Origin: an uncultured Clostridia bacterium
GTDB lineage: Bacteria; Bacillota; Clostridia; Oscillospirales; Ruminococcaceae
Assembly: GCA_945829235.1 (NCBI GenBank)
Contig: CALZUA010000020.1
Coordinates: 1-56,945, forward strand
DNA: 56,945 bases
Direction: 5' to 3'
The notes below the pieces were generated by a model, which did not search any database, had not been told where the DNA came from, and saw nothing but the letters and a program-made list of their open reading frames with translations. Below, piece by piece: positions 1 through 56,945 of this stretch. The position numbers were made by a program, and so were the translations under genes. Numbering within the stretch: position 1 is the first letter of the stretch; each line of letters starts with the position of its first letter.

Positions 1-310
1 ATATCGTCCTGCGACATCTTCCCGCCATCGGCTTTCGGCTCGGGAGCGGGCTCTGCACCGCCCATTTGCGCGGCAATCAGCTTCTCAATATCGTCCTGCG
101 ACATTTTCCCACCATCTGCTTTAGGCTCGGGAGCAGGCTCGGCAACAGGCTCCGCCGCACCTATTTGCGCGGCAATCAGCTTCTCAATATCGTCCTGCGA
201 CATCTTCCCGCCGTTGTCTGCTTTCGGCTCGGGAGCGGGCTGGGTTGCGGCTGTTTGCGCGGCAATCAGCTTCTCGATATCATCTTGTGACATCTTGCCG
301 GTATCGGAAT
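1..310 (-). repeat. In-frame tandem repeat coding for MSQDDIEKLIAAQ units
   Basis: Four near-identical units are visible, each coding G-K-M-S-Q-D-D-I-E-K-L-I-A-A-Q followed by an Ala/Pro/Glu spacer ending in PEPKAD. Equivalent bases (the Asp codon before the motif end) recur at 13, 100, 199 and 289. The array continues off the left edge, so the copy number is unknown. Confidence 0.85.
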
Positions 311-1022
311 CCGGCTCATTGTCATCAAAATCGCAGTGGTCGATTGACGGAGAGTCGGTAAGCCCCGATTGAGCAAGCAACGCCTCGATTTCATCGGCGG
401 TCATCGTGTTGTTTCTGAGCGGTTCTTCATCAATTTCGGGAACAGCCTCCACTGGCGGTACGTTAAGTTCCTCCTTGATTGCCGAAACATCGGGCTTGTG
501 CTGATTGAGGATTTCCTCGGTATCGGCAATGCTCGCGCTCGGTGCTTTGACCTCCTGCGGTTGCGGTGCGGGAACTGTTGTCGGGAAAACGGGCGCGTTT
601 GCGGTGAACAGCTCCTTGAAATTATCGAGAGCCTTCTCGTAGTTACAGCTGTCCCCCTCGAATTTCACCCAGTATTTGTCATAAGGCGTCATACCGCGCG
701 TTTTTTTGACGATTTCCAAAACGTTGTACTTTTCAAGTCCAATTGAAGAAAGCGCGGTTCTTGTAAACGGCGTGTTGTTCTGAAAAGCGCGGCTGGACAG
801 GAAGAAATAGATATCGGCGATGGTAAGCGGCCGATTTATGGGCGTGAGCATTTCTTCCTTATATTTGGTAATTATATGAAAGCTCACCTTTTGGTCGGTG
901 GAGATTTCATATTCTGCGACAGGTTTGTCCTCTTTGTACAGCTCGTATTTCATCGGCAACGGAAGCTCAAACGAGCGATTGTCCACCAATCTGTAACGGT
1001 TGCACTTTAAAACGTTTCCCAT
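1..1022 (-). CDS. Unknown protein with tandem MSQDDIEKLI motifs (3' end outside window)
   Basis: An open frame of 340 codons reads from ATG at 1022 down to the window edge with no stop, so the C-terminus is missing. A good ribosome site (GGAGG) sits 6-7 bases before the ATG. Residues 1 to about 130 look like a folded domain of unknown family, with a YDKYWVKFEGD stretch faintly like the N-terminal part of some HipA-like Firmicutes proteins. After that comes an acidic, proline-rich linker. It holds one TMTADEIEALLAQ and then repeats of KMSQDDIEKLIAAQ in units of about 29-33 residues (87, 99 and 90 bases); the last visible copy is cut by the edge. The motif resembles the SQ(D/E)EIDALL segment at the N-terminus of FliM/FliY, but no flagellar gene is visible here. 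I do not recognise the function. The coding call is secure. Confidence 0.8.
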   Translation of the reverse strand, partial: MGNVLKCNRYRLVDNRSFELPLPMKYELYKEDKPVAEYEISTDQKVSFHIITKYKEEMLTPINRPLTIADIYFFLSSRAFQNNTPFTRTALSSIGLEKYNVLEIVKKTRGMTPYDKYWVKFEGDSCNYEKALDNFKELFTANAPVFPTTVPAPQPQEVKAPSASIADTEEILNQHKPDVSAIKEELNVPPVEAVPEIDEEPLRNNTMTADEIEALLAQSGLTDSPSIDHCDFDDNEPDSDTGKMSQDDIEKLIAAQTAATQPAPEPKADNGGKMSQDDIEKLIAAQIGAAEPVAEPAPEPKADGGKMSQDDIEKLIAAQMGGAEPAPEPKADGGKMSQDD

Positions 1023-1099
1023 AGCTGTTCCTCCGAGTAAATTTATGGAACGCGGCGTTTCACTTGCCGCAAAAATATATTTTATAATAATCCATTCTC

Positions 1100-1128
1100 A
1101 TTATAGCACTTTTTTTCCATTTATTCAA
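1100..1128 (-). promoter_or_regulatory. Sigma-A promoter for the motif-repeat gene
   Basis: On the minus strand TTGAAT (1128-1123) and TATAAT (1105-1100) are separated by exactly 17 bases, about 80 bases upstream of the ATG at 1022. Confidence 0.6.
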
Positions 1129-1245
1129 GAGGTGTATTTAATGATTTTTCTCAAATGGTCAATGTAATCTTCACAAAACGGTTTTTAAGTTTTTGTGTAA
1201 ATTTAATAAAAATTCAAAAAAAGGCTGTAAGATTTTATATAGCTG

Positions 1246-1274
1246 TTTACAAAAAGAAAAATTTATGATATAAT
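1246..1274 (+). promoter_or_regulatory. Sigma-A promoter for the diguanylate cyclase
   Basis: TTTACA (1246-1251), 17-base spacer, TATAAT (1269-1274). The leader to the ATG at 1353 is about 75 bases; I see no clear c-di-GMP riboswitch core in it. Confidence 0.65.
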
Positions 1275-1352
1275 GATTTTAAGCCTTTACAACGGAATAC
1301 CGCATACGCAGGTGTTCTTAGAAAATACATTTTGTGAAACGGGGAGAATGCA

Positions 1353-3272
1353 ATGAAATTCAAAACAATACTTATGATTGCGGCGATGTTGTTTGCTATC
1401 GTGCCGATGGTAGTTTTTGCGGTTGTAAGCAACAATTCGCTTGGTGAAAGCGGTGAGAAGGAGTTCGCGAATATCGTGAAGTCTGTTGCGGAAAATCAGG
1501 CTTCTCCGCTTAACGCTGTGGTTAACACCGCGAAGTCCGATATCAGCTTCCTTGCAAACGTTGATGCTGTAAAGGGCGCGTCGGTTTCCGGCTCGACAAA
1601 CGCGGAGGCAGACGCACTTTTGAAGAATTTTGCCGATGGAAACGCGCTTGTTGTCGGAGCGAGAATTGTCAACAACAGCGGAAAGATTATCGCGGGAACG
1701 GATTCGGGTAAGGACTTGGAAAACGCTTCGGGCTATTCTTCCTTTAAAGATGACGCGGTTTATTTCGATGAAGCTTCCGGCAAAACCAACTCAAATTCAA
1801 CTATGATTATCAAGAAGAACTTAGGTCAGTGCTTCATCTTGATTTCATACGATATCGCAGGCGAAAACACCCTCATTTCGAGAATTTGCGACAACGCAAA
1901 GTTCTACAACGAGGGCAACATTATGGTTGTCGATTCCAACAACAACTGGAGCACCGGCAGAGGCTATAATAACAGCTCTATTCTTAAGGCAGATGTTATA
2001 TCGCAGATTTCGGGGCTTGCAGACGGCACGGTTTCAAACACGTTCAGATATACGGGCAACGATGGTACGGAAAATCTTGCGGCGGCGATTAAGGTTGGCG
2101 GCGAAGGCGGACTTGCGGCAGTTGTAAGCTGTCCGTTGAACAGAGGTGCATATTTCTCGCGCGGTTCTTCCACAACAATTATTGTTGTAACAATTGTTCT
2201 GGGAATTATCTCGGTAGTTGCGGCAATTGTTGTATCGGGCTTGCTCACGGCACCGCTGAAGAATATCCGTAAAACGCTTGAAACTATCCGCAACGGCGAC
2301 CACGAGGCTCGTATCAAGAATATGGCAAACAACGAGTATGGACAGCTTTCGAGAGCGTTCAACAATCTGGTTGACGATATCGTTGTCAGCGAGGACAGAT
2401 ACAGAAACATCTCCGAGATGTCCGACAATATTATTTTCGAGTGGAATTTCAAGACCAACGAGGTTGTGTTCTCTAACAACTTTAATAAGAAGTTCAGCTA
2501 TCGCGCTCCCTCCAACCACTTTGGCGACAGCTTCCTGCTCAAGGCAAAGGTTCACCCCGACGACCTTGACAGATACAGAAGCGACCTTGACCAGCTTGAA
2601 AAGGGCAAGAATTTCGAGCGCAACGAGTACCGTATCAAGAACATTTACGGCGACTTTATCTGGGTTCTTATGAGAACGTCAACGCTGAAGGACAACGACG
2701 GCAAGCCGGTTAAGGTTGTCGGAGTTATGGTTGATATCGACCGCGGAAAGAAGTCCGAGCAACAGCTCACCGAGCGCGCAAGCTACGATGCACTCACCGA
2801 GCTTTACAACCGTGAAACCATTGAAAATCAGATTGACAACGAGATTTCGCTGTCCGAGATGCGTAAATCCGAGATGGCTGTTCTGTTCATCGATGTCGAT
2901 GACTTCAAGCATTACAACGATAATTACAGCCACGCGACAGGTGACCAGGTGCTGAAATTCCTTGCAAAGACGATTAAGACCGAGGTTGAAGGAATCGGCT
3001 TTGGCGGAAGATACGGCGGCGACGAGTTTATCGTGCTGTTGCGTGACGCGGAAACCAATGACCCGGCGCTGTTTGCTCAGCGGATTATCGCGAAGCTGAA
3101 CGAGGGCTTTGACGCGGATATCGGCGAGCGGCTCACGGTAAGCGTTTCCATCGGTATCGCGCTTATCAAGGACAACTACAACACGCGCGTTGAATACCTC
3201 ATCGGTAAAGCGGACGACGCGATGTACTCCGTTAAGAAGAGTGGTAAGTCCAACTACGCGTTCATCAACTAA
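1353..3272 (+). CDS. Membrane-bound diguanylate cyclase (sensor, HAMP, PAS, GGDEF)
   Basis: This predicted enzyme makes cyclic di-GMP from two GTP at the inner face of the membrane. The 639-residue protein has a transmembrane segment at about 5-27, an extracytoplasmic sensor of about 240 residues (Cache-like, inferred), a second transmembrane segment at about 275-297, a HAMP region, a PAS domain at about 355-470 ending in the usual VGVMVDID strand, and a GGDEF domain. The signature RYGGDEF is intact with GGDEF at 555-559, so activity is expected. No RxxD inhibitory site precedes it at the usual spacing, suggesting no product inhibition there. The gene is monocistronic, with its own promoter and a strong terminator. 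The ligand of the sensor cannot be read from the sequence. Confidence 0.92.
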   Translation: MKFKTILMIAAMLFAIVPMVVFAVVSNNSLGESGEKEFANIVKSVAENQASPLNAVVNTAKSDISFLANVDAVKGASVSGSTNAEADALLKNFADGNALVVGARIVNNSGKIIAGTDSGKDLENASGYSSFKDDAVYFDEASGKTNSNSTMIIKKNLGQCFILISYDIAGENTLISRICDNAKFYNEGNIMVVDSNNNWSTGRGYNNSSILKADVISQISGLADGTVSNTFRYTGNDGTENLAAAIKVGGEGGLAAVVSCPLNRGAYFSRGSSTTIIVVTIVLGIISVVAAIVVSGLLTAPLKNIRKTLETIRNGDHEARIKNMANNEYGQLSRAFNNLVDDIVVSEDRYRNISEMSDNIIFEWNFKTNEVVFSNNFNKKFSYRAPSNHFGDSFLLKAKVHPDDLDRYRSDLDQLEKGKNFERNEYRIKNIYGDFIWVLMRTSTLKDNDGKPVKVVGVMVDIDRGKKSEQQLTERASYDALTELYNRETIENQIDNEISLSEMRKSEMAVLFIDVDDFKHYNDNYSHATGDQVLKFLAKTIKTEVEGIGFGGRYGGDEFIVLLRDAETNDPALFAQRIIAKLNEGFDADIGERLTVSVSIGIALIKDNYNTRVEYLIGKADDAMYSVKKSGKSNYAFIN

Positions 3273-3300
3273 TGTTTGGCAAAATATCCAAATAATTACA

Positions 3301-3330
3301 AATCCCCGCCAATTTGGCGGGGATTTTTTC
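3301..3330 (+). terminator. Rho-independent terminator after the diguanylate cyclase
   Basis: An 11-bp perfect stem (3301-3311 with 3315-3325, core CCCCGCC/GGCGGGG) with a three-base loop, followed by a T run. Confidence 0.85.
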
Positions 3331-3897
3331 TTACCCAAAACCGCTTAACCGCGCGATTGTGTGGTATTTAATTTACAGATGTCCTACTTGCTCGATATGA
3401 TAAGTGGCAAGAAATCTAGCGATTTTTTGCCGAACAAAATCTCATCTTTCACTTTGCAGAATCAAAATGCGGTTAAAACTATTTTTCCGATATGATAATT
3501 ATCAAATGTGGATTTGCTTTTAAAAATGTGCAAAATTCTACTAATTCGATAGACTAATTATGGAAAAGCCGTAAAAATTCCCGAAAACCACTCATTTTCA
3601 CACTTTGCCGGCGGTCTTACAGTTCAAAAGTCTAATTCCCATATGGGATAAATTCCAAAAATAATAGGGAATATTTGCCCAAATCCTACTCGATTGATAG
3701 GCTATTTGCCTAAACCAGCGGAAAATTCCCAAAAACCGCATTTTAACACAACTTATGATATTTGATGGATATAATTGTCTATTATATCGATAGGAAAACG
3801 GCAATTCAATTTTCCAAGATTTTGACTGTTCAAAAAGCGCATTTTTTCGTCTTAAATCGGCAAAATATTTGTAAAATCTTTTTGAGAGGAGATTTCT
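3331..3897. other. AT-rich non-coding gap before the spoVA genes
   Basis: About 570 bases without a convincing gene. Four degenerate copies of a motif like CTAnT..TCGATAG start near 3380, 3537, 3684 and 3778, the second and third followed by similar AAATTCCC-AAAACC text. An inverted repeat ATTCCC/GGGAAT is seen at about 3636-3672. It may hold old repeats or sporulation control sites; I cannot assign it. Confidence 0.4.
3839..3867 (+). promoter_or_regulatory. Possible sigma-G type promoter of the spoVA genes
   Basis: GCATT (3839-3843) and CAAAATA (3861-3867), spaced 17 bases, partly match the forespore sigma-G elements (GNATR and CATNNTA) expected for spoVA. Each element has a mismatch, so this is a weak call resting partly on gene identity. 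Confidence 0.3.
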
Positions 3898-4341
3898 ATG
3901 AATATTTCAAATCAGGAATACGGCGAGCTTGCGAAGCGTGTTTCGCCGCCTTCATCAATGGCAAAAACAATACCGATGGCGTTTCTGATAGGCGGCGCAA
4001 TCTGCACGCTCGGCGAGGCGCTTTTAAATATGTACACGGCGCTCGGCTTTTCGCAGGACGACGCGGGCGCGCTCACATCAATGTCGCTGATTTTCCTCAG
4101 CGCACTGTTTACGGGATTCAAGCTGTACGACCGCATCGCGCAGGTCGCGGGCGCAGGCACGCTCGTCCCGATAACCGGCTTTGCGAACTCGATTGTGTCG
4201 CCCGCGCTCGAGTTTAAGAGCGAGGGCTATGTGCTCGGGCTTGGCGCGAAAATGTTTGTAATCGCAGGTCCAGTGCTGGTTTACGGCATATCGGCTTCGA
4301 TAGTTTACGGCATAATTTACTATATCCAAACGCTTTTGTAA
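3898..4341 (+). CDS. spoVAC: Stage V sporulation protein AC
   Basis: SpoVAC is an inner forespore membrane protein of the SpoVA channel. The channel moves dipicolinic acid into the forespore during sporulation and out at germination; SpoVAC is the proposed mechanosensitive component. The 147-residue protein has the family length and several hydrophobic helices. It carries the typical stretches GGAICTLGEAL, VAGAGTLVPITGFANS, EFKSEGYVLGLGAKMF and AGPVLVYG. It starts at ATG 3898 behind GAGAGGAG and is followed 12 bases later by spoVAD. No spoVAA, spoVAB or spoVAF is next to it. Confidence 0.95.
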   Translation: MNISNQEYGELAKRVSPPSSMAKTIPMAFLIGGAICTLGEALLNMYTALGFSQDDAGALTSMSLIFLSALFTGFKLYDRIAQVAGAGTLVPITGFANSIVSPALEFKSEGYVLGLGAKMFVIAGPVLVYGISASIVYGIIYYIQTLL

Positions 4342-4353
4342 GGGGGAATTTTT

Positions 4354-5358
4354 GTGGCGATTTGCGAGGGAAAAACCTTTCGTTACAGCAACGCGTCGAT
4401 AATTTCATACGGGAGCGTTGTTGGGAAGGTCGAGAGTGACGGACCTTTCGGGGACGAATTTGATGAGATAATCAGCGACAACAAAGGCGGCGCAGATACT
4501 TGGGAGCAAGCAGAGGCGCTGTTTCAACAAAAGGCGCTGAAGCACGCGATGGAAAAAGCTGGACTTGTGCCGGAGAAGATGGACTTGATTTTCGCGGGCG
4601 ATTTGCTCAATCAGTGTACCGGCTCGTCCTACGGCCTGAAGGATTTCTATGTGCCGTTTCTGGGAATTTACGGCGCTTGTTCAACCTTTGCCGAGGGGTT
4701 GCTTTTGGCGGGAGCTATGGTCAACGCGGGCTATGTGGACAACGCGGCGGCGGTTTCTTCATCACACTTTTCATCGGCGGAACGACAGTTTCGGTTTCCG
4801 TTGAACTATGGCGGTGTCCGTACACCGACAGCGCAGTGGACGGCAACGGCTTCGGGAGCGGCGATTGTTGCGGCAAATCAGAAGCCTCCGTTCATCAAAG
4901 CGGCAACGGTTGGCAAAATCCAGGATATGGGAATTTCTGACCTCAACAACATGGGCGCGGCAATGGCTGGCGCGGCTTATGACACAATTTCGCGGCATTT
5001 GAAGCACATGGGTTCACATCCCGAGGATTATGACGCGATAATCACGGGCGATTTGGGAGAAGTTGGAAGCAATATGTTGTACGAGCTGTTTCGGCGCGAT
5101 GGAGTTGCCCTCGAACAGCATCACAAGGACTGCGGCTTGCTGATTTACGACCGCGAGAAGCAGGACGTTCACGCCGGCGGAAGCGGGTGCGGCTGTTCAG
5201 CATCGATGATGTGCGGGCATTTCCTGAAACACGTCGAAAACGGTGATTTAAAGCGGATTTTGTACGTTGCAACAGGCGCGCTGATGTCACCGACAATGGT
5301 TCAGCAGGGCGGCAATATACCGGGTATCGCGCACGCGGTTGAGATTGTGAATAGATGA
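4354..5358 (+). CDS. spoVAD: Stage V sporulation protein AD
   Basis: SpoVAD is the peripheral, dipicolinate-binding subunit of the SpoVA complex, with a thiolase-like fold. The 334 residues match the usual length of about 338. Visible family marks are YGACSTFAEGL with the conserved cysteine, FRFPLNYGGVRTPTAQWTATASGA, the ITGDLGEVG turn, and HAGGSGCGCSA near the C-terminus. The start is GTG 4354 behind AGGGGG. Bases coding its last residues (GIAHAVEI) reappear, decayed, several times in the gap downstream. Confidence 0.95.
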   Translation: MAICEGKTFRYSNASIISYGSVVGKVESDGPFGDEFDEIISDNKGGADTWEQAEALFQQKALKHAMEKAGLVPEKMDLIFAGDLLNQCTGSSYGLKDFYVPFLGIYGACSTFAEGLLLAGAMVNAGYVDNAAAVSSSHFSSAERQFRFPLNYGGVRTPTAQWTATASGAAIVAANQKPPFIKAATVGKIQDMGISDLNNMGAAMAGAAYDTISRHLKHMGSHPEDYDAIITGDLGEVGSNMLYELFRRDGVALEQHHKDCGLLIYDREKQDVHAGGSGCGCSASMMCGHFLKHVENGDLKRILYVATGALMSPTMVQQGGNIPGIAHAVEIVNR

Positions 5359-5740
5359 AATTTAGCGAAAACGGCGGTGTGAAGTGTTTTTTGTTGAAAC
5401 GGTTGCCCGACAAGGTAAAAGCACGTTATCGAATGGTTAAGATAACGCACGGCTGAAAACGGGCGGAAACGGCGTTGCAAAGCGGATTTTCGTTGCAAAT
5501 AATGTTCAACAAGCGTCAAAAACTCGTTATCGCGCGGTTAAATAACGCACGGCGCAAATCAAGCGGAAACGGTGTTGTAAAGCGGGATTTGCGCGTTGCA
5601 GGTCGCTAATTTATCTGGTATTGCGAACGCTGTTGAGATAACGCGCGGCTGAAAACGAGCGAAAATAGCCCGAGTCTTGCGCAAGCGGTTGAGATAACGA
5701 ATTGTTGAAATTGCACAAAAACAAGCTATGGAATTGTGAC
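5310..5740 (+). repeat. Decayed tandem repeat containing copies of the spoVAD 3' end
   Basis: The gap between spoVAD and spoVAE holds at least four imperfect copies of one unit. Its consensus runs from GGTTGAGATAACGCACGG through GCTGAAAACG-GCGGAAACGG to CGTTGCAAAGCGG. Copies begin near 5421, 5521, 5612 and 5671. The copy at about 5604-5640 matches the last codons of spoVAD (5315-5350) at most positions and would still read GIANAVEI. The unit therefore probably grew from the 3' end of spoVAD by tandem duplication and decay. Confidence 0.6.
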
Positions 5741-5803
5741 TTTATAGATTTGTTGTCTTCGGGAACAAAAATCGCCCTAAATGACACTAGGTGCGAAAAG
5801 GGT

Positions 5804-5818
5804 CCAGCGTCACGCTGG
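5804..5818 (+). other. Small hairpin just before the spoVAE ribosome site
   Basis: CCAGCG-TCA-CGCTGG forms a perfect 6-bp stem three bases before AAAGGAG of spoVAE. It could influence translation; there is no direct evidence. Confidence 0.35.
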
Positions 5819-5832
5819 TGAAAGGAGAAAAA

Positions 5833-6219
5833 ATGGATATTTTTCTGGATTATCTGTGGGCATTTTTAATCGGCGGGTTGCTTTGTGCAATCGGGCAAGT
5901 TCTGATTGATTTGACGAAGCTGACGCCCGCGCGAATACTCACGTCATACGTTGTGGCGGGGGTGATTTTGGGCGCGCTGGGCTGGTACGAGCCGATTGTT
6001 GACTTTGCGGGAGGCGGCGCGACCGTTCCCCTCACGGGCTTCGGCAATCTTCTTGCCAAGGGCGTGCGGCGCGCTGTTGACGAAAACGGGCTTCTGGGCG
6101 CGTTTATGGGCGGTTTCACGTCTGCGGCTGTCGGGATATCGGCGGCAATTTTCTTCGGACTTTTGGCGGCGCTGATATTCAAGAGCGGCACAAAAATTAA
6201 CGAAAAATCCTCGTCATAA
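5833..6219 (+). CDS. spoVAE: Stage V sporulation protein AE
   Basis: SpoVAE is a small membrane subunit of the SpoVA dipicolinate channel. ATG 5833 is chosen over an in-frame start 14 codons upstream because AAAGGAG lies at the right distance before it, and the resulting MDIFLDYLWAFLIGGLLCAIGQ is a typical N-terminus. The protein is 128 residues with about four hydrophobic segments, and the characteristic FAGGGATVPLTGFGNLLAKG is present. It is separated from spoVAD by a repeat-rich gap of about 470 bases, unusual for an operon normally packed tightly. Confidence 0.93.
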   Translation: MDIFLDYLWAFLIGGLLCAIGQVLIDLTKLTPARILTSYVVAGVILGALGWYEPIVDFAGGGATVPLTGFGNLLAKGVRRAVDENGLLGAFMGGFTSAAVGISAAIFFGLLAALIFKSGTKINEKSSS

Positions 6220-6224
6220 AGCCA

Positions 6225-6250
6225 AACGCGGGCGCAAAAACGTCCGCGTT
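6225..6250. terminator. Weak hairpin between convergent spoVAE and VOC genes
   Basis: AACGCGG (6225-6231) pairs with CCGCGTT (6244-6250) around a 12-base interior. No T run follows on the plus strand. It overlaps the stop of the VOC gene, and its role as a terminator is uncertain. Confidence 0.3.
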
Positions 6251-6632
6251 AAGCTGTAATTTCAATAAAATTCCCCTCAAAATCTCGGACAACGCTCTCG
6301 AAATACCCATCGCCCGTGGTTCGAGATGGGCTTGCAATCTGAAACCCGTTGCTTTCGAGCAACTCGGTGAGTTGGACAACCTTTTCTTTGCCGCCAACAC
6401 TAATCGCAATATGTGTAAACCCCGTGGCAAAGCACTCGCGCGGTTGGTTCACGCACTCGGCGCGCGTCATCAGCTCCAGCCGTGCGCCGCCCTCAAAGGT
6501 TAGAAAGTATGTTTGCAGACCGGTTCTGGGATTGTGGTATTTCTCGCCGCGTTTTGCGCCGAAATACTTCTCGAAAAACGCGCACTCCCGTTCCAAATCC
6601 GTTGTATAAATCGCGATATGTTCAATTTCCAT
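6249..6632 (-). CDS. VOC superfamily (glyoxalase/bleomycin-resistance-like) protein
   Basis: The 127-residue protein is a single vicinal-oxygen-chelate domain with paired beta-alpha-beta-beta-beta modules. Family marks are IEHIAIYTTDLERECAFFEKYFG at the start, the GFTHIAISVGG strand opening the second module, and RDFEGNFIEI at the end. Potential metal ligands (His near residue 4, Glu in ARLELM, His in THIAI, Glu in NFIEI) are in the usual places. Such proteins include lactoylglutathione lyases and many unknown lyases or resistance proteins; the substrate cannot be read. I prefer ATG 6632; a TTG 13 codons upstream is the alternative. It lies downstream of the HAD gene on the same strand. Confidence 0.85.
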   Translation of the reverse strand: MEIEHIAIYTTDLERECAFFEKYFGAKRGEKYHNPRTGLQTYFLTFEGGARLELMTRAECVNQPRECFATGFTHIAISVGGKEKVVQLTELLESNGFQIASPSRTTGDGYFESVVRDFEGNFIEITA

Positions 6633-6661
6633 TTTGTTCACCAACAACAATTCTCTGCAAT

Positions 6662-6760
6662 TTATTGGCAATTGCGGTGATGAATTGCAGGATAAATTTG
6701 TTCAAATGCCGCATCTGGCGCGGGCTTTTTCGGGAAACCGTGTTCACCGCCGACAATTTT
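6662..6760 (-). pseudogene. Duplicated fragment of the neighbouring HAD phosphatase gene
   Basis: Bases 6720-6759 repeat 6988-7027 inside the HAD gene exactly (40 bases, same orientation). Read on the minus strand, the fragment gives KIVGGEHGFPKKPAPDAA, the HAD motif with the catalytic lysine region, then diverges and stops at TAA near 6663. It has no start of its own and sits just past the HAD stop, so it is a remnant of partial duplication rather than a gene. Confidence 0.7.
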
Positions 6761-6764
6761 TATC

Positions 6765-7415
6765 TCATTCACTGAGTATAATTTTACGCAATTCCTCAGC
6801 ATTTTCTACGAGAAAACGCGGGCGAAATTGTTCAAGCTCGGCGCGGTCGCGGAAGCCCCACAAAACCCCGCAAGCGTCAAAACCCGCATTTGCGGCGGTT
6901 TGCATATCAACGGAGCTGTCGCCAACGTAAAGCGGAGAAAATCCTTCCTTTTTGTACTTTTCGGCAAGGTAAAGCGCCGCGTCCGGAGCGGGCTTTTTCG
7001 GGAAACCGTGTTCACCGCCGACAATTTCTGTGAGCTTATCGCCGAAAAATCCCTCTAGCAGTTCGCAGGAAAACGAGTGCGACTTGTTTGAGTTGCAAAG
7101 GCAGGTAATCCCGCGCGCAGTAAGCGTTTCAAGCAACTCGGTTATACCGTCATACGGCTTTGTTCTGTCGGTTTTGTGCAACTCGTAATATTCATCAAAA
7201 AGCCGATAAGCCGTGTTGAAATCAGCCTCGGTGTGGTTTTTGGGAAGAATCCTCTCGATTAGCTTCGGCACGCCGTTTCCGACAAAATAGCGGTACTTGT
7301 TCACCTCGTGCGTGGGATAACCCATTTGCTCAAGCGCGTAATTTCCCGCCGCGGCAAGGTCGCCGAGCGTGTTCAGCAAGGTTCCGTCAAGGTCAAAAAT
7401 CACGGGATTATACAT
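6765..7415 (-). CDS. HAD family hydrolase, phosphoglycolate phosphatase-like
   Basis: This predicted cytosolic phosphatase is of the Gph/beta-phosphoglucomutase type. The 216 residues show all HAD motifs: FDLDGTLLNT at about 7-16 (nucleophile and acid/base Asp), CNSNKS (motif II Ser/Asn) at about 106-111, GFPKKPAPD (motif III Lys) at about 138-146, and VGDSSVDMQTA (motif IV acids) at about 166-176. A helical cap lies between motifs I and II. The likely role is clearing 2-phosphoglycolate or a similar small phosphoester; the exact substrate is inferred. It shares a divergent promoter region with the NUDIX gene. A piece of it is duplicated directly downstream. Confidence 0.9.
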   Translation of the reverse strand: MYNPVIFDLDGTLLNTLGDLAAAGNYALEQMGYPTHEVNKYRYFVGNGVPKLIERILPKNHTEADFNTAYRLFDEYYELHKTDRTKPYDGITELLETLTARGITCLCNSNKSHSFSCELLEGFFGDKLTEIVGGEHGFPKKPAPDAALYLAEKYKKEGFSPLYVGDSSVDMQTAANAGFDACGVLWGFRDRAELEQFRPRFLVENAEELRKIILSE

Positions 7416-7475
7416 TATTCATCAGCTCCATTTACAAAATCTGTAAATTATACAGTAAATTTCATTCTCAGCTCT

Positions 7476-7504
7476 ATTATATCACGGAAAAAATGCTCTG
7501 TCAA
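7476..7504 (-). promoter_or_regulatory. Sigma-A promoter of the HAD gene
   Basis: Minus strand TTGACA (7504-7499), 17 bases, TATAAT (7481-7476). A perfect consensus promoter. Confidence 0.75.
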
Positions 7505-7506
7505 CC

Positions 7507-7535
7507 TTGAAATTTGCACGGAAATATGTTATAAT
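7507..7535 (+). promoter_or_regulatory. Sigma-A promoter of the NUDIX-secA-mnmE block
   Basis: TTGAAA (7507-7512), 17 bases, TATAAT (7530-7535). Its -35 lies two bases from the -35 of the opposite HAD promoter, so the two promoters are back to back. Confidence 0.75.
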
Positions 7536-7586
7536 AGAATAGAATGTATTATATTCAATAATGAATAAAACGGAGTAAAATTTAAT

Positions 7587-8102
7587 ATGGAGTATTTCGA
7601 CCTGTATACAATCAACCGGGAACCACTCGGGAGAAAGGTTCAGCGAGGCGCGCCGATACCTTTCGGGGAGTATCACATCGTGGTTCAGGTTATGACGATG
7701 AACAAGAATGGTGAGATTTTGCTCACCCAGCGTGTTCCCGAGAAAACGAGCGGCGGTAAGTGGGAGTGCTCGGGCGGCTGTGCGGTTGTCGGTGAAACAT
7801 CGCGCGAGGCGGCTGTTCGTGAACTTTTCGAGGAAACCGGCATAAAAGCGCGTCCCGACGAGCTTCAGCACGAGTGGACAATGGTAACCGAGAGTATGCT
7901 GAGGGATTTTTACATCGTGGTTCGCGATGTGCCGCTTTCGGCGCTGAAATTGCAGTCTGCCGAGGTTTGCGCGGCAAAGTGGGTTTCGTTCGAGCGGCTC
8001 TGCGAGATGGCGCGAAACGGTCAGACAACCCGTACGGTTATGCGCTGGCTCAACACACGCAGAAACGAGCTTCTCTCGCTCACGCAAAAAGCGCGCGCTT
8101 GA
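7587..8102 (+). CDS. NUDIX hydrolase
   Basis: NUDIX enzymes cleave nucleoside diphosphates linked to another group. The 171-residue protein has an intact NUDIX box at about 64-86 (GCAVVGETSREAAVRELFEETG, all Glu ligands and the Arg present). The first strand and the phrase ILLTQRVPEKTSGGKWECSGG resemble isopentenyl-diphosphate isomerase and YfcD-type NUDIX proteins. The true substrate is unknown. It heads a plus-strand cluster; secA begins 20 bases after its stop. Confidence 0.9.
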   Translation: MEYFDLYTINREPLGRKVQRGAPIPFGEYHIVVQVMTMNKNGEILLTQRVPEKTSGGKWECSGGCAVVGETSREAAVRELFEETGIKARPDELQHEWTMVTESMLRDFYIVVRDVPLSALKLQSAEVCAAKWVSFERLCEMARNGQTTRTVMRWLNTRRNELLSLTQKARA

Positions 8103-8122
8103 TTTTAACGGAGGAATTTCTG

Positions 8123-10396
8123 TTGAATAAAACTGTGGAAAAAATCAAACAGCTTGCCGCGGCGGGTGATTTTTCGGGCAATTCTCTCGAGGAAATTTTC
8201 GCGCGGTGTTATAGAGCTGTGGAGAAAACGCTCGGGATAACGCCGTTTGACGAACAGCTTGCGGCGGCGCTTGCGCTGTCCGAGGGGAAAATGGTGCAGA
8301 TGCAGACGGGCGAGGGAAAGACGCTCTGCGCGGTTTTTGCGGCTTGCGCTCACGCATTGAACGGCGGTCACACGCACGTCCTCACCTTCAACGATTATCT
8401 CGCGCACCGTGACTGCGAGTGGATGAAACCTGTTTACGAGGAAATGGGCGTTTCGGTCGGCTGTATAACGGAGGAAACTCCGCGAGATGACCGCAAATCG
8501 CTCTATCAAAAGCAGGTTGTCTACATCACGGCGAAAGAGGCGGGGTTTGACTATCTCAAGGACTTCGTTTGCTATGAAACCGAGAAAATGTGTTTCCCGA
8601 AACCCGATTTCGCGATTTTTGACGAGGCGGACAGTATCCTCATCGACGAAGCGAGGATACCGCTTGTAATCGCGGGTGACGTTGCCGTACACGAGGACGA
8701 AAGCACGGCGAAAGTTTACGGAAAAATCGGCGAATTTGTTGACGGCGACTATGAATTTGACGAGGACTCGCGCAATATTTATCTCACCGACAACGGCGCG
8801 GATAAAGCGGAAAAGTTGTTTTCTGTCGAGAATATTTACGGTGAGGAAAACGCGGGGCTTCTCGCGAAAATCACCGCTTGCATAAAGGCGCGCGATATCC
8901 TCAAAGAGGACAAGGACTACATTGTCCGTGACGGGAAAATTGTGCTTATTGACGAATTTACGGGAAGAGCGGCGGCAGGGCGCGTTTTCCCCGGTGAACT
9001 CCAGCCCGCTTGTGAAGCAAAACACGACCTGAAAATCACATCGCGCGGCAGAATTATGGGAAATATCGCTCTGCAATATTTCGCGCGGCTTTACCCGAAA
9101 ATCTCGGGAATGACGGGAACTGCGGAGTCCTCGCGCGAGGAGTTTGAGAAGATTTACGGCATTCTGACCGAGGTTATCCCGACAAGACTGCCGTGCGCGA
9201 GGGTTGACCACCCGCTTGAAATTTACTATGATAAACTCGAAAAGCGCAAGGCGATAATCGCGGCAGTTTGCGAGGCTTTTGAGAAAAAACGTCCCGTGCT
9301 TGTGGGTACGGAGAGCATCGAGGAGAGCGAAAGTTTTGCCGCAGATTTGAGGGAAAAGGGCGTGGAGTGCAAGGTGCTGAACGCCAAAAACAACTTCGAG
9401 GAAGCGGGAATTATCGCAAAAGCGGGCGAGCGCGGCGCGGTTACGATATCGACAAATATGGCGGGGCGCGGCGTTGACATTAAGCTCGGCGGCGAGGATT
9501 GTTCGGACAAGCTTTTCGTGGAGTCGGTCGGTGGTTTGCTTGTGATAATCACGTCAATGCGCGAAAGCTCGCGGATTGCCCAGCAACTCCGAGGGCGCGC
9601 GGGACGTCAGGGCGACGTCGGCGAGAGCAGATTTTTCGCTTCTCTCGATGACGAGATTATGATAAAGAACGACCTCAAGCGGCTTTGCGGGCGGCATTTC
9701 CCGTCAGCCAAAGTTGAGGGCGCGATAACCGACAAAGCGGTTCTGCGCGAGGCAGAGCGCGTTCAGAGAATGTCCGAGGGCGATGGTTTTGATGAGCGTG
9801 TGAATTTGATGAAGTACACGCTTATCGGCGAAAAGCACCGCGAGATGACGTTTTCCAAGAGAAATGCCCTGCTTGACGGCAAGTACAACAGCGATTTGTG
9901 GCAGAAAAACGCGCCCGAGCTGTACGAAAAGGCTTGCGTGAAGTTCGGAGAGGACGCGGTTCAGGCGCTTGAAAACAAGGTTCTCGCGGCGCTTCTGAAC
10001 GAGTTTCACAGCGATTATCTTGACTACACGGCGTACCTTCGCGAGGGCATTCACCTCACGCAGATTGCCGGACGAAATCCCGCCGATGAGTACAATATAG
10101 CCTGCGAGGAGTACTACGAAAGTGCCGCCGAGTCGCTTCCCGAGAGAATGTGCGAGAAGCTCGAAACGCTTTTGAAATGCGATAAAATTGAGGATTATGT
10201 GATAGAAAAGCCCACGGGAATTTACACTTATCTCCTCAACGATTTAGCCGAGGAATTTAAGGCGAAACCGATTTTGCTCAACATTTTCTCGGAGGAGGAT
10301 TTTGCCGAGGATAATTCCCCGAAAAAAGATACCGAGAAAACGGGCGAAAGCGGCGAAAAAACGGGCTTTTTCAAGAAACTTTTCAGGAAGAAATAA
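8123..10396 (+). CDS. secA: SecA-type preprotein translocase ATPase (short, SecA2-like)
   Basis: SecA drives proteins through SecYEG by ATP hydrolysis. TTG 8123 with GGAGG eight bases before it is chosen as start, giving 757 residues. Motifs present: MQTGEGKT (Walker A, 60-67), FDEADSILIDEAR (DEAD, 167-170), the preprotein cross-linking region, ISGMTGTA, NMAGRGVDIKLG and LRGRAGRQGD. The normal C-terminal zinc-binding CxCxxxxxxCH tail is absent; the protein ends in a basic FFKKLFRKK. Length and missing tail fit an accessory SecA2 better than a housekeeping SecA of about 840-900 residues. No SecY2 or glycosylation genes are nearby, so this could also be a divergent main SecA. Confidence 0.88.
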   Translation: MNKTVEKIKQLAAAGDFSGNSLEEIFARCYRAVEKTLGITPFDEQLAAALALSEGKMVQMQTGEGKTLCAVFAACAHALNGGHTHVLTFNDYLAHRDCEWMKPVYEEMGVSVGCITEETPRDDRKSLYQKQVVYITAKEAGFDYLKDFVCYETEKMCFPKPDFAIFDEADSILIDEARIPLVIAGDVAVHEDESTAKVYGKIGEFVDGDYEFDEDSRNIYLTDNGADKAEKLFSVENIYGEENAGLLAKITACIKARDILKEDKDYIVRDGKIVLIDEFTGRAAAGRVFPGELQPACEAKHDLKITSRGRIMGNIALQYFARLYPKISGMTGTAESSREEFEKIYGILTEVIPTRLPCARVDHPLEIYYDKLEKRKAIIAAVCEAFEKKRPVLVGTESIEESESFAADLREKGVECKVLNAKNNFEEAGIIAKAGERGAVTISTNMAGRGVDIKLGGEDCSDKLFVESVGGLLVIITSMRESSRIAQQLRGRAGRQGDVGESRFFASLDDEIMIKNDLKRLCGRHFPSAKVEGAITDKAVLREAERVQRMSEGDGFDERVNLMKYTLIGEKHREMTFSKRNALLDGKYNSDLWQKNAPELYEKACVKFGEDAVQALENKVLAALLNEFHSDYLDYTAYLREGIHLTQIAGRNPADEYNIACEEYYESAAESLPERMCEKLETLLKCDKIEDYVIEKPTGIYTYLLNDLAEEFKAKPILLNIFSEEDFAEDNSPKKDTEKTGESGEKTGFFKKLFRKK

Positions 10397-10405
10397 GGTG
10401 ATTTT

Positions 10406-11770
10406 TTGTCAACGGTCTGCGCGATTGCAACTCCGGCGGCTGTTGGAGGAATTTCGGCGGTGAGGATATCGGGCGAGAGCGCGTTTTCGGTTGCCGAGAG
10501 CGTGTTCAAGCCGATTTATCCCGCGGTAAACGTGAGCGAAATGAGCGGCTACACCGCGACCTACGGCAAGATTTTTGACGGCGCGGAGCGGCTTGACGAC
10601 GGCGTTTTGCTCGTTTACCGAGCGCCACATTCCTACACCGGCGAGGACGTCTGCGAGATTTTTTGCCACGGCGGAATTTACGTTACCCAGCGGGTGCTCA
10701 CGGCTTGCCTTAAAGCGGGCGCTGAACCCGCAGCGGCGGGTGAATTTACCAAGCGAGCGCTCCTCAACGGCAAAATGTCGCTCACCCAAGCCGAGGCGGT
10801 TGCCGATATAATTTCCGCGCAGGGACAACAGCTTTTGTCTTGTTCAAACGCGCAGCGAGAGGGTGCGCTGTACAAGCGTTGCGAGGGTATTTCCGAGAAG
10901 ATTATGGTGGTCTCCGCGCAGATTTCCGCGTGGATTGATTATCCCGATGACGACACTCCCGTTGTTACCGAAGAATGGCTCTGCGAGCGGCTTTCGGATA
11001 TTGACGAGGACTTTGGGGAGCTGTTGTCGGAGTACGACGCGGGACGGCTTATCCGCGAGGGAATTTCCTGCGCGATTGTCGGAAAACCGAACGTCGGCAA
11101 GTCCACGATTATGAACCTGCTCTCGGGGCGCGAGCGAAGCATTGTCAGCTCCGTTGCGGGAACAACGCGCGATATTGTCGAGGAAACCGTGAATTTAAAC
11201 GGCGCGGTTTGTCTGCTGTCGGACTGCGCGGGGATACGCGAAACCGATGATGAAATCGAGAAAATCGGCGTTGAGATTATGCTCAAACGGCTTGAAAACG
11301 CGGATATCGTGCTTGCGGTTTTTGACGGCTCGCGGGAGTTGTCTGACGATGACAAGCGGCTTGTTGAGCTGATTAAGGGCAAGAATGTTGTTCCCGTTGT
11401 CAACAAAAGCGACCTTGAAACAAGGCTTGACGTTGCGTATCTCGAGGAAACGCTCGGCAAAGCGGCGGTTATTTCGGCGCGGGAGCAAAACGCGGCGGAG
11501 ATTATCGCGCGCGAGATTACCTCGCGGCTCAATCTCGACAAATTTGACGCAAACGCGGGATTTCTTGCAAACGAGCGCCAGCGAAGCTGTGTTATGCGGG
11601 CAAGCGAGCACGTCCGCGCGGCACTTTCGGCGGCAAAAGCGGGTGTTACTCCGGACGCTGTCGGCGTGGAGCTTGAAGCGGCTCTGGACGCGGTGTACGA
11701 GCTGTCGGGAAAACGCGCATCGGACGAGGTTATCGCGGAGGTCTTCAAGCGGTTTTGCGTTGGAAAATAA
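10406..11770 (+). CDS. mnmE: tRNA uridine-5-carboxymethylaminomethyl modification GTPase MnmE
   Basis: MnmE works with MnmG to modify U34 of certain tRNAs. The 454-residue protein has the N-terminal tetrahydrofolate-binding domain (GGISAVRISG, PHSYTGED, GEFTKRALLNGKMSLTQAEAV), a helical domain, an inserted GTPase with GKPNVGKS at about 226-233, TTRD, DCAGIR in place of the usual DTAGLR, and NKSD. It ends in the C-terminal FCVGK holding the catalytic cysteine. Start is TTG 10406 behind AAGGTG. mnmG, rnpA and yidC, its common partners, are not here; it lies 9 bases after secA. Confidence 0.96.
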   Translation: MSTVCAIATPAAVGGISAVRISGESAFSVAESVFKPIYPAVNVSEMSGYTATYGKIFDGAERLDDGVLLVYRAPHSYTGEDVCEIFCHGGIYVTQRVLTACLKAGAEPAAAGEFTKRALLNGKMSLTQAEAVADIISAQGQQLLSCSNAQREGALYKRCEGISEKIMVVSAQISAWIDYPDDDTPVVTEEWLCERLSDIDEDFGELLSEYDAGRLIREGISCAIVGKPNVGKSTIMNLLSGRERSIVSSVAGTTRDIVEETVNLNGAVCLLSDCAGIRETDDEIEKIGVEIMLKRLENADIVLAVFDGSRELSDDDKRLVELIKGKNVVPVVNKSDLETRLDVAYLEETLGKAAVISAREQNAAEIIAREITSRLNLDKFDANAGFLANERQRSCVMRASEHVRAALSAAKAGVTPDAVGVELEAALDAVYELSGKRASDEVIAEVFKRFCVGK

Positions 11771-11895
11771 CGGCGTTGCAACGATTTTGGCAATGTTTAA
11801 CGCTGTTAGCGAGTTGTCGAGAAACGCATTTTAGCATTGTAAAAAACGGCGGCGTTCGCTGAATTAGCGGCGTTGCCCGAACATAGAGGTATTGT
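11771..11895. other. Short gap with repeated ACGGCGTTGC words
   Basis: Contains ACGGCGTTGCAA and GCGGCGTTGCCC; the first 12-base word is also part of the repeat unit between spoVAD and spoVAE. No gene or promoter is evident. Confidence 0.3.
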
Positions 11896-12516
11896 ATGAA
11901 CATATTGATTATCGGCTGCGGCACGGTTGGAAGCACCCTCGCGGTAGCGCTTGACAAAAAAGGAAACGACATTTCGGTTATCGACAGAAACCCCGAGAGC
12001 TTCGAGGCGCTCCCCGCGGATTTCAGCGGTTTCACGGCAACCGGAATTGCGATTGACCAAGACGTTCTCAAACGCGCGGGAATAGGCTCGTGCGACGCGC
12101 TTTTCGCGGTGACGGAAAACGATGATATGAACCTGATGACCGCGCAGATTGCACGGGAGGTTTTTGGTGTCCCGAAGATTTTTGTGCGGCTTGACAACGT
12201 TGGAAAATGCCGCGTTTTCGAGAACATCGGCGTGAGCATCATCAGCCCGACCAAGCTCACAGTAAGCGCTGCGTGCGCGGCTCTTGAGGAAGAGGAAAAC
12301 AAGGACAGGGAGCTGAAATTCGGGAACGCGCTGATAAAATTCTCGACAATCGCGCTCCCCGAGAACTATGTCGGTTGCTTGCCCGAGGACATTGAGCTTG
12401 AGGAAGAGGAGTCGCTTTTCGGGATAATTCGCGGCGATGCCGGATTTATTTTGTATAACAATCAGCCGATTGCCTTTGAATCGGGCGACAAGTTGGTTTT
12501 TGCGAAAAAGAATTGA
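11896..12516 (+). CDS. TrkA family potassium uptake regulatory protein (first of two)
   Basis: A cytosolic RCK-type regulator of a K+ channel or transporter. The 206 residues consist of a Rossmann TrkA-N domain with the nucleotide loop GCGTVGS at 8-14 and an acidic strand end (VIDRN), then a TrkA-C domain from about residue 135. Known relatives bind NAD(H), ATP/ADP or cyclic di-AMP and gate TrkH/KtrB. No TrkH/KtrB gene is in this window. The start has AGAGG at normal distance. It is followed 11 bases later by a second TrkA-type gene. Confidence 0.88.
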   Translation: MNILIIGCGTVGSTLAVALDKKGNDISVIDRNPESFEALPADFSGFTATGIAIDQDVLKRAGIGSCDALFAVTENDDMNLMTAQIAREVFGVPKIFVRLDNVGKCRVFENIGVSIISPTKLTVSAACAALEEEENKDRELKFGNALIKFSTIALPENYVGCLPEDIELEEEESLFGIIRGDAGFILYNNQPIAFESGDKLVFAKKN

Positions 12517-12527
12517 GGTAAACGGAT

Positions 12528-13196
12528 ATGAAAGCAATAATTGTCGGCGGGGGAAAAGTTGGTTTTTACCTCACGAAAACGCTGTTGGAGCACAATTATG
12601 AGGTCACAATAATCGAGCGCAACAAGGAGCAGAGCCGTTATTGCGCGAACAATCTTGAAGCGGAGGTTGCCTGCGGGGACGGCACGAGCGTTGAAACACT
12701 TTTGGCTTGCGGCGCGGACAAGGCGGACTGCGTGATTGCGGTTACGGGCAAGGACGAGTGCAACCTGATAAGCTGTCAGGTTGCGAAAAAAGCGTTTGGT
12801 GTTCGCAAAACAATTGCCAAGGTCAATAACCCGAAAAATGCCGATGTTATGAAACAGCTCGGTGTTGACATCGTGGTTTCGGCGACGGAAAACATCATTC
12901 AGCTGTTGGAGCACGAGGTTGATTTCAGCGCGATGAAAAAGCTGTTGTCGATTGACGAGGAATACGACGACGCGTCGCTTGTTGAGATAACGCTCCCCGA
13001 GAATTATGTTTATCAGGGGAAAAAGCTGGCGGAGCTTTCGTTGCCCGAGCAGTGCAACATCGCTTGTATCAACCGCGGCGGCAGAACGATAATTCCGCGC
13101 GGTGCAACGATTTTGCTCAGCGGTGACATCGTGCTGGTAGTTATGATGAACTCGAAGGAAAAGGAGCTTCGGCGCGCTCTTAAAATCAAGGACTAA
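12528..13196 (+). CDS. TrkA family potassium uptake regulatory protein (second of two)
   Basis: The 222 residues have the same layout as the gene before it: TrkA-N with VGGGKVG at 5-11 and IIERN at the end of the second strand, then TrkA-C from about 140. The two are clearly paralogous but diverged. Tandem single-domain TrkA genes may form a hetero-oligomeric ring equivalent to the two-domain TrkA of proteobacteria; that is inference. A translationally coupled cluster position (11-base gap) supports joint expression. Confidence 0.88.
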   Translation: MKAIIVGGGKVGFYLTKTLLEHNYEVTIIERNKEQSRYCANNLEAEVACGDGTSVETLLACGADKADCVIAVTGKDECNLISCQVAKKAFGVRKTIAKVNNPKNADVMKQLGVDIVVSATENIIQLLEHEVDFSAMKKLLSIDEEYDDASLVEITLPENYVYQGKKLAELSLPEQCNIACINRGGRTIIPRGATILLSGDIVLVVMMNSKEKELRRALKIKD

Positions 13197-13219
13197 TTCG
13201 GATTTGACAGGTGGATAAT

Positions 13220-15310
13220 ATGGAACAAAAAAATCGCGCAGGCAGACCAAAGAAAAACGCAAGCTCGGCTAAAACGAGCGGCAAAAAGACCGCCGCGAAG
13301 AAAATCCCGCAGGGCGATATAATTTTCGCGCTCGATATCGGTACACGGACAATTGTCGGTGTGCTTGCGAAAAAGATTGCCACGGGCTGTGAAATTCTCG
13401 ATATCGAAACCGTTGCTCACGAAAAACGTTGTATGAACGATGGGCAGATTGAGGACATCAAAACGGTTGCCGAGGACATCAAAACGGTTCGGCGCGCGCT
13501 TGAACAGAAAAATCACATCTCGCTTACATCGGCTTGTATCGCGGCGGCAGGACGCGCTCTCAAAACCGTCCGCAGTTCGTGGGAGTACAAGCTGGACAAA
13601 GAGAAGATGATTACCGATGAAATTCTGGGTGCAACCGAGCTTGACGCGGTTCGCAGAACCTGCGCGGATTTTTCCGCGAAAAACGATTCCGCCGCGTTTT
13701 ATTGCGTGGGGCATAGCGTAATTTCGCTGTCGCTGGACGGGTTTAAGGTTATGAAGCCCGAGGGACACCGCGGCGAGCGCCTTACAACCGAGCTTATCGC
13801 GGCGTTTTTGCCGGCATACGTTGTCGAGAGCCTTTGCGCGGCGGTTGACGAGGCGGGGCTTGAAATCGCGGGTATAACGCTCGAGCCTATTGCGGCGATG
13901 AACGCGGTTATTCCGCCCGAGCTGCGGCTGATAAATCTCGCGCTCTGCGATATCGGCGCGGGAACTTCCGACGTTGCGATATCGCGCGACGGAAGCGTTG
14001 TGGCTTACGGAATGGCGACAACCGCGGGCGATGAGATAACCGAGGTGCTGATGAAGGAGCTTCTCGTTGACTTCAACACCGCCGAGGCTATCAAAACAAG
14101 TTCCGAGGAAGAAATTACATACACCAATATCCTGTTAATGCAGAACAAAATCACGAAAAGCCGCGTTGCCGAGATAATCGCGCCCGCTGCCGATGAACTG
14201 GCAAAGGTTATCGCGCAGGAAATAATCGCGGCGAACGCAACTCCCCCGCAGGCTGTCTTTATTGTCGGCGGTGGAAGCAAGCTGGAGGGCTTGCCGGAGC
14301 GGGTTGCGCGGGAGCTGAATATGGACGTTTCACGCGTTATCGCGGGCAGACGTGAGCTTCTTCGCCGAATAACCGCGCCCGATACAATGCCGCTTGGCGC
14401 GGAGCACACAACGCCGCTCGGAATTGCGCTCAGCTACGGCGAGGGCGTTTCGTATGATTACACGACAATCACGGTGAACGGGAAAAAGCTCCGTGCGCTG
14501 GACACAAACAGGCTTACGGTATTTGAGCTGTTGAATTTCGCGAAAATCAAGCCCGAGGAGCTTATCGCGGGCGCGGGGAAATCGCTCTCGTTCACGCTGA
14601 ACGGCGAAAAAATCAACCTCCACGGAAAACCCGCAAAGCCTTCGGAAATTCTCGTCAACGGCGGGCTTGCTTCGCTCAACACGGTTGTCACAAAGGGCGA
14701 CGAGGTTGTGATAACGCCCGCAAAGCGCGGTGAAAACGCGTCCGCGCATCTCTCGGATTATTTCAATTTGCACACAACAAAAGGTTTTACGGTTACTGCG
14801 TTCGGTGAAAAAACACGCGCGGGGCAGTTTGTTTTGTTGAACGGCAAGGAGGCTACCGGTGAACGCAGAATAAATGACGGCGATGAAATCACGCTTGTTG
14901 AAAGAGACACTCTGGAAAAGCTGTTGAAGTCGCTTGATATCGCGGACGAGGTTACTTTAAACGGCGAAAAAGCGAGTGGCTCGGAGAAACTGAAAGGCGG
15001 CGATGTAATCGAGCGAGCAAAGCCGAGTTTTGAAGCAACGCGTGTTGAAGAAGCGCCGACTGTTGCCGAGGAACCGCAGGATAAAGCGGAACAGCCGCGC
15101 CGTACAAACCCGCTTATCACGGTGAACGGCATTGAAACGCAGTTCCCGCTTCGCGAGGACGGGCGCGCGCCGATTTTTCTGGACGTTGCGGCGGCGTTTT
15201 CCGATGACCCGACAAAGCTCCTTGCGCGCGCGGGAACGATAACGATAAACGGCAAAATCGCGCGTCTTGACGAGGAAATTCACGACGGCGATGTAATTGT
15301 AATCGAGTAA
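13220..15310 (+). CDS. FtsA-like actin-fold protein with C-terminal beta-grasp-like repeats
   Basis: Related to FtsA/PilM actin-like ATPases that anchor assemblies to the membrane. ATG 13220 is preferred over GTG 13211 because AGGTGG sits before it; the protein is then 696 residues, versus about 410-440 for FtsA. The N-terminus is lysine-rich. The actin fold covers about 35-400 with FALDIGTRTIVGVL (phosphate 1), CDIGAGTSDVAISRDG (phosphate 2) and FIVGGGSKLEGL (adenosine motif). From about 420 to the end come several repeated modules of the form NGxx...GDxI (LNGEK, LNGKE, LNGEK, VNGIE, INGKI), resembling small beta-grasp or S4/SLBB-like domains. Long FtsA-domain proteins of this kind occur in Clostridia; their exact role is unclear. 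Confidence 0.85.
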   Translation: MEQKNRAGRPKKNASSAKTSGKKTAAKKIPQGDIIFALDIGTRTIVGVLAKKIATGCEILDIETVAHEKRCMNDGQIEDIKTVAEDIKTVRRALEQKNHISLTSACIAAAGRALKTVRSSWEYKLDKEKMITDEILGATELDAVRRTCADFSAKNDSAAFYCVGHSVISLSLDGFKVMKPEGHRGERLTTELIAAFLPAYVVESLCAAVDEAGLEIAGITLEPIAAMNAVIPPELRLINLALCDIGAGTSDVAISRDGSVVAYGMATTAGDEITEVLMKELLVDFNTAEAIKTSSEEEITYTNILLMQNKITKSRVAEIIAPAADELAKVIAQEIIAANATPPQAVFIVGGGSKLEGLPERVARELNMDVSRVIAGRRELLRRITAPDTMPLGAEHTTPLGIALSYGEGVSYDYTTITVNGKKLRALDTNRLTVFELLNFAKIKPEELIAGAGKSLSFTLNGEKINLHGKPAKPSEILVNGGLASLNTVVTKGDEVVITPAKRGENASAHLSDYFNLHTTKGFTVTAFGEKTRAGQFVLLNGKEATGERRINDGDEITLVERDTLEKLLKSLDIADEVTLNGEKASGSEKLKGGDVIERAKPSFEATRVEEAPTVAEEPQDKAEQPRRTNPLITVNGIETQFPLREDGRAPIFLDVAAAFSDDPTKLLARAGTITINGKIARLDEEIHDGDVIVIE

Positions 15311-15320
15311 AGGTTTTGCG

Positions 15321-16928
15321 ATGAAAAAAATCATAAAAGCGGTATCTGCCGTGCTTTTGTTGGCGGGAATAACGGGCTGTTCGCGGATACCCGACTATTC
15401 GGGAATTGCGGATTTGCCGAGCGAAAGTACCGACTCCGAGCAGTCGTCCGCCGAAATTTCGCAGATTTCGGACAAATTTTCCACGTCTGATTACACAGTC
15501 ATTAAGCAGAAATTCCTGTCCAAGCTCAACGCAGAGGGCGGTGTTTTTGAGGACGCTTCGGAGCGCACGGACGGTGAATTTGACGGAAAAGGCTTTCTCT
15601 CGTTCAAGGAGGGCGGGCGGCTCACGCATATTGTCAACGCGAACACGCCCCAGCTCTATCGCGTAATCATCTCGGCGCGTTCGCAGAGCGGCGCGGCGGT
15701 GAAGCTGTACGTCAAGAAAAAGGCGGAGGGCGTGATTTACATTCCCGCGGCAAAGGACGCGAACGCTGAATTCGGTTATTGCTCGGTGGACTCGATTTAC
15801 CTGACGAGCGGCGCGAACACGCTGGATTTTGTTGTGGAAAAGGGAACTGCGGATATCGATTATATTTTGGTTGAAAACTCGGACGCGGTGAGCGCGGATT
15901 GCTATCGCGTGGGAACTTCTGCGGTCAGCCCCTCGGCAAGTCTTGAAACAGTCGGCGTGATGAAGTACCTCTCGGAGATTTACGGGAGCGGTGTTCTCGC
16001 CGCGGCAAACGTTTCTCTCGGAACAAACGCGGAGATTGACGCGGTTTACAAGGCAACGGGGCGTTATCCCGCAATCCGCACAAGTGAGCTTGCTTATGCA
16101 ACGCTTGATATCGAGGATTACGCGGAGAAGCTGAAAAAAGATGTTGGTCTTGCACTTGATTGGGGGAAATCGGGCGGGATTGTGTCGTACAAATGGCATT
16201 GGTTTTCGCCGAACACAAAGCGCTCGGTGGACGCGGGCGCGTTTGATATGGAAGAAGCGCTCGCCGTGAAAAATCTCGATGAGGTTGCGCTTATGGACGC
16301 GGACGAGCTGAAGCTGATGGTCGAGAACAGCTATTTGTCGCCAAATATAATTTCGCTGATAAACGACATCGACAAAATCGCGGCGGTGCTCAAACAGTTC
16401 GGTGACGCGAAAATCCCCGTGATTTTCGAGCCTGTCCCGAACGCAGACGCGGGAATTTATTGGTGGGGCGACAACGCGGAGTGCCACGGGAAGCTGTATC
16501 GGTTGATTTTCGACAGACTTTGCCGATACCACAAGCTGACGAATTTGATTTGGGTGTGGAGCGGCAGTAGCGAGGAATTTTTCCCGGGAACAAGATACTG
16601 CGATATCATCGGACAAAGCATTTTCGAGAACTCAAACTCGTCTTTTGCGGGAAGATTTTCGGCGCTCTCGGAAACCTTTTCGACAAGAAAACCGATTTGC
16701 GCGACCTCGCGGGACGTGCTCCCGAGCGCGGATTTGATGAAGCGCGACAACGCTTTGTGGCTCTGGAGCGCGCTTGAAAGCGGGAAATACGTTATCAAGG
16801 AGAACGGGCAGTTTTCTGCGGAATTTAACTCGTTATCCTCGCTCAACAACGCCTACAACAGCTCGCTGTTCATCACGCGTGACGAGCTCCCCGATTTAGC
16901 GAAATACGCGCTCGGTGATTTATCTTAA
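15321..16928 (+). CDS. Lipoprotein with CBM35-like and GH26-like domains, catalytic Glu residues apparently lost
   Basis: The signal peptide ends in a lipobox (AGITGCS, Cys at about 20), so the protein is anchored outside the membrane. A beta-rich module at about 60-190, ending GANTLDFVVEKGTADIDYILVE, looks like a CBM35/CBM6 carbohydrate-binding domain. Residues about 200-530 follow the GH26 (beta-mannanase) barrel: GGIVSYKWHWF, then PVIFEPVPNADAGIYWWG, NLIWVWSGSS, and KPICATSRDVLPSADL. In active GH26 enzymes the second stretch reads PLHE and the last carries a TE; here both glutamates are replaced (N in PVPNA, S in CATSR). It may therefore bind rather than cut polysaccharide. It follows the FtsA-like gene by 10 bases and ends at a terminator. 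Confidence 0.78.
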   Translation: MKKIIKAVSAVLLLAGITGCSRIPDYSGIADLPSESTDSEQSSAEISQISDKFSTSDYTVIKQKFLSKLNAEGGVFEDASERTDGEFDGKGFLSFKEGGRLTHIVNANTPQLYRVIISARSQSGAAVKLYVKKKAEGVIYIPAAKDANAEFGYCSVDSIYLTSGANTLDFVVEKGTADIDYILVENSDAVSADCYRVGTSAVSPSASLETVGVMKYLSEIYGSGVLAAANVSLGTNAEIDAVYKATGRYPAIRTSELAYATLDIEDYAEKLKKDVGLALDWGKSGGIVSYKWHWFSPNTKRSVDAGAFDMEEALAVKNLDEVALMDADELKLMVENSYLSPNIISLINDIDKIAAVLKQFGDAKIPVIFEPVPNADAGIYWWGDNAECHGKLYRLIFDRLCRYHKLTNLIWVWSGSSEEFFPGTRYCDIIGQSIFENSNSSFAGRFSALSETFSTRKPICATSRDVLPSADLMKRDNALWLWSALESGKYVIKENGQFSAEFNSLSSLNNAYNSSLFITRDELPDLAKYALGDLS

Positions 16929-16945
16929 CTGAAATTAAACATAAC

Positions 16946-16985
16946 GAAAACCGTCGATAACAGCTCGACGGTTTTCCTTTTTTTG
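16946..16985 (+). terminator. Rho-independent terminator of the NUDIX-to-lipoprotein block
   Basis: AAAACCGTCGA (16947-16957) pairs perfectly with TCGACGGTTTT (16965-16975); a T-rich tail follows. Confidence 0.85.
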
Positions 16986-17041
16986 ACAAAAATAATTACA
17001 TAAAAAATGCGCAAAATACTGCAAGAAAGCGAGGTAATCGA

Positions 17042-17488
17042 ATGTCGAATAAAATCAGAGAGCGGCAAAACGCGGAAATTCTGCAAGCGGTTTACCGCAA
17101 TTCGCAGATGGCTTATGAAGCGTCGTCGGACGTTTTGAAGCATTGCAAGAACAATATGCTGTTTCGGGAGATAAACCGCGAGAAGGAGCGTTACAAAAAC
17201 ATTGCCGAGCAAGCGAAAAACGAGCTTGTGAAGCGGAACGAGGTTGCCGAGGAGGTTACGCCGCTCGGGAAGATAATGTCGAAGATGGGGATTGCGATGA
17301 AGACGGCGGCAAATCAGAGCGGGCATAATATCGCGAAAATTATGGTGCGGGGGACTACAATGGGGATTATCGATATGCAACACGCCGTTAACCGTTCCCA
17401 CAACGCCGACCCGAGGATAAAGGAGAGTGCCGAGCGGCTTTTGCAACGCGAGCAGGAGTATTGCGAGAGCTTGAAGAAGTATTTATGA
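17042..17488 (+). CDS. Small helical protein of unknown function
   Basis: The 148-residue protein starts at ATG 17042 behind GAGG. It is almost entirely helical and charged, with no signal peptide or membrane segment. The pattern (RQNAEILQAVYRNSQMAYEA, then a second helix with many Glu/Lys, a middle segment MGIAMKTAANQSGHNIAKIMVRGTTMG, and a last helix ending in QREQEYCESLKKYL) suggests a four-helix bundle of the DUF2383/ferritin-like kind, without obvious di-iron ligands. I do not recognise a function. It stands alone after a terminator and is followed by the multi-hairpin element. Confidence 0.75.
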   Translation: MSNKIRERQNAEILQAVYRNSQMAYEASSDVLKHCKNNMLFREINREKERYKNIAEQAKNELVKRNEVAEEVTPLGKIMSKMGIAMKTAANQSGHNIAKIMVRGTTMGIIDMQHAVNRSHNADPRIKESAERLLQREQEYCESLKKYL

Positions 17489-17600
17489 GGACAAGACCGT
17501 TGGCTGAGCACATTCCGTGTGATATAAAAGCGGGCAGGGGTAAATCGGCGCATAGCCCTGTTTCTTGCGAGGAAAATACACCAAAGCTATAATTTTTTGC

Positions 17601-18085
17601 GCGAAGCAAAAAAAGTTTTCGGTCAAGCCTTTTTTAAAAGGCTTGTGGGGCGTGGGGCAAAGCCCCACACTAGAGCGCGGAGCGCGACCACTCGCGGCGA
17701 AGCCGCGCCACTCGGCACGAAGTGCCACCACCGGAGCGAAGCGACAAAATCAAAAAAGAACGCTTTTGCCTTCTTCTAATCAGCAAACCGACTTATCCTC
17801 TAGTTCGCGACCATTGCCAATTTTTTTTGCGAACGAAAAAAAATTCGCAAATCACATTAAACAAACTCATCTTAACAGGCGGGTGCAGTCACGCCGAACA
17901 AACCCGAGATTATCTCTTTCAACGGGGCGTGACTGCACCCGCGCATTTTCGCCGGTTCGATGCCGGCGAAAATGCAAACACCTCTCACAAATTTTGTTCC
18001 AACCAACAGACTTCGCATCGTGAAAGCGATTTTTCGGGTTCGATGCCCGAAAAATCGCAAAAACTCTCCACAAAGCAGGTCCCAA
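17601..18085 (+). repeat. Multi-hairpin dispersed element, copy 1
   Basis: A gene-free stretch of about 485 bases that aligns over most of its length with 38871-38435 on the opposite strand. In order it shows GCGAAGC-A-rich text, hairpin 1 (17625-17644), a mini-hairpin array (17652-17745), an A/T hairpin (17819-17845), a long 17-bp stem (17879-17895 with 17926-17942), hairpin 17943-17975 and hairpin 18026-18058. The last two have perfect 13-bp stems and the same TTCGATG loop. Flanking text TTCGCGACCATTGCCAA and CTTAACAGGCGGGTGCAG is conserved between copies. Confidence 0.8.
17652..17745 (+). repeat. Array of mini-hairpins with GAA-type loops
   Basis: Consecutive short palindromes with different stems but a common three-base loop: GTGGGGC-AAA-GCCCCAC, GCGC-GGA-GCGC, CGCGGC-GAA-GCCGCG, GGCAC-GAA-GTGCC, and a weaker GC-GAA-GC. 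They are spaced by CCACT-like linkers at about 20-base intervals. Stem sequences differ while pairing is kept. Confidence 0.75.
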
Positions 18086-18096
18086 GTGACACAAAC

Positions 18097-18126
18097 CAAA
18101 CCCCGCTCTTTTGACAAGCGGGGTTT
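18097..18126 (-). terminator. Terminator of the greA-lysS block (minus strand)
   Basis: AAACCCCGCT pairs with AGCGGGGTTT just downstream of the stop at 18130; a T-rich stretch follows on the minus strand. Confidence 0.7.
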
Positions 18127-18129
18127 AAA

Positions 18130-18897
18130 TTATTTCGGATTTACAATATTCCCATCAACGATATTTTTCAGAACAATCAAAGCTCTTTCACGGCGTTCGA
18201 TGGCATTTTTGTCCTGACCTACGGAGTTGGCAGGCAGTTCACGAACGCTGAGAAGCGCGTCCTCGGCGAAATCCAAGCCTGTTTTCGAGCAAATCACGCC
18301 TGTTTCGTTGTAAAGGATTTCGGCTGGGAAATTGCCCGAGAGGTTGGAGAAAAACTCGTAGCTGGAGCCGGAGAAGTGCTCCGGAATATAGTCGGAGATG
18401 AAGCCCTTGTCGCAGATTACGAGCGGTCGTTTGAACAATTTGATTTCGGTCGAGAGCTTTTGCCGTTCAACATCGGAGTACTGCGTCACATCGTCCTCAA
18501 GCGACAAATCGATGGTTTGAATGCTGACGTGAACCTTTCCGTTACCGTCAAAATCGGGGCAGTACATCTCAAGCGTTTCCTCGATAACGTTAGTTTTCGC
18601 GAGCAACTCGGTGTTTTCATTTGTGACGATAACCATTATCTCGATATCAGCTTTTTCTCGCGTGAGAATTTGCACAACGAGAAAAACAACCAGCGCCGCC
18701 GCCAAAAATGCGGGAATGAGAAACCACTTGTTCTGATAGAAGAAATTCGAGATTTTCTTCCAGCCGCGCGGCTTCTCGTACTTCGGCGGTGCGGCTTCGG
18801 GGATAATTTCGCTCTCCTCGATAATGCCCTGCTTCATCTTGAGCAGTTCCAGCTTTTCCTTGCGGAGTTTTTCTTCTTCCTGTTGACTATTTGCCAT
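18130..18897 (-). CDS. Single-pass membrane protein of unknown function
   Basis: The 255-residue protein has a charged N-terminal coil (residues 1-45), a basic stretch (PRGWKKISNFFYQNKW), one transmembrane helix at about 58-80, and an extracytoplasmic domain of about 175 residues (type II topology inferred). The outer domain has the alternating hydrophobic pattern of a mixed alpha/beta fold but no motif I know. It begins 3 bases after the lysS stop, with GAGGA upstream, and ends at a terminator, so it is the last gene of the lysS transcript. Function unknown. Confidence 0.72.
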   Translation of the reverse strand: MANSQQEEEKLRKEKLELLKMKQGIIEESEIIPEAAPPKYEKPRGWKKISNFFYQNKWFLIPAFLAAALVVFLVVQILTREKADIEIMVIVTNENTELLAKTNVIEETLEMYCPDFDGNGKVHVSIQTIDLSLEDDVTQYSDVERQKLSTEIKLFKRPLVICDKGFISDYIPEHFSGSSYEFFSNLSGNFPAEILYNETGVICSKTGLDFAEDALLSVRELPANSVGQDKNAIERRERALIVLKNIVDGNIVNPK

Positions 18898-18900
18898 AAA

Positions 18901-20409
18901 TCAGTGAATCCTCATTGTCGGGAACAACAAAACATCTCTGATGCTCGCTGAGTCTGTCAATAGCATAACAAGTCTGTCCAGACCGAAGCCCAGACCTGCT
19001 GTCGGCGGCAAACCGTATTCCAGCGCGGTGACGAAATCCTCGTCAACCTGCGCGTCGTTTCCGCCCTGCGCGCGCTTTGCCTCAACCTGTTTTACGAAGC
19101 GTTCCTTTTGGTCAATCGGGTCATTCAGCTCGGAGAACGCATTTCCGAACTCCATACCGTTGATGAAGTACTCAAAACGCTCGGTGAACGCGGGGAACTC
19201 GGGCTTTCTCTTTGCAAGCGGCGAGTTTTCCACAGGGTAATCGTAGATAATCGTCGGCTGAATGAGCTTGTCCTCGACAAATTCCTCGAAGAACGCGATA
19301 AGCACATCGCCCTTTGTGGACTTGTCGGTGATTTCCTCAACGCCCTTTTCCTTTGCGCAGGCTCTTGCCGCGGCATCGTCCGCCCAGTCGTTGTAGTCAA
19401 CGCCGGCGTACTTCTTGACCGCTTCAATCATTGTAAGACGCTCCCACGGCTTTCCGACAGCGATTTCCTTGCCCTGATAAGGCACGGTATCGGTTCCGCA
19501 GACGTTGAGCGTAACGGTTCTGTACAAATCCTCGATTAAATCCATCATCTGGAAATAGTTGATGTAAGCCTGATACATTTCAATAGTGGTGAACTCGGGG
19601 TTGTGGGAGCTGTCCATACCCTCGTTGCGGAAAATTCTGCCGACCTCGTACACCTTGTCGAAACCGCCGACAATCAGCCGCTTTAAGTACAGCTCGGTTT
19701 CAATACGCAGATACATATCGATATCGAGCGCGTTGTGGTGCGTTTTAAACGGGCGAGCCGCCGCGCCGATTTCCAGCGGGAGCAAAACAGGCGTATCAAC
19801 CTCGACATAGCCGTGACCGTCGAGGAATTTTCTGATTTCGGAAATTATGCGAGAGCGCTTTACGAACACGTCCTTGACCTCGGGATTTGCGATTAAGTCA
19901 AGATAACGCTTGCGGTAACGTTCCTCCTTATCCTTCAGACCGTGCCATTTCTCGGGCAACGGGAGCAGTGACTTGGACAAGAGCTTGATTTCGGTTGCGT
20001 GAACGGAGATCTCGCCCATTTTTGTGCGGAAAACCTTGCCCTTGACACCGATGATATCGCCGATATCCCACTTCTTGAAATCAGCGTAATCGTCCTCGCC
20101 AACATCGTCCTTGCGAACATAAATCTGCATTCTGTCGGAAGCGTCGCGGATATCGAGAAAGCTTGCCTTTCCCATAATACGGCGCGTCATCATTCTTCCC
20201 GCGACAACAACGTCCTGATTTTCAAGCTCCTCAAAACGCTCGCGGATTTCCGCATTATATATATCGACAGGGAACTGAGTTATCGTATAGGGGTCCTTGC
20301 CCGCTTCCTTGAGAGCGGCGAGCTTTTCAAGGCGAACTCTGTGCTGTTCGTCAAGCTCCTCTTGGGTTACTTCCTTTGTTTCCTCATTCTGATTTGTTTC
20401 GTTAGCCAT
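18901..20409 (-). CDS. lysS: Lysyl-tRNA synthetase, class II
   Basis: Charges tRNA-Lys with lysine. The 502-residue protein has the N-terminal OB-fold anticodon-binding domain (VAGRMMTRRIMGKASFLDIRD) and the class II core: motif 1 around FLDGHGYVEVDTPVL, motif 2 RIFRNEGMDSSHNPEFTTIE, and motif 3 GLGFGLDRLVMLL. Length is typical. Its start lies 3 bases after the greA stop, a common greA-lysS arrangement in Firmicutes, and its ribosome site (GAGG) lies inside the end of greA. Confidence 0.98.
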   Translation of the reverse strand: MANETNQNEETKEVTQEELDEQHRVRLEKLAALKEAGKDPYTITQFPVDIYNAEIRERFEELENQDVVVAGRMMTRRIMGKASFLDIRDASDRMQIYVRKDDVGEDDYADFKKWDIGDIIGVKGKVFRTKMGEISVHATEIKLLSKSLLPLPEKWHGLKDKEERYRKRYLDLIANPEVKDVFVKRSRIISEIRKFLDGHGYVEVDTPVLLPLEIGAAARPFKTHHNALDIDMYLRIETELYLKRLIVGGFDKVYEVGRIFRNEGMDSSHNPEFTTIEMYQAYINYFQMMDLIEDLYRTVTLNVCGTDTVPYQGKEIAVGKPWERLTMIEAVKKYAGVDYNDWADDAAARACAKEKGVEEITDKSTKGDVLIAFFEEFVEDKLIQPTIIYDYPVENSPLAKRKPEFPAFTERFEYFINGMEFGNAFSELNDPIDQKERFVKQVEAKRAQGGNDAQVDEDFVTALEYGLPPTAGLGFGLDRLVMLLTDSASIRDVLLFPTMRIH

Positions 20410-20412
20410 TTT

Positions 20413-20901
20413 TTATTCCTCGCCATCTTTCTTTATTTCCATAATCTTAAACTTTTCGATACCGTCGGGAGTTTCCACATCAACCTCATCGCCTACTCTG
20501 TGACCGATAAGAGCGGCGCCGATAGGACTTTCATCGGACATTTTTCCGTGGTTGATATCAGCTTCCTTTGTGCCGACAATTTTGAACTCAAGCTCCTCAT
20601 CCATTTCAACGTCATAGAGCTTAACCGTGATACCTATACCAACCTTTTCCGTGGAGATATCGTCGTCATCGATAACCTGCGCGTGAGCGAGAGTTGCCTC
20701 GATTTCGGCAATTCTGGACTCGATGATACCCTGTTCGTTTTTCGCTTCATCGTACTCACTGTTCTCAGACAAGTCGCCGAAAGAGAGCGCGACCTTGATT
20801 TTCTCGGCAACCTCGCGGCGGCGAACGGAGCGAAGCTCGTTAAGCTCGTTTTTGAGCTGTTCCTCACCCTTGCGGGTTAAAACTGTAATAGGCTTGTTCA
20901 T
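20413..20901 (-). CDS. greA: Transcription elongation factor GreA
   Basis: GreA rescues stalled RNA polymerase by stimulating transcript cleavage through its secondary channel. The 162 residues have the N-terminal coiled coil with the tip acids (FGDLSENSEYDEAKNEQ, including the catalytic Asp/Glu pair) and the C-terminal FKBP-like domain with DESPIGAALIGHRVGDEV. Start ATG 20901 has GGAGG. It is followed immediately by lysS. Confidence 0.97.
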   Translation of the reverse strand: MNKPITVLTRKGEEQLKNELNELRSVRRREVAEKIKVALSFGDLSENSEYDEAKNEQGIIESRIAEIEATLAHAQVIDDDDISTEKVGIGITVKLYDVEMDEELEFKIVGTKEADINHGKMSDESPIGAALIGHRVGDEVDVETPDGIEKFKIMEIKKDGEE

Positions 20902-20994
20902 AATAGTTGTTCCTCCAAATTATTTTTTGTCAAAAGCCGAAAACCGGCAATTCATCGCGGTTTCAAGTGATAAATTGCGCGGATATCGGACTAT

Positions 20995-22212
20995 TTATTC
21001 ACTGGTTTCGGGAGCAGGCGCTGCCGGAGTGAGAATTTCGACAGCTTTCTGCAACTGCGAGTCGTTTTCACGGGAAACGTTATCAAGAGTTGTACCCGCG
21101 GGAAGCTCGGTTACATAGTCGGGTTTCAGCCCAACTCCATCGTAAGACGCGGATTTTGACGGGATAATCTTAGCGTTGGAGATTGTGAGCGCGGTACCGT
21201 CGGGGAAGCCGTAGGTGCCTTGAATAACCGCTTTTCCGTAGGTTTGCGTGCCGATAAGGAGCGCGTTTCCTTCATCTCTCAGAGCAACTGTGAAAAGCTC
21301 TGCCGCCGAAGCTGTTCCGCCGTCCACAAGCACCGCCATAGGAACGCTGATATTGCTTGCGGAGTCGGTTTCAATGAGCGTTTTTCTCACGCCGTTTGCG
21401 TATTCGGCTGTTGCGGCAACGCACGCGGGAAGCAACTTGTTGAGCATTGATTTAAGCGGTGCGATAGAACCTCCGCCGTTTTGCCGAACGTCAAGAATAA
21501 GCGCGTTAAGCCCCGAGCTTGTAAGCGAGTTGAGCGCGCCTGCAAATTGCTCAGCGGTTTTGTCGTTAAACGAGGTGATTTTTATATACCCAATGCCGTT
21601 GTCGAGCATTTCGCCGGTAACGGATTCGATATCGATTTGTTGACGGATAAGGCTGACGTTGATTTCCTCACCGCCGCGCAAGAGCTTCATTGTGAGCTTT
21701 GTGCCGATTTCACCCGAGATTTTTTCGAGCGCGGTTTTTTCTTCCATTGTGAGAAGCGATTTACCGTCAATTTCCGTGATAACATCGCCAACTTTTACGC
21801 CGTTGAGATAAGCGGAGCTGTTGGTGTAGACCTTTGTTACCACGAGATAACCCGAGCCGTCCGCTTGAGCCACAAGTCCCGCGCCGCTTACAACGCCGCC
21901 CGAGGTTTGCTGAAGCTCGTAGTAGTTGTTTGCCTCGAGGTAGGACGCGTATTTGTCGCCGATACCGCTTACATAGCCGTTTATGATGCCGTTTTCGATT
22001 GCTTCTTCGCTTATCGAGTTGATGTTGATGTAGTTGTTCTTGACAACAGCATCGATTTCGCGAAGTTTTTCGTACACACCCTCATACTTGTCGGCACTGC
22101 TGATTTTGGAGTTGTAGATGTTGAGCGACACCGTCCAAGTCAAAACGAAGGTGATGGCGCAGCCGATTGCAATCAGACTTATTGCCACGCCCAAAGATAT
22201 TCTTTTATTCAC
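20995..22212 (-). CDS. S41 family C-terminal processing protease (CtpA-like)
   Basis: A membrane-anchored carboxy-terminal processing peptidase. The 405 residues begin with a transmembrane helix (about 8-30), then a PDZ domain at about 110-190 (YLNGVKVGDVITEIDGK), then the S41 core with LDVRQNGGG. The catalytic serine is in GGTASAAE and the catalytic lysine in TYGKAV. Start is GTG 22212 with CGAGG upstream. It follows ftsX by about 27 bases. In many Clostridia a CtpA protease sits with ftsEX and a murein hydrolase; here the hydrolase is missing. Likely involved in regulating cell-wall hydrolases, by inference. Confidence 0.92.
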   Translation of the reverse strand: MNKRISLGVAISLIAIGCAITFVLTWTVSLNIYNSKISSADKYEGVYEKLREIDAVVKNNYININSISEEAIENGIINGYVSGIGDKYASYLEANNYYELQQTSGGVVSGAGLVAQADGSGYLVVTKVYTNSSAYLNGVKVGDVITEIDGKSLLTMEEKTALEKISGEIGTKLTMKLLRGGEEINVSLIRQQIDIESVTGEMLDNGIGYIKITSFNDKTAEQFAGALNSLTSSGLNALILDVRQNGGGSIAPLKSMLNKLLPACVAATAEYANGVRKTLIETDSASNISVPMAVLVDGGTASAAELFTVALRDEGNALLIGTQTYGKAVIQGTYGFPDGTALTISNAKIIPSKSASYDGVGLKPDYVTELPAGTTLDNVSRENDSQLQKAVEILTPAAPAPETSE

Positions 22213-22239
22213 TTTTTTATCCTCGCAAGAATTTGCTAT

Positions 22240-23142
22240 TTAAACTTTCAGATATTTACCCGTGCTGATAACCGTACCGACAGCGCCCAAAATTGCACCG
22301 GCGGCGCAGTTTATGAGAAGCACAAACGTGCTTATGCTGTCGAAGGGAATGAGGTCGAAGAAGCCGAACATTTCCCAAAGCGTGAGGTTGTCGGTGAACA
22401 GCGAGAACACCGAGTCATAGATGAACCAAGTGAGTCCCCAAGCCGCCGCGCCCGAGAGAATACCGATAAACGTTCCCTCAACAAAGAACGGGAGCTTTAT
22501 GAAGCTGTCGGTTGCGCCAACGTATTTCATTATCGAGATTTCGGTTCGGCGTGAGAAAACGCTGGTTCTGATGGTGTTGGAAACCACGACAACGCTCACA
22601 ACAATCAGCGTTACCAAAACCGCGATAATTATTACGGTAAATGTGTTTCTGATATTGATAAGCGCGCCCGCGAAATCGTAGGGAGCTTTGACCTGCTCAA
22701 TTCCGTCAATGCTGGAAATCGCGGTAACCGAGAGCTTGATTTTCGACAAATCCTTTACCCTCACGAGAAACGTTTCGGGAATGGGATTTTCATCGAGATA
22801 AGAAAGAAGCTCGGAGTATTCGCCCATATTCTCCTTGAAGTTTTCAAGACCTTGTTCTTTGGAGATGTATTTGACATCGGTGAGGTTGTCGTTGTTTTCG
22901 AGAATGCCCTGTATTTTTATGCGTTGAGCCTCGGAAACGCCGTCCTTGATGTAGATTGTGATTTCGTTTGTATCCTCGATGTTGCCCATAATGATGTTTA
23001 CGTTCATCAAAATAAGCACGGTCATACTAACCTGCAAAAGGCTTACGAGGAGTATGCTGAACGACGCGAACGACATTATAAAGTTCTTCCAGACGGAAGA
23101 AACGCCTTTTTTGATAAGATAGCTTACATTACTCGTCCTCAT
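22240..23142 (-). CDS. ftsX: Cell division ABC transporter membrane protein FtsX
   Basis: FtsX with FtsE transmits an ATP-driven signal to peptidoglycan hydrolases outside the membrane. The 300 residues have an N-terminal helix (about 23-47), a large extracellular loop (about 50-170) with the usual PIPETFLVRVKD strand, and three more membrane segments (about 172-198, 220-245, 275-298). The MKYVGATDSFIKLPFFVEG stretch before the third membrane helix is diagnostic. Its start overlaps the end of ftsE by 14 bases, with GGAGG upstream. Confidence 0.96.
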   Translation of the reverse strand: MRTSNVSYLIKKGVSSVWKNFIMSFASFSILLVSLLQVSMTVLILMNVNIIMGNIEDTNEITIYIKDGVSEAQRIKIQGILENNDNLTDVKYISKEQGLENFKENMGEYSELLSYLDENPIPETFLVRVKDLSKIKLSVTAISSIDGIEQVKAPYDFAGALINIRNTFTVIIIAVLVTLIVVSVVVVSNTIRTSVFSRRTEISIMKYVGATDSFIKLPFFVEGTFIGILSGAAAWGLTWFIYDSVFSLFTDNLTLWEMFGFFDLIPFDSISTFVLLINCAAGAILGAVGTVISTGKYLKV

Positions 23143-23821
23143 CGGTACCTCCGATAGTTTCGTCGAATGTTATGGAGCCGCCCTCGATGTTGATAATTCT
23201 GCCGCCGAAGTTTCGCACAAGCTCGTGCTCGTGGGTAATCATAACCACGGTTGTCCCGCAACGATTGATTTCCTTCAGCAACCCGACAAGCTCATAGGAA
23301 AGCTCGGGGTCGAGGTTTCCCGTCGGCTCGTCAACGATAAGTAAATTCGGGTCGTTTGCAAGCGCTCTTGCTATGGCAACACGCTGTTGTTCACCGCCCG
23401 AAAGCTCCTTTGTTTTTGCCTTTGCCTTGCCTGCAAGCTCAACGAGATTGAGTACATAAGGCACTCTTTGTCTTATGTATTTGTTGGATTGGTCGGCAAT
23501 TCTGAGAACGAAGGAAACGTTCTCGTACACCGTGTAGTCCTGAATAATCCGAAATTCCTGAAAAACAACTCCGATGGAGCGACGGAATTTGGCGATTTGA
23601 TTTCTTTTCAGTTTGGAGAGATTGTAGCCGTTTACGAAAACTCTGCCCGAGGACGGTTCAAGCTCTCTCATCATAAGTTTCATAAGGGTAGATTTTCCCG
23701 CGCCGCTTTTTCCGACGATGAACACAAATTCACCCTCGTTTATGCGAAGATTAACGTCAACAAGCGCGTCTACACCGTTTGAATAGTGGACGTTGACGTT
23801 TTTCATTTCTACCATTGCCAT
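23129..23821 (-). CDS. ftsE: Cell division ATP-binding protein FtsE
   Basis: Cytosolic ATPase partner of FtsX. The protein shows Walker A GKSGAGKST, Q-loop VVFQEFRI, signature LSGGEQQRVAIARAL, Walker B LLIVDEPTGNLD and the switch His in MITHEHEL. I place the start at ATG 23821 (MAMVEMKNV, 230 residues); ATG 23815 and TTG 23851 are alternatives, and only a loose GGGGG site is seen. A GC hairpin without a T run (23857-23879) lies between the CdaR-type gene and ftsE. Confidence 0.95.
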   Translation of the reverse strand: MAMVEMKNVNVHYSNGVDALVDVNLRINEGEFVFIVGKSGAGKSTLMKLMMRELEPSSGRVFVNGYNLSKLKRNQIAKFRRSIGVVFQEFRIIQDYTVYENVSFVLRIADQSNKYIRQRVPYVLNLVELAGKAKAKTKELSGGEQQRVAIARALANDPNLLIVDEPTGNLDPELSYELVGLLKEINRCGTTVVMITHEHELVRNFGGRIINIEGGSITFDETIGGTDEDE

Positions 23822-23856
23822 TGTAAAATAACCCCCGCTAGTGTAAATCAACCGTA

Positions 23857-23879
23857 TTCCCCCGTTTAAGGCGGGGGAA
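23857..23879. other. GC-rich hairpin between regulator gene and ftsE
   Basis: TTCCCCCG (23857-23864) pairs with CGGGGGAA (23872-23879). There is no T run on either strand; it may be an attenuator or RNA-processing signal between the upstream gene and ftsEX. Confidence 0.4.
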
Positions 23880-23893
23880 GATAAGTAACTTAA

Positions 23894-24979
23894 TTAGTAT
23901 TTTGTGGGATTTGCGGCGAGATATTTCTTGACCATAAGAGCGATTTTGAAGATAATCGCGTGGTCGAACTCGCGCAAATCAAGTCCTGTGAGCTTTTTGA
24001 TTTTGTCAAGACGGTAAACCAATGTATTTCTGTGAACGAAGAGCTTTCTTGACGTTTCGGAAACGTTGAGGCTGTTCTCGAAGAACTTTTGAATGGTGAA
24101 CAGCGTTTCGTGGTCGAGACTCTCTATGGAGTTTTTCTTGAAAACCTCCTTGAGGAAGGTTTCGCAAAGTGTTGTGGGGAGGTGATAGATAAGTCTTGCG
24201 ATACCGAGGTTGTCGTAGGAAACAATATTTTTGTCGGTATCGAAAACCTTGCCGACCTCGAGAGCGGTCTGCGCTTCCTTGAACGAGCGAGCCAAGTCCT
24301 TAACCCCGATAACGGGAGTACCTATGCCGATGTTAACCTTTGTGAAGAACTCGCTTGACAGCGTATCCGAAATGCTCCGCGCAAGCTTTTCGAGGTCCTT
24401 GACATCGATGTTGTTCTTGACCTCCTTGACGAGAACGATATCGTTTTCGGTGATGTTGAAAACAAAGTCCTTGTTCTTGTCGGGGAAGAGGTTCTGGATA
24501 ACGTCATAAGCGGAAACGTCGTTCGATGCGATTACGCTGATAAGGAAAACAACTCGTCCGATATCGCCGTTGAAGTGAAGCTCACGCGCTTTTAATGTAA
24601 TATCGCCCGGCAGAACGTTGTCGAGGATTATGTTCTTGACGAAGTTGTTGCGGTCGTACTTCTCGTCGTAGTACTGCTTGATGCCAAGCAACGATATCGA
24701 GATAAGTCCCGCGAATTTCGCCGCCTGCTCATCGGTACCCTCAACGAAAACTGCATAATCCGGCTTAACGTGAACACCAAACGGCTTGTAGGTATAACCA
24801 TCGCGTATAAACACCTCGTGCGAGTCGGAAAGCTCGATTGAGAAGAAGTCGTTTCCGCCGCCGACTTTGGTTAAATCGGAGCAGGCGATGACCGTGCCGT
24901 TTTCGTCAATCACGCCGATGACTCTGTTTATCGCGTCTTTCATCTGATGAACAATTCCCTGAAAAAGCCTGTTTGACAT
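23894..24979 (-). CDS. CdaR/PucR-type transcriptional regulator
   Basis: The 361 residues follow the CdaR (sugar diacid regulator) plan: an N-terminal sensing domain (about 1-125, with the VIGVIDENGTVIACSD opening), a GGDEF-like middle domain without a GGDEF motif (about 130-275), and the C-terminal PucR helix-turn-helix (LNVSETSRKLFVHRNTLVYRLDKIKKLTGLD region at about 310-340). Members of the family respond to sugar diacids, purines or amino acids; no metabolic target is adjacent. It has its own promoter, and ftsE starts about 75 bases after its stop, so it may be co-transcribed with the division genes. Confidence 0.88.
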   Translation of the reverse strand: MSNRLFQGIVHQMKDAINRVIGVIDENGTVIACSDLTKVGGGNDFFSIELSDSHEVFIRDGYTYKPFGVHVKPDYAVFVEGTDEQAAKFAGLISISLLGIKQYYDEKYDRNNFVKNIILDNVLPGDITLKARELHFNGDIGRVVFLISVIASNDVSAYDVIQNLFPDKNKDFVFNITENDIVLVKEVKNNIDVKDLEKLARSISDTLSSEFFTKVNIGIGTPVIGVKDLARSFKEAQTALEVGKVFDTDKNIVSYDNLGIARLIYHLPTTLCETFLKEVFKKNSIESLDHETLFTIQKFFENSLNVSETSRKLFVHRNTLVYRLDKIKKLTGLDLREFDHAIIFKIALMVKKYLAANPTKY

Positions 24980-25086
24980 CTTGATTTACCTCTTTCTTTT
25001 TATGAACTCAAATAGTCCGAGTTGCCCCTGTTAAATTTGGGGGTAAAATTGCACAGTTTAAACCCCTGTTTTTTGTGCCTATCTCT

Positions 25087-25115
25087 ATTGTACTAAAAAA
25101 TTAAAAAAAAATCAA
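25087..25115 (-). promoter_or_regulatory. Sigma-A promoter of the CdaR-type regulator
   Basis: Minus strand TTGATT (25115-25110), 17 bases, TACAAT (25092-25087). Confidence 0.55.
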
Positions 25116-25163
25116 GTGTTTTTTAGGTAAAATGTAAAATTTCCTTGTTTTTTTTGATAAATA

Positions 25164-25192
25164 TTGAAAAAAGTAGGAAAATGATATATAAT
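25164..25192 (+). promoter_or_regulatory. Sigma-A promoter of metG
   Basis: TTGAAA (25164-25169), 17 bases, TATAAT (25187-25192), giving a leader of about 55 bases, too short for a T-box. Confidence 0.7.
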
Positions 25193-25255
25193 ATACTTAT
25201 ATAATAGCGTTTAATACGCTTTTACCAAATATTACCAACGAAAAGGAAGAAACTG

Positions 25256-27193
25256 ATGGAGAAGAAAAAGTACTATATAACCACACCGATTTATTACCCG
25301 TCCGGCAACCCGCATATCGGACACTGCTACACAACGGTTGCGTGCGACACGATTGCGCGTTTCAAGCGTATGCAGGGATATGACGTAATGTTCCTCACGG
25401 GCACGGACGAGCACGGAATGAAAATCGAGCAGAAGGCAAAGGCTCTCGGCGTTACCCCGAAGGAGTACGTTGACCCGATTGTCGATAATTTCAAGAAGCT
25501 GTGGGACGTAATGGGCATAAGCAATGACCGTTTTGTCCGCACAACCGATGATTATCACGTTAAAACCGTGCAGACGATTTTCAAGAAGCTCTACGACAAG
25601 GGCTATATCTACAAGGGCGAGTACACGGGAAAATACTGCACACCCTGCGAGAGCTTCTGGACGGACAGCCAGCTTGACGAAAACGGCTGCTGTCCCGACT
25701 GCCACAGACCGGTTATTGACGCGCACGAGGAGGCATATTTCCTCAAGATATCGGAGTTCGCGGACAAAATCGAGAAATTCCTCACCGAAACCGATTACCT
25801 CCGCCCGAAATCCCGCGTAAACGAAATGGTGAACAACTTCATCAAGCCGGGACTTGAGGACTTGTGCGTTTCTAGAACCTCGTTCACTTGGGGAATCCCC
25901 GTAACCTTTGACGAAAAGCACGTTGTTTACGTCTGGGTTGACGCGCTCGCGAACTATATCAGCGCGCTCGGCTACGAAAACGACGCGTACGATGATTTCG
26001 ACAAATTCTGGCCCGCGGATATGCATATGACGGCGAAGGAAATCGTGCGTTTCCACTCTATTGTGTGGATAATCATACTGATGATGCTGGATTTGCCGCT
26101 TCCAAAGATGCTTTACGGACACGGCTGGATAAACTTCAACGGACAGAAGATGTCCAAATCCATCGGCAATGTAATCGACCCGTTCATTCTCGCGGAGAGA
26201 TACGGCTCGGACGCGGTTCGTTATCAGATAATGCGCGATATGCCGTACGGCTCCGACTCGAATTTCTCGAACGAGATTATGATTACCCGCATAAACTCGG
26301 ATTTGGCAAACGATTTCGGCAATCTTGTTTCGAGAACCGTGGCAATGGCGGACAAATATTTCGGCGCAACTCTCCCCGAAGAACGCGATTATGACCAGCT
26401 TGATGACGAGCTTGTTGAAATGGCTTCGGCGCTTTGTGAAAAGGTTTCGCCGATGATTGAGGAAGCGAAGCTTTCGAGCGCTCTCGAGGAGATTTTCAAG
26501 GTTGTTTCGCGCGCGAACAAGTATATTGACGAAACCGAGCCGTGGAAGCTCGGCAAGGACGAAGCAAGCAAACCGCGCCTTGCAAGCGTTTTGTACAATC
26601 TGCTTGAAACAATCAGAATTTGCTCTGGGCTTCTGTCGCCGTTTATGCCGAGAACAATGCCGAAGGTTTGGGAGCAAATAGGAGCAAAGCCCGAGGACGT
26701 TGAATATAATACACTGGGAACTTTTGGAAAACTCCCCGTGAACATTACCGTTCACAAGGGCGAGGTTTTGTTCCCGAGAATTGATATCGAGAAGGAAATT
26801 GACGAGCTGAACGCGCTGCTCACTCCTGCGAAGACCATTCGTGAGGACGAGGATTTGGACAAGGCGGGAATTATCGGTATCGAGCAGTTCTCGCAGATTA
26901 AGTTAAGAACCGGTGAAATCATCGCTTGCGAGAAGATACCGAAGGCGAAAAAGCTGCTCAAGCTCACGGTTGATGACGGCAGACACGGCAGACAGATTGT
27001 TTCGGGCATTGCGAAGTGGTACACGCCCGAGGAGCTTGTCGGCAAGAAGATTGTTTTTGTTGCAAATCTTTCGCCCGCGAAGCTCTGCGGCGAGTTGTCC
27101 GAGGGAATGATTCTCGCGGCAGACTGCGGAAACGATGATGTTAAGGTGCTGTTTATGGATAAGGACATTCCGAACGGTAGTCCGATTGGATAA
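25256..27193 (+). CDS. metG: Methionyl-tRNA synthetase
   Basis: Charges tRNA-Met. The 645 residues contain the class I HIGH motif (NPHIGHCYTT), a zinc knuckle with CTPC and CPDC pairs, KMSKS in GQKMSKSIGN, the anticodon-binding helical domain, and a C-terminal EMAP/Trbp-111-like tRNA-binding domain from about 540 (KLRTGEIIACEKIP) for dimerisation. Start ATG 25256 has AAAGGAAG. It begins a plus-strand run towards tatD and nth. Confidence 0.98.
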   Translation: MEKKKYYITTPIYYPSGNPHIGHCYTTVACDTIARFKRMQGYDVMFLTGTDEHGMKIEQKAKALGVTPKEYVDPIVDNFKKLWDVMGISNDRFVRTTDDYHVKTVQTIFKKLYDKGYIYKGEYTGKYCTPCESFWTDSQLDENGCCPDCHRPVIDAHEEAYFLKISEFADKIEKFLTETDYLRPKSRVNEMVNNFIKPGLEDLCVSRTSFTWGIPVTFDEKHVVYVWVDALANYISALGYENDAYDDFDKFWPADMHMTAKEIVRFHSIVWIIILMMLDLPLPKMLYGHGWINFNGQKMSKSIGNVIDPFILAERYGSDAVRYQIMRDMPYGSDSNFSNEIMITRINSDLANDFGNLVSRTVAMADKYFGATLPEERDYDQLDDELVEMASALCEKVSPMIEEAKLSSALEEIFKVVSRANKYIDETEPWKLGKDEASKPRLASVLYNLLETIRICSGLLSPFMPRTMPKVWEQIGAKPEDVEYNTLGTFGKLPVNITVHKGEVLFPRIDIEKEIDELNALLTPAKTIREDEDLDKAGIIGIEQFSQIKLRTGEIIACEKIPKAKKLLKLTVDDGRHGRQIVSGIAKWYTPEELVGKKIVFVANLSPAKLCGELSEGMILAADCGNDDVKVLFMDKDIPNGSPIG

Positions 27194-27210
27194 TCACGTT
27201 GCTTTAATTA

Positions 27211-27253
27211 AACGCCGCGCGGCAGAGGCGCAAGCCGCTAAACGTGCGGCGTT
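27211..27253 (+). other. Nested GC hairpin after metG
   Basis: AACGCCGC (27211-27218) pairs with GCGGCGTT (27246-27253), enclosing GCGGC/GCCGC (27219-27223 with 27234-27238). There is no T run, so it is not a clear terminator. It lies between metG and the next gene. Confidence 0.4.
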
Positions 27254-27280
27254 ACTGTAACTCTCAGGGAAGGGAGGCAA

Positions 27281-27955
27281 GTGGGAACGGCAGTTTCCCG
27301 AGAATATATGGATATATCAAGAATGGCGGACATACCTGCGGTCAATCAGACGAATTTGACGAAAACGTCCGAGCATCGCACGGAGATGAAAAGCACAACG
27401 CTCACAACTGAGCATACCGACAGCTTTGTCAAGAGTCAAGCCGCGTTTACGCCCGCATACACTCGAAAATCTGCGCAGAAGCAAAGCTCCGACAACAACC
27501 TCACGCAAAAGGAAAACGCGGGTGAAAAGGAGTTAGAGCGGATTGCCGAGGGTGAGAAAAAAGCGCCCGAGGAGTTGCTCACAAAGGGCGTGAGCCATAT
27601 TATACGCGCGATGTTCGTGAAGCAGGGCGAGGTTTTGTCGGGGAGCGTGCCGAGTGTTGGCGCGAAGATGTACGCGGAGGAGCTGTTGTCGCAGTTGCGG
27701 CAGATGTACGGAAACTCGGCTGCCGAGGAAAATTCCCCCGAATACTGGCAACCCGATGAAACGGCATCGCGGCTGATGATGTTTTTTGACTGCGTGAACA
27801 TCGAGAGCGAAAACAAGATGAACTTGCTCGAACGTTCGTTTGTGAGCGCGTTTAACGACACGGAAAAGCTGTTCGGCGGGCGCGGACGCTTGCCGCTGGA
27901 GAGTTATGAAACCAAGCAGTTGATTATGGATAATTATTTTAGCGGTGCGGTTTAA
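27281..27955 (+). CDS. Unknown protein with disordered N-terminus and helical C-terminus
   Basis: The 224-residue protein starts at GTG 27281 behind GGGAGG (short spacing); ATG 27308 is an alternative with no ribosome site. Residues 1-95 are Thr/Ser/Lys/Glu-rich and probably disordered. Residues about 95-224 are helical, ending FVSAFNDTEKLFGGRGRLPLESYETKQLIMDNY, faintly like the C-terminal pattern of DUF5610-type proteins. No signal peptide or membrane segment is seen. It lies between metG and tatD with a small partner gene downstream. Function unknown. Confidence 0.72.
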   Translation: MGTAVSREYMDISRMADIPAVNQTNLTKTSEHRTEMKSTTLTTEHTDSFVKSQAAFTPAYTRKSAQKQSSDNNLTQKENAGEKELERIAEGEKKAPEELLTKGVSHIIRAMFVKQGEVLSGSVPSVGAKMYAEELLSQLRQMYGNSAAEENSPEYWQPDETASRLMMFFDCVNIESENKMNLLERSFVSAFNDTEKLFGGRGRLPLESYETKQLIMDNYFSGAV

Positions 27956-27992
27956 GGGAATTTTAACGGCATTTTAAGGAAGAGCTGAAAAT

Positions 27993-28304
27993 ATGTTTTG
28001 TGTAGGTTCAAAGATAATTTTTGCGGACGGAAGAGTTGCGGTTGCGCGAAACGGCGCGGATATCGTGAGAATTCTGTCGATGGGTACAAATATCACATCG
28101 ATTGCGTGCAAGGCGGATTCGCTTGCGCTGAATGTTGAGTTTTCGGACGGAGCGGCAAGTGAAATTTGTTGGCAAAACGCGGATTTGGGTGAAAAATTCA
28201 CGCTGAATGTTGACGGAATAACGTTTGATGATGTGCAGAAAATTGCGGTTTGCTTTATGGACACGGGCGAAAAAGCCGCGGGTTACGCGTGGGAAAAGGC
28301 ATAA
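27993..28304 (+). CDS. Small beta-rich protein of unknown function
   Basis: A 103-residue protein with ATG 27993 preceded by AGGAAGAG. The alternating hydrophobic pattern suggests a beta sandwich; no motif is recognised. Its stop (28302-28304) is two bases before the tatD start, so it is translated with tatD. Function unknown. Confidence 0.65.
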   Translation: MFCVGSKIIFADGRVAVARNGADIVRILSMGTNITSIACKADSLALNVEFSDGAASEICWQNADLGEKFTLNVDGITFDDVQKIAVCFMDTGEKAAGYAWEKA

Positions 28305-28306
28305 CT

Positions 28307-29071
28307 ATGGGAATTTTTGACACGCACGCGCATTATCTGAAACGAGATTTCGGCGATGACCTAGAGCGCGTTCTCGAGGAGTTGCCGCAAAAAAACGTTG
28401 AGCGGGTGCTGGCGATAGGTTGCGGGTTGGACGAATTTGAGGAAAACGCGGCGCTTATCAACAAGTACGATTATATTTACGGCTCGCTCGGTGTTCACCC
28501 GGAATTTGCTGACGATTTGCCCGAAAACTGGGCTGAAACGCTGGAAATTGCTCTCAAAGTGAAAAAAGTTGTGGCTTTGGGGGAGTTTGGGCTGGACTAT
28601 CATTATGTAAGTGAAAATAAAATCAAACAGCGCGAGGTGTTTGTGAAACAGCTTGAGCTTGCGAAAAAGCTGGATTTGCCCGTGATAATTCACTCGCGTG
28701 ACGCCTGCGAGGACACGATGGAAATTCTGCGGGAGTACAAGCCGCGCGGCGTTATGCACTGCTTTTCGTACAGCGCGGAAACCGCGAAAGAGGTCGTGAA
28801 ATTCGGAATGTACGTTGGTTTCACGGGTGTGCTCACGTTCAAGAACGCGAAGAAAGCGATTGCCGCTTGCGAGGTTGTGCCGATTGAGCGGCTTTTGCTC
28901 GAAACCGACTGCCCGTATATGGCGCCCGAGCCGCACCGCGGTGAGCGTTGCGACAGCTCAATGATTGAGTTCACGGCGGCAAAAATGGCAGAAATAAAAG
29001 GCGTTTCGGCTGACGAGATGATTGAGATTGCAAACAAAAACGGCAGGAGATTGTTTTTCGGTGAAGAGTGA
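28307..29071 (+). CDS. tatD: TatD family metal-dependent DNase
   Basis: TatD proteins are cytosolic metal-dependent nucleases of the amidohydrolase fold. ATG 28307 gives 254 residues. Metal ligands are visible: FDTHAH near the N-terminus, GEFGLDYH (Glu), IHSRDA (His), MHCFSY (His) and LETDCPYMAPEPHRG (Asp). Length is typical. metG-tatD proximity is very common in Firmicutes. The 3' end overlaps the next gene by 11 bases. Confidence 0.95.
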   Translation: MGIFDTHAHYLKRDFGDDLERVLEELPQKNVERVLAIGCGLDEFEENAALINKYDYIYGSLGVHPEFADDLPENWAETLEIALKVKKVVALGEFGLDYHYVSENKIKQREVFVKQLELAKKLDLPVIIHSRDACEDTMEILREYKPRGVMHCFSYSAETAKEVVKFGMYVGFTGVLTFKNAKKAIAACEVVPIERLLLETDCPYMAPEPHRGERCDSSMIEFTAAKMAEIKGVSADEMIEIANKNGRRLFFGEE

Positions 29072-29513
29072 GATTGATGTTAAAATCGCCAAAGAAAGCG
29101 ACTTGTCGGCGGTTCTTGAGATAAGAATGGAAATGATTTCCGTTGTAAACGCGGGCAAGACCTTTGACGAGGCTTTTGTGGAACGCTCGCGCGACTATTT
29201 CACAAACGGCGAGCAAACAACCGTGCTTGCTTTTGACGGCGAAAACGCGGTTGGGTGCGCGACAATTTGTTATGTGCAGGTGATGCCGACGTACTCTCAC
29301 CCGACGGGAAATCGCGCGCACGTTATGAATGTGTATGTTCGCGACGAGTACCGCAGACGGGGAATTGCGCGGGAAATGATGAAAAAGCTTCTTGACGAGG
29401 CGAAAAATCGCGGGGTTACGCAGATAACTCTTGACGCGACCGAAAGCGGCAGACCGCTTTATCAGTCGCTCGGATTTGAAAGCTCCAAGGAGTTTATGGA
29501 GCTTATTATTTAA
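29061..29513 (+). CDS. GNAT family N-acetyltransferase
   Basis: The start is GTG 29061 with GGAGA upstream, inside the end of tatD; the protein has 150 residues. The GNAT core is clear: AHVMNVYVRDEYRRRGIAREMMKKLLDEAKNRG (strand 4 and the acetyl-CoA pyrophosphate loop RRRGIA), then ITLDATESGRPLYQSLGFE with the catalytic-region tyrosine. Acceptor substrate unknown. Confidence 0.9.
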   Translation: MKSEIDVKIAKESDLSAVLEIRMEMISVVNAGKTFDEAFVERSRDYFTNGEQTTVLAFDGENAVGCATICYVQVMPTYSHPTGNRAHVMNVYVRDEYRRRGIAREMMKKLLDEAKNRGVTQITLDATESGRPLYQSLGFESSKEFMELII

Positions 29514-29523
29514 CGGAGGAATT

Positions 29524-30474
29524 ATGGACGACGGCTCTCGAAGTACGGGAAACACACAAGATGAAAAGGAACACAAGGCGGCGAAAATCTTGCTGAAGCC
29601 GCTTTGCTGGCTGAACAAAAAGACAACGGGATTTCTCAAACGGGCACTCGGCGCGAATTACGCCGATGTCACCGAGGACGAGGTTATGGACCTGGTTGAC
29701 GCGCTCGCGAAGGACGAGGAAGAGGGCGGAATTGAGGAAGATTCCGCGCAGATGATAAGCAACGTGTTCGAGTTTGCGGGACTTACTGCGGGCGATGTTA
29801 TGACGCACCGCACGAGCATTGTCGGCGTGGACATCAACACGATAACGCTGGACGATTTGATTTATCTGGCGCTGGATATGGGCTTTTCGCGCATTCCCGT
29901 GTACGAGGACAGCGTTGACAAAATCATCGGCATAATCATCGTCAAGGACTTGCTCTGCCTTATCGGAAAGCCCGATTTGAGCGATTTCAACACGCGTGAT
30001 TTTGTGCGCGATGTGAGTTTTATACCCGAGGCTTGCTCCTGTTCGGACACCTTCAAGACGCTTACGAAGATGAAAGCGGGAATGGCGGTTGTTGTGGACG
30101 AGTACGGCGGAACTGCGGGGATTGTCACGCTTGAGGACATAATCGAGGCAGTTATGGGCAACATTCAGGACGAGTACGACGACGAGAAAGCCGAGATAAC
30201 CCGTCTTGACGAGAACACCTACGAGGTGCTCGGCGACGCAGACCCCGATGATGTTTTCGCGCTGTTTGGGGTAACGCTCCCCGAGGACCACGAATACGAA
30301 ACAATAGCGGGCTTTGTGACGGACAAACTCGGCTACATACCCGAGGGTGCGGATATTATGCCGCCAGCGGTTGAGTACGAGGGCGTGAAGCTGGTTGTGA
30401 CGATGGTTGAGGACAGGAACATTCTGAAAATCCGCGCAACAAAGCTCCCGCAGAGTGAAAAAGAGGAAGAATGA
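29524..30474 (+). CDS. CBS-pair protein of the CorC/HlyC type
   Basis: ATG 29524 behind GGAGGA gives 316 residues. There are two CBS domains (MTHRTSIVGVDINTITLDDLIYL; GMAVVVDEYGGTAGIVTLEDIIEAVMG) and a C-terminal CorC_HlyC domain (about 230-305). Unlike CNNM/HlyC exporters it has no DUF21 membrane domain, so it is a soluble CorC-type protein, perhaps a regulator of divalent cation export. The YbeX comparison is by architecture. Its last four bases form ATGA with the nth start. Confidence 0.92.
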   Translation: MDDGSRSTGNTQDEKEHKAAKILLKPLCWLNKKTTGFLKRALGANYADVTEDEVMDLVDALAKDEEEGGIEEDSAQMISNVFEFAGLTAGDVMTHRTSIVGVDINTITLDDLIYLALDMGFSRIPVYEDSVDKIIGIIIVKDLLCLIGKPDLSDFNTRDFVRDVSFIPEACSCSDTFKTLTKMKAGMAVVVDEYGGTAGIVTLEDIIEAVMGNIQDEYDDEKAEITRLDENTYEVLGDADPDDVFALFGVTLPEDHEYETIAGFVTDKLGYIPEGADIMPPAVEYEGVKLVVTMVEDRNILKIRATKLPQSEKEEE

Positions 30475-31097
30475 AGAAAAAGGAACTTGCCGCCGAGGTT
30501 ATCAAGCGGCTGAAAGCGGAATATCCCGAGGTTAAGTGCGCGCTGATTTACGAAAAGCCGCACGAACTGCTGATTGCAACGAGGTTGTCCGCGCAGTGTA
30601 CGGATAAGCGCGTAAATCTGGTTACTCCCGCGCTGTTCAAGCGTTTCCCGACAATCGAGGCGTTCGCGGACGCGGAGGTTTCCGAGGTCGAGGAGTACAT
30701 AAAGTCCTGCGGGCTGTTTCACACAAAGGCACGGGATATCGTAGAGATGTGCAGACAGCTTCGCGATATTTACGGCGGGGTTGTGCCCGACAGCATCGAG
30801 GAGCTTGTGAAGCTGGCGGGAGTTGGCAGAAAAACAGCAAATCTCGTTGTCGGCGACCTGTACGGAAAACCCGCGATGGTGTGTGACACGCACGTTATTC
30901 GGCTCACCAACAGGCTCGGTTTAGCGAAAGGTACGGACGCGGTTCAAGTCGAAAAGCAACTCCGTGCGATAATTCCCGCCGAGGAGGGCTTGAATTTCTG
31001 TCACCGCTTGGTGTGGCACGGCAGGGGAGTGTGCTCCGCGAGAGCACCGAGGTGCGAGGATTGCGCGCTAAAGGATATTTGCAAATTCAAAAAGTAG
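30471..31097 (+). CDS. nth: Endonuclease III
   Basis: DNA glycosylase/AP lyase removing oxidised pyrimidines. The 208 residues contain the HhH motif LAGVGRKTANLVV with the catalytic lysine, the catalytic Asp in CDTHVIRLTNRLG, and the 4Fe-4S cluster CX6CX2CX5C at the C-terminus (CHRLVWHGRGVC, CEDC, IC). The ATG overlaps the stop of the CBS gene (ATGA), indicating coupled translation. A terminator follows. Confidence 0.97.
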   Translation: MKKKELAAEVIKRLKAEYPEVKCALIYEKPHELLIATRLSAQCTDKRVNLVTPALFKRFPTIEAFADAEVSEVEEYIKSCGLFHTKARDIVEMCRQLRDIYGGVVPDSIEELVKLAGVGRKTANLVVGDLYGKPAMVCDTHVIRLTNRLGLAKGTDAVQVEKQLRAIIPAEEGLNFCHRLVWHGRGVCSARAPRCEDCALKDICKFKK

Positions 31098-31136
31098 TCC
31101 CACTGAAATAGACCTGCGATTATTCAACAAACTAAA

Positions 31137-31165
31137 CCCGCCGAGCGAAATCGGCGGGATTTTTG
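31137..31165. terminator. Terminator between convergent nth and ABC permease genes
   Basis: CCCGCCGA (31137-31144) and TCGGCGGG (31151-31158) form an 8-bp stem, with TTTTT after it on the plus strand. Confidence 0.85.
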
Positions 31166-31183
31166 TATTCCTTGAGAATTTTG

Positions 31184-32056
31184 TTAAAACTCCGGCTTTT
31201 TCTCCTCGGTGTTGTCGATTTTCTTGGCATTAAGCACCGCGATTGCAAGTAAACACATCAGTACGCTCACGACAAGCGAAATCGCGATACCGACAGCAAT
31301 GCTTGCCGTGTAATTAGCAACAGGGAAATCGGGTGAGTAGTACAAACCGCCGGAAACGAGCATCGAGAGGGTGAACGGGTTGTAGTCAATGACGTTCAGA
31401 CCTTTGAGAATTGTATCGATGAGCGTTGAGCCGACAAAAACAACCGCCGCCATAACAATGGGTTTTGATGTGCAAATTCCGAGCGAGAGGTAAATTGAAA
31501 CGATGAAAAAGACGTAAATTCCCGCCATAAGGCAACCGAGCAACAGCAGTCCAAAGCCGAACTTGTTGTTCGGGAAAAGCGCGTTGCATAGCGCACCGCA
31601 GAGCAAAGCCGCGAGAAATACCGTGACAAACGCGGTTGTGGGGTAGATGATGAACTTTGCGAGAACGTACTGTTTGTTGTTCAGCCCCGAGCAAAGCGGG
31701 ATAATCATCGCGCGTTTTTTCTGCTCACCGCCTGCGGCTGAGCCGATTACCAACATAATAATAAGCGTTGTCATCGAGAACACGCTCGTCATTGTAACCG
31801 AGAACATAATTCCCGCGTCAAAGTACATACTCGTCATATCGCCGAGGCTCATTCCGCCGAGCAAGCCGCTTCCCGATGGGTCTGTCGCAACCGACAGCCC
31901 GCCCATTTTGGTCATTTCGTTCAGGATAGTGCCGGCAAATTTGAACAAAAGCGGGTAAAAAATTGCCACGGCAAACGCCGCGATTATCACGCCCGCGAAC
32001 CGAAAAGTTCTCGCGAAGTGCGCCCATTCCTTTTTAAGACTGTATTTAAGCTGCAT
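31184..32056 (-). CDS. ABC-2 type transporter permease
   Basis: The 290-residue membrane protein has about six hydrophobic segments (near 20-45, 85-110, 130-155, 165-195, 200-225, 255-280) and the usual EWAHFARTFRF amphipathic start. Its start abuts the stop of the ATPase gene, so the two form a two-gene exporter. Cargo unknown; relatives move antibiotics, lipids or peptides. Confidence 0.88.
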   Translation of the reverse strand: MQLKYSLKKEWAHFARTFRFAGVIIAAFAVAIFYPLLFKFAGTILNEMTKMGGLSVATDPSGSGLLGGMSLGDMTSMYFDAGIMFSVTMTSVFSMTTLIIMLVIGSAAGGEQKKRAMIIPLCSGLNNKQYVLAKFIIYPTTAFVTVFLAALLCGALCNALFPNNKFGFGLLLLGCLMAGIYVFFIVSIYLSLGICTSKPIVMAAVVFVGSTLIDTILKGLNVIDYNPFTLSMLVSGGLYYSPDFPVANYTASIAVGIAISLVVSVLMCLLAIAVLNAKKIDNTEEKKPEF

Positions 32057-32944
32057 TTAACCCGCCACCTTTCTGAAAACCTCTTCGAGGGTTGCCGTGC
32101 CGATTTTGAAGCTGTCAACCGTCATATTTTGCTCCGCGAGAATTTTTACAAGCCGCCGCGCGGTTTCCTCGGCATTGTCCGAGCCGAAGCGGAAAAGCCC
32201 TGTTTTCTCGTCAAATTCAGCTCTCGCAAAGTCAATTCGCAGGAGCGCAAGCTTGTTTTCCTGAGTAAGATTTCGCACGGTGAGGTTTATGACATCGCCG
32301 CCGTGTTTTTTGAGGATTTCCTTGAGGTCACCCTCCTCGGCGAGCGTGCCGCCGGTCATAATGCCGATACGGTTGGCGATGCGTTCAACATCGGACAAAA
32401 TGTGCGTTGACAGGACAATCGTACAACCGAGCGATTTCAGCCGGTTGATGATATCGATAACCTCAAGCCTGCCCTGCGGGTCAAGCGCGGAGGTCGGCTC
32501 GTCAAACAGAAGTAAATCGGGTTTCCTGATAATAGCGGCACCCATACCGAGCCTCTGCGTCATACCGCGCGAAAAGCCCTTTGTGCGGCGGTCGGCAGCG
32601 CTTGTTAAGCCGACAATTTCAAGCACCTCGGATACTCTGCTCTTGATATCGCCGTCATATTCCGTACACGCGGCGATATATTCGAGATACTCGCGCGCGG
32701 TCATATAACCGAAAATCATCGGACTTTCGGGCAAATATCCGATTTTGACGGGCTTTCCGTCACCGAGCTTGATTTCGCCGTCATCTTTTTCAATGATATT
32801 TGCGATAATGTTCATAGTTGTGGTTTTGCCGCAGCCGTTTCTGCCGAGAAAGCCGTAGATATCGCCGTCATTGATGTTCATATTAAGACCGCGAAGCACG
32901 GAAAAATTCCCGTAGGCTTTTTTCAGACCTCTGATTTCAACCAT
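32057..32944 (-). CDS. ABC transporter ATP-binding protein
   Basis: The 295-residue ATPase has Walker A GRNGCGKTT, signature FSRGMTQRLGMGAAI (degenerate from LSGGQ), Walker B LLLFDEPTSALDP and the switch His STHIL. A C-terminal extension of about 75 residues is typical of ABC-2 drug/peptide exporters (DrrA/CcmA type). It lies directly upstream of its permease and has AAGGAG before ATG 32944. A TATAAT (minus strand, near 32979-32974) is the probable -10, but no convincing -35 is seen. Confidence 0.93.
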   Translation of the reverse strand: MVEIRGLKKAYGNFSVLRGLNMNINDGDIYGFLGRNGCGKTTTMNIIANIIEKDDGEIKLGDGKPVKIGYLPESPMIFGYMTAREYLEYIAACTEYDGDIKSRVSEVLEIVGLTSAADRRTKGFSRGMTQRLGMGAAIIRKPDLLLFDEPTSALDPQGRLEVIDIINRLKSLGCTIVLSTHILSDVERIANRIGIMTGGTLAEEGDLKEILKKHGGDVINLTVRNLTQENKLALLRIDFARAEFDEKTGLFRFGSDNAEETARRLVKILAEQNMTVDSFKIGTATLEEVFRKVAG

Positions 32945-33014
32945 ATTTTCACTCCTTATAAAGATTTATCCTATTATAACACACCAATGTGAAAATTGTG
33001 TGAAAATTATGCAC

Positions 33015-33043
33015 TTTACAAACGCGCGAAAATATGTTATACT
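33015..33043 (+). promoter_or_regulatory. Sigma-A promoter of the small HAD gene
   Basis: TTTACA (33015-33020), 17 bases, TATACT (33038-33043). A second TATAAT at 33047-33052 has no -35 partner at the right distance. Confidence 0.5.
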
Positions 33044-33080
33044 TATTATAATAGAGAGAAATTTGTTGAAAAAGAGGTAA

Positions 33081-33623
33081 ATGATGAAAAAATTTTACAT
33101 TTTTGATTTGGACGGCACGCTTGCTGCGTCTATGAAAATCTGGAGAAGGGAGTGCGCCGCCGAAAAATGCGAGGACGAAGCCGCTTGGGAGCGCGTTCGT
33201 CAGCGAATGAAAAAGCACTACGCCGAGGATATTGAGATTAAGGCGGGAGTGATGGATTTTCTGCGCGGTGCAAAGGAGCGCGGCATCAAGATGTGCATTG
33301 CGAGCGCAACGCGGCGGGATATTGCCGAGCCGTTTCTCTCGAAAACGGGGATTTTGGATTTTATGGAGTTCTACATAGACTGCGATGAAGCCGGCGCGTA
33401 CAAGGATTGCCCCGACATTTTCCTGCTTGCAGCGAAAAGGCTTGGCGCGGAAATCGGGGACTGCGTGGTGTTCGAGGACGTTCCGCCTGCGGTTGCCTCG
33501 GCAAAGGACGCGGGATTTTACGTTGTCGGAGTTTACGATGAAATAACGGTTAATGACGGCAATATCCGACCTTACGTTGATGATTATGCTGAGGATTGGC
33601 GGACGTTCAAGATTAAGGTATAA
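33081..33623 (+). CDS. HAD family hydrolase (small phosphatase)
   Basis: The 180-residue protein has HAD motif I FDLDGTLAAS, motif II CIASATRR, the lysine in AYKDCPD, and motif IV VFEDVPPAVASAKDAG with the acidic pair. The cap is small (helices at about 20-60). It resembles beta-phosphoglucomutase/phosphatase-like HADs. Location beside the glycogen genes invites a link to sugar phosphates, but it is on the opposite strand with its own promoter, and its substrate is unknown. Confidence 0.88.
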   Translation: MMKKFYIFDLDGTLAASMKIWRRECAAEKCEDEAAWERVRQRMKKHYAEDIEIKAGVMDFLRGAKERGIKMCIASATRRDIAEPFLSKTGILDFMEFYIDCDEAGAYKDCPDIFLLAAKRLGAEIGDCVVFEDVPPAVASAKDAGFYVVGVYDEITVNDGNIRPYVDDYAEDWRTFKIKV

Positions 33624-33624
33624 C

Positions 33625-33658
33625 AAAAAGCGCGGATTTTTATGTCCGCGCTCTTTTT
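33625..33658. terminator. Bidirectional terminator between HAD and glgD
   Basis: AGCGCGGA (33629-33636) pairs with TCCGCGCT (33645-33652), flanked by an A run on the left and a T run on the right, so it can serve both convergent genes. Confidence 0.8.
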
Positions 33659-33670
33659 ATCGAATTGTGA

Positions 33671-34795
33671 TTAAACCACGCCGCCCTTGCTTATGTAAAC
33701 AGGGAAATCGGGTGAACCGGTGATTGTGCGGTTCTTGGAGATGGTGACGTCCTTATCGGTGATTGCGTTGATGAGCGCAGATTTCTCCTCGATAACAGCG
33801 TCCTGCATAACGATACTGTTCTTTACAACAGCGCCCTTGCCAACCTTAACGCCGCGGAAGAGCACGCTGTTTTCAACGGTACCCTCGATGATGCAGCCGT
33901 CCGCAACAAGCGAGGTCTTGACATCACAGTCAATGCCGTATTTCGCGGGAGCAACATCGCGAACCTTCGTATAAATCGGGGTTTCGAGCGAGAAAACTTC
34001 CTTGCAAATCTGACGGTTCATCATATCCATCGTTGCCTTGTAGTAGGTCTTCATCGAGTCGATAATCTCGTAGTACTTCTCATACTTGTAGCCGAGAACC
34101 TTGAAATCGTGGAGCTTGTGCTGGAGGATATCGGTTTCAAAGCTGTAAAGGCTGCGGCACTCGCTCTCGCGGATAAGGTCCTGCAGGAACTGACGCTTCA
34201 TAACGTAAACGTTGAGGGCAACGTTCATTTCGCCGCTCATAGCCGGTCTTGCGAGAACGTCGTAAACAACATTGTTCTCGTCAACGCAGAGAACGGTTTG
34301 CGCCATAGCTCTCTCGGTTGAATAAACGCCGCGCCCGTAAACGCAGGTGATATCCGCGCCGCTCTTCTCGTGGAACTCAACAATCGGCTTCAAATCCATA
34401 TTTGCGATGATGTTGCTGTCGGACATAATCACATACTCAGCCGCGCTCTCGTCGATGAATTCATAAGCTCCCGCAAGAGCCTCAAGTCTGCCGCGGTAAA
34501 TTCCGCTTCCTTCTCTGCCGTAGGGCGGGAGAATGTGAAGACCGCCGGTCTTTCTCGCCAAATCCCACTCAGAACCCATTCCGAGGTGGTTCATCAGGGA
34601 GTAGTAATTCTGCTTTGTGATAATTCCGACCTGTGTAATTCCCGAATTAACCATACTCGAAAGCGGGAAATCGACAAGGCGATACTTGCTTCCAAACGGA
34701 ACGCTTGCCATTGCTCTCGCTTTTGTAAGCTCGGGAAGGGTTTGTTCGTGCATATTAGCGAAAATCAAGCCTAAAACATTAGCCATACTAGCCAT
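33671..34795 (-). CDS. glgD: Glycogen biosynthesis protein GlgD
   Basis: GlgD is the non-catalytic or modulating partner of GlgC in Firmicutes ADP-glucose pyrophosphorylase. The 374-residue protein has the nucleotidyltransferase fold, but the N-terminal GGxGxRL loop of GlgC is replaced (FANMHEQTLPELTKARAMASVPFGSKYRLVDF). This supports GlgD rather than GlgC. A left-handed beta helix with hexapeptide-like turns covers about 280-370. It is the last gene of glgB-glgC-glgD, 22 bases after glgC. Confidence 0.95.
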   Translation of the reverse strand: MASMANVLGLIFANMHEQTLPELTKARAMASVPFGSKYRLVDFPLSSMVNSGITQVGIITKQNYYSLMNHLGMGSEWDLARKTGGLHILPPYGREGSGIYRGRLEALAGAYEFIDESAAEYVIMSDSNIIANMDLKPIVEFHEKSGADITCVYGRGVYSTERAMAQTVLCVDENNVVYDVLARPAMSGEMNVALNVYVMKRQFLQDLIRESECRSLYSFETDILQHKLHDFKVLGYKYEKYYEIIDSMKTYYKATMDMMNRQICKEVFSLETPIYTKVRDVAPAKYGIDCDVKTSLVADGCIIEGTVENSVLFRGVKVGKGAVVKNSIVMQDAVIEEKSALINAITDKDVTISKNRTITGSPDFPVYISKGGVV

Positions 34796-34817
34796 ATCAA
34801 AAACATCCTTTCCTATA

Positions 34818-36023
34818 TCATATATCCTTAGAAATCATAGCCTTGGGAGGAGCGACAGCCTTGTCGGAAACGTTTACGTTGTGACCGATAACGGCAACAC
34901 CCCACTGGTCCTTGTCCTCGATAAGCTCGGGACGTTCACCGATGTGTGCGCCCTCGCCGATTACGCAGTTTTCACCAACGATAGCGTATTCGATAACAGC
35001 GCCCTTCTTGATAACGGAGTTCGGCATAACGATACTGTCGCGAACAATTGCGCCTTCCTCAACGGTAACGCCTGCGAAAAGTACCGAGAAGTCAATCATA
35101 CCGTTAATCTCGCAGCCCTCGGCAATCATTGAGTTTTCAATATGGCTCTGCGCGCCCGCATAGTGCGGCGGCATAACGGGGTTTCTGGAGTAAATCTTCC
35201 AGCTGTCATCGAGCAAATCAAGCGGAACGTTCGGGTCAAGAACGTCCATATTTGCTTCCCACAAGCTGTCGATTGTACCAACGTCCTTCCAGTAGCCGTC
35301 AAAGTGGTAAGCAACCATCTTCTCGTTGTTTTCAAGCATTGCGGGGATAATGTTCTTACCGAAGTCCTTGGTTGCGCCCTCGTCCTGCTCATTTTCGATA
35401 AGGTACTTGCGGAGCTTTGCCCAAGTGAACACATAGATACCCATCGAAGCGAGGTTTGACTTAGGCTCTTTCGGCTTCTCGGCGAACTCCGTGATAAGAC
35501 CGTTTTCGTCCGCGGTCATAATGCCGAAGCGCGGTGCTTCTTCCCACGGCACCTCGAGAACCGCGATTGTCGCGTCTGCCTCGTGCTGTTTGTGGTAATC
35601 AACCATCTTTGAGTAATCCATCTTGTAGATGTGGTCGCCGGAAAGAATTACAACATACTCGGGATTGTAGCGGTCAACAAAGCCGATATTCTGGTAAATT
35701 GCGTTTGCTGTACCGGAGTACCAAGCCTTTCCTGCCGCCGTTTCGTAAGGCGGGAGAACGTGTACGCCTCCGTGAGCGCGGTCGAGACCCCAAGGCTGAC
35801 CGTTGCCTATGTACTCGTTGAGGACGAGCGGCTGATACTGCGTGAGAACGCCAACGGTATCGATACCGGAGTTAACGCAGTTTGAGAGCGGGAAGTCGAT
35901 AATTCTGTACTTTCCGCCGTAAGGAACGGCAGGCTTTGCCATATCCTGAGTAAGCGCGTAAAGGCGGCTGCCCTGTCCGCCTGCGAGCAGCATAGCGACG
36001 CACTCTTTTTTAATGTGGTTCAT
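34818..36023 (-). CDS. glgC: Glucose-1-phosphate adenylyltransferase GlgC
   Basis: Makes ADP-glucose from glucose-1-phosphate and ATP, the committed step of glycogen synthesis. The 401 residues include [15 protein letters not shown] with the catalytic loop, [28 protein letters not shown], the [11 protein letters not shown] metal Asp, and a C-terminal beta helix. AGGAGG precedes ATG 36023. glgB ends 13 bases upstream. Glycogen synthase (glgA) and phosphorylase (glgP) are not in this window. Confidence 0.98.
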
Positions 36024-36036
36024 AACTTTCCTCCTA

Positions 36037-38064
36037 TTATTTATCGTTTTCCTTTTGGGATTTATTGTTTTTTACAACGGTTTTGTCCGCTGTTTTTTCA
36101 ACTTTTGCTTCGGCTTTTTCAGCCTTTTCCTCAGCCTCAGCGTCAACCTCGGGCTCGTCGTCCTCGGGAAGACGGATATTCTTGGGGACGAAATACATCA
36201 CGGACATCGGCGGGATATCGAGCGAAACCCTGTACAGTTCGCTGTGCAAAGGCTCGTTTTTCGCGGTAACGGTACCGTTTGTTATGCCGCTTCCGCCGAA
36301 TTTAACGTCATCGGAGTTGAAGATTTCCTCGTAATCCGCGTAATACGGAACACCGATTTCGTAGATTTCGTGACGAACGGGCTGGAAGTTGCACACAACG
36401 ATAACCTCGTCCTTTTTGCGGGAAATTCGTCTGAACGCGATAACGCTGTTTGAGTTGTCCTCCGCGGAAATCCAGTGGAAGCCCTCCCAACTTGTGTCGC
36501 ACTCCCAAAGCGCGGGAGTTTCCTTGTACAGCTTGTTGATAGCCTTGACGTAGTTGTGATACTGATGATGCGGGTCAAATTCGAGAACCTCCCAGTCAAG
36601 CTGCGACTGGAAATTCCACTCCTTGTACTGCGCGAATTCCTGTCCCATAAACATCAGCTTTTTGCCGGGGTGCGCCATCATATAGCCGAGGAACGTTCTC
36701 ATCGAGTGGAAACGGTACTCGCGCGGGCCTCCCATTTTGTCGAGCATCGAGCACTTTCCGTAAACTACCTCGTCGTGGCTTATCGGGAGCACGAAATTCT
36801 CGGAGAACGCGTAGTAGAACGAGAAAGTAACGAGATTGTGGTTGTAGGGACGTCCGAGCGGGTCCATGCTCATATAGCGGAGCATATCGTTCATCCAGCC
36901 CATATTCCACTTGAAGTTGAAGCCGAGGCCGCCGATATCCGCGGGCTTTGTTACCATCGGCCAAGCCGTGGATTCCTCGGCAATCATAAGTATATTCGGG
37001 TGTTCTCTGAAAACAGCCGCGTTGAGCTTTTGCAGGAACGCAACAGCTTCGAGATTTTCCTTTCCGCCCTTGCTGTTGGGACGCCATTCACCATCGCGGC
37101 GGTCGTAGTCAAGGTAGAGCATTGAAGCTACTGCGTCAACTCTCAGACCGTCAACGTGGTATTTTTCAATCCAGAAATTCGCGTTTGAAACGAGGAACGA
37201 CTGCACCTCGGGCTTGCCCCAGTCGAAGATGTGAGTGCCCCAGGACTTGTGCTCGCGCTTGAGCGGGTCGGTGTATTCGTAGCAGCTCTCGCCGTCCCAT
37301 TCGTACAGTCCTGCCGCGTCCTTCGGGAAATGCGCGGGAACCCAGTCCACGATAACACCGATACCTGCCTTATGGCACTCGTTGACGAACGCCATAAAGT
37401 CGTGCGGGGTGCCGAAACGAGAGGTGGGAGCGTAGTAGCCGATTTGCTGATAACCCCACGAGCCGTCGAACGGATACTCGCCGATGGGCATAAGTTCAAC
37501 GTGCGTGTAGCCCATTTCCTTGACGTAGGGAATGAGCTCTCTTGCAAGCTCGCGGTAGCCGAGGTAATTCTCGCCATCTTTTCTCCACGAACCGATGTTG
37601 ACCTCATAGATATTTATGGGGCTGTCGTAGACGTTGGTTTTGGAGAGCTTGTCGAAATAAGCCTTGTCGCTCCAACTGAAGCCGTCAATATCGAAGAATT
37701 TGGAAGCGGTGTTCGGGCGCAACTCCATGTGAGTGCCGTAGGGGTCAGCTTTGAGCTTGATAAGCCCGTCGGGAGCCTCGACGCTGAACTTGTAGTTGTC
37801 GAACTGCTTTATTCCCTCGATGAACAGCTCCCAGATACCGCCGTCATTGATTTTGTTCATATAGTGGCGGGTTCTGTCCCAGTGGTTGAAATCGCCGACA
37901 ACGCAGACGGATTTTGCGTGCGGTGCCCAGCACCGGAAAACAACACCTGTCTTTCCGTCCTTTTTCATCTTATGAGAGCCGAAAAACTCGTATGAATGAG
38001 AATTTTCCCCCTTGAAAAACAAATGCAGCGGAACCTGATATTCCTCGGGAACCGTTATTGCCAT
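36037..38064 (-). CDS. glgB: 1,4-alpha-glucan branching enzyme
   Basis: Introduces alpha-1,6 branches in glycogen. ATG 38064 (GGGAGG upstream) is preferred over an in-frame start 15 codons earlier; this gives 675 residues. An N-terminal CBM48 domain ([23 protein letters not shown]) precedes the GH13 barrel with [18 protein letters not shown], the nucleophile Asp in [10 protein letters not shown], the acid/base Glu in MIAEES and the third Asp in [11 protein letters not shown]. The C-terminal beta domain is followed by a charged tail of about 45 residues rich in Glu/Lys/Ala, probably disordered and unusual in length. First gene of glgBCD. Confidence 0.97.
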
Positions 38065-38178
38065 TGAAAAAACCTCCCTTAATCTTGCTACCGTGGCGTT
38101 TTGGCGCAAGTTATCTTTGAGGTGAAATTGTGAGCAATCTTGTTGATTTGCCCAAAAAACCCCTTTTAAACTATTTAC

Positions 38179-38207
38179 ATTCTAGCACATTTGAGAGTTT
38201 TTTTCAA
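38179..38207 (-). promoter_or_regulatory. Sigma-A promoter of the glgBCD operon
   Basis: Minus strand TTGAAA (38207-38202), 17 bases, TAGAAT (38184-38179), about 115 bases before the glgB start. Confidence 0.65.
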
Positions 38208-38434
38208 GTGCTTTGTGAATATTCTATGATTTTTTACATTTCATACTGTTGATTTTGTGCAATTTTACAACGATTTTGCAAATTCTTTATGAAAACGTTT
38301 ACATTGGCAAAATTTCTGCGTTTTTTTAGCATTTTTTTAACCTGAATATCCAAATTTTTTGGAAATTTGAGGGTATTTTCTCGACCGATTTGTTTTGTGA
38401 ACGGTAACCGGTTTGTGGGAATTTTTGGCAGTCT

Positions 38435-38871
38435 AGTGCGCGTGGGACTTTGGCTTCTGCGAAGCCACGGCGATTTTTCGGGCATCGAACCCGAAAAATC
38501 GCTTTCGTGATGCAAAGTCTGTTGGTTTAGCTGAATTTGCGAGAGGCGTTTGCATTTTCGCCGGCATCGAACCGCCGAAAATGCGCGGGTGCAGTCACGC
38601 CCCGTTATTAGAGAAAATCTCGGGCTTGTTTGGCGTGACTGCACCCGCCTGTTAAGATAAGTTTGCAAAATGGGATTTGCGATTTTTTTGACGGACGTCA
38701 AAAAAATTGGCAATGGTCGCGAAACTGATGTACAAGTTTCCTCGTTGATTTATACAAAGCGAAATTGTCCTTTTATTGATTTGACGCTTCGCTCCAGTGC
38801 CTCCGGCGGCAAGGAACCTTTTTCTGAAGAAAAAGGTTCCTTGACCTCCAAAAAGACTTTTTTCGCTTCGC
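38435..38871 (-). repeat. Multi-hairpin dispersed element, copy 2
   Basis: Minus-strand counterpart of 17601-18085, between spoIIE (upstream) and glgB. Reading down the minus strand it shows GCGAAGCG-A-rich text, hairpin 1 (38842-38811, a different stem from copy 1), a single GGAGCGAAGCG unit, the A/T hairpin (38707-38682, sequence changed but pairing kept), the 17-bp stem (GCGGGTGCAGTCACGCC and partner, about 38650-38588), and two 13-bp hairpins with TTCGATG loops, the last at 38500-38468. One stem has a single mismatch. A further GGCTTC-GCA-GAAGCC mini-hairpin follows at 38466-38452. Confidence 0.8.
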
Positions 38872-38904
38872 GGTGCTCGATTACAGCTTTGCGAGATGAG
38901 CACG

Positions 38905-41166
38905 CTACCTCGCCACAGCAACCGCCACCACGCTTATATCGTCCCTCGCACCGTTCTCCGCCGCCCTCGCCGCTTTGGCTATCCTCTCCGACAACGCCTT
39001 CGGCTCGGCTTCCCTCGACAGCTCCCTTGACAGCCACTGCTCGTCAATCACCGCCCCGTCCGTTGCCATTATAATCACATCGCCCGCGCTCACCTTAAAC
39101 CTCTGCGCCGGCACCGACATTCTCCCGCCGCTCCCCGCAGGCGGTGACGAAAGCGCCGCCCTTATCAGCTTGTTCGACGATTTGATGTACGTCGTCGCCG
39201 CGCCCGCTTTATATACTGCGCATTCTCCGCTCTCCAGATTGATTTTGCAGATATCCATTGTCGCGAAGCTCTCGTCCGCGCTCTTCACAAGCAGCGTTGT
39301 GTTCACCGTTTCCAGTGCCGATGGAAGCGGAATCCCCGCCTTAATCAGCTTCGACAGTACCGAGCACGCTATCGCCGAGTCAACTCTCGCGCGGCTTCCC
39401 GTGCCCATTCCGTCCGACAGCACCACATAAAGCGCGCCCTCCGCGTCCGTGAAGCTATCACAGCAATCCCCGCAAACCTTGTTCTGACCTTGCGGCAACT
39501 GGTAGCTGCCTATCTTCGCGGAAAGCGGCTGAACCTCGCTTGCCGTTATCCGATAACGTCCGCCGCTTCCCGAAATCTCGGGCATCTCAAGCTCCCGCCC
39601 GAGCGTTTTCCCGAGCACTGTTCCAAGATAATCTCGTTCAACTCTCGGCTCAGTCGCCCCGTAAGCCTCGATGTGAATTTTCCCGCGCCTGTCCTTTGTG
39701 ACAAACGCTTGCGGGAACTCAACCCCATTGTCCGAAAGCACCTTTTCTACGCGCTTCTCGGCGGTTCGGTTTTTGCCGAACGCCCTCGTTTCAAGTCCCG
39801 AACGACTGATTTCACGGAGAATTTCCTGCGTTGCCGCCAACCTGTCCGTGTAAATTCTGCGTAATTCGCGTATTCTTCGTTCGTCCGACATCGCCGAGAT
39901 ATATCGGGAATACTCGGCGGTTATCGCTTTTGCCACGCCCGCGGGATTTACACATTCCTCAGCACATTCGGGAGAGAGTGAAAACTCGGTTAGCTCAAAG
40001 CCCGTGCGCAGTTGCATCACCAGCCGCGAGAACTCCTTTCGGAACAGCTCGTATTTTCTCCCCCAGCACACCATACTTTTCGGGCACGAACGGCAAACCT
40101 TGTCGGCGGCGCGGTCGCTTATGCCCTCGATGTTGAAGCTGTATTTCTTGTCGAGCGCGTCCGCAGCCGCCGTTATACCCGCGCCGACTCCCTCGAGCGC
40201 GTCTGCCGCGAAATTCAGACGTTCCCTTATTATAAGAGAAACCTCGCTGTCCGAAAAATCGTTTTCGGCGGGTTTCATTTTATCCAACGACAAAACAACG
40301 TAAATTAACGCAACAGCCAGTGTTTCCGCAAAAATTCTCCAAGAACCCTCATCGTTGTGGGAAACCAACGTTCCCGCTGCCATAAGAAAAACAAATCCGA
40401 GTGCGCGGGTGATTTTTCCGTGCCTTGAGAACGCGCAGCTCGCCGCCGCGGCAAACGCCATACAAGCTCCCGCAGCGCCCATCTCGGGACTTGCCGCGCA
40501 AAGCCCGAACACCGCCGCAAGCCCTATTGCTGCACCCCACACAAGCCCTTTTCGTTCAATCACGCAGAGCAATGTTGCTCCCATCAGCACTCGTCCTATA
40601 TTGATATATGTATAGTCGAGCTGTCCGAGCGAGAAGAACACCAGCGCCGATATTATCCCGACAAGCGCTCGGTCACGCGAGTCGGAAAGCGTTATCCCGC
40701 GCTCCGCAACCGATGTTTCCAACAAGCTCACGCACAAGGCAAACGCTCCAGCGGTCAACGCTGAAATTACTAAAATCAGCAACTCGGACGTGCTTTTGGT
40801 TTCGGCAATCCGCGAGAAAAAGCAAGCAAGTGCCGCTGAGAAAAACGATATTGCCGCGCGAATTTTCGGCTTGTCGAAATCGGGAATTATCTTTGCCGCC
40901 ATCGCAATTATCAGTGCCGCAAGTCCTATAAACGCCGCAGGAAAGCCGTGGAGAAGCGCGCCCGCAGCCGCACCGAACAGCACGCTCACCGAGCGTTTTC
41001 GCGACAGTCCCGCGACAAGCGCAAACGCTGCCGGAGCTGCCGACAGCACCGACGAGCCAAGCTCCATCAAAAGTCCCGCCGCTGCCCAAACCAAGTCCTT
41101 TTTCACAAATTCTCGCCAGCGATGCGCCGACGTTTGCCGAGAAAATTCGGCTACCTTTTCGGTCAT
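38905..41166 (-). CDS. spoIIE: Stage II sporulation protein E, PP2C-type phosphatase
   Basis: SpoIIE dephosphorylates SpoIIAA to release sigma-F in the forespore and also acts at the polar septum. The 753-residue protein has about ten N-terminal membrane segments (residues 25-300), a central regulatory region with the four-cysteine cluster CRSCPKSMVC, and a C-terminal PPM phosphatase domain with the metal Asp in VLSDGMGTG and in GARDDISVVAV. Family length is about 800. AAGGGGG precedes ATG 41166. It is separated from glgB by about 840 bases holding the multi-hairpin element. Confidence 0.95.
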   Translation of the reverse strand: MTEKVAEFSRQTSAHRWREFVKKDLVWAAAGLLMELGSSVLSAAPAAFALVAGLSRKRSVSVLFGAAAGALLHGFPAAFIGLAALIIAMAAKIIPDFDKPKIRAAISFFSAALACFFSRIAETKSTSELLILVISALTAGAFALCVSLLETSVAERGITLSDSRDRALVGIISALVFFSLGQLDYTYINIGRVLMGATLLCVIERKGLVWGAAIGLAAVFGLCAASPEMGAAGACMAFAAAASCAFSRHGKITRALGFVFLMAAGTLVSHNDEGSWRIFAETLAVALIYVVLSLDKMKPAENDFSDSEVSLIIRERLNFAADALEGVGAGITAAADALDKKYSFNIEGISDRAADKVCRSCPKSMVCWGRKYELFRKEFSRLVMQLRTGFELTEFSLSPECAEECVNPAGVAKAITAEYSRYISAMSDERRIRELRRIYTDRLAATQEILREISRSGLETRAFGKNRTAEKRVEKVLSDNGVEFPQAFVTKDRRGKIHIEAYGATEPRVERDYLGTVLGKTLGRELEMPEISGSGGRYRITASEVQPLSAKIGSYQLPQGQNKVCGDCCDSFTDAEGALYVVLSDGMGTGSRARVDSAIACSVLSKLIKAGIPLPSALETVNTTLLVKSADESFATMDICKINLESGECAVYKAGAATTYIKSSNKLIRAALSSPPAGSGGRMSVPAQRFKVSAGDVIIMATDGAVIDEQWLSRELSREAEPKALSERIAKAARAAENGARDDISVVAVAVAR

Positions 41167-41184
41167 TTTGATTACCCCCTTGTT

Positions 41185-41421
41185 TTAGGCAACACGCGCG
41201 ATTGTCGTCATATAGTTGCGTTGACGGATTGTAAAACGTTCGCATTTGAGCGGCTTATCGGGCGCCGCTTGGTTGAACGTTGCCGAAATTCCGAACGGTC
41301 GTCGGATTGTACAAATTCTTATCAAGATGCCAATATTTCGGTCGATGAGAATTCCATACGCGCATAACGCAAGCAAGACAAATTGTGCGGTATTGCCTAT
41401 TTCCCCCCAATTTTTCCGCAA
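41185..41421 (-). CDS. Possible small membrane protein upstream of spoIIE
   Basis: A 78-codon frame from TTG 41421 to TAA 41185, ending 18 bases before spoIIE. GGGAGG lies 11 bases before the TTG. Residues about 8-35 are hydrophobic (AQFVLLALCAYGIL), the rest basic. I do not recognise it and the spacing is not ideal, so it may be chance. Confidence 0.28.
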   Translation of the reverse strand: MRKNWGEIGNTAQFVLLALCAYGILIDRNIGILIRICTIRRPFGISATFNQAAPDKPLKCERFTIRQRNYMTTIARVA

Positions 41422-41554
41422 AACTTCGAGTTCCTCCCGAGTTTCGCTTTCCTTTTTCTATTAAATAGTATCACATAAAGGGCAAAAAAACCGTCGTAAG
41501 CGGCTGGATAATTTTGGAAATTTATGATTTTTTCAGAAGATTTTACACTTTTGT

Positions 41555-41583
41555 TTGACAAAACGGCATATTTGTGTTACAAT
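41555..41583 (+). promoter_or_regulatory. Sigma-A promoter of the TPR-like gene
   Basis: TTGACA (41555-41560), 17 bases, TACAAT (41578-41583). Confidence 0.75.
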
Positions 41584-41629
41584 ATAAAAGAATAAACTTG
41601 GATTTTTTCCGAAAGTGAGGAATATTTTT

Positions 41630-41911
41630 ATGAACGTAAATTTTGAAATGGCTCTTCAGTATATCAATCTCGGCTCCTACGAGAAGGCTGAAAAGGAGCT
41701 TAAAACCGCGATTGAAGCCGAAACCGAAAAGCAAAACCTCTCGGTTGCGACTGAGTATCGTTGTGTTCTCGGCGAGCTTTTGGCAAATCTTGGCAGAAAA
41801 AAGGACTCTGATGAGCAGTTTAAGCAGGTTGTCGAGTTTTGCGACAAAACAGGAAAGCTTGCAAAACAGCGTGAAATTGCCGAGGGTTTCCTGAAAAAGG
41901 GCAAGAAATAA
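41630..41911 (+). CDS. Small tetratricopeptide-like protein
   Basis: ATG 41630 with GTGAGG upstream gives 93 residues; an in-frame GTG five codons earlier lacks a ribosome site. The pattern FEMALQYINLGSYEKAEKELKTAIE plus a second helix pair (RCVLGELLANLGRKKDSDEQFKQVVEF) is that of about two TPR units. It is probably a cytosolic adaptor. It has its own strong promoter. Partner unknown. Confidence 0.8.
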   Translation: MNVNFEMALQYINLGSYEKAEKELKTAIEAETEKQNLSVATEYRCVLGELLANLGRKKDSDEQFKQVVEFCDKTGKLAKQREIAEGFLKKGKK

Positions 41912-42014
41912 TTCAGCGATTTTTTGACTAACTCGGCGATTTTTGACAAGGTTTTTCTGCATTGTGTTTAACTTGCAGAATTGACTGCTACACTTTGAGA
42001 AAGGATTCGACATT

Positions 42015-42506
42015 ATGGAACATCGCGTTGACAAGATAAACTATTACCTCGATATCGCGCAGACTGTTGCCGAACGCGGGACTTGTTTGAGGAGAAACTT
42101 TGGCGCTATCATCGTCAAAAACGACAGCATCATCACAACCGGCTACAACGGCGCTCCGAGAGGCAGAAAAAACTGCTCCGACCTTGCAAGCTGTACGCGC
42201 GAACGGCTCAATATCCCGCACGGACAACGCTACGAGCTTTGCCGCTCGGTTCACGCCGAGGCAAACTGCATTATCTCCGCGCCCCGAACCGATATGCTCG
42301 GTGCAACGCTCTATCTCGCGTGCCTTGACGCGCAGACGGGTGAGCTTTTCGGCGATGTCGAGCCTTGCTCAATGTGCAAAAGGCTGATTATCAACGCGGG
42401 AATTGAAAAGGTTATCGTCCGCACCTCGCCAAATTCTCACAAGGAATTTTCCGTGAGCAGTTGGGTGTACAACGACGAAAGTCTTGACGGAACGGACGGT
42501 TATTGA
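42015..42506 (+). CDS. dCMP deaminase family protein (ComEB-like)
   Basis: Zinc-dependent deaminase converting dCMP to dUMP. The 163 residues have the zinc site HAEAN (His and catalytic Glu) and PCSMC (two Cys), preceded by GYNGAPRGRKNC and CRSVHAE typical of deoxycytidylate deaminases. ATG 42015 has only a weak AAAGG site. It ends 4 bases before the likely ksgA start, so the two are coupled. Confidence 0.92.
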   Translation: MEHRVDKINYYLDIAQTVAERGTCLRRNFGAIIVKNDSIITTGYNGAPRGRKNCSDLASCTRERLNIPHGQRYELCRSVHAEANCIISAPRTDMLGATLYLACLDAQTGELFGDVEPCSMCKRLIINAGIEKVIVRTSPNSHKEFSVSSWVYNDESLDGTDGY

Positions 42507-42510
42507 GCTG

Positions 42511-43359
42511 ATGGAACTTACAGATATCGGCGTTATCAGGGGTTTGTTCTCACGGCACGGCTTTTCGTTCTCGAAAACACTCGGGCAGAATTTCCTCATA
42601 AATCCAACCGTTTGCCCGAAAATTGCCGAGCTGGGCGGCTGCGGGGAAGGCGTCTGCGCGATTGAAATCGGCACGGGCGTCGGCGTGCTCACAAAAGAGC
42701 TTGCAAAGCGTTGCGACAAGGTTGTCGCGGTGGAGCTGGACGAGCGGCTGAAGCCTGTTCTCGAGGAAACGCTTGCCGAGTTTGATAATGTTGAAGTGAT
42801 TTTCGCGGACGTTATGCAAACCGATTTGCATAAGATTATCGAGGAAAAATTCGGCGGCGCGGAAACTGTTGTCTGCGCGAATTTGCCGTACTATATCACC
42901 TCTCCCGTGATTATGAAAATCCTCGAGGAGCGGCTTCCGATAAAGGCGCTCACGGTTATGGTGCAGAAGGAAGCCGCCGACCGTATTTGCGCGAAACCCG
43001 CCACAAGAGAGTGCGGGGCGATTTCTTATGCGGTGAGCTGGTACAGCAACCCGAAAATCCTGTTCCGCGTCAACCGAGGTAGCTTTATGCCCTCGCCGAA
43101 TGTTGACAGCGCGGTTATTCGCCTTGACGTAAAGCCCGAGCGCGCTCTGCCTGATGACGAGGAAAAGCGTATGTTCAAAATCATCAAGTCGGGCTTTTCT
43201 CAGCGCAGAAAACAGCTTGCAAATCCGCTTTCGGGTGCTTTCGGTCTTGACAAGAAAACGCTCTGCGATATCTTCGAGCAGCTCAAAATCAAGCCGACCG
43301 CTCGTGCCGAGGAGCTTACTCTCGATGATTACAAGGAGCTTGCAAAGTTGCTCAAATAA
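42511..43359 (+). CDS. ksgA: 16S rRNA dimethyladenosine transferase
   Basis: Dimethylates two adjacent adenines near the 3' end of 16S rRNA using SAM. I choose ATG 42511 (282 residues), 4 bases after the upstream stop; TTG 42484 is an alternative inside that gene. Motifs: SKTLGQNFLIN, the SAM loop EIGTGVGVLTKEL, and the catalytic NLPYYITSP. The C-terminal helical domain is complete. Followed by a terminator. Confidence 0.96.
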   Translation: MELTDIGVIRGLFSRHGFSFSKTLGQNFLINPTVCPKIAELGGCGEGVCAIEIGTGVGVLTKELAKRCDKVVAVELDERLKPVLEETLAEFDNVEVIFADVMQTDLHKIIEEKFGGAETVVCANLPYYITSPVIMKILEERLPIKALTVMVQKEAADRICAKPATRECGAISYAVSWYSNPKILFRVNRGSFMPSPNVDSAVIRLDVKPERALPDDEEKRMFKIIKSGFSQRRKQLANPLSGAFGLDKKTLCDIFEQLKIKPTARAEELTLDDYKELAKLLK

Positions 43360-43390
43360 AAAGGCGCAACGTGACGCTGCACCATTTTTC

Positions 43391-43420
43391 GCCTCCGATA
43401 TCATACGGAGGCAATTTTTA
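43391..43420 (+). terminator. Terminator of ksgA
   Basis: GCCTCCG (43391-43397) pairs with CGGAGGC (43406-43412), followed by AATTTTT. Confidence 0.8.
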
Positions 43421-43471
43421 TGCCCGCAAGCGAAAATCCATTTTAACTCGCGCGTCTTGCTGATTATCGAC

Positions 43472-43505
43472 AAAAAAGGCTGTCATTTGCGACAGCCTTT
43501 CGTTT
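43472..43505 (-). terminator. Terminator of the BMP lipoprotein gene
   Basis: AAAGGCTGTC and GACAGCCTTT form a 10-bp stem; on the minus strand the hairpin is followed by TTTTTT-G text. It can act in both directions. Confidence 0.8.
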
Positions 43506-43511
43506 TGCAAT

Positions 43512-44678
43512 TTAACTCTTGATTTCAAACGTGTTCGGCGCACTGGTCTGCGGCTTGCGGAAATTCCCGACCGGCTCCACTCCCAGCACATACCAATCCA
43601 TTCCGTAAATCTGCGCCTCGCTCATCGTGTCCGTCTGCATATAGCGCACGTTTCCGAGCGTATCCCTTAACTCGCCGCTGAAAATTTTCGCTTTTCCCGA
43701 CGTGAGAAGCGGCACAATCTCGTCGATAATGTCCTGCGTTCGTTTGTCCGCGTTTGACGTCGCCTGCGAGATATTTATGATGCCGTTCGCCATCGAGCCT
43801 TTGTAAACATCAGGCTCCCAAGTTTCCATTTTCAGCTGTTTGAACTGCGATACAAACAAGCTGTCCCGCTTTGCGTAGAAATACATCAGCATATTCTTGT
43901 ACTTGTCCTCAGCACCGCTGTAATCGAGGTTCCCGATGAATTTCACGCCCTTTTGCTCGCAGTAATCCGCTGTGTACGGCGACTCGGTGTAGCTGATTAT
44001 CACATCGCAGCCCTCGCCCAGCAACGCATCAACCGCCTGTTTAATCTCGCTGTTCTCGGTTGCACCCGCAACGCAAAGCGTACCGTTCGCGAAAACCATT
44101 CTCACGCCCAGCGCCGCCGCATTTGTTGTCGCATAGGTGTAGAGCAGCTCGGGGTCGGCGACAAGCCCGACTTTCTGCGATTTTGAGTTATAAGCCGCGG
44201 CAATTCCCGCGACATAAGCACCCTGATAAGCCGTTTCCGTGTAGCTGAAAACGTTTGCTGTTCCTATCGAGGTTGCGCCGTAATTTATGAAATTCACGTT
44301 CATATATCTGCCAGAAATCGAACTCAGTATATTCGTGAACGTCGGACTGCACGAGATAATCTCGGTGCACCCGTCGGAAACGAGCGCTTTCACCGCGCTC
44401 TCAAAGTCCTGAACCGAAACGCCCTCGATGTACACGGTTTCCACATCGCAGCGCCTTGCGGCTTTTTGGCGCTGGTTGTTGAACTGCCCCGTAACGCCGC
44501 CGTTGTCCGCTTTTTCGTGGAAAATGTACCCGACCTTAACGGGAACGGTTTCCTCCTCGGAGCCGGAGCTGTCGGACGACGAGGACTCGGCAGAAGTTTC
44601 GCCGCTGCAACCCGTCAATCCTATCGTAACGCACAAGGCAAGCGCCGCCGCTATGCCTTTGAGCCATTTTGACATCAT
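43512..44678 (-). CDS. BMP family substrate-binding lipoprotein
   Basis: A lipoprotein of the basic membrane protein (BmpA/Med/PnrA) family, which usually binds purine nucleosides for an ABC importer or acts as a sensor. The signal peptide ends in LTGC (Cys at about 24), followed by a Ser/Glu linker and a periplasmic-binding-like fold (VKVGYIFHEKADNGG; CTEIISCSPTFTN; YQGAYVAGIAAAY; GCDVIISYTESPY). The 388-residue length is slightly above the family's 330-360. No ABC ATPase or permease of this importer type is adjacent, so it is an orphan here. AGGAGG precedes ATG 44678. Confidence 0.88.
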   Translation of the reverse strand: MMSKWLKGIAAALALCVTIGLTGCSGETSAESSSSDSSGSEEETVPVKVGYIFHEKADNGGVTGQFNNQRQKAARRCDVETVYIEGVSVQDFESAVKALVSDGCTEIISCSPTFTNILSSISGRYMNVNFINYGATSIGTANVFSYTETAYQGAYVAGIAAAYNSKSQKVGLVADPELLYTYATTNAAALGVRMVFANGTLCVAGATENSEIKQAVDALLGEGCDVIISYTESPYTADYCEQKGVKFIGNLDYSGAEDKYKNMLMYFYAKRDSLFVSQFKQLKMETWEPDVYKGSMANGIINISQATSNADKRTQDIIDEIVPLLTSGKAKIFSGELRDTLGNVRYMQTDTMSEAQIYGMDWYVLGVEPVGNFRKPQTSAPNTFEIKS

Positions 44679-44838
44679 CTATATAACCTCCTGTTGAATA
44701 AGCGGTTGAAATTACCGATTGTAATAATAAAAGACAATTTTTTCATCTTCTTGAACCATTATAACATATTTTCAAAAAAAAATCATTACTTTTTTTAAAT
44801 ATTTATAAGTTTATCTTTATTTTTTTGAAAAAATGTGT

Positions 44839-44844
44839 TATAAT
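44839..44844 (+). promoter_or_regulatory. Probable -10 box of the PrsA-like gene
   Basis: TATAAT at 44839-44844; the -35 region at 17 bases is a poor match. Confidence 0.4.
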
Positions 44845-44887
44845 GAAGTGAATATAACTTTTAAACCCCAAGCGAAAGGAAATTTTT

Positions 44888-46141
44888 ATGAAATTTACCA
44901 AATTATTCCGTGCCGCCGCCGCGGTTGTTTTATCGGCAACACTCTGCGGCTGTTCAATAAAGTTTGGCACAAACATCAAGCCCGACAACAACCGCTACGT
45001 TGCCAAGCCCTCGGACAGCGCGCTTTTGGACAAGCTCGGCGTGACCTACGCGGAATTTATGAACGATTATACCTATTATCTCAATTATATGGGCATAAAG
45101 GACGATACCGAGGAAAGTGTTGCGGAAACCTGCAAGAGCCGCCGTACCGCTATTATCGAGAGCCTTATTCTCGAGAAGGTTTGCCGGATAAAAGCTGAGG
45201 AATACGGCGTGACCGAGCTTACCGAAACGGAGGAGGAGCAAGTCAAGACTTCGGCAGACTCTATCATCAACGATAGAATAAGCTACTACGCCGCCAATGC
45301 CGACTACGGAAGCGTTGACCCGTCAACCCTCAGCGATGAGGAAAAGCTCAAACGCGGCGGCGAGGAGCTTGACAAGGCGCTCGCGGAGTATGGCTTTACC
45401 CGTGATGAATATTACGAGAAACAAAAGAGATATATGCTCGGATTTAAGGTAATGAAGGCTGTCGGCGAGGAACTCGGACGTTCCGAAGCCGAGAAAATCT
45501 TCGATGAAAACGCGAAAATCAGCAAGGAAACCTACGAGAGCGATGTTTCCTATTACGAGCAAAGCAATCTTTCGCAGTATTATATACCCGAGGGTTCGCG
45601 CCTTATAAAGCACATTCTGATCGGATTTTCAAATGAGGACATTTCTTCAATTCAATCTCTGCGTTCATCGGGTGATGATGAAGGTGCCGACAAGCTCCGT
45701 CAGGAAAAAGCAGACGCTCTTGCCGACAAGGTGAACGAGGTTATCGGGAAACTGGACGCTGGCGAGAACTGGGATACCGTTTCCAACACCTACACCTCCG
45801 ATAAAACAGGCAACACCTATTATCCCGACGGTTATCTTCTCGTTCCGAACGGCACGTCCTTTATGAAGGAATTTCAGGCGGAGGCGTTTGTTCCCGAGAA
45901 AATCGGTGACAGAACAACCTGCGTTACCGATTACGGCGTGCATATAATGTTATACGCGGACGATGCGAAGATTACCGAAAGTGACAAGAAAACCGTTGTT
46001 GATAACATTTTTGCCTCCCTCACGCAACAGGAATTTATCAACAAAACCAACGAGTGGATTAAGGGTTATGGATTTTACGACAATATTGATTACGACATTC
46101 TCAAAATAGACAAGCCTGATGATGAACAGACCTCTGAATAA
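44888..46141 (+). CDS. PrsA-like foldase lipoprotein (SurA/parvulin type)
   Basis: An extracytoplasmic chaperone/peptidyl-prolyl isomerase candidate. The signal peptide ends in the lipobox LCGC (Cys at about 22). Residues 50-235 are helical like the SurA N-domain; residues about 240-390 hold a parvulin-like segment (RLIKHILIGF, then GENWDTVSNTYTSDKTG, GYLLVPNGTSFMKEFQAEAF, DYGVHIMLY). The PpiC signature is recognisable though divergent, so isomerase activity is uncertain. 417 residues. ATG 44888 has AAAGGAAA. The next gene starts about 30 bases downstream. Confidence 0.85.
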   Translation: MKFTKLFRAAAAVVLSATLCGCSIKFGTNIKPDNNRYVAKPSDSALLDKLGVTYAEFMNDYTYYLNYMGIKDDTEESVAETCKSRRTAIIESLILEKVCRIKAEEYGVTELTETEEEQVKTSADSIINDRISYYAANADYGSVDPSTLSDEEKLKRGGEELDKALAEYGFTRDEYYEKQKRYMLGFKVMKAVGEELGRSEAEKIFDENAKISKETYESDVSYYEQSNLSQYYIPEGSRLIKHILIGFSNEDISSIQSLRSSGDDEGADKLRQEKADALADKVNEVIGKLDAGENWDTVSNTYTSDKTGNTYYPDGYLLVPNGTSFMKEFQAEAFVPEKIGDRTTCVTDYGVHIMLYADDAKITESDKKTVVDNIFASLTQQEFINKTNEWIKGYGFYDNIDYDILKIDKPDDEQTSE

Positions 46142-46170
46142 TTGACTATCAAAGAGAACGGAGTTTGACG

Positions 46171-47457
46171 ATGAACACACCGATTTGTAATTTTCTCGAA
46201 AAGTACACGGGCGAAAACCGATTAAGACTTCATATGCCGGGTCACAACGGCGAGGTCCCGCACGACATAACCGAGATTTTCGGCGCGGACGAGCTGTACT
46301 CCTCCGATGTTTCGGGCGGCATTATCGGCACAAGTGAGGAGATTGCCGCAGGACTTTTCGGCGCAAAAAAGACCTGCTATTCTTGTGGCGGAAGCACTCT
46401 TGCAATTCAAGCCGCGCTTGCTCTTCTCAAGGCGAGGGGCTGTCGGAAGATTGCCGCATCGCGCTATTCGCACCGGTCGTTGGTTTCGGCGGCAACGCTT
46501 CTTCGGCTGGACATAAAGTGGCTCTACCCGAACGAGTACCTCAGCGCAGACGTTACCTATAACGCCGAGTCGATTTCGGGAGTGGACGCTTTGTTTATCA
46601 CGAATATTGACTATTACGGCGGCACTTGGAAATTCGTTAAGCCGAACATTCCCGTTGTTATCGACAACGCACACGGTTCTTATCTGAAATTTGTGGACAA
46701 GCGCAAGTTCGGCACGGAGTATGTTCACCCGCTGGAGCTTGGATATCCGATGATGGTTGCCGAGTCCGCGCACAAAACGCTTCCCGTTCTCACGGGGGGC
46801 GCGTACTTACATTTTGCAAACGGTGCCGATGGAACGCGTGCTAAGGAAATGATGGCAATGTTCGGCTCGTCAAGCCCGTCTTATCTTGTTCTTGAGAGCC
46901 TTGACAGGTTCAACGGAATAATTTCGGACAACGCCCAGCTCATCAACAACGCCTGCGAAGCGGTTCTTGAACTCAAGGAGCGCCTTACCCGCGCGGGTAT
47001 TCCGCTTAAAAAGAGCGACCCGTTGCGCGTTACCATAAACGCGCGCGAGTGCGGTCTGAGCGGTTTCGATTACGCGAGAGGGCTTCGCGCAAACGGCGTT
47101 GAATGTGAGATGGCTGATGAAAACTATGTTGTGATGATGTTCTCGGCGCTTACCACCATTGAGGACTGCGAACGCGCTGAAATGGCGGCACTTTTCGTTA
47201 CAATGAACGCACCGAAGCCGCTTGTAAAGTATCCCGTTATCAAGCCGAAGGTTGAAATGCCGGTTTATGAGGCTATGTTCAAGCCGCAGAAAATTGTACC
47301 TATCGAAAATTCAAGCGGCGAGGTTTGCGCGGGACTGAAATGTCCTTGCCCGCCCGGAGTTCCGCTTGTAATGCCGGGTGAAGCTATTGATAGTACCGTT
47401 ATCGACGCGCTCAAAATCTACGGCGTAAAAACCGTTCCTGTCATCGCGAAAAGCTAG
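46171..47457 (+). CDS. Orn/Lys/Arg decarboxylase family PLP enzyme (short form)
   Basis: A PLP-dependent fold-type I enzyme related to arginine/lysine/ornithine decarboxylases. ATG 46171 with GGAG seven bases upstream gives 428 residues. LHMPGHNG near residue 27, the VIDNAHGSYLKF Asp/His pair and the PLP lysine in ESAHKTLPVLTGGAYL are all present. A reduced C-terminal domain ends in CPPGVPLVMPGEAI. This is the YaaO-like short class, often found next to tmk and DNA polymerase delta-prime genes, but not so here. Substrate unproven. Confidence 0.9.
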   Translation: MNTPICNFLEKYTGENRLRLHMPGHNGEVPHDITEIFGADELYSSDVSGGIIGTSEEIAAGLFGAKKTCYSCGGSTLAIQAALALLKARGCRKIAASRYSHRSLVSAATLLRLDIKWLYPNEYLSADVTYNAESISGVDALFITNIDYYGGTWKFVKPNIPVVIDNAHGSYLKFVDKRKFGTEYVHPLELGYPMMVAESAHKTLPVLTGGAYLHFANGADGTRAKEMMAMFGSSSPSYLVLESLDRFNGIISDNAQLINNACEAVLELKERLTRAGIPLKKSDPLRVTINARECGLSGFDYARGLRANGVECEMADENYVVMMFSALTTIEDCERAEMAALFVTMNAPKPLVKYPVIKPKVEMPVYEAMFKPQKIVPIENSSGEVCAGLKCPCPPGVPLVMPGEAIDSTVIDALKIYGVKTVPVIAKS

Positions 47458-47684
47458 TCGTAGACCTCAATTTGTTCTCCTTACCGCAAATGCTTTGTTC
47501 GTGAGCTCGCTTTGTACGTTCAGCCGGCAAGGCGGTGCGCCCGTTTTTCGCTTCGCGAAAAACCCGCGAGCTTCGCTCGCGGCGCCGCGAAGCGGCGGGG
47601 CGCTCCGCCTACTCGGACGTGGCAGGGAGCAAGCTAGCGGAACGAGCCGGTTTGTGGCGGCGCAGAAACCAAAAAATGAGGCGG
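47458..47684. repeat. Intergenic GC-rich mini-hairpin cluster
   Basis: No gene. Bases about 47533-47600 hold consecutive short palindromes with TTC loops (GAA on the minus strand): TTTTTCGC-TTC-GCGAAAAA, CGCGAGC-TTC-GCTCGCG and GCCGC-GAA-GCGGC. This is the same mini-hairpin style as 17652-17745, here mostly in minus orientation, downstream of the bPH2 gene. Confidence 0.65.
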
Positions 47685-48887
47685 TCAAGCACGGTCTAGC
47701 GAGGACTCGGGTATCAGGCGCGCGGTACAAATTTTGCGCTCAGTGAGGGCGATTTTGACGGTACACAAACCCGAAAGTTGTTGAAAAACAGTCTGTCGGC
47801 GAACAGCGCCGCTGATAAGGGTTGTCGGGAAGAACGCTGTGTACAAAGCAGCGCTCCTCCGTGTTGAAATCATCGTATAATCCTCGGAGAACGAGCTTTC
47901 CGCGCTCCTCATATACAGGAAAAAGAGCGCGAACAAGTACGCCGAGATTACAATTCCGGCGGTGAGGACGGTTCGTGTGATAAGCGCGGAGCCGTTGCCC
48001 GTGATAAACAGTAACGCAAGCATTGCCGAAAAGCCGATAAACAGCCACATCGGCAGTATGCAGTGCCCGAAAACCGCGCGGCTTGGGCTTTTGACAAGAT
48101 TAGCCCCACGAGTTCTAACACCGAAGAACGAGCGCAGTATTTTTCCGCGTACTTTCCCGCTTGCGCACGGAAAAACCATTACCCCGCGGCAGTACATCGG
48201 CGCGCGTTTTGTGATAAGCGAAAACAGTGTTGTTCGGGAAACGACAGCCGCGGTATTTAGTACAAGTTGGTTTTCATATAATGTAATCAGACCGCTTTTG
48301 ACGTAAACCGAGCCGTTTCCCGAGCTTAATTCAAAGCGCGACAGCGTGAGGATTTTCCGAATAAACGCGAAAAGCCAAGCCACAATCGCGAAAATTCCAA
48401 GAAAAACCGCTGTTCTCGGAAGGACAATGTGCGCGATTGAGAGCGCTTTTGTCACGCTCTCGGCTGTCGTGAAAATCGCGTGGATTATCCCGTCAAAGTA
48501 GCTCCCGCCGAAAATTTTCGCGATTTTCCGGAGCGTCACCGCGAAAACTGCTATTCCTGTAAGTGCACGCGTGTCGATAAACGCGCCGAAAATCCTCTCG
48601 GGAAACCGCGGTTTCAGGCAAACATTTCCGCGCTTCGGCAGAAAATCGGGTGTTTCGTCCTCGGCGAGGTATAACACGACTTTCCCGTTCTGCGTGAAAA
48701 GCGTGACTTCCTTCGCGTTTATCAACCGCATAAACAGCGTGCGGCGGGTCTGTGCGCGGACAATATCGGCGCGGTTTAACAGCGTGGTTTTGCGTATAAA
48801 AATCCGTTTTTCGAGAACAATCAAATTGCCTTTAATTTCGAGTTTAACGAAAAATTTTCGCAGAATATAAAAAAGAATTATTTTCAT
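47685..48887 (-). CDS. Membrane protein with bacterial PH (bPH2) domains
   Basis: ATG 48887 gives 400 residues, with AAGGAA upstream. The N-terminal part (about 10-90) and the middle part (about 190-260, SRFELSSGNGSVYVKSGLITLYENQLVL) resemble bPH2/YdbT-type PH domains. Hydrophobic segments lie near 105-125, 135-175, 285-330. YdbT/YdbS-like proteins are membrane proteins of unclear function, sometimes linked to antimicrobial tolerance. The start is only 13 bases from the divergent glmU start. Moderately sure of the family. Confidence 0.72.
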   Translation of the reverse strand: MKIILFYILRKFFVKLEIKGNLIVLEKRIFIRKTTLLNRADIVRAQTRRTLFMRLINAKEVTLFTQNGKVVLYLAEDETPDFLPKRGNVCLKPRFPERIFGAFIDTRALTGIAVFAVTLRKIAKIFGGSYFDGIIHAIFTTAESVTKALSIAHIVLPRTAVFLGIFAIVAWLFAFIRKILTLSRFELSSGNGSVYVKSGLITLYENQLVLNTAAVVSRTTLFSLITKRAPMYCRGVMVFPCASGKVRGKILRSFFGVRTRGANLVKSPSRAVFGHCILPMWLFIGFSAMLALLFITGNGSALITRTVLTAGIVISAYLFALFFLYMRSAESSFSEDYTMISTRRSAALYTAFFPTTLISGAVRRQTVFQQLSGLCTVKIALTERKICTARLIPESSLDRA

Positions 48888-48900
48888 AGGGGGTTCCTTT

Positions 48901-50268
48901 ATGACTACCGGTTGCGTAATTTTAGCGGGCGGCGCGGGCAAGCGTATGAAGTCCGACAAGCCCAAGGTGCTTTGCGAGCTGTTGAAAAAGCCGATGCTCG
49001 GGTGGGTGCTTGACACCGCCGAGGAGTTCGGATTCGACAAAATCGGCGTTGTCACGGGGCACAAACGTGAGCTTACAGAGGAATTTATTTCGCAGAATTA
49101 CGACAAAATAAGTACATACTATCAGGACGAGCAAAAGGGAACAGGCGATGCGGCGGCTCGCGCAGTCGAGCTGATAAAGAGCGTTGACCGAGTTTGTGTG
49201 CTCTGTGGCGATGCTCCGCTGATGGACGTGCAAACGCTGAAAAACGCGCTAGAGTTGCACGAAAAAACGAACGTGGGCGTTACCGTGATTTCGGCGAAGC
49301 TCGAAAATCCTTTCGGCTACGGGAGAATTGTCCGCGATAATTCGGGAAAATTTCTCGCAATCCGTGAACAAAAGGATTGTTCCCCTGAAGAACAAAAAAT
49401 ATGCGAGGTGAACGGCGGCGCTTATTGGTTCAACTCGGCGGATTTGCTCGAAGCGCTCCCAAAGCTCAACAACAAAAACGCAAGCGGCGAGTTTTATCTC
49501 ACGGACTGCGTTGAAATTATCGGAAACGCCGCGGCTTATATCTGCGAACAGCCCGAAACTATCTCGGGCGCGAATACCCGAAAAGACCTTTTCGCGCTCA
49601 ATAACACGGTTCGCGAGAAAATCCTGTATAAGCTGATGGACGAGGGCGTTTCGTTCATCACGCTCGATGGTATTATAATAGGTAAGGACGTGAAAATCGG
49701 CACGGACACGCTGATTTTGCCGAACACCATTATCACGGGAAAAACAGTTATCGGCAAAAACTGTGAAATCGGCGCAAATTCTCACATCGAGGACTGCACA
49801 ATCGGCGACAATGTTGTTCTCGACAACGTGAAAGCTGTTTCTTCGACAATCGAGGACGATGTTAAAATCGGTCCGTTTTCTCAGCTTCGTCCGGGGTGTG
49901 TTATCAAAAAGGGCGTTAAAATCGGTGATTTTGTTGAAATCAAGAACAGCAACATCGGCGAAAACACCGCGGTTGCTCACCTCACTTATCTCGGCGACAG
50001 CGATGTCGGGCGCGGCGTAAACTTTGGCTGTGGGTGCGTTACCGCGAACTATGACGGCGTGAAAAAGCACCGCACCGAAATCGGCTCGCACGCTTTTATC
50101 GGGTGCAATACAAATCTCATCGCTCCCGTTAAAATCGGCGAAAATGCGGCAACCGGCGCGGGTTCAACAATAACGGTTGATGTTCCCGAAAACGCGCTTG
50201 CCGTTGAGCGCGGAAAAGCAAAGATTTACGAGAATTGGCACGGGAATTTTGAGAGAAAGAAAAAATAA
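48901..50268 (+). CDS. glmU: Bifunctional UDP-GlcNAc pyrophosphorylase / glucosamine-1-phosphate acetyltransferase
   Basis: Makes UDP-N-acetylglucosamine for the cell wall. The 455 residues have the N-terminal uridyltransferase motif LAGGAGKRMKSDKPK, QKGTGDAA and GDAPLM, then a left-handed beta helix (hexapeptide repeats from about 255) with the acetyltransferase residues in HLTYLGDSDVG, NFGCGCVTANYDG and ATGAGSTI. Length typical. AGGGGG precedes ATG 48901. Its usual partner prs is not adjacent. Confidence 0.97.
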   Translation: MTTGCVILAGGAGKRMKSDKPKVLCELLKKPMLGWVLDTAEEFGFDKIGVVTGHKRELTEEFISQNYDKISTYYQDEQKGTGDAAARAVELIKSVDRVCVLCGDAPLMDVQTLKNALELHEKTNVGVTVISAKLENPFGYGRIVRDNSGKFLAIREQKDCSPEEQKICEVNGGAYWFNSADLLEALPKLNNKNASGEFYLTDCVEIIGNAAAYICEQPETISGANTRKDLFALNNTVREKILYKLMDEGVSFITLDGIIIGKDVKIGTDTLILPNTIITGKTVIGKNCEIGANSHIEDCTIGDNVVLDNVKAVSSTIEDDVKIGPFSQLRPGCVIKKGVKIGDFVEIKNSNIGENTAVAHLTYLGDSDVGRGVNFGCGCVTANYDGVKKHRTEIGSHAFIGCNTNLIAPVKIGENAATGAGSTITVDVPENALAVERGKAKIYENWHGNFERKKK

Positions 50269-50358
50269 CTTGCTTTTATTTGGGGACAAAGGGAAAATGT
50301 ATAATCTGCAAAACGGTTAATAGGGACGGAAAAAGCCTTGACGAAAAGGGTGGTTAAA

Positions 50359-50880
50359 ATGAAAGCGTTAGTCGTTGTTGATTATCAGGTTGATTTTGTT
50401 AACGGCGCTCTCGGCTTTGAGGGCGCGGAGTTGCTCGAACCCATCATTGTCCAAAAAATTGAAGAAACTCGCGCCGAGGGCGGGAAAATCATCTTCACGC
50501 TCGACACGCATTATGAGAATTACCTCGAAACCGCCGAGGGGAAAAAGCTCCCCGTGCCGCACTGTATCGACGGTTCGGACGGGCACAAGCTCTTTGGAAA
50601 GGTCGCGGACTGCGTTGATACACGCACCGATTTGGTGATAAAAAAGCGCGCGTTTGGCTCAATGGATTTGGCGGTTGTGCTGAAGAAATTCGCATTTGAC
50701 GAGGTGGAGCTTTGCGGGCTGGTCACGGATATTTGCGTTGTTTCAAACGCGATAATAGCGAAAGCCGCGCTCCCCGAAGCGAGAATTATTGTTGACAGCA
50801 AGGCTTGCGGTTCGGGAAACAGGCAGGCTCACGAAAACGCGCTCGGTGTTATGCGCGGAGTTCAGATTGATGTGATTTAG
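50359..50880 (+). CDS. pncA: Nicotinamidase (isochorismatase family)
   Basis: Hydrolyses nicotinamide to nicotinate for NAD salvage. ATG 50359 behind AAGGGTGG gives 173 residues. The catalytic Asp lies in VDYQVDFVNGAL, metal and active-site His/Asp in LDTHYENY and VPHCIDGSDGHKL, the catalytic Lys in IKKRAFGS, and the nucleophile Cys in GLVTDICVVSNA. It is followed by pncB, which uses the product, so the substrate call is firmer than for the family alone. Confidence 0.93.
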   Translation: MKALVVVDYQVDFVNGALGFEGAELLEPIIVQKIEETRAEGGKIIFTLDTHYENYLETAEGKKLPVPHCIDGSDGHKLFGKVADCVDTRTDLVIKKRAFGSMDLAVVLKKFAFDEVELCGLVTDICVVSNAIIAKAALPEARIIVDSKACGSGNRQAHENALGVMRGVQIDVI

Positions 50881-50893
50881 GGGAGGGCAAGCG

Positions 50894-52339
50894 ATGATTA
50901 CCGAACAGAATTGCACGATGCTGTGCGACTTTTACCAGCTCACGATGGGCAACGGTTACTTCAAATCCAAGCACAAGGACACAATCGCGTATTTCGATGT
51001 GTTTTTCCGCAGAGTGCCCGACAACGGCGGCTTCGCGGTCTGCGCGGGTCTGGAGCAGGTTATCGGGTATATCGAAAACCTGCATTTTGATGACGATGAT
51101 ATCGAGTTTCTTCGCAAAAAGGGGATTTTTGACGAGGAATTTCTCGAGTATTTGCGGAATTTTAAGTTCGAGGGCGACATCTTCGCGATACCCGAGGGAA
51201 CGCCCGTTTTTCCCTACGAACCGCTGATTACGGTGCGCGCGCCCGCTATTCAGGCGCAGTTGATTGAAACGATGCTGTTGCTTCTCGTAAATCACCAGTC
51301 GCTGATTGCCACAAAAGCGAACAGAATTGTGCGCGCGGCAAAAGGGAGAGCGATTTCGGAGTTCGGTTCGCGGAGAGCGCAGGGCGCTTCGGGAGCTGTG
51401 CTTGGCGCGAGGGCGGCTTACATCGGCGGATGCGGCGGCACGGCTTGCGTGCTTTCGGACAAGCTCTTCGGCGTTCCGGCAACAGGCACGATGGCGCACT
51501 CTTGGGTGCAGATGTTTGACACGGAACTGGAGGCGTTCGAGGAATATTGCCGCGTTTATCCCGACAGCACAACGTTGCTTGTTGACACCTACAACGTCCT
51601 AAAATCGGGTGTTCCGAATGCAATTAAGGCGTTTGACAACGTGCTGAAACCGCTTGGCAAACGACCTGTCGGCATTCGGCTTGACTCGGGAGATATCGCG
51701 TATCTTTCGGTTGAAGCGCGGAAAATGCTGGACGAGGCGGGCTATCCCGACTGCAAGATTGTCGCGTCAAATTCGCTTGATGAGCACATCATCGCCGACT
51801 TGCTAAGTCAAGGCGCGAAAATTGACCTTTTCGGCGTGGGCGAGCGGCTGATTACCGCTTCCTCCGAGCCTGTTTTCGGCGGGGTGTACAAGCTCTGCGC
51901 TGTCGAGGAAAACGGCGAAATCAAGCCGAAAATCAAGATAAGCGAGAATGTCGCAAAAATCACAAACCCGCATTACAAAAAGCTTTACCGCATTTTCGAC
52001 AACAAAACCGGCAAAGCCGAGGCGGATTTGATTTGCGTGTTTGACGAGAAAATTGACGAGAGCAAGCCGCTTGAGCTGTTCGACCCAGATTACACCTGGA
52101 AGCGCAAAACTATGACGGATTTCACCGCGAAGGAGTTGCAGGTTCCCGTGTTCTTGAACGGCAAGCGCGTGTACAACTCGCCGGATATCGCGACCATCAA
52201 AAAGTACTGCGCGGAACAGCTCGACACAATGTGGGACTCGGTTTTGCGGTTCGAGAACCCGCATCGGTACTATGTCGATTTGTCCGAGAAATTGTGGAAT
52301 ATCAAGCACAACCTTTTGTCCGATAAAGGAAAATCTTAA
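50894..52339 (+). CDS. pncB: Nicotinate phosphoribosyltransferase
   Basis: Converts nicotinate and PRPP to nicotinate mononucleotide. The 481 residues show LCDFYQLTMGNGYF at the start, FRRVPDNGGFAVCAGLEQ, EFGSRRAQG with the phosphate-binding Arg, GTMAHSWVQMF, the VDTYN region, and GIRLDSGDIAYLS with the active-site Asp. It starts 13 bases after pncA behind GGGGAGGG and forms an NAD salvage pair with it. Confidence 0.96.
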   Translation: MITEQNCTMLCDFYQLTMGNGYFKSKHKDTIAYFDVFFRRVPDNGGFAVCAGLEQVIGYIENLHFDDDDIEFLRKKGIFDEEFLEYLRNFKFEGDIFAIPEGTPVFPYEPLITVRAPAIQAQLIETMLLLLVNHQSLIATKANRIVRAAKGRAISEFGSRRAQGASGAVLGARAAYIGGCGGTACVLSDKLFGVPATGTMAHSWVQMFDTELEAFEEYCRVYPDSTTLLVDTYNVLKSGVPNAIKAFDNVLKPLGKRPVGIRLDSGDIAYLSVEARKMLDEAGYPDCKIVASNSLDEHIIADLLSQGAKIDLFGVGERLITASSEPVFGGVYKLCAVEENGEIKPKIKISENVAKITNPHYKKLYRIFDNKTGKAEADLICVFDEKIDESKPLELFDPDYTWKRKTMTDFTAKELQVPVFLNGKRVYNSPDIATIKKYCAEQLDTMWDSVLRFENPHRYYVDLSEKLWNIKHNLLSDKGKS

Positions 52340-52356
52340 TTCCGGAGGTGAGCCGC

Positions 52357-53754
52357 TTGACGCGGGAAAAATTTGAAGCGCTCTGCCGCGATTGCTGTCG
52401 TCAAAGCGGTCTTTCCGAGTGCCTTTTCGCCGACGCCGAAGTCGGTTTTATCGACACCTCCGCCGAGTGTGACGGTTCGCGCGGAATTGCCTTTTCCAAG
52501 CGGAAAATGATGGTCAATTTCGACGGCACCGTCAAAAATGTCGCTTACTGCAAAATCCGTTCAGTGCAGATTATCAGCAGTCAGGAGGACGCTTTCGCCG
52601 ATGAGCTTGAAATCTCGGGCGAACACTCCCGCTTGCGGATTTCCGACTACTCAATCGACAAGCTCAAGCTCAAGCAAATCATCGAGGGGCTTTGCGAGGG
52701 GATTGAGGAGGACGCTCCGGCTGAGGATAATACGGCGGTTATTGTTGCCGAAAAAACCGTTGAAAAGGTTGTCGAAGCAGTTCCCGAAACGGTTGGAGAA
52801 GTTGCGGAAAAAGTTGCCGAAAATGCTACGGAAACGGTTGCTGACAACGTGGAAAATGTTGCGGAAACAGTTGGAAAAGTGGCTTCAAATTCTACCGAAA
52901 CGCCCGAAACAGTTGGAGAAACTGCCGAAATGGTTGACGAACCGTTTTTCCCGCAGGAGAGCGAAATCCCAGTTATCTCGGAACAGCCTGCTTCCGAGCC
53001 GTTTCCTGTCGGTGAAATTGAGTGGCTTAACGGTGCGGTTAAACCCGAACCCAAAGCCTTGACGGAGGAAAAAATCGAGTGGTTGAGCGGTATGCCCGAT
53101 GATGAACAACCGCCCGAAATTCCCGAAAAATCCACTGATTCCGAAGCCGCCGACCGTGAGTTTATCGAGCAAATGTCCCACGAGGAAACGCTTGATTTTT
53201 TGTCAAAGGCACTCAGCGAAATCAACGATGAACCTGTTCCCGAGGAACTGCCCGAGATTGCCGTAAAACCCGATGTGGGGACGCTTTCGGTGAAGGATTT
53301 TGCCGAAAAATTGCCCGAGGAAAAAGCTCCCGAGAAAAGCGGCGGACTGTCGAGAGAACCAGTTTGGGGCGACATCTACATAAAGGCAAGTCGAAGTTTG
53401 CGCGAGCTTTGCGAGAGCGGAAAGCTGTCGATGGAGGTTATCGAAAACGAGCTTCGCGAAAAGCTTCTCGACTCCGCAAATGCCTTTTCCAAAATTATTG
53501 CCGATGAACAAAAAGTGCCGAAAACGCTTTTGCCGAAAATCGCCGAGCTCAAAAATGCCGCCGCGAATTTCGACGAGTATTTCGCTTACGGCGAGGACGT
53601 CGGCGTGAGGGTTATGTTTTTTATGCTGTATCAGATGCTGTCCTACGCGGACAGAATTGCCGAAAATCCCGATACAAAAGAGCCGCTCAACGACTTTTTC
53701 AGGCGGTTCGGCACGGCGGGTATTACTTTGTCTATGCTTGACGTGAGAGGTTAA
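52357..53754 (+). CDS. Unknown protein: PH-like N-domain, Val/Glu repeat linker, helical C-domain
   Basis: TTG 52357, eight bases after GGAGG, is chosen over GTG 52348, which overlaps that site; 465 residues. Residues 30-110 look like a PH-type beta barrel (GIAFSKRKMMVNFDGTVKNVAYCKIRSV). Residues about 125-200 are a low-complexity VxE/VAE/TV repeat of coiled-coil or apolipoprotein-like character. Two EIEWL(N/S)G motifs follow, then an EQMSHEETLDFLSKAL helix that recalls the MSQDDIEKLI motif of the first gene. The last 120 residues are helical. No signal peptide or membrane segment. It lies between pncB and guaA. Function unknown. Confidence 0.8.
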   Translation: MTREKFEALCRDCCRQSGLSECLFADAEVGFIDTSAECDGSRGIAFSKRKMMVNFDGTVKNVAYCKIRSVQIISSQEDAFADELEISGEHSRLRISDYSIDKLKLKQIIEGLCEGIEEDAPAEDNTAVIVAEKTVEKVVEAVPETVGEVAEKVAENATETVADNVENVAETVGKVASNSTETPETVGETAEMVDEPFFPQESEIPVISEQPASEPFPVGEIEWLNGAVKPEPKALTEEKIEWLSGMPDDEQPPEIPEKSTDSEAADREFIEQMSHEETLDFLSKALSEINDEPVPEELPEIAVKPDVGTLSVKDFAEKLPEEKAPEKSGGLSREPVWGDIYIKASRSLRELCESGKLSMEVIENELREKLLDSANAFSKIIADEQKVPKTLLPKIAELKNAAANFDEYFAYGEDVGVRVMFFMLYQMLSYADRIAENPDTKEPLNDFFRRFGTAGITLSMLDVRG

Positions 53755-53790
53755 CTCTTGCGTGAATAAAATAAAGAAACGGAGATTTTT

Positions 53791-55332
53791 ATGAAGAACG
53801 AAATTGTGTTGGTGTTGGACTTTGGAGGGCAGTATAATCAGCTTATCGCCCGCAGAGTGCGCGAGCATAAGATTTACTGCGAGGTGAAATCCTACAAAAC
53901 GCCTATCGAGGAAATCAAGGCGATGAACCCATCGGGTATCATCTTCACCGGCGGCCCGAACAGCGTTTATCTTGACGACTCCCCGAGAATGAGCAGGGAA
54001 ATCCTCGAGCTTGGTGTGCCTGTTCTTGGTATCTGCTATGGCGCGCAGTTTATGGTTTACGCTCTCGGCGGCACAATCGAGCCTGCGAGCGACGCTTCGC
54101 TGTCCGAATACGGCAGAACCGAGTGCGAGATGGACACCTCTTCGCCGCTTTTTGACGGACTTGATGAAAAATCTATTGTTTGGATGAGCCACAACGACTA
54201 CATATCGCGCGTTCCCGATGGGTTCAAGTCTATCGGACACAGCGTGAAATGTCCGTTCGGCGCAATGGCTGACGAGAAACGCAAGCTCTACGGCGTGCAG
54301 TTCCACCCCGAGGTTAACCACACGGTTCAGGGCTTTGATATGCTGGGCAATTTCCTGTACAAAATCTGCGGGTGCAAGGGCGACTGGACAATGGAAAACT
54401 ACGCCGAAACAGCAATCCGCGATATCCGCGAAAAGGTTGGCAGTGGCAAGGCTCTTCTGGCACTTTCGGGCGGCGTGGACAGCTCGGTTGCCTGCAAGCT
54501 GATGGCAAAGGCTATCGGCAATCAGCTCACCTGTATTTTTGTTGACCACGGTCTTATGCGCAAAAACGAGGGCGATGAGGTTGAAGCGGCGTTCAAGGAC
54601 AGCGGCGTGAATTTTGTCCGCGTAAACGCAGGCGAACGTTTTCTGGTAAAGCTCGCGGGTGTTTCCGAGCCCGAGAAAAAGCGTAAGATTATCGGCGAGG
54701 AATTTATCCGCGTTTTTGAGGAAGAGGCAAAGAAAATCGGCAAGGTTGACTATCTCGTTCAGGGTACGATTTACCCCGATGTCATCGAGAGCGGCACGGG
54801 CGATGCCGCCGTTATCAAGAGCCATCACAATGTCGGCGGTTTGCCCGATTACGTTGACTTTAAGGAAATCATCGAGCCGCTGCGCCTGCTTTTCAAGGAC
54901 GAGGTGCGCGCGCTCGGCACAACGCTCGGTCTTGACGAAAAGCTCGTCTGGCGGCAGCCGTTCCCGGGCCCCGGACTTGCCATAAGAATTATTGGCGACA
55001 TTACACCCGAAAAGGTTGCCATTTTGCAGGACGCGGACGCGATTTTCCGCGAAGAAATCGCAAATGCCGGTCTTGACCGCAGCATAAATCAGTACTTCGC
55101 TGTCCTCACAAATATGCGCTCGGTCGGCGTTATGGGCGACGGCAGAACCTACGACTACACCCTCGCTCTCCGCGGTGTTTCCACAAGCGACTTTATGACT
55201 GCCGATTTCTCACGGATTCCTTACGATGTCCTCGAAAAGGTTTCCGTGCGCATCGTCAACGAGGTCAAGAATATCAATCGAATTGTTTATGATATTACGA
55301 GTAAGCCGCCGGCGACTATTGAGTGGGAATGA
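53791..55332 (+). CDS. guaA: GMP synthase (glutamine-hydrolysing)
   Basis: Converts XMP to GMP. The 513 residues have the class I amidotransferase triad (Cys in GICYGAQF, His and Glu in [10 protein letters not shown]), the ATP pyrophosphatase loop [10 protein letters not shown], and the C-terminal dimerisation domain ending [14 protein letters not shown]. The gene is complete, including its 3' end, which is a known attachment site for integrative elements; mobile-element genes follow directly. Confidence 0.98.
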
Positions 55333-55389
55333 GTAAAACTCCAAAAGAATGGCTTAACAGAGCCGTTTGTAGCACTTCAAGCCCCGATT

Positions 55390-55409
55390 TGATAGCAAAA
55401 TGATAGCAA
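55390..55409. repeat. Direct repeat TGATAGCAA, candidate integrase arm sites
   Basis: TGATAGCAA occurs at 55390-55398 and 55401-55409, an 11-base period (one helical turn), about 60 bases past guaA. Such repeats near an attachment site fit arm-type integrase or excisionase binding; unproven. Confidence 0.45.
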
Positions 55410-55470
55410 GCGCAAAACCGCATTTGTTGTGATTATCGCAAGCGGTTTGCGGGTATATCCAAATAATTTA

Positions 55471-55507
55471 GGCATTATCGACTTATGCAGTCGGTAATGC
55501 CTTTTTT
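55471..55507. terminator. Terminator between guaA/attachment region and the repressor gene
   Basis: GGCATTATCGACT (55471-55483) pairs with AGTCGGTAATGCC (55489-55501) with one mismatch, followed by six T. It can also end the minus-strand repressor gene, whose stop is at 55509. Confidence 0.75.
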
Positions 55508-55508
55508 G

Positions 55509-56000
55509 TTATTTAGGGGCTTTGCGCTTCTCGCTCAAACGCTTGTGAGTGCGCTCTGCTTCAACAAGGGGATAGCGGTAACGCCACTGGTCGTATTCCT
55601 CTTTGGTAATCTCACCGTTGCGCCACTTTTCTGCTTCCTTTTGCCACGCTTTGAACATATCATACATCTTGGAGTATTCCCTGCTGTTCGTGTTCAAGCG
55701 GATAACAGGCTCACCATCAACCTCGTCAATCTTAATACCGTACAGGTCTTCAAGAGCGAACAGCGTGTGCATAACTCCTACATAGCTTTCGATGTCGGGA
55801 ACATTCAGAGCCGCAGGAGATACATTCAGCGCTTCGGCTATCTTTTCGGTCTGGTCTGCTTTAGGAACACGAGTTCCGCTTTCGTACTGCGCCATACGGA
55901 TATCAGCGGTCTTTTCGGGCAGTCCGGCAGATATGCCAAGCCACTTTTGCGTCATACCCCGCAAATTACGGATAAATCGTATTCTTTCGCCTATTGCCAT
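55509..56000 (-). CDS. XRE-family transcriptional repressor of the mobile element
   Basis: ATG 56000 with AAGGAG nine bases upstream gives 163 residues. An N-terminal HTH_XRE domain (about 3-70) has IGERIRFIRNLRGMTQKWLG, the second helix around MAQYESGTRVPKADQTEKIAEALNVSP, and a following segment. A C-terminal helical part is rich in Trp/Glu/Lys with no peptidase motif, so it is not a LexA/CI-type self-cleaving repressor. It faces the xis-int genes across a region with four matching operators, so it probably represses both directions. Confidence 0.88.
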   Translation of the reverse strand: MAIGERIRFIRNLRGMTQKWLGISAGLPEKTADIRMAQYESGTRVPKADQTEKIAEALNVSPAALNVPDIESYVGVMHTLFALEDLYGIKIDEVDGEPVIRLNTNSREYSKMYDMFKAWQKEAEKWRNGEITKEEYDQWRYRYPLVEAERTHKRLSEKRKAPK

Positions 56001-56026
56001 ACAAATCAACTCCTTTTATACTATTT

Positions 56027-56055
56027 AGTATAACATAAAGGTTTATGATAGTCAA
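56027..56055 (-). promoter_or_regulatory. Sigma-A promoter of the repressor gene
   Basis: Minus strand TTGACT (56055-56050), 17 bases, TATACT (56032-56027). Confidence 0.75.
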
Positions 56056-56151
56056 TATAAAATAAACAAAAATGTTTACTTTTTTCAAAAAAGGTATTGA
56101 CAAAAGCATTTTTGTTTAGTATAATACAATACAGATAAACATATTTGTTTA
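56030..56151. promoter_or_regulatory. Four inverted-repeat operators of the form TAAACA-N4-TGTTTA
   Basis: Sites at 56030-56045 (ATAACA-TAAA-GGTTTA, imperfect), 56063-56078 (TAAACA-AAAA-TGTTTA, perfect), 56103-56118 (AAAGCA-TTTT-TGTTTA, imperfect) and 56136-56151 (TAAACA-TATT-TGTTTA, perfect). Centres are 33, 40 and 33 bases apart. The first and third fill the spacers of the repressor and xis promoters, so binding there would block polymerase on both. Confidence 0.7.
56097..56125 (+). promoter_or_regulatory. Sigma-A promoter of xis-int
   Basis: Perfect consensus: TTGACA (56097-56102), 17 bases, TATAAT (56120-56125). Confidence 0.85.
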
Positions 56152-56173
56152 ATTGTAGAAAGGAGGTTTTCTT

Positions 56174-56383
56174 ATGTCAAAGTCCATATTTATGCGTGTT
56201 GACGAGGTGGCAGAGATGCTCGGTGTTTCCGAAGCATACGCCTACAAGCTCATCAGACAGCTAAACAAGAAGCTTGAAAAGACAGGCTGCATTACCATTT
56301 CGGGAAGAATTGACAGAAATTTCTTTATGGACCAGTTCTACCGCTCGGACAAACTGCCAAACGATGAAAAGGAGAGTGATTGA
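56174..56383 (+). CDS. Excisionase-like DNA-binding protein
   Basis: A 69-residue winged-helix/HTH protein with MRVDEVAEMLGVSEAYAYKLIRQLN, typical of small excisionases and MerR-like recombination directionality factors. AAAGGAGG precedes ATG 56174. Its stop is two bases before the integrase start. It probably directs excision together with the integrase. Confidence 0.82.
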   Translation: MSKSIFMRVDEVAEMLGVSEAYAYKLIRQLNKKLEKTGCITISGRIDRNFFMDQFYRSDKLPNDEKESD

Positions 56384-56385
56384 TT

Positions 56386-56945
56386 ATGGCAGCATTCAAG
56401 GACAAGAAAAACGGCTCGTGGTACGTTCAGTTCCGCTATGTGGATTGGAAAGGCGAACGACAGCAGAAGCTGAAGCGTGGTTTTGCCACAAAGCACGAGG
56501 CGCTCGATTGGGAACGTGAGTTCCTTATGCAGAAAAGATGCGACCCGAATATGACCTTTGAGAGCTTCGCAAAGCTGTATGAAAAGGACGTAAAGCCCCG
56601 TTTGAAGCTGAACACTTGGCTTAGCAAGGAGAGCGTTATTCAGAAGAAGATACTCCCCTATTTTGCCAAAAGGAAGCTATCGGAAATCACACCTAAAGAC
56701 ATTATAGATTGGCAGAACGAGATACGGCTGCTCACCGACAGCAAGGGAGAACGGTATTCCCCTACATATCTGAAAACAATCCATAATCAGCTTAGCTGCA
56801 TATTCAATCACGCCGTAAAATACTACGGTCTGACCACAAATCCGGCGGCTAAAGCGGGAAATATGGGCAAGGAGGAACGGCGGGAGATTATCTTCTGGAC
56901 AGCGGAAGAATACCACAAGTTCTCCGAAGCGATTATGGATAAGCC
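56386..56945 (+). CDS. Tyrosine site-specific integrase (N-terminal part, cut by window edge)
   Basis: ATG 56386 opens a frame of 186 codons that is still open at the right edge. Residues 1-50 (GSWYVQFRYVDWKGERQQKLKRGFATKHEALDWE region) are an AP2-like arm-binding domain. Residues about 55-165 (TFESFAKLYEKDVKPRLKLNTW, then the NQLSCIFNHAVKYYGLTTNPA region) are the SAM-like core-binding domain of Tn916/phage-type integrases. The catalytic R-H-R-Y domain lies beyond the window. Overlap-free coupling with the xis gene. Confidence 0.92.
   Translation, partial: MAAFKDKKNGSWYVQFRYVDWKGERQQKLKRGFATKHEALDWEREFLMQKRCDPNMTFESFAKLYEKDVKPRLKLNTWLSKESVIQKKILPYFAKRKLSEITPKDIIDWQNEIRLLTDSKGERYSPTYLKTIHNQLSCIFNHAVKYYGLTTNPAAKAGNMGKEERREIIFWTAEEYHKFSEAIMDK

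What the first reader, a model, noticed from the sequence alone, without database searches (positions are those of the whole stretch)
17601..18085. Dispersed multi-hairpin element, present twice in inverted orientation (also 38435-38871)
About 450-480 bases align between two gene-free regions 20 kb apart. Each copy lies downstream of a gene and in the same direction (unknown small protein; spoIIE). The element has at least six hairpins in fixed order with long perfect stems. It could be a family of structured RNAs in 3' regions or a miniature mobile element. It matches no RNA class or insertion sequence I recognise.
Basis: seen in the sequence. Interest (0 to 1): 0.72.

Follow-up and report, generated by a model that had tools for sequence, protein, structure and literature searches.

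The report
Modular hairpin repeats after genes
An uncultured gut bacterium carries dozens of copies of a building-block repeat, each a row of hairpins mostly placed just after a gene and pointing the same way; many sites are kept between species while their blocks change, like the known BOX and REP repeats of other bacteria but as a new and unusually orderly family.

Summary
The two window copies belong to a dispersed family: 62 DNA matches in the own genome, 40 exact 5'-end signatures. Module order is constant in the copies read: 5' end, A hairpin (two types), mini-hairpins, middle hairpin, 1-3 paired "D-T" hairpins, 3' hairpin. At 35 of 40 sites the element follows a gene in the gene's own direction, median 34 nt after the called stop. 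Stems covary (13 of 31 pairs change on both sides); irregular pairs are G-T rather than A-C on the gene-sense strand, which points moderately to RNA. In two related species 16 of 26 and 9 of 10 elements sit beside the same genes, yet orthologous copies are only weakly closer than random ones and A types differ in 5 of 16 and 3 of 9: inherited sites, partly exchanged insides. Window copy 1 is absent in 7 of 7 relatives holding the gene pair. No Rfam, Y1-transposase, phage or plasmid match. Best reading: a BOX/REP-like modular interspersed repeat, co-transcribed as 3' UTR. New family, known kind; function unproven.

The parts
17485..17592 (+). 35-aa ORF directly upstream of copy 1; its stop codon (17590-17592) lies 6 nt before the element
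   Evidence: read from the sequence; similar ORF in L160 and L162-L167 (by eye); no Pfam family
17599..18058 (+). copy 1 of the modular hairpin element, from the E5 5' end to the last T hairpin
   Evidence: absent from the orthologous site in 7 of 7 relatives with the gene pair
17624..17645 (+). copy 1, A1 hairpin
17652..17668 (+). copy 1, G-rich hairpin GTGGGGCAAAGCCCCAC
17693..17745 (+). copy 1, three mini-hairpins with GAA triloops (17693-17707, 17714-17726, 17733-17745)
17814..17850 (+). copy 1, C hairpin (A/T-rich, one C-C mismatch)
17879..17942 (+). copy 1, D hairpin (17-bp stem)
17943..17975 (+). copy 1, T hairpin directly after D (apex TTCGATG)
18026..18058 (+). copy 1, second T hairpin (apex TTCGATG)
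18098..18126 (.). terminator-like palindrome beside the convergent gene; a counterpart stands at the empty site of the relative G031
38452..38878 (-). copy 2 of the element, 26 nt after the spoIIE stop
   Evidence: an element with partly other modules lies at the same place in G031
38864..38878 (-). copy 2, E5 5' end GAGCACCGCGAAGCG
38810..38843 (-). copy 2, A2 hairpin
38682..38707 (-). copy 2, C hairpin
38585..38648 (-). copy 2, D hairpin
38552..38584 (-). copy 2, T hairpin directly after D (stem with one G-G mismatch)
38470..38502 (-). copy 2, second T hairpin
38452..38466 (-). copy 2, E3 hairpin GGCTTCGCAGAAGCC at the 3' end

Best explanation
A non-coding, modular, interspersed repeat element of the BOX/BIME kind. 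Copies stand just behind gene ends in the gene's direction, so that they become part of the 3' untranslated RNA and fold into a row of hairpins. Shown: the family, the module order, placement and direction, covariation, shared sites, and three presence/absence differences between species. Inferred: (a) the copies are transcribed from the upstream gene; (b) the fold acts in RNA, most likely as an inert or stabilising mRNA 3' end, as proposed for REPs, rather than as a specific regulator; (c) sites are inherited and their inside is in part overwritten by recombination or gene conversion from other copies; (d) new copies arise by an unidentified process, perhaps a transposase acting in trans that was not recognised here or has been lost, or copying tied to the palindromes.
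For: Family and order: 62 matches; order E5-A-M-(C, U or both)-(D-T)1-3-E3 in the G000 copies read, many lacking modules. Placement: 35 of 40 G000 signature sites, 22 of 26 in G031 and 9 of the 10 examined of 12 in G018 follow a gene in the same direction; 29 of 35 G000 distances are at most 61 nt. Between codirectional genes, where direction is most informative, 14 agree and 3 oppose in G000 (p 0.013), 8 and 2 in G031 (p 0.11). Fold: 98.3% of 889 cells paired against 33.6-49.4% when slid; 13 of 31 pairs changed on both sides (29 of the 45 units). RNA sense: apex pair T-G 10, T-A 9, C-G 13, C-A 0, with 3 of 35 hairpins set aside as unrelated (Fisher 0.004); 12 G-T to 3 A-C mismatches in 111 stems (p 0.035). 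Shared sites: 16 of 26 (G031) and 9 of 10 (G018); for G031 0.5-1 would be expected by chance if 1000-2200 genes are assumed. Exchange: some non-orthologous copy is closer than the ortholog in 15 of 16 (G031) and 4 of 9 (G018) pairs; A type differs in 5 of 16 and 3 of 9, while several pairs keep the same leader and distance from the stop. Presence/absence: copy 1, L003 and L011.
Against: No transcript data. The looser wobble count that took in flanks and opposing elements was 17 G-T to 13 A-C, not significant; the rules were made after seeing it. Orthologous copies are still closer than the median non-ortholog in 10 of 16 (G031) and 7 of 9 (G018) pairs, so exchange is partial. Five of 40 G000 sites are not downstream of a same-direction gene, and of the shared sites 12 of 16 and 8 of 9 have a same-direction upstream gene in both species. 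In 5 of 35 same-direction G000 sites a strict scan finds an intrinsic terminator between stop and element, and there are more by eye, so those copies may not be transcribed with the gene. Covariation comes as whole cassettes with few one-sided intermediates, and the number of pair types is not above shuffles (487 of 500 at least as high); palindrome correction in DNA could also give this. Among 21 loci of other species with related arrays, 8 have the upstream gene pointing away. No mobilising enzyme was found.
Confidence: 0.62

Rival explanations
1. Purely selfish or neutral palindromic DNA. Copies are tolerated at gene ends because promoters and reading frames exclude them; perfect stems arise by template switching (palindrome correction) and homogenisation by recombination, without any RNA role.
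For: Many copies in only 3 of 43 genus genomes, one match in a fourth; presence/absence at sites; cassette-like changes; arrays beside gene starts in sister species; pneumococcal BOX, RUP and SPRITE repeats were judged parasitic (PMC3049150, abstract and sections 5 and 6 read).
Against: Direction bias between codirectional genes (14 to 3), closeness to the stop and the sense-strand wobble bias are not expected of DNA palindromes as such, although transcription-linked mutation could bias wobble.
Confidence: 0.28
2. A MITE with terminal inverted repeats moved by a DNA transposase; the single copies are halves of inverted composites.
For: Convergent E5-A pairs within 700 bp at three G000 loci (C24, C6, C14) and inverted A1 hairpins 488 and 478 nt apart in L190 and L193 of G400, another genus of the family; fused-end remnants in L171 and L196, by eye.
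Against: 34 of 40 G000 signatures are not in such a pair (positions); the three G000 pairs lie between convergent genes, each half next to its own gene; no clear target duplication at the three empty sites read by eye. No autonomous copy was noticed, but none was searched for systematically.
Confidence: 0.06
3. A host-selected 3' UTR regulatory RNA family with a protein or small-molecule ligand reading the conserved T-hairpin apex (UUCGAUG-like).
For: Apex conserved while stems change; many sites inherited.
Against: Restricted to few species; modules are absent or replaced at orthologous genes; the two neighbouring genes identified are of unlike function (SpoIIE; Cpn60 chaperonin), though no enrichment test was made.
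Confidence: 0.04

Closest known systems
BOX elements of Streptococcus pneumoniae (boxA-boxB(n)-boxC)
   Same: Modules in fixed order with a repeatable middle module, many copies per genome (125 BOX there, 62 matches here), strong RNA-like folds, frequent between convergent genes (here 19 of 38 two-sided sites, against 6 of 47 gene pairs in the window), many inherited insertions (PMC3049150, sections 5 and 6 read).
   Different: Here there are alternative modules (A1/A2, C/U), a leaning to one direction a few dozen nt after stops, and orthologous copies that often differ in modules. Sequence similarity to BOX was not tested.
REP/BIME palindromic repeats (GTAG- and CGTC-tagged)
   Same: Mostly downstream of genes, thought to be transcribed, G-T pairs in stems taken as support for this (PMC3733652, abstract and passages found by term); evolution by gene conversion was raised for REPs in a 1988 review of which only the title was seen (reference lists).
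   Different: No GTAG/CGTC tag within 6 nt of the 35 T-like and 45 D hairpins checked; no Y1/RAYT transposase found in the genome; a multi-hairpin unit of up to about 650 nt, not a 20-40-bp palindrome.
RUP and SPRITE repeats of the pneumococcus
   Same: Short non-autonomous intergenic repeats; SPRITE lies close behind coding sequences (PMC3049150, sections 5 and 6 read).
   Different: SPRITE is a single long terminator-like hairpin; this is a row of different hairpins.

Membership tests
BOX elements | modules in fixed order, middle module in variable number | tested here: met
   D-T unit 1-3 times between the middle module and E3 in G000 copies that have it
BOX elements | boxA/boxB/boxC sequence | not tested
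   BOX sequences were not fetched or compared
BOX elements | terminal inverted repeats and target-site duplication | tested here: inconclusive
   three empty sites read by eye show no clear duplication
REP/BIME | GTAG or CGTC tag beside the palindrome | tested here: not met
   0 of 35 T-like and 0 of 45 D hairpins; the 35 include three judged unrelated
REP/BIME | TnpA-REP / RAYT (Y1 transposase) in the genome | tested here: not met
   PF01797: none in G000 (100% complete), G031 (99%) or G018 (73%); present in 19 of 61 genomes searched
REP/BIME | preferential location downstream of genes | tested here: met
   35 of 40 signature sites
MITE | inverted ends flanked by target duplications, with a parent transposon | tested here: inconclusive
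   inverted pairs only at some loci; no duplication evident at three sites; no parent searched for beyond Y1 and RT
Known structured RNA (Rfam 15) | match to a covariance model | tested here: not met
   0 at gathering score in the whole window; four hits at E 0.64-0.95 around copy 1, far below their gathering scores, none for copy 2
Group II intron or other reverse-transcriptase element | RT gene in each carrier genome | tested here: not met
   PF00078: 2 in G000, 0 in G031 and in the incomplete G018
Intrinsic terminator | G+C-rich stem followed by a T run in sense | tested here: inconclusive
   a scan finds a sense terminator between E5 and the next gene at 10 of 40 G000 and 9 of 26 G031 sites, not sorted into inside or outside the element; by eye no standard module ends in a T run

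The most novel reading that the evidence does not exclude
A genome-wide set of 3' UTR slots that stay at the same genes across species while their RNA hairpin cassettes are exchanged between slots by gene conversion: a dispersed, recombining library of mRNA 3' ends that sets transcript stability.
Probability: 0.16. Interest if true: 0.75.

Novelty: new variant of a known kind. Interest (0 to 1): 0.54.

Why it matters
Whether small bacterial repeats such as REP and BOX are parasites or parts of mRNAs is an old question. Here one genome gives dozens of copies with known direction, inherited sites, empty sites and changed cassettes in close relatives, so that inheritance of a site can be told apart from inheritance of its sequence. 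The sense-strand wobble test gives a simple sequence-only handle on whether such repeats are selected as RNA.

Tried and rejected
Rfam: nothing above chance. Y1/RAYT and reverse transcriptase: not shared by the carrier genomes. Phages and plasmids by distant blastn of copy 1 and IMG/VR by one exact T-hairpin pattern: no match. A protein scan of viral contigs with the 148-aa upstream gene: no relative. The first pattern for the 5' end was mis-written and missed even the known copies; it was replaced by the pattern checked and used. It does not catch copy 1 of the window, so 40 is a lower bound. The idea, which I recalled, that the A1 hairpin is widespread in the phylum was not borne out: 10 of 398 genomes have a match, G000 and G400 (same family) have many, G237 four, the rest one or two. 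Triplex DNA motifs (PMC4666352, abstract and section 16 read) resemble the G-rich hairpin by eye but were not tested. Three wobble counts were made: 8 G-T to 1 A-C on the G000 cluster extents, 17 to 13 with flanks, 12 to 3 with element limits by rule. Two clusters (C14:79094, C17:11398) counted were dropped; the placement counts in this report come from the signature set, which keeps the first of them.

Papers: PMC3049150 (abstract, sections 5 and 6), PMC4666352 (abstract, section 16), PMC3733652 and PMC2267715 (passages found by term); other papers were seen only in search listings. Library searches; nothing on this family was seen in the listings, which is not proof of absence.

Full report
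What is there. The two gene-free stretches do hold the same element in opposite orientation, and each folds far better than its shuffles. A search of the genome that holds the window (G000, 3.23 Mb in 52 contigs) with copy 1 gives 62 matches. Reading the copies shows a mosaic with constant order: E5 (GAGCACCGCGAAGCG or GCGCGAAGCG), then an A hairpin of one of two types, then mini-hairpins with GAA triloops, then an A/T-rich hairpin (C), a module holding a T hairpin (U), or in L003 both, then one to three units in which a long D hairpin is followed without gap by a T hairpin, sometimes a further T hairpin, and E3 (GGCTTCGCAGAAGCC) with a variable tail. Many copies lack modules. The T hairpin keeps most of its seven-base apex (TTCGATG and near variants) while its stem changes.

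Who has it. The exact 5' signature GCGAAGCGN{1,5}AAAGTYTTY occurs 40 times in G000, 26 in G031, 12 in G018, once in G065 and not in the other 39 of 43 genus genomes, nor in the 24 genomes of other genera searched; the reversed-pattern control gave 0 in these four and at most 1 elsewhere. It misses copy 1 itself, so the counts are lower bounds. Two carriers can be named from equal contig lengths in public records: G018 fits an uncultured Clostridia MAG (CAMEQX) and G031 an Oscillospiraceae MAG from water deer colon (JAGASH, RGIG8728). Related but different arrays (A hairpin, G-rich hairpin, mini-hairpins, GCTAAAGG and CAAGAG hairpins) occur in other species of the genus and in G400 of another genus of the family. 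Copy 1 has no distant-blastn match in phages or plasmids, and an exact T-hairpin pattern none in viral contigs.

Where it sits. With genes called by a hexamer model trained on the window, 35 of 40 G000 sites, 22 of 26 G031 sites and 9 of the 10 G018 sites examined (of 12) have an upstream gene in the same direction; the G000 median distance from the stop to the signature is 34 nt and 29 of 35 are within 61 nt. The caller can miss small genes: for copy 1 it missed a 35-aa ORF (17485-17592) with counterparts in relatives; the element starts just after its stop. Between convergent genes direction is not informative (19 of the 38 G000 sites with both neighbours called); between codirectional genes the G000 split is 14 same to 3 opposite (p 0.013) and in G031 8 to 2 (p 0.11). 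An intrinsic terminator stands between stop and element in 5 of 35 G000 and 5 of 22 G031 cases by a strict scan; the chaperonin gene (Cpn60 family) and L011 are further cases by eye.

Fold and strand. Of 45 D-T units found in G000, G018 and G031-type loci, the 29 with the GCGGGT/C-type D hairpin (27 from G000, 2 from G018) were aligned; the other 16, with unlike D hairpins, were left out. The stated 31-pair structure is formed in 98.3% of 889 cells, against 33.6-49.4% when partners are slid; 13 pairs change on both sides and the covariation score exceeds all 500 shuffles, while the number of further pair types does not (487 of 500 at least as high). Changes come as whole cassettes with few one-sided intermediates, so DNA-level palindrome correction is a real alternative. 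Strand: the apex closing pair is T-G 10, T-A 9, C-G 13, C-A 0; three of the 35 distinct hairpins found have other closings and were set aside as unrelated, two because no module lies near and one by eye (Fisher p 0.004). In 111 stems of 76 elements cut to element limits by rule, irregular positions were 12 G-T, 3 A-C and 20 other (p 0.035). The earlier counts were 8 to 1 and, with flanks, 17 to 13. These sequences are related and the rules were refined on the way, so the p values are guides. Together they point, moderately, to pairing in RNA of the gene-sense strand.

Inheritance and exchange. Of 26 G031 elements 15 lie next to the ortholog of a gene with an element in G000 (80-98% protein identity in blastp among element neighbours) and one more by both flanking genes (L005/L147); of 10 G018 elements 9 do. 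For G031 0.5-1 shared site would be expected by chance (gene number assumed). The upstream gene points toward the element in both species in 12 of 16 and 8 of 9 of these. Two further shared sites with a variant E5 are the chaperonin gene (L008/L177) and L029/L183. Several pairs keep the same distance and leader between stop and E5 (Spearman 0.55, p 0.03 for 16 pairs; 0.58, p 0.10 for 9), so these are most simply old, inherited insertions. Over the first 130 nt the ortholog is above the median non-orthologous copy of the other genome in 10 of 16 (G031) and 7 of 9 (G018) pairs, but some non-ortholog is closer in 15 of 16 and 4 of 9; the best of the G000 paralogs is closer in 15 of 16 and 9 of 9, over 230 nt in 13 of 16 and 8 of 9, a comparison that favours paralogs because the best of 39 is taken; the A type differs in 5 of 16 and 3 of 9 pairs. 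At spoIIE and the chaperonin gene the G031 elements have partly or wholly other inner modules. One pair (L030/L148) behaves like ordinary orthologs (90%). The simplest account is inherited sites whose insides are in part overwritten from other copies.

Gain. Copy 1 is missing between the same two genes in all 7 relatives that have the pair (11 genomes searched, 8 with the convergent gene), so it is most simply a gain. Copies L003 and L011 are missing at the same places of G031; gain or loss is open there. By eye, copy 1 and L003 lie between the stop and a terminator-like palindrome, L011 just behind the gene's own terminator-like hairpin. No clear target duplication was seen. In L171 (G031) and L196 (G400) two element ends are fused into a palindrome that looks like a bidirectional terminator.

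What it is. The organisation matches BOX elements in kind (modular order, repeatable middle, strong fold, many inherited sites; PMC3049150, sections 5 and 6) and REP/BIMEs in placement (downstream of genes, wobble pairs; PMC3733652, passages), but it fails the REP tags and the Y1 transposase test. It is therefore filed as a new family of a known kind, with three unusual traits: a preferred direction close behind stops, alternative modules, and sites more stable than their contents. I hold that the element is transcribed as 3' UTR and mostly acts as an inert or protective mRNA end; that step, and how new copies arise, are inference.

Noticed in passing
window 17485-17592 (+): 35-aa ORF overlapping the stop of the 148-aa gene, with counterparts in seven relatives (L160, L162-L167), missed by length-based calling; no Pfam family.
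   Followed up: partly
window 5224-5721: Loose repeats about 98 nt apart (families D2, D3, D6), mostly in the gap between two genes; a different repeat kind.
   Followed up: no
L171 11090-11215 (G031) and L196 around 1552 (G400): Two opposing element 5' ends fused into one palindrome, terminator-like in both directions: perhaps a deletion remnant put to use.
   Followed up: partly
L190, L193, L195 (G400): In another genus of the family the A1 hairpin pattern counts 37 forward and 37 reverse matches, and L190 and L193 have inverted A1 hairpins 488 and 478 nt apart.
   Followed up: partly
L109 around 567 and 6596: A Prevotellaceae MAG (RUG483) has T-like hairpins with apex CTCGATG or TTCGATG, one beside a GTAGGGGCGGG-type repeat; chance or convergence not settled.
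   Followed up: no
L117, L054, L056 and others: Sister species carry arrays of quite different hairpins (CAAGAG apex, GCCAACAGGC hairpins) in the same general layout, some beside gene starts.
   Followed up: partly
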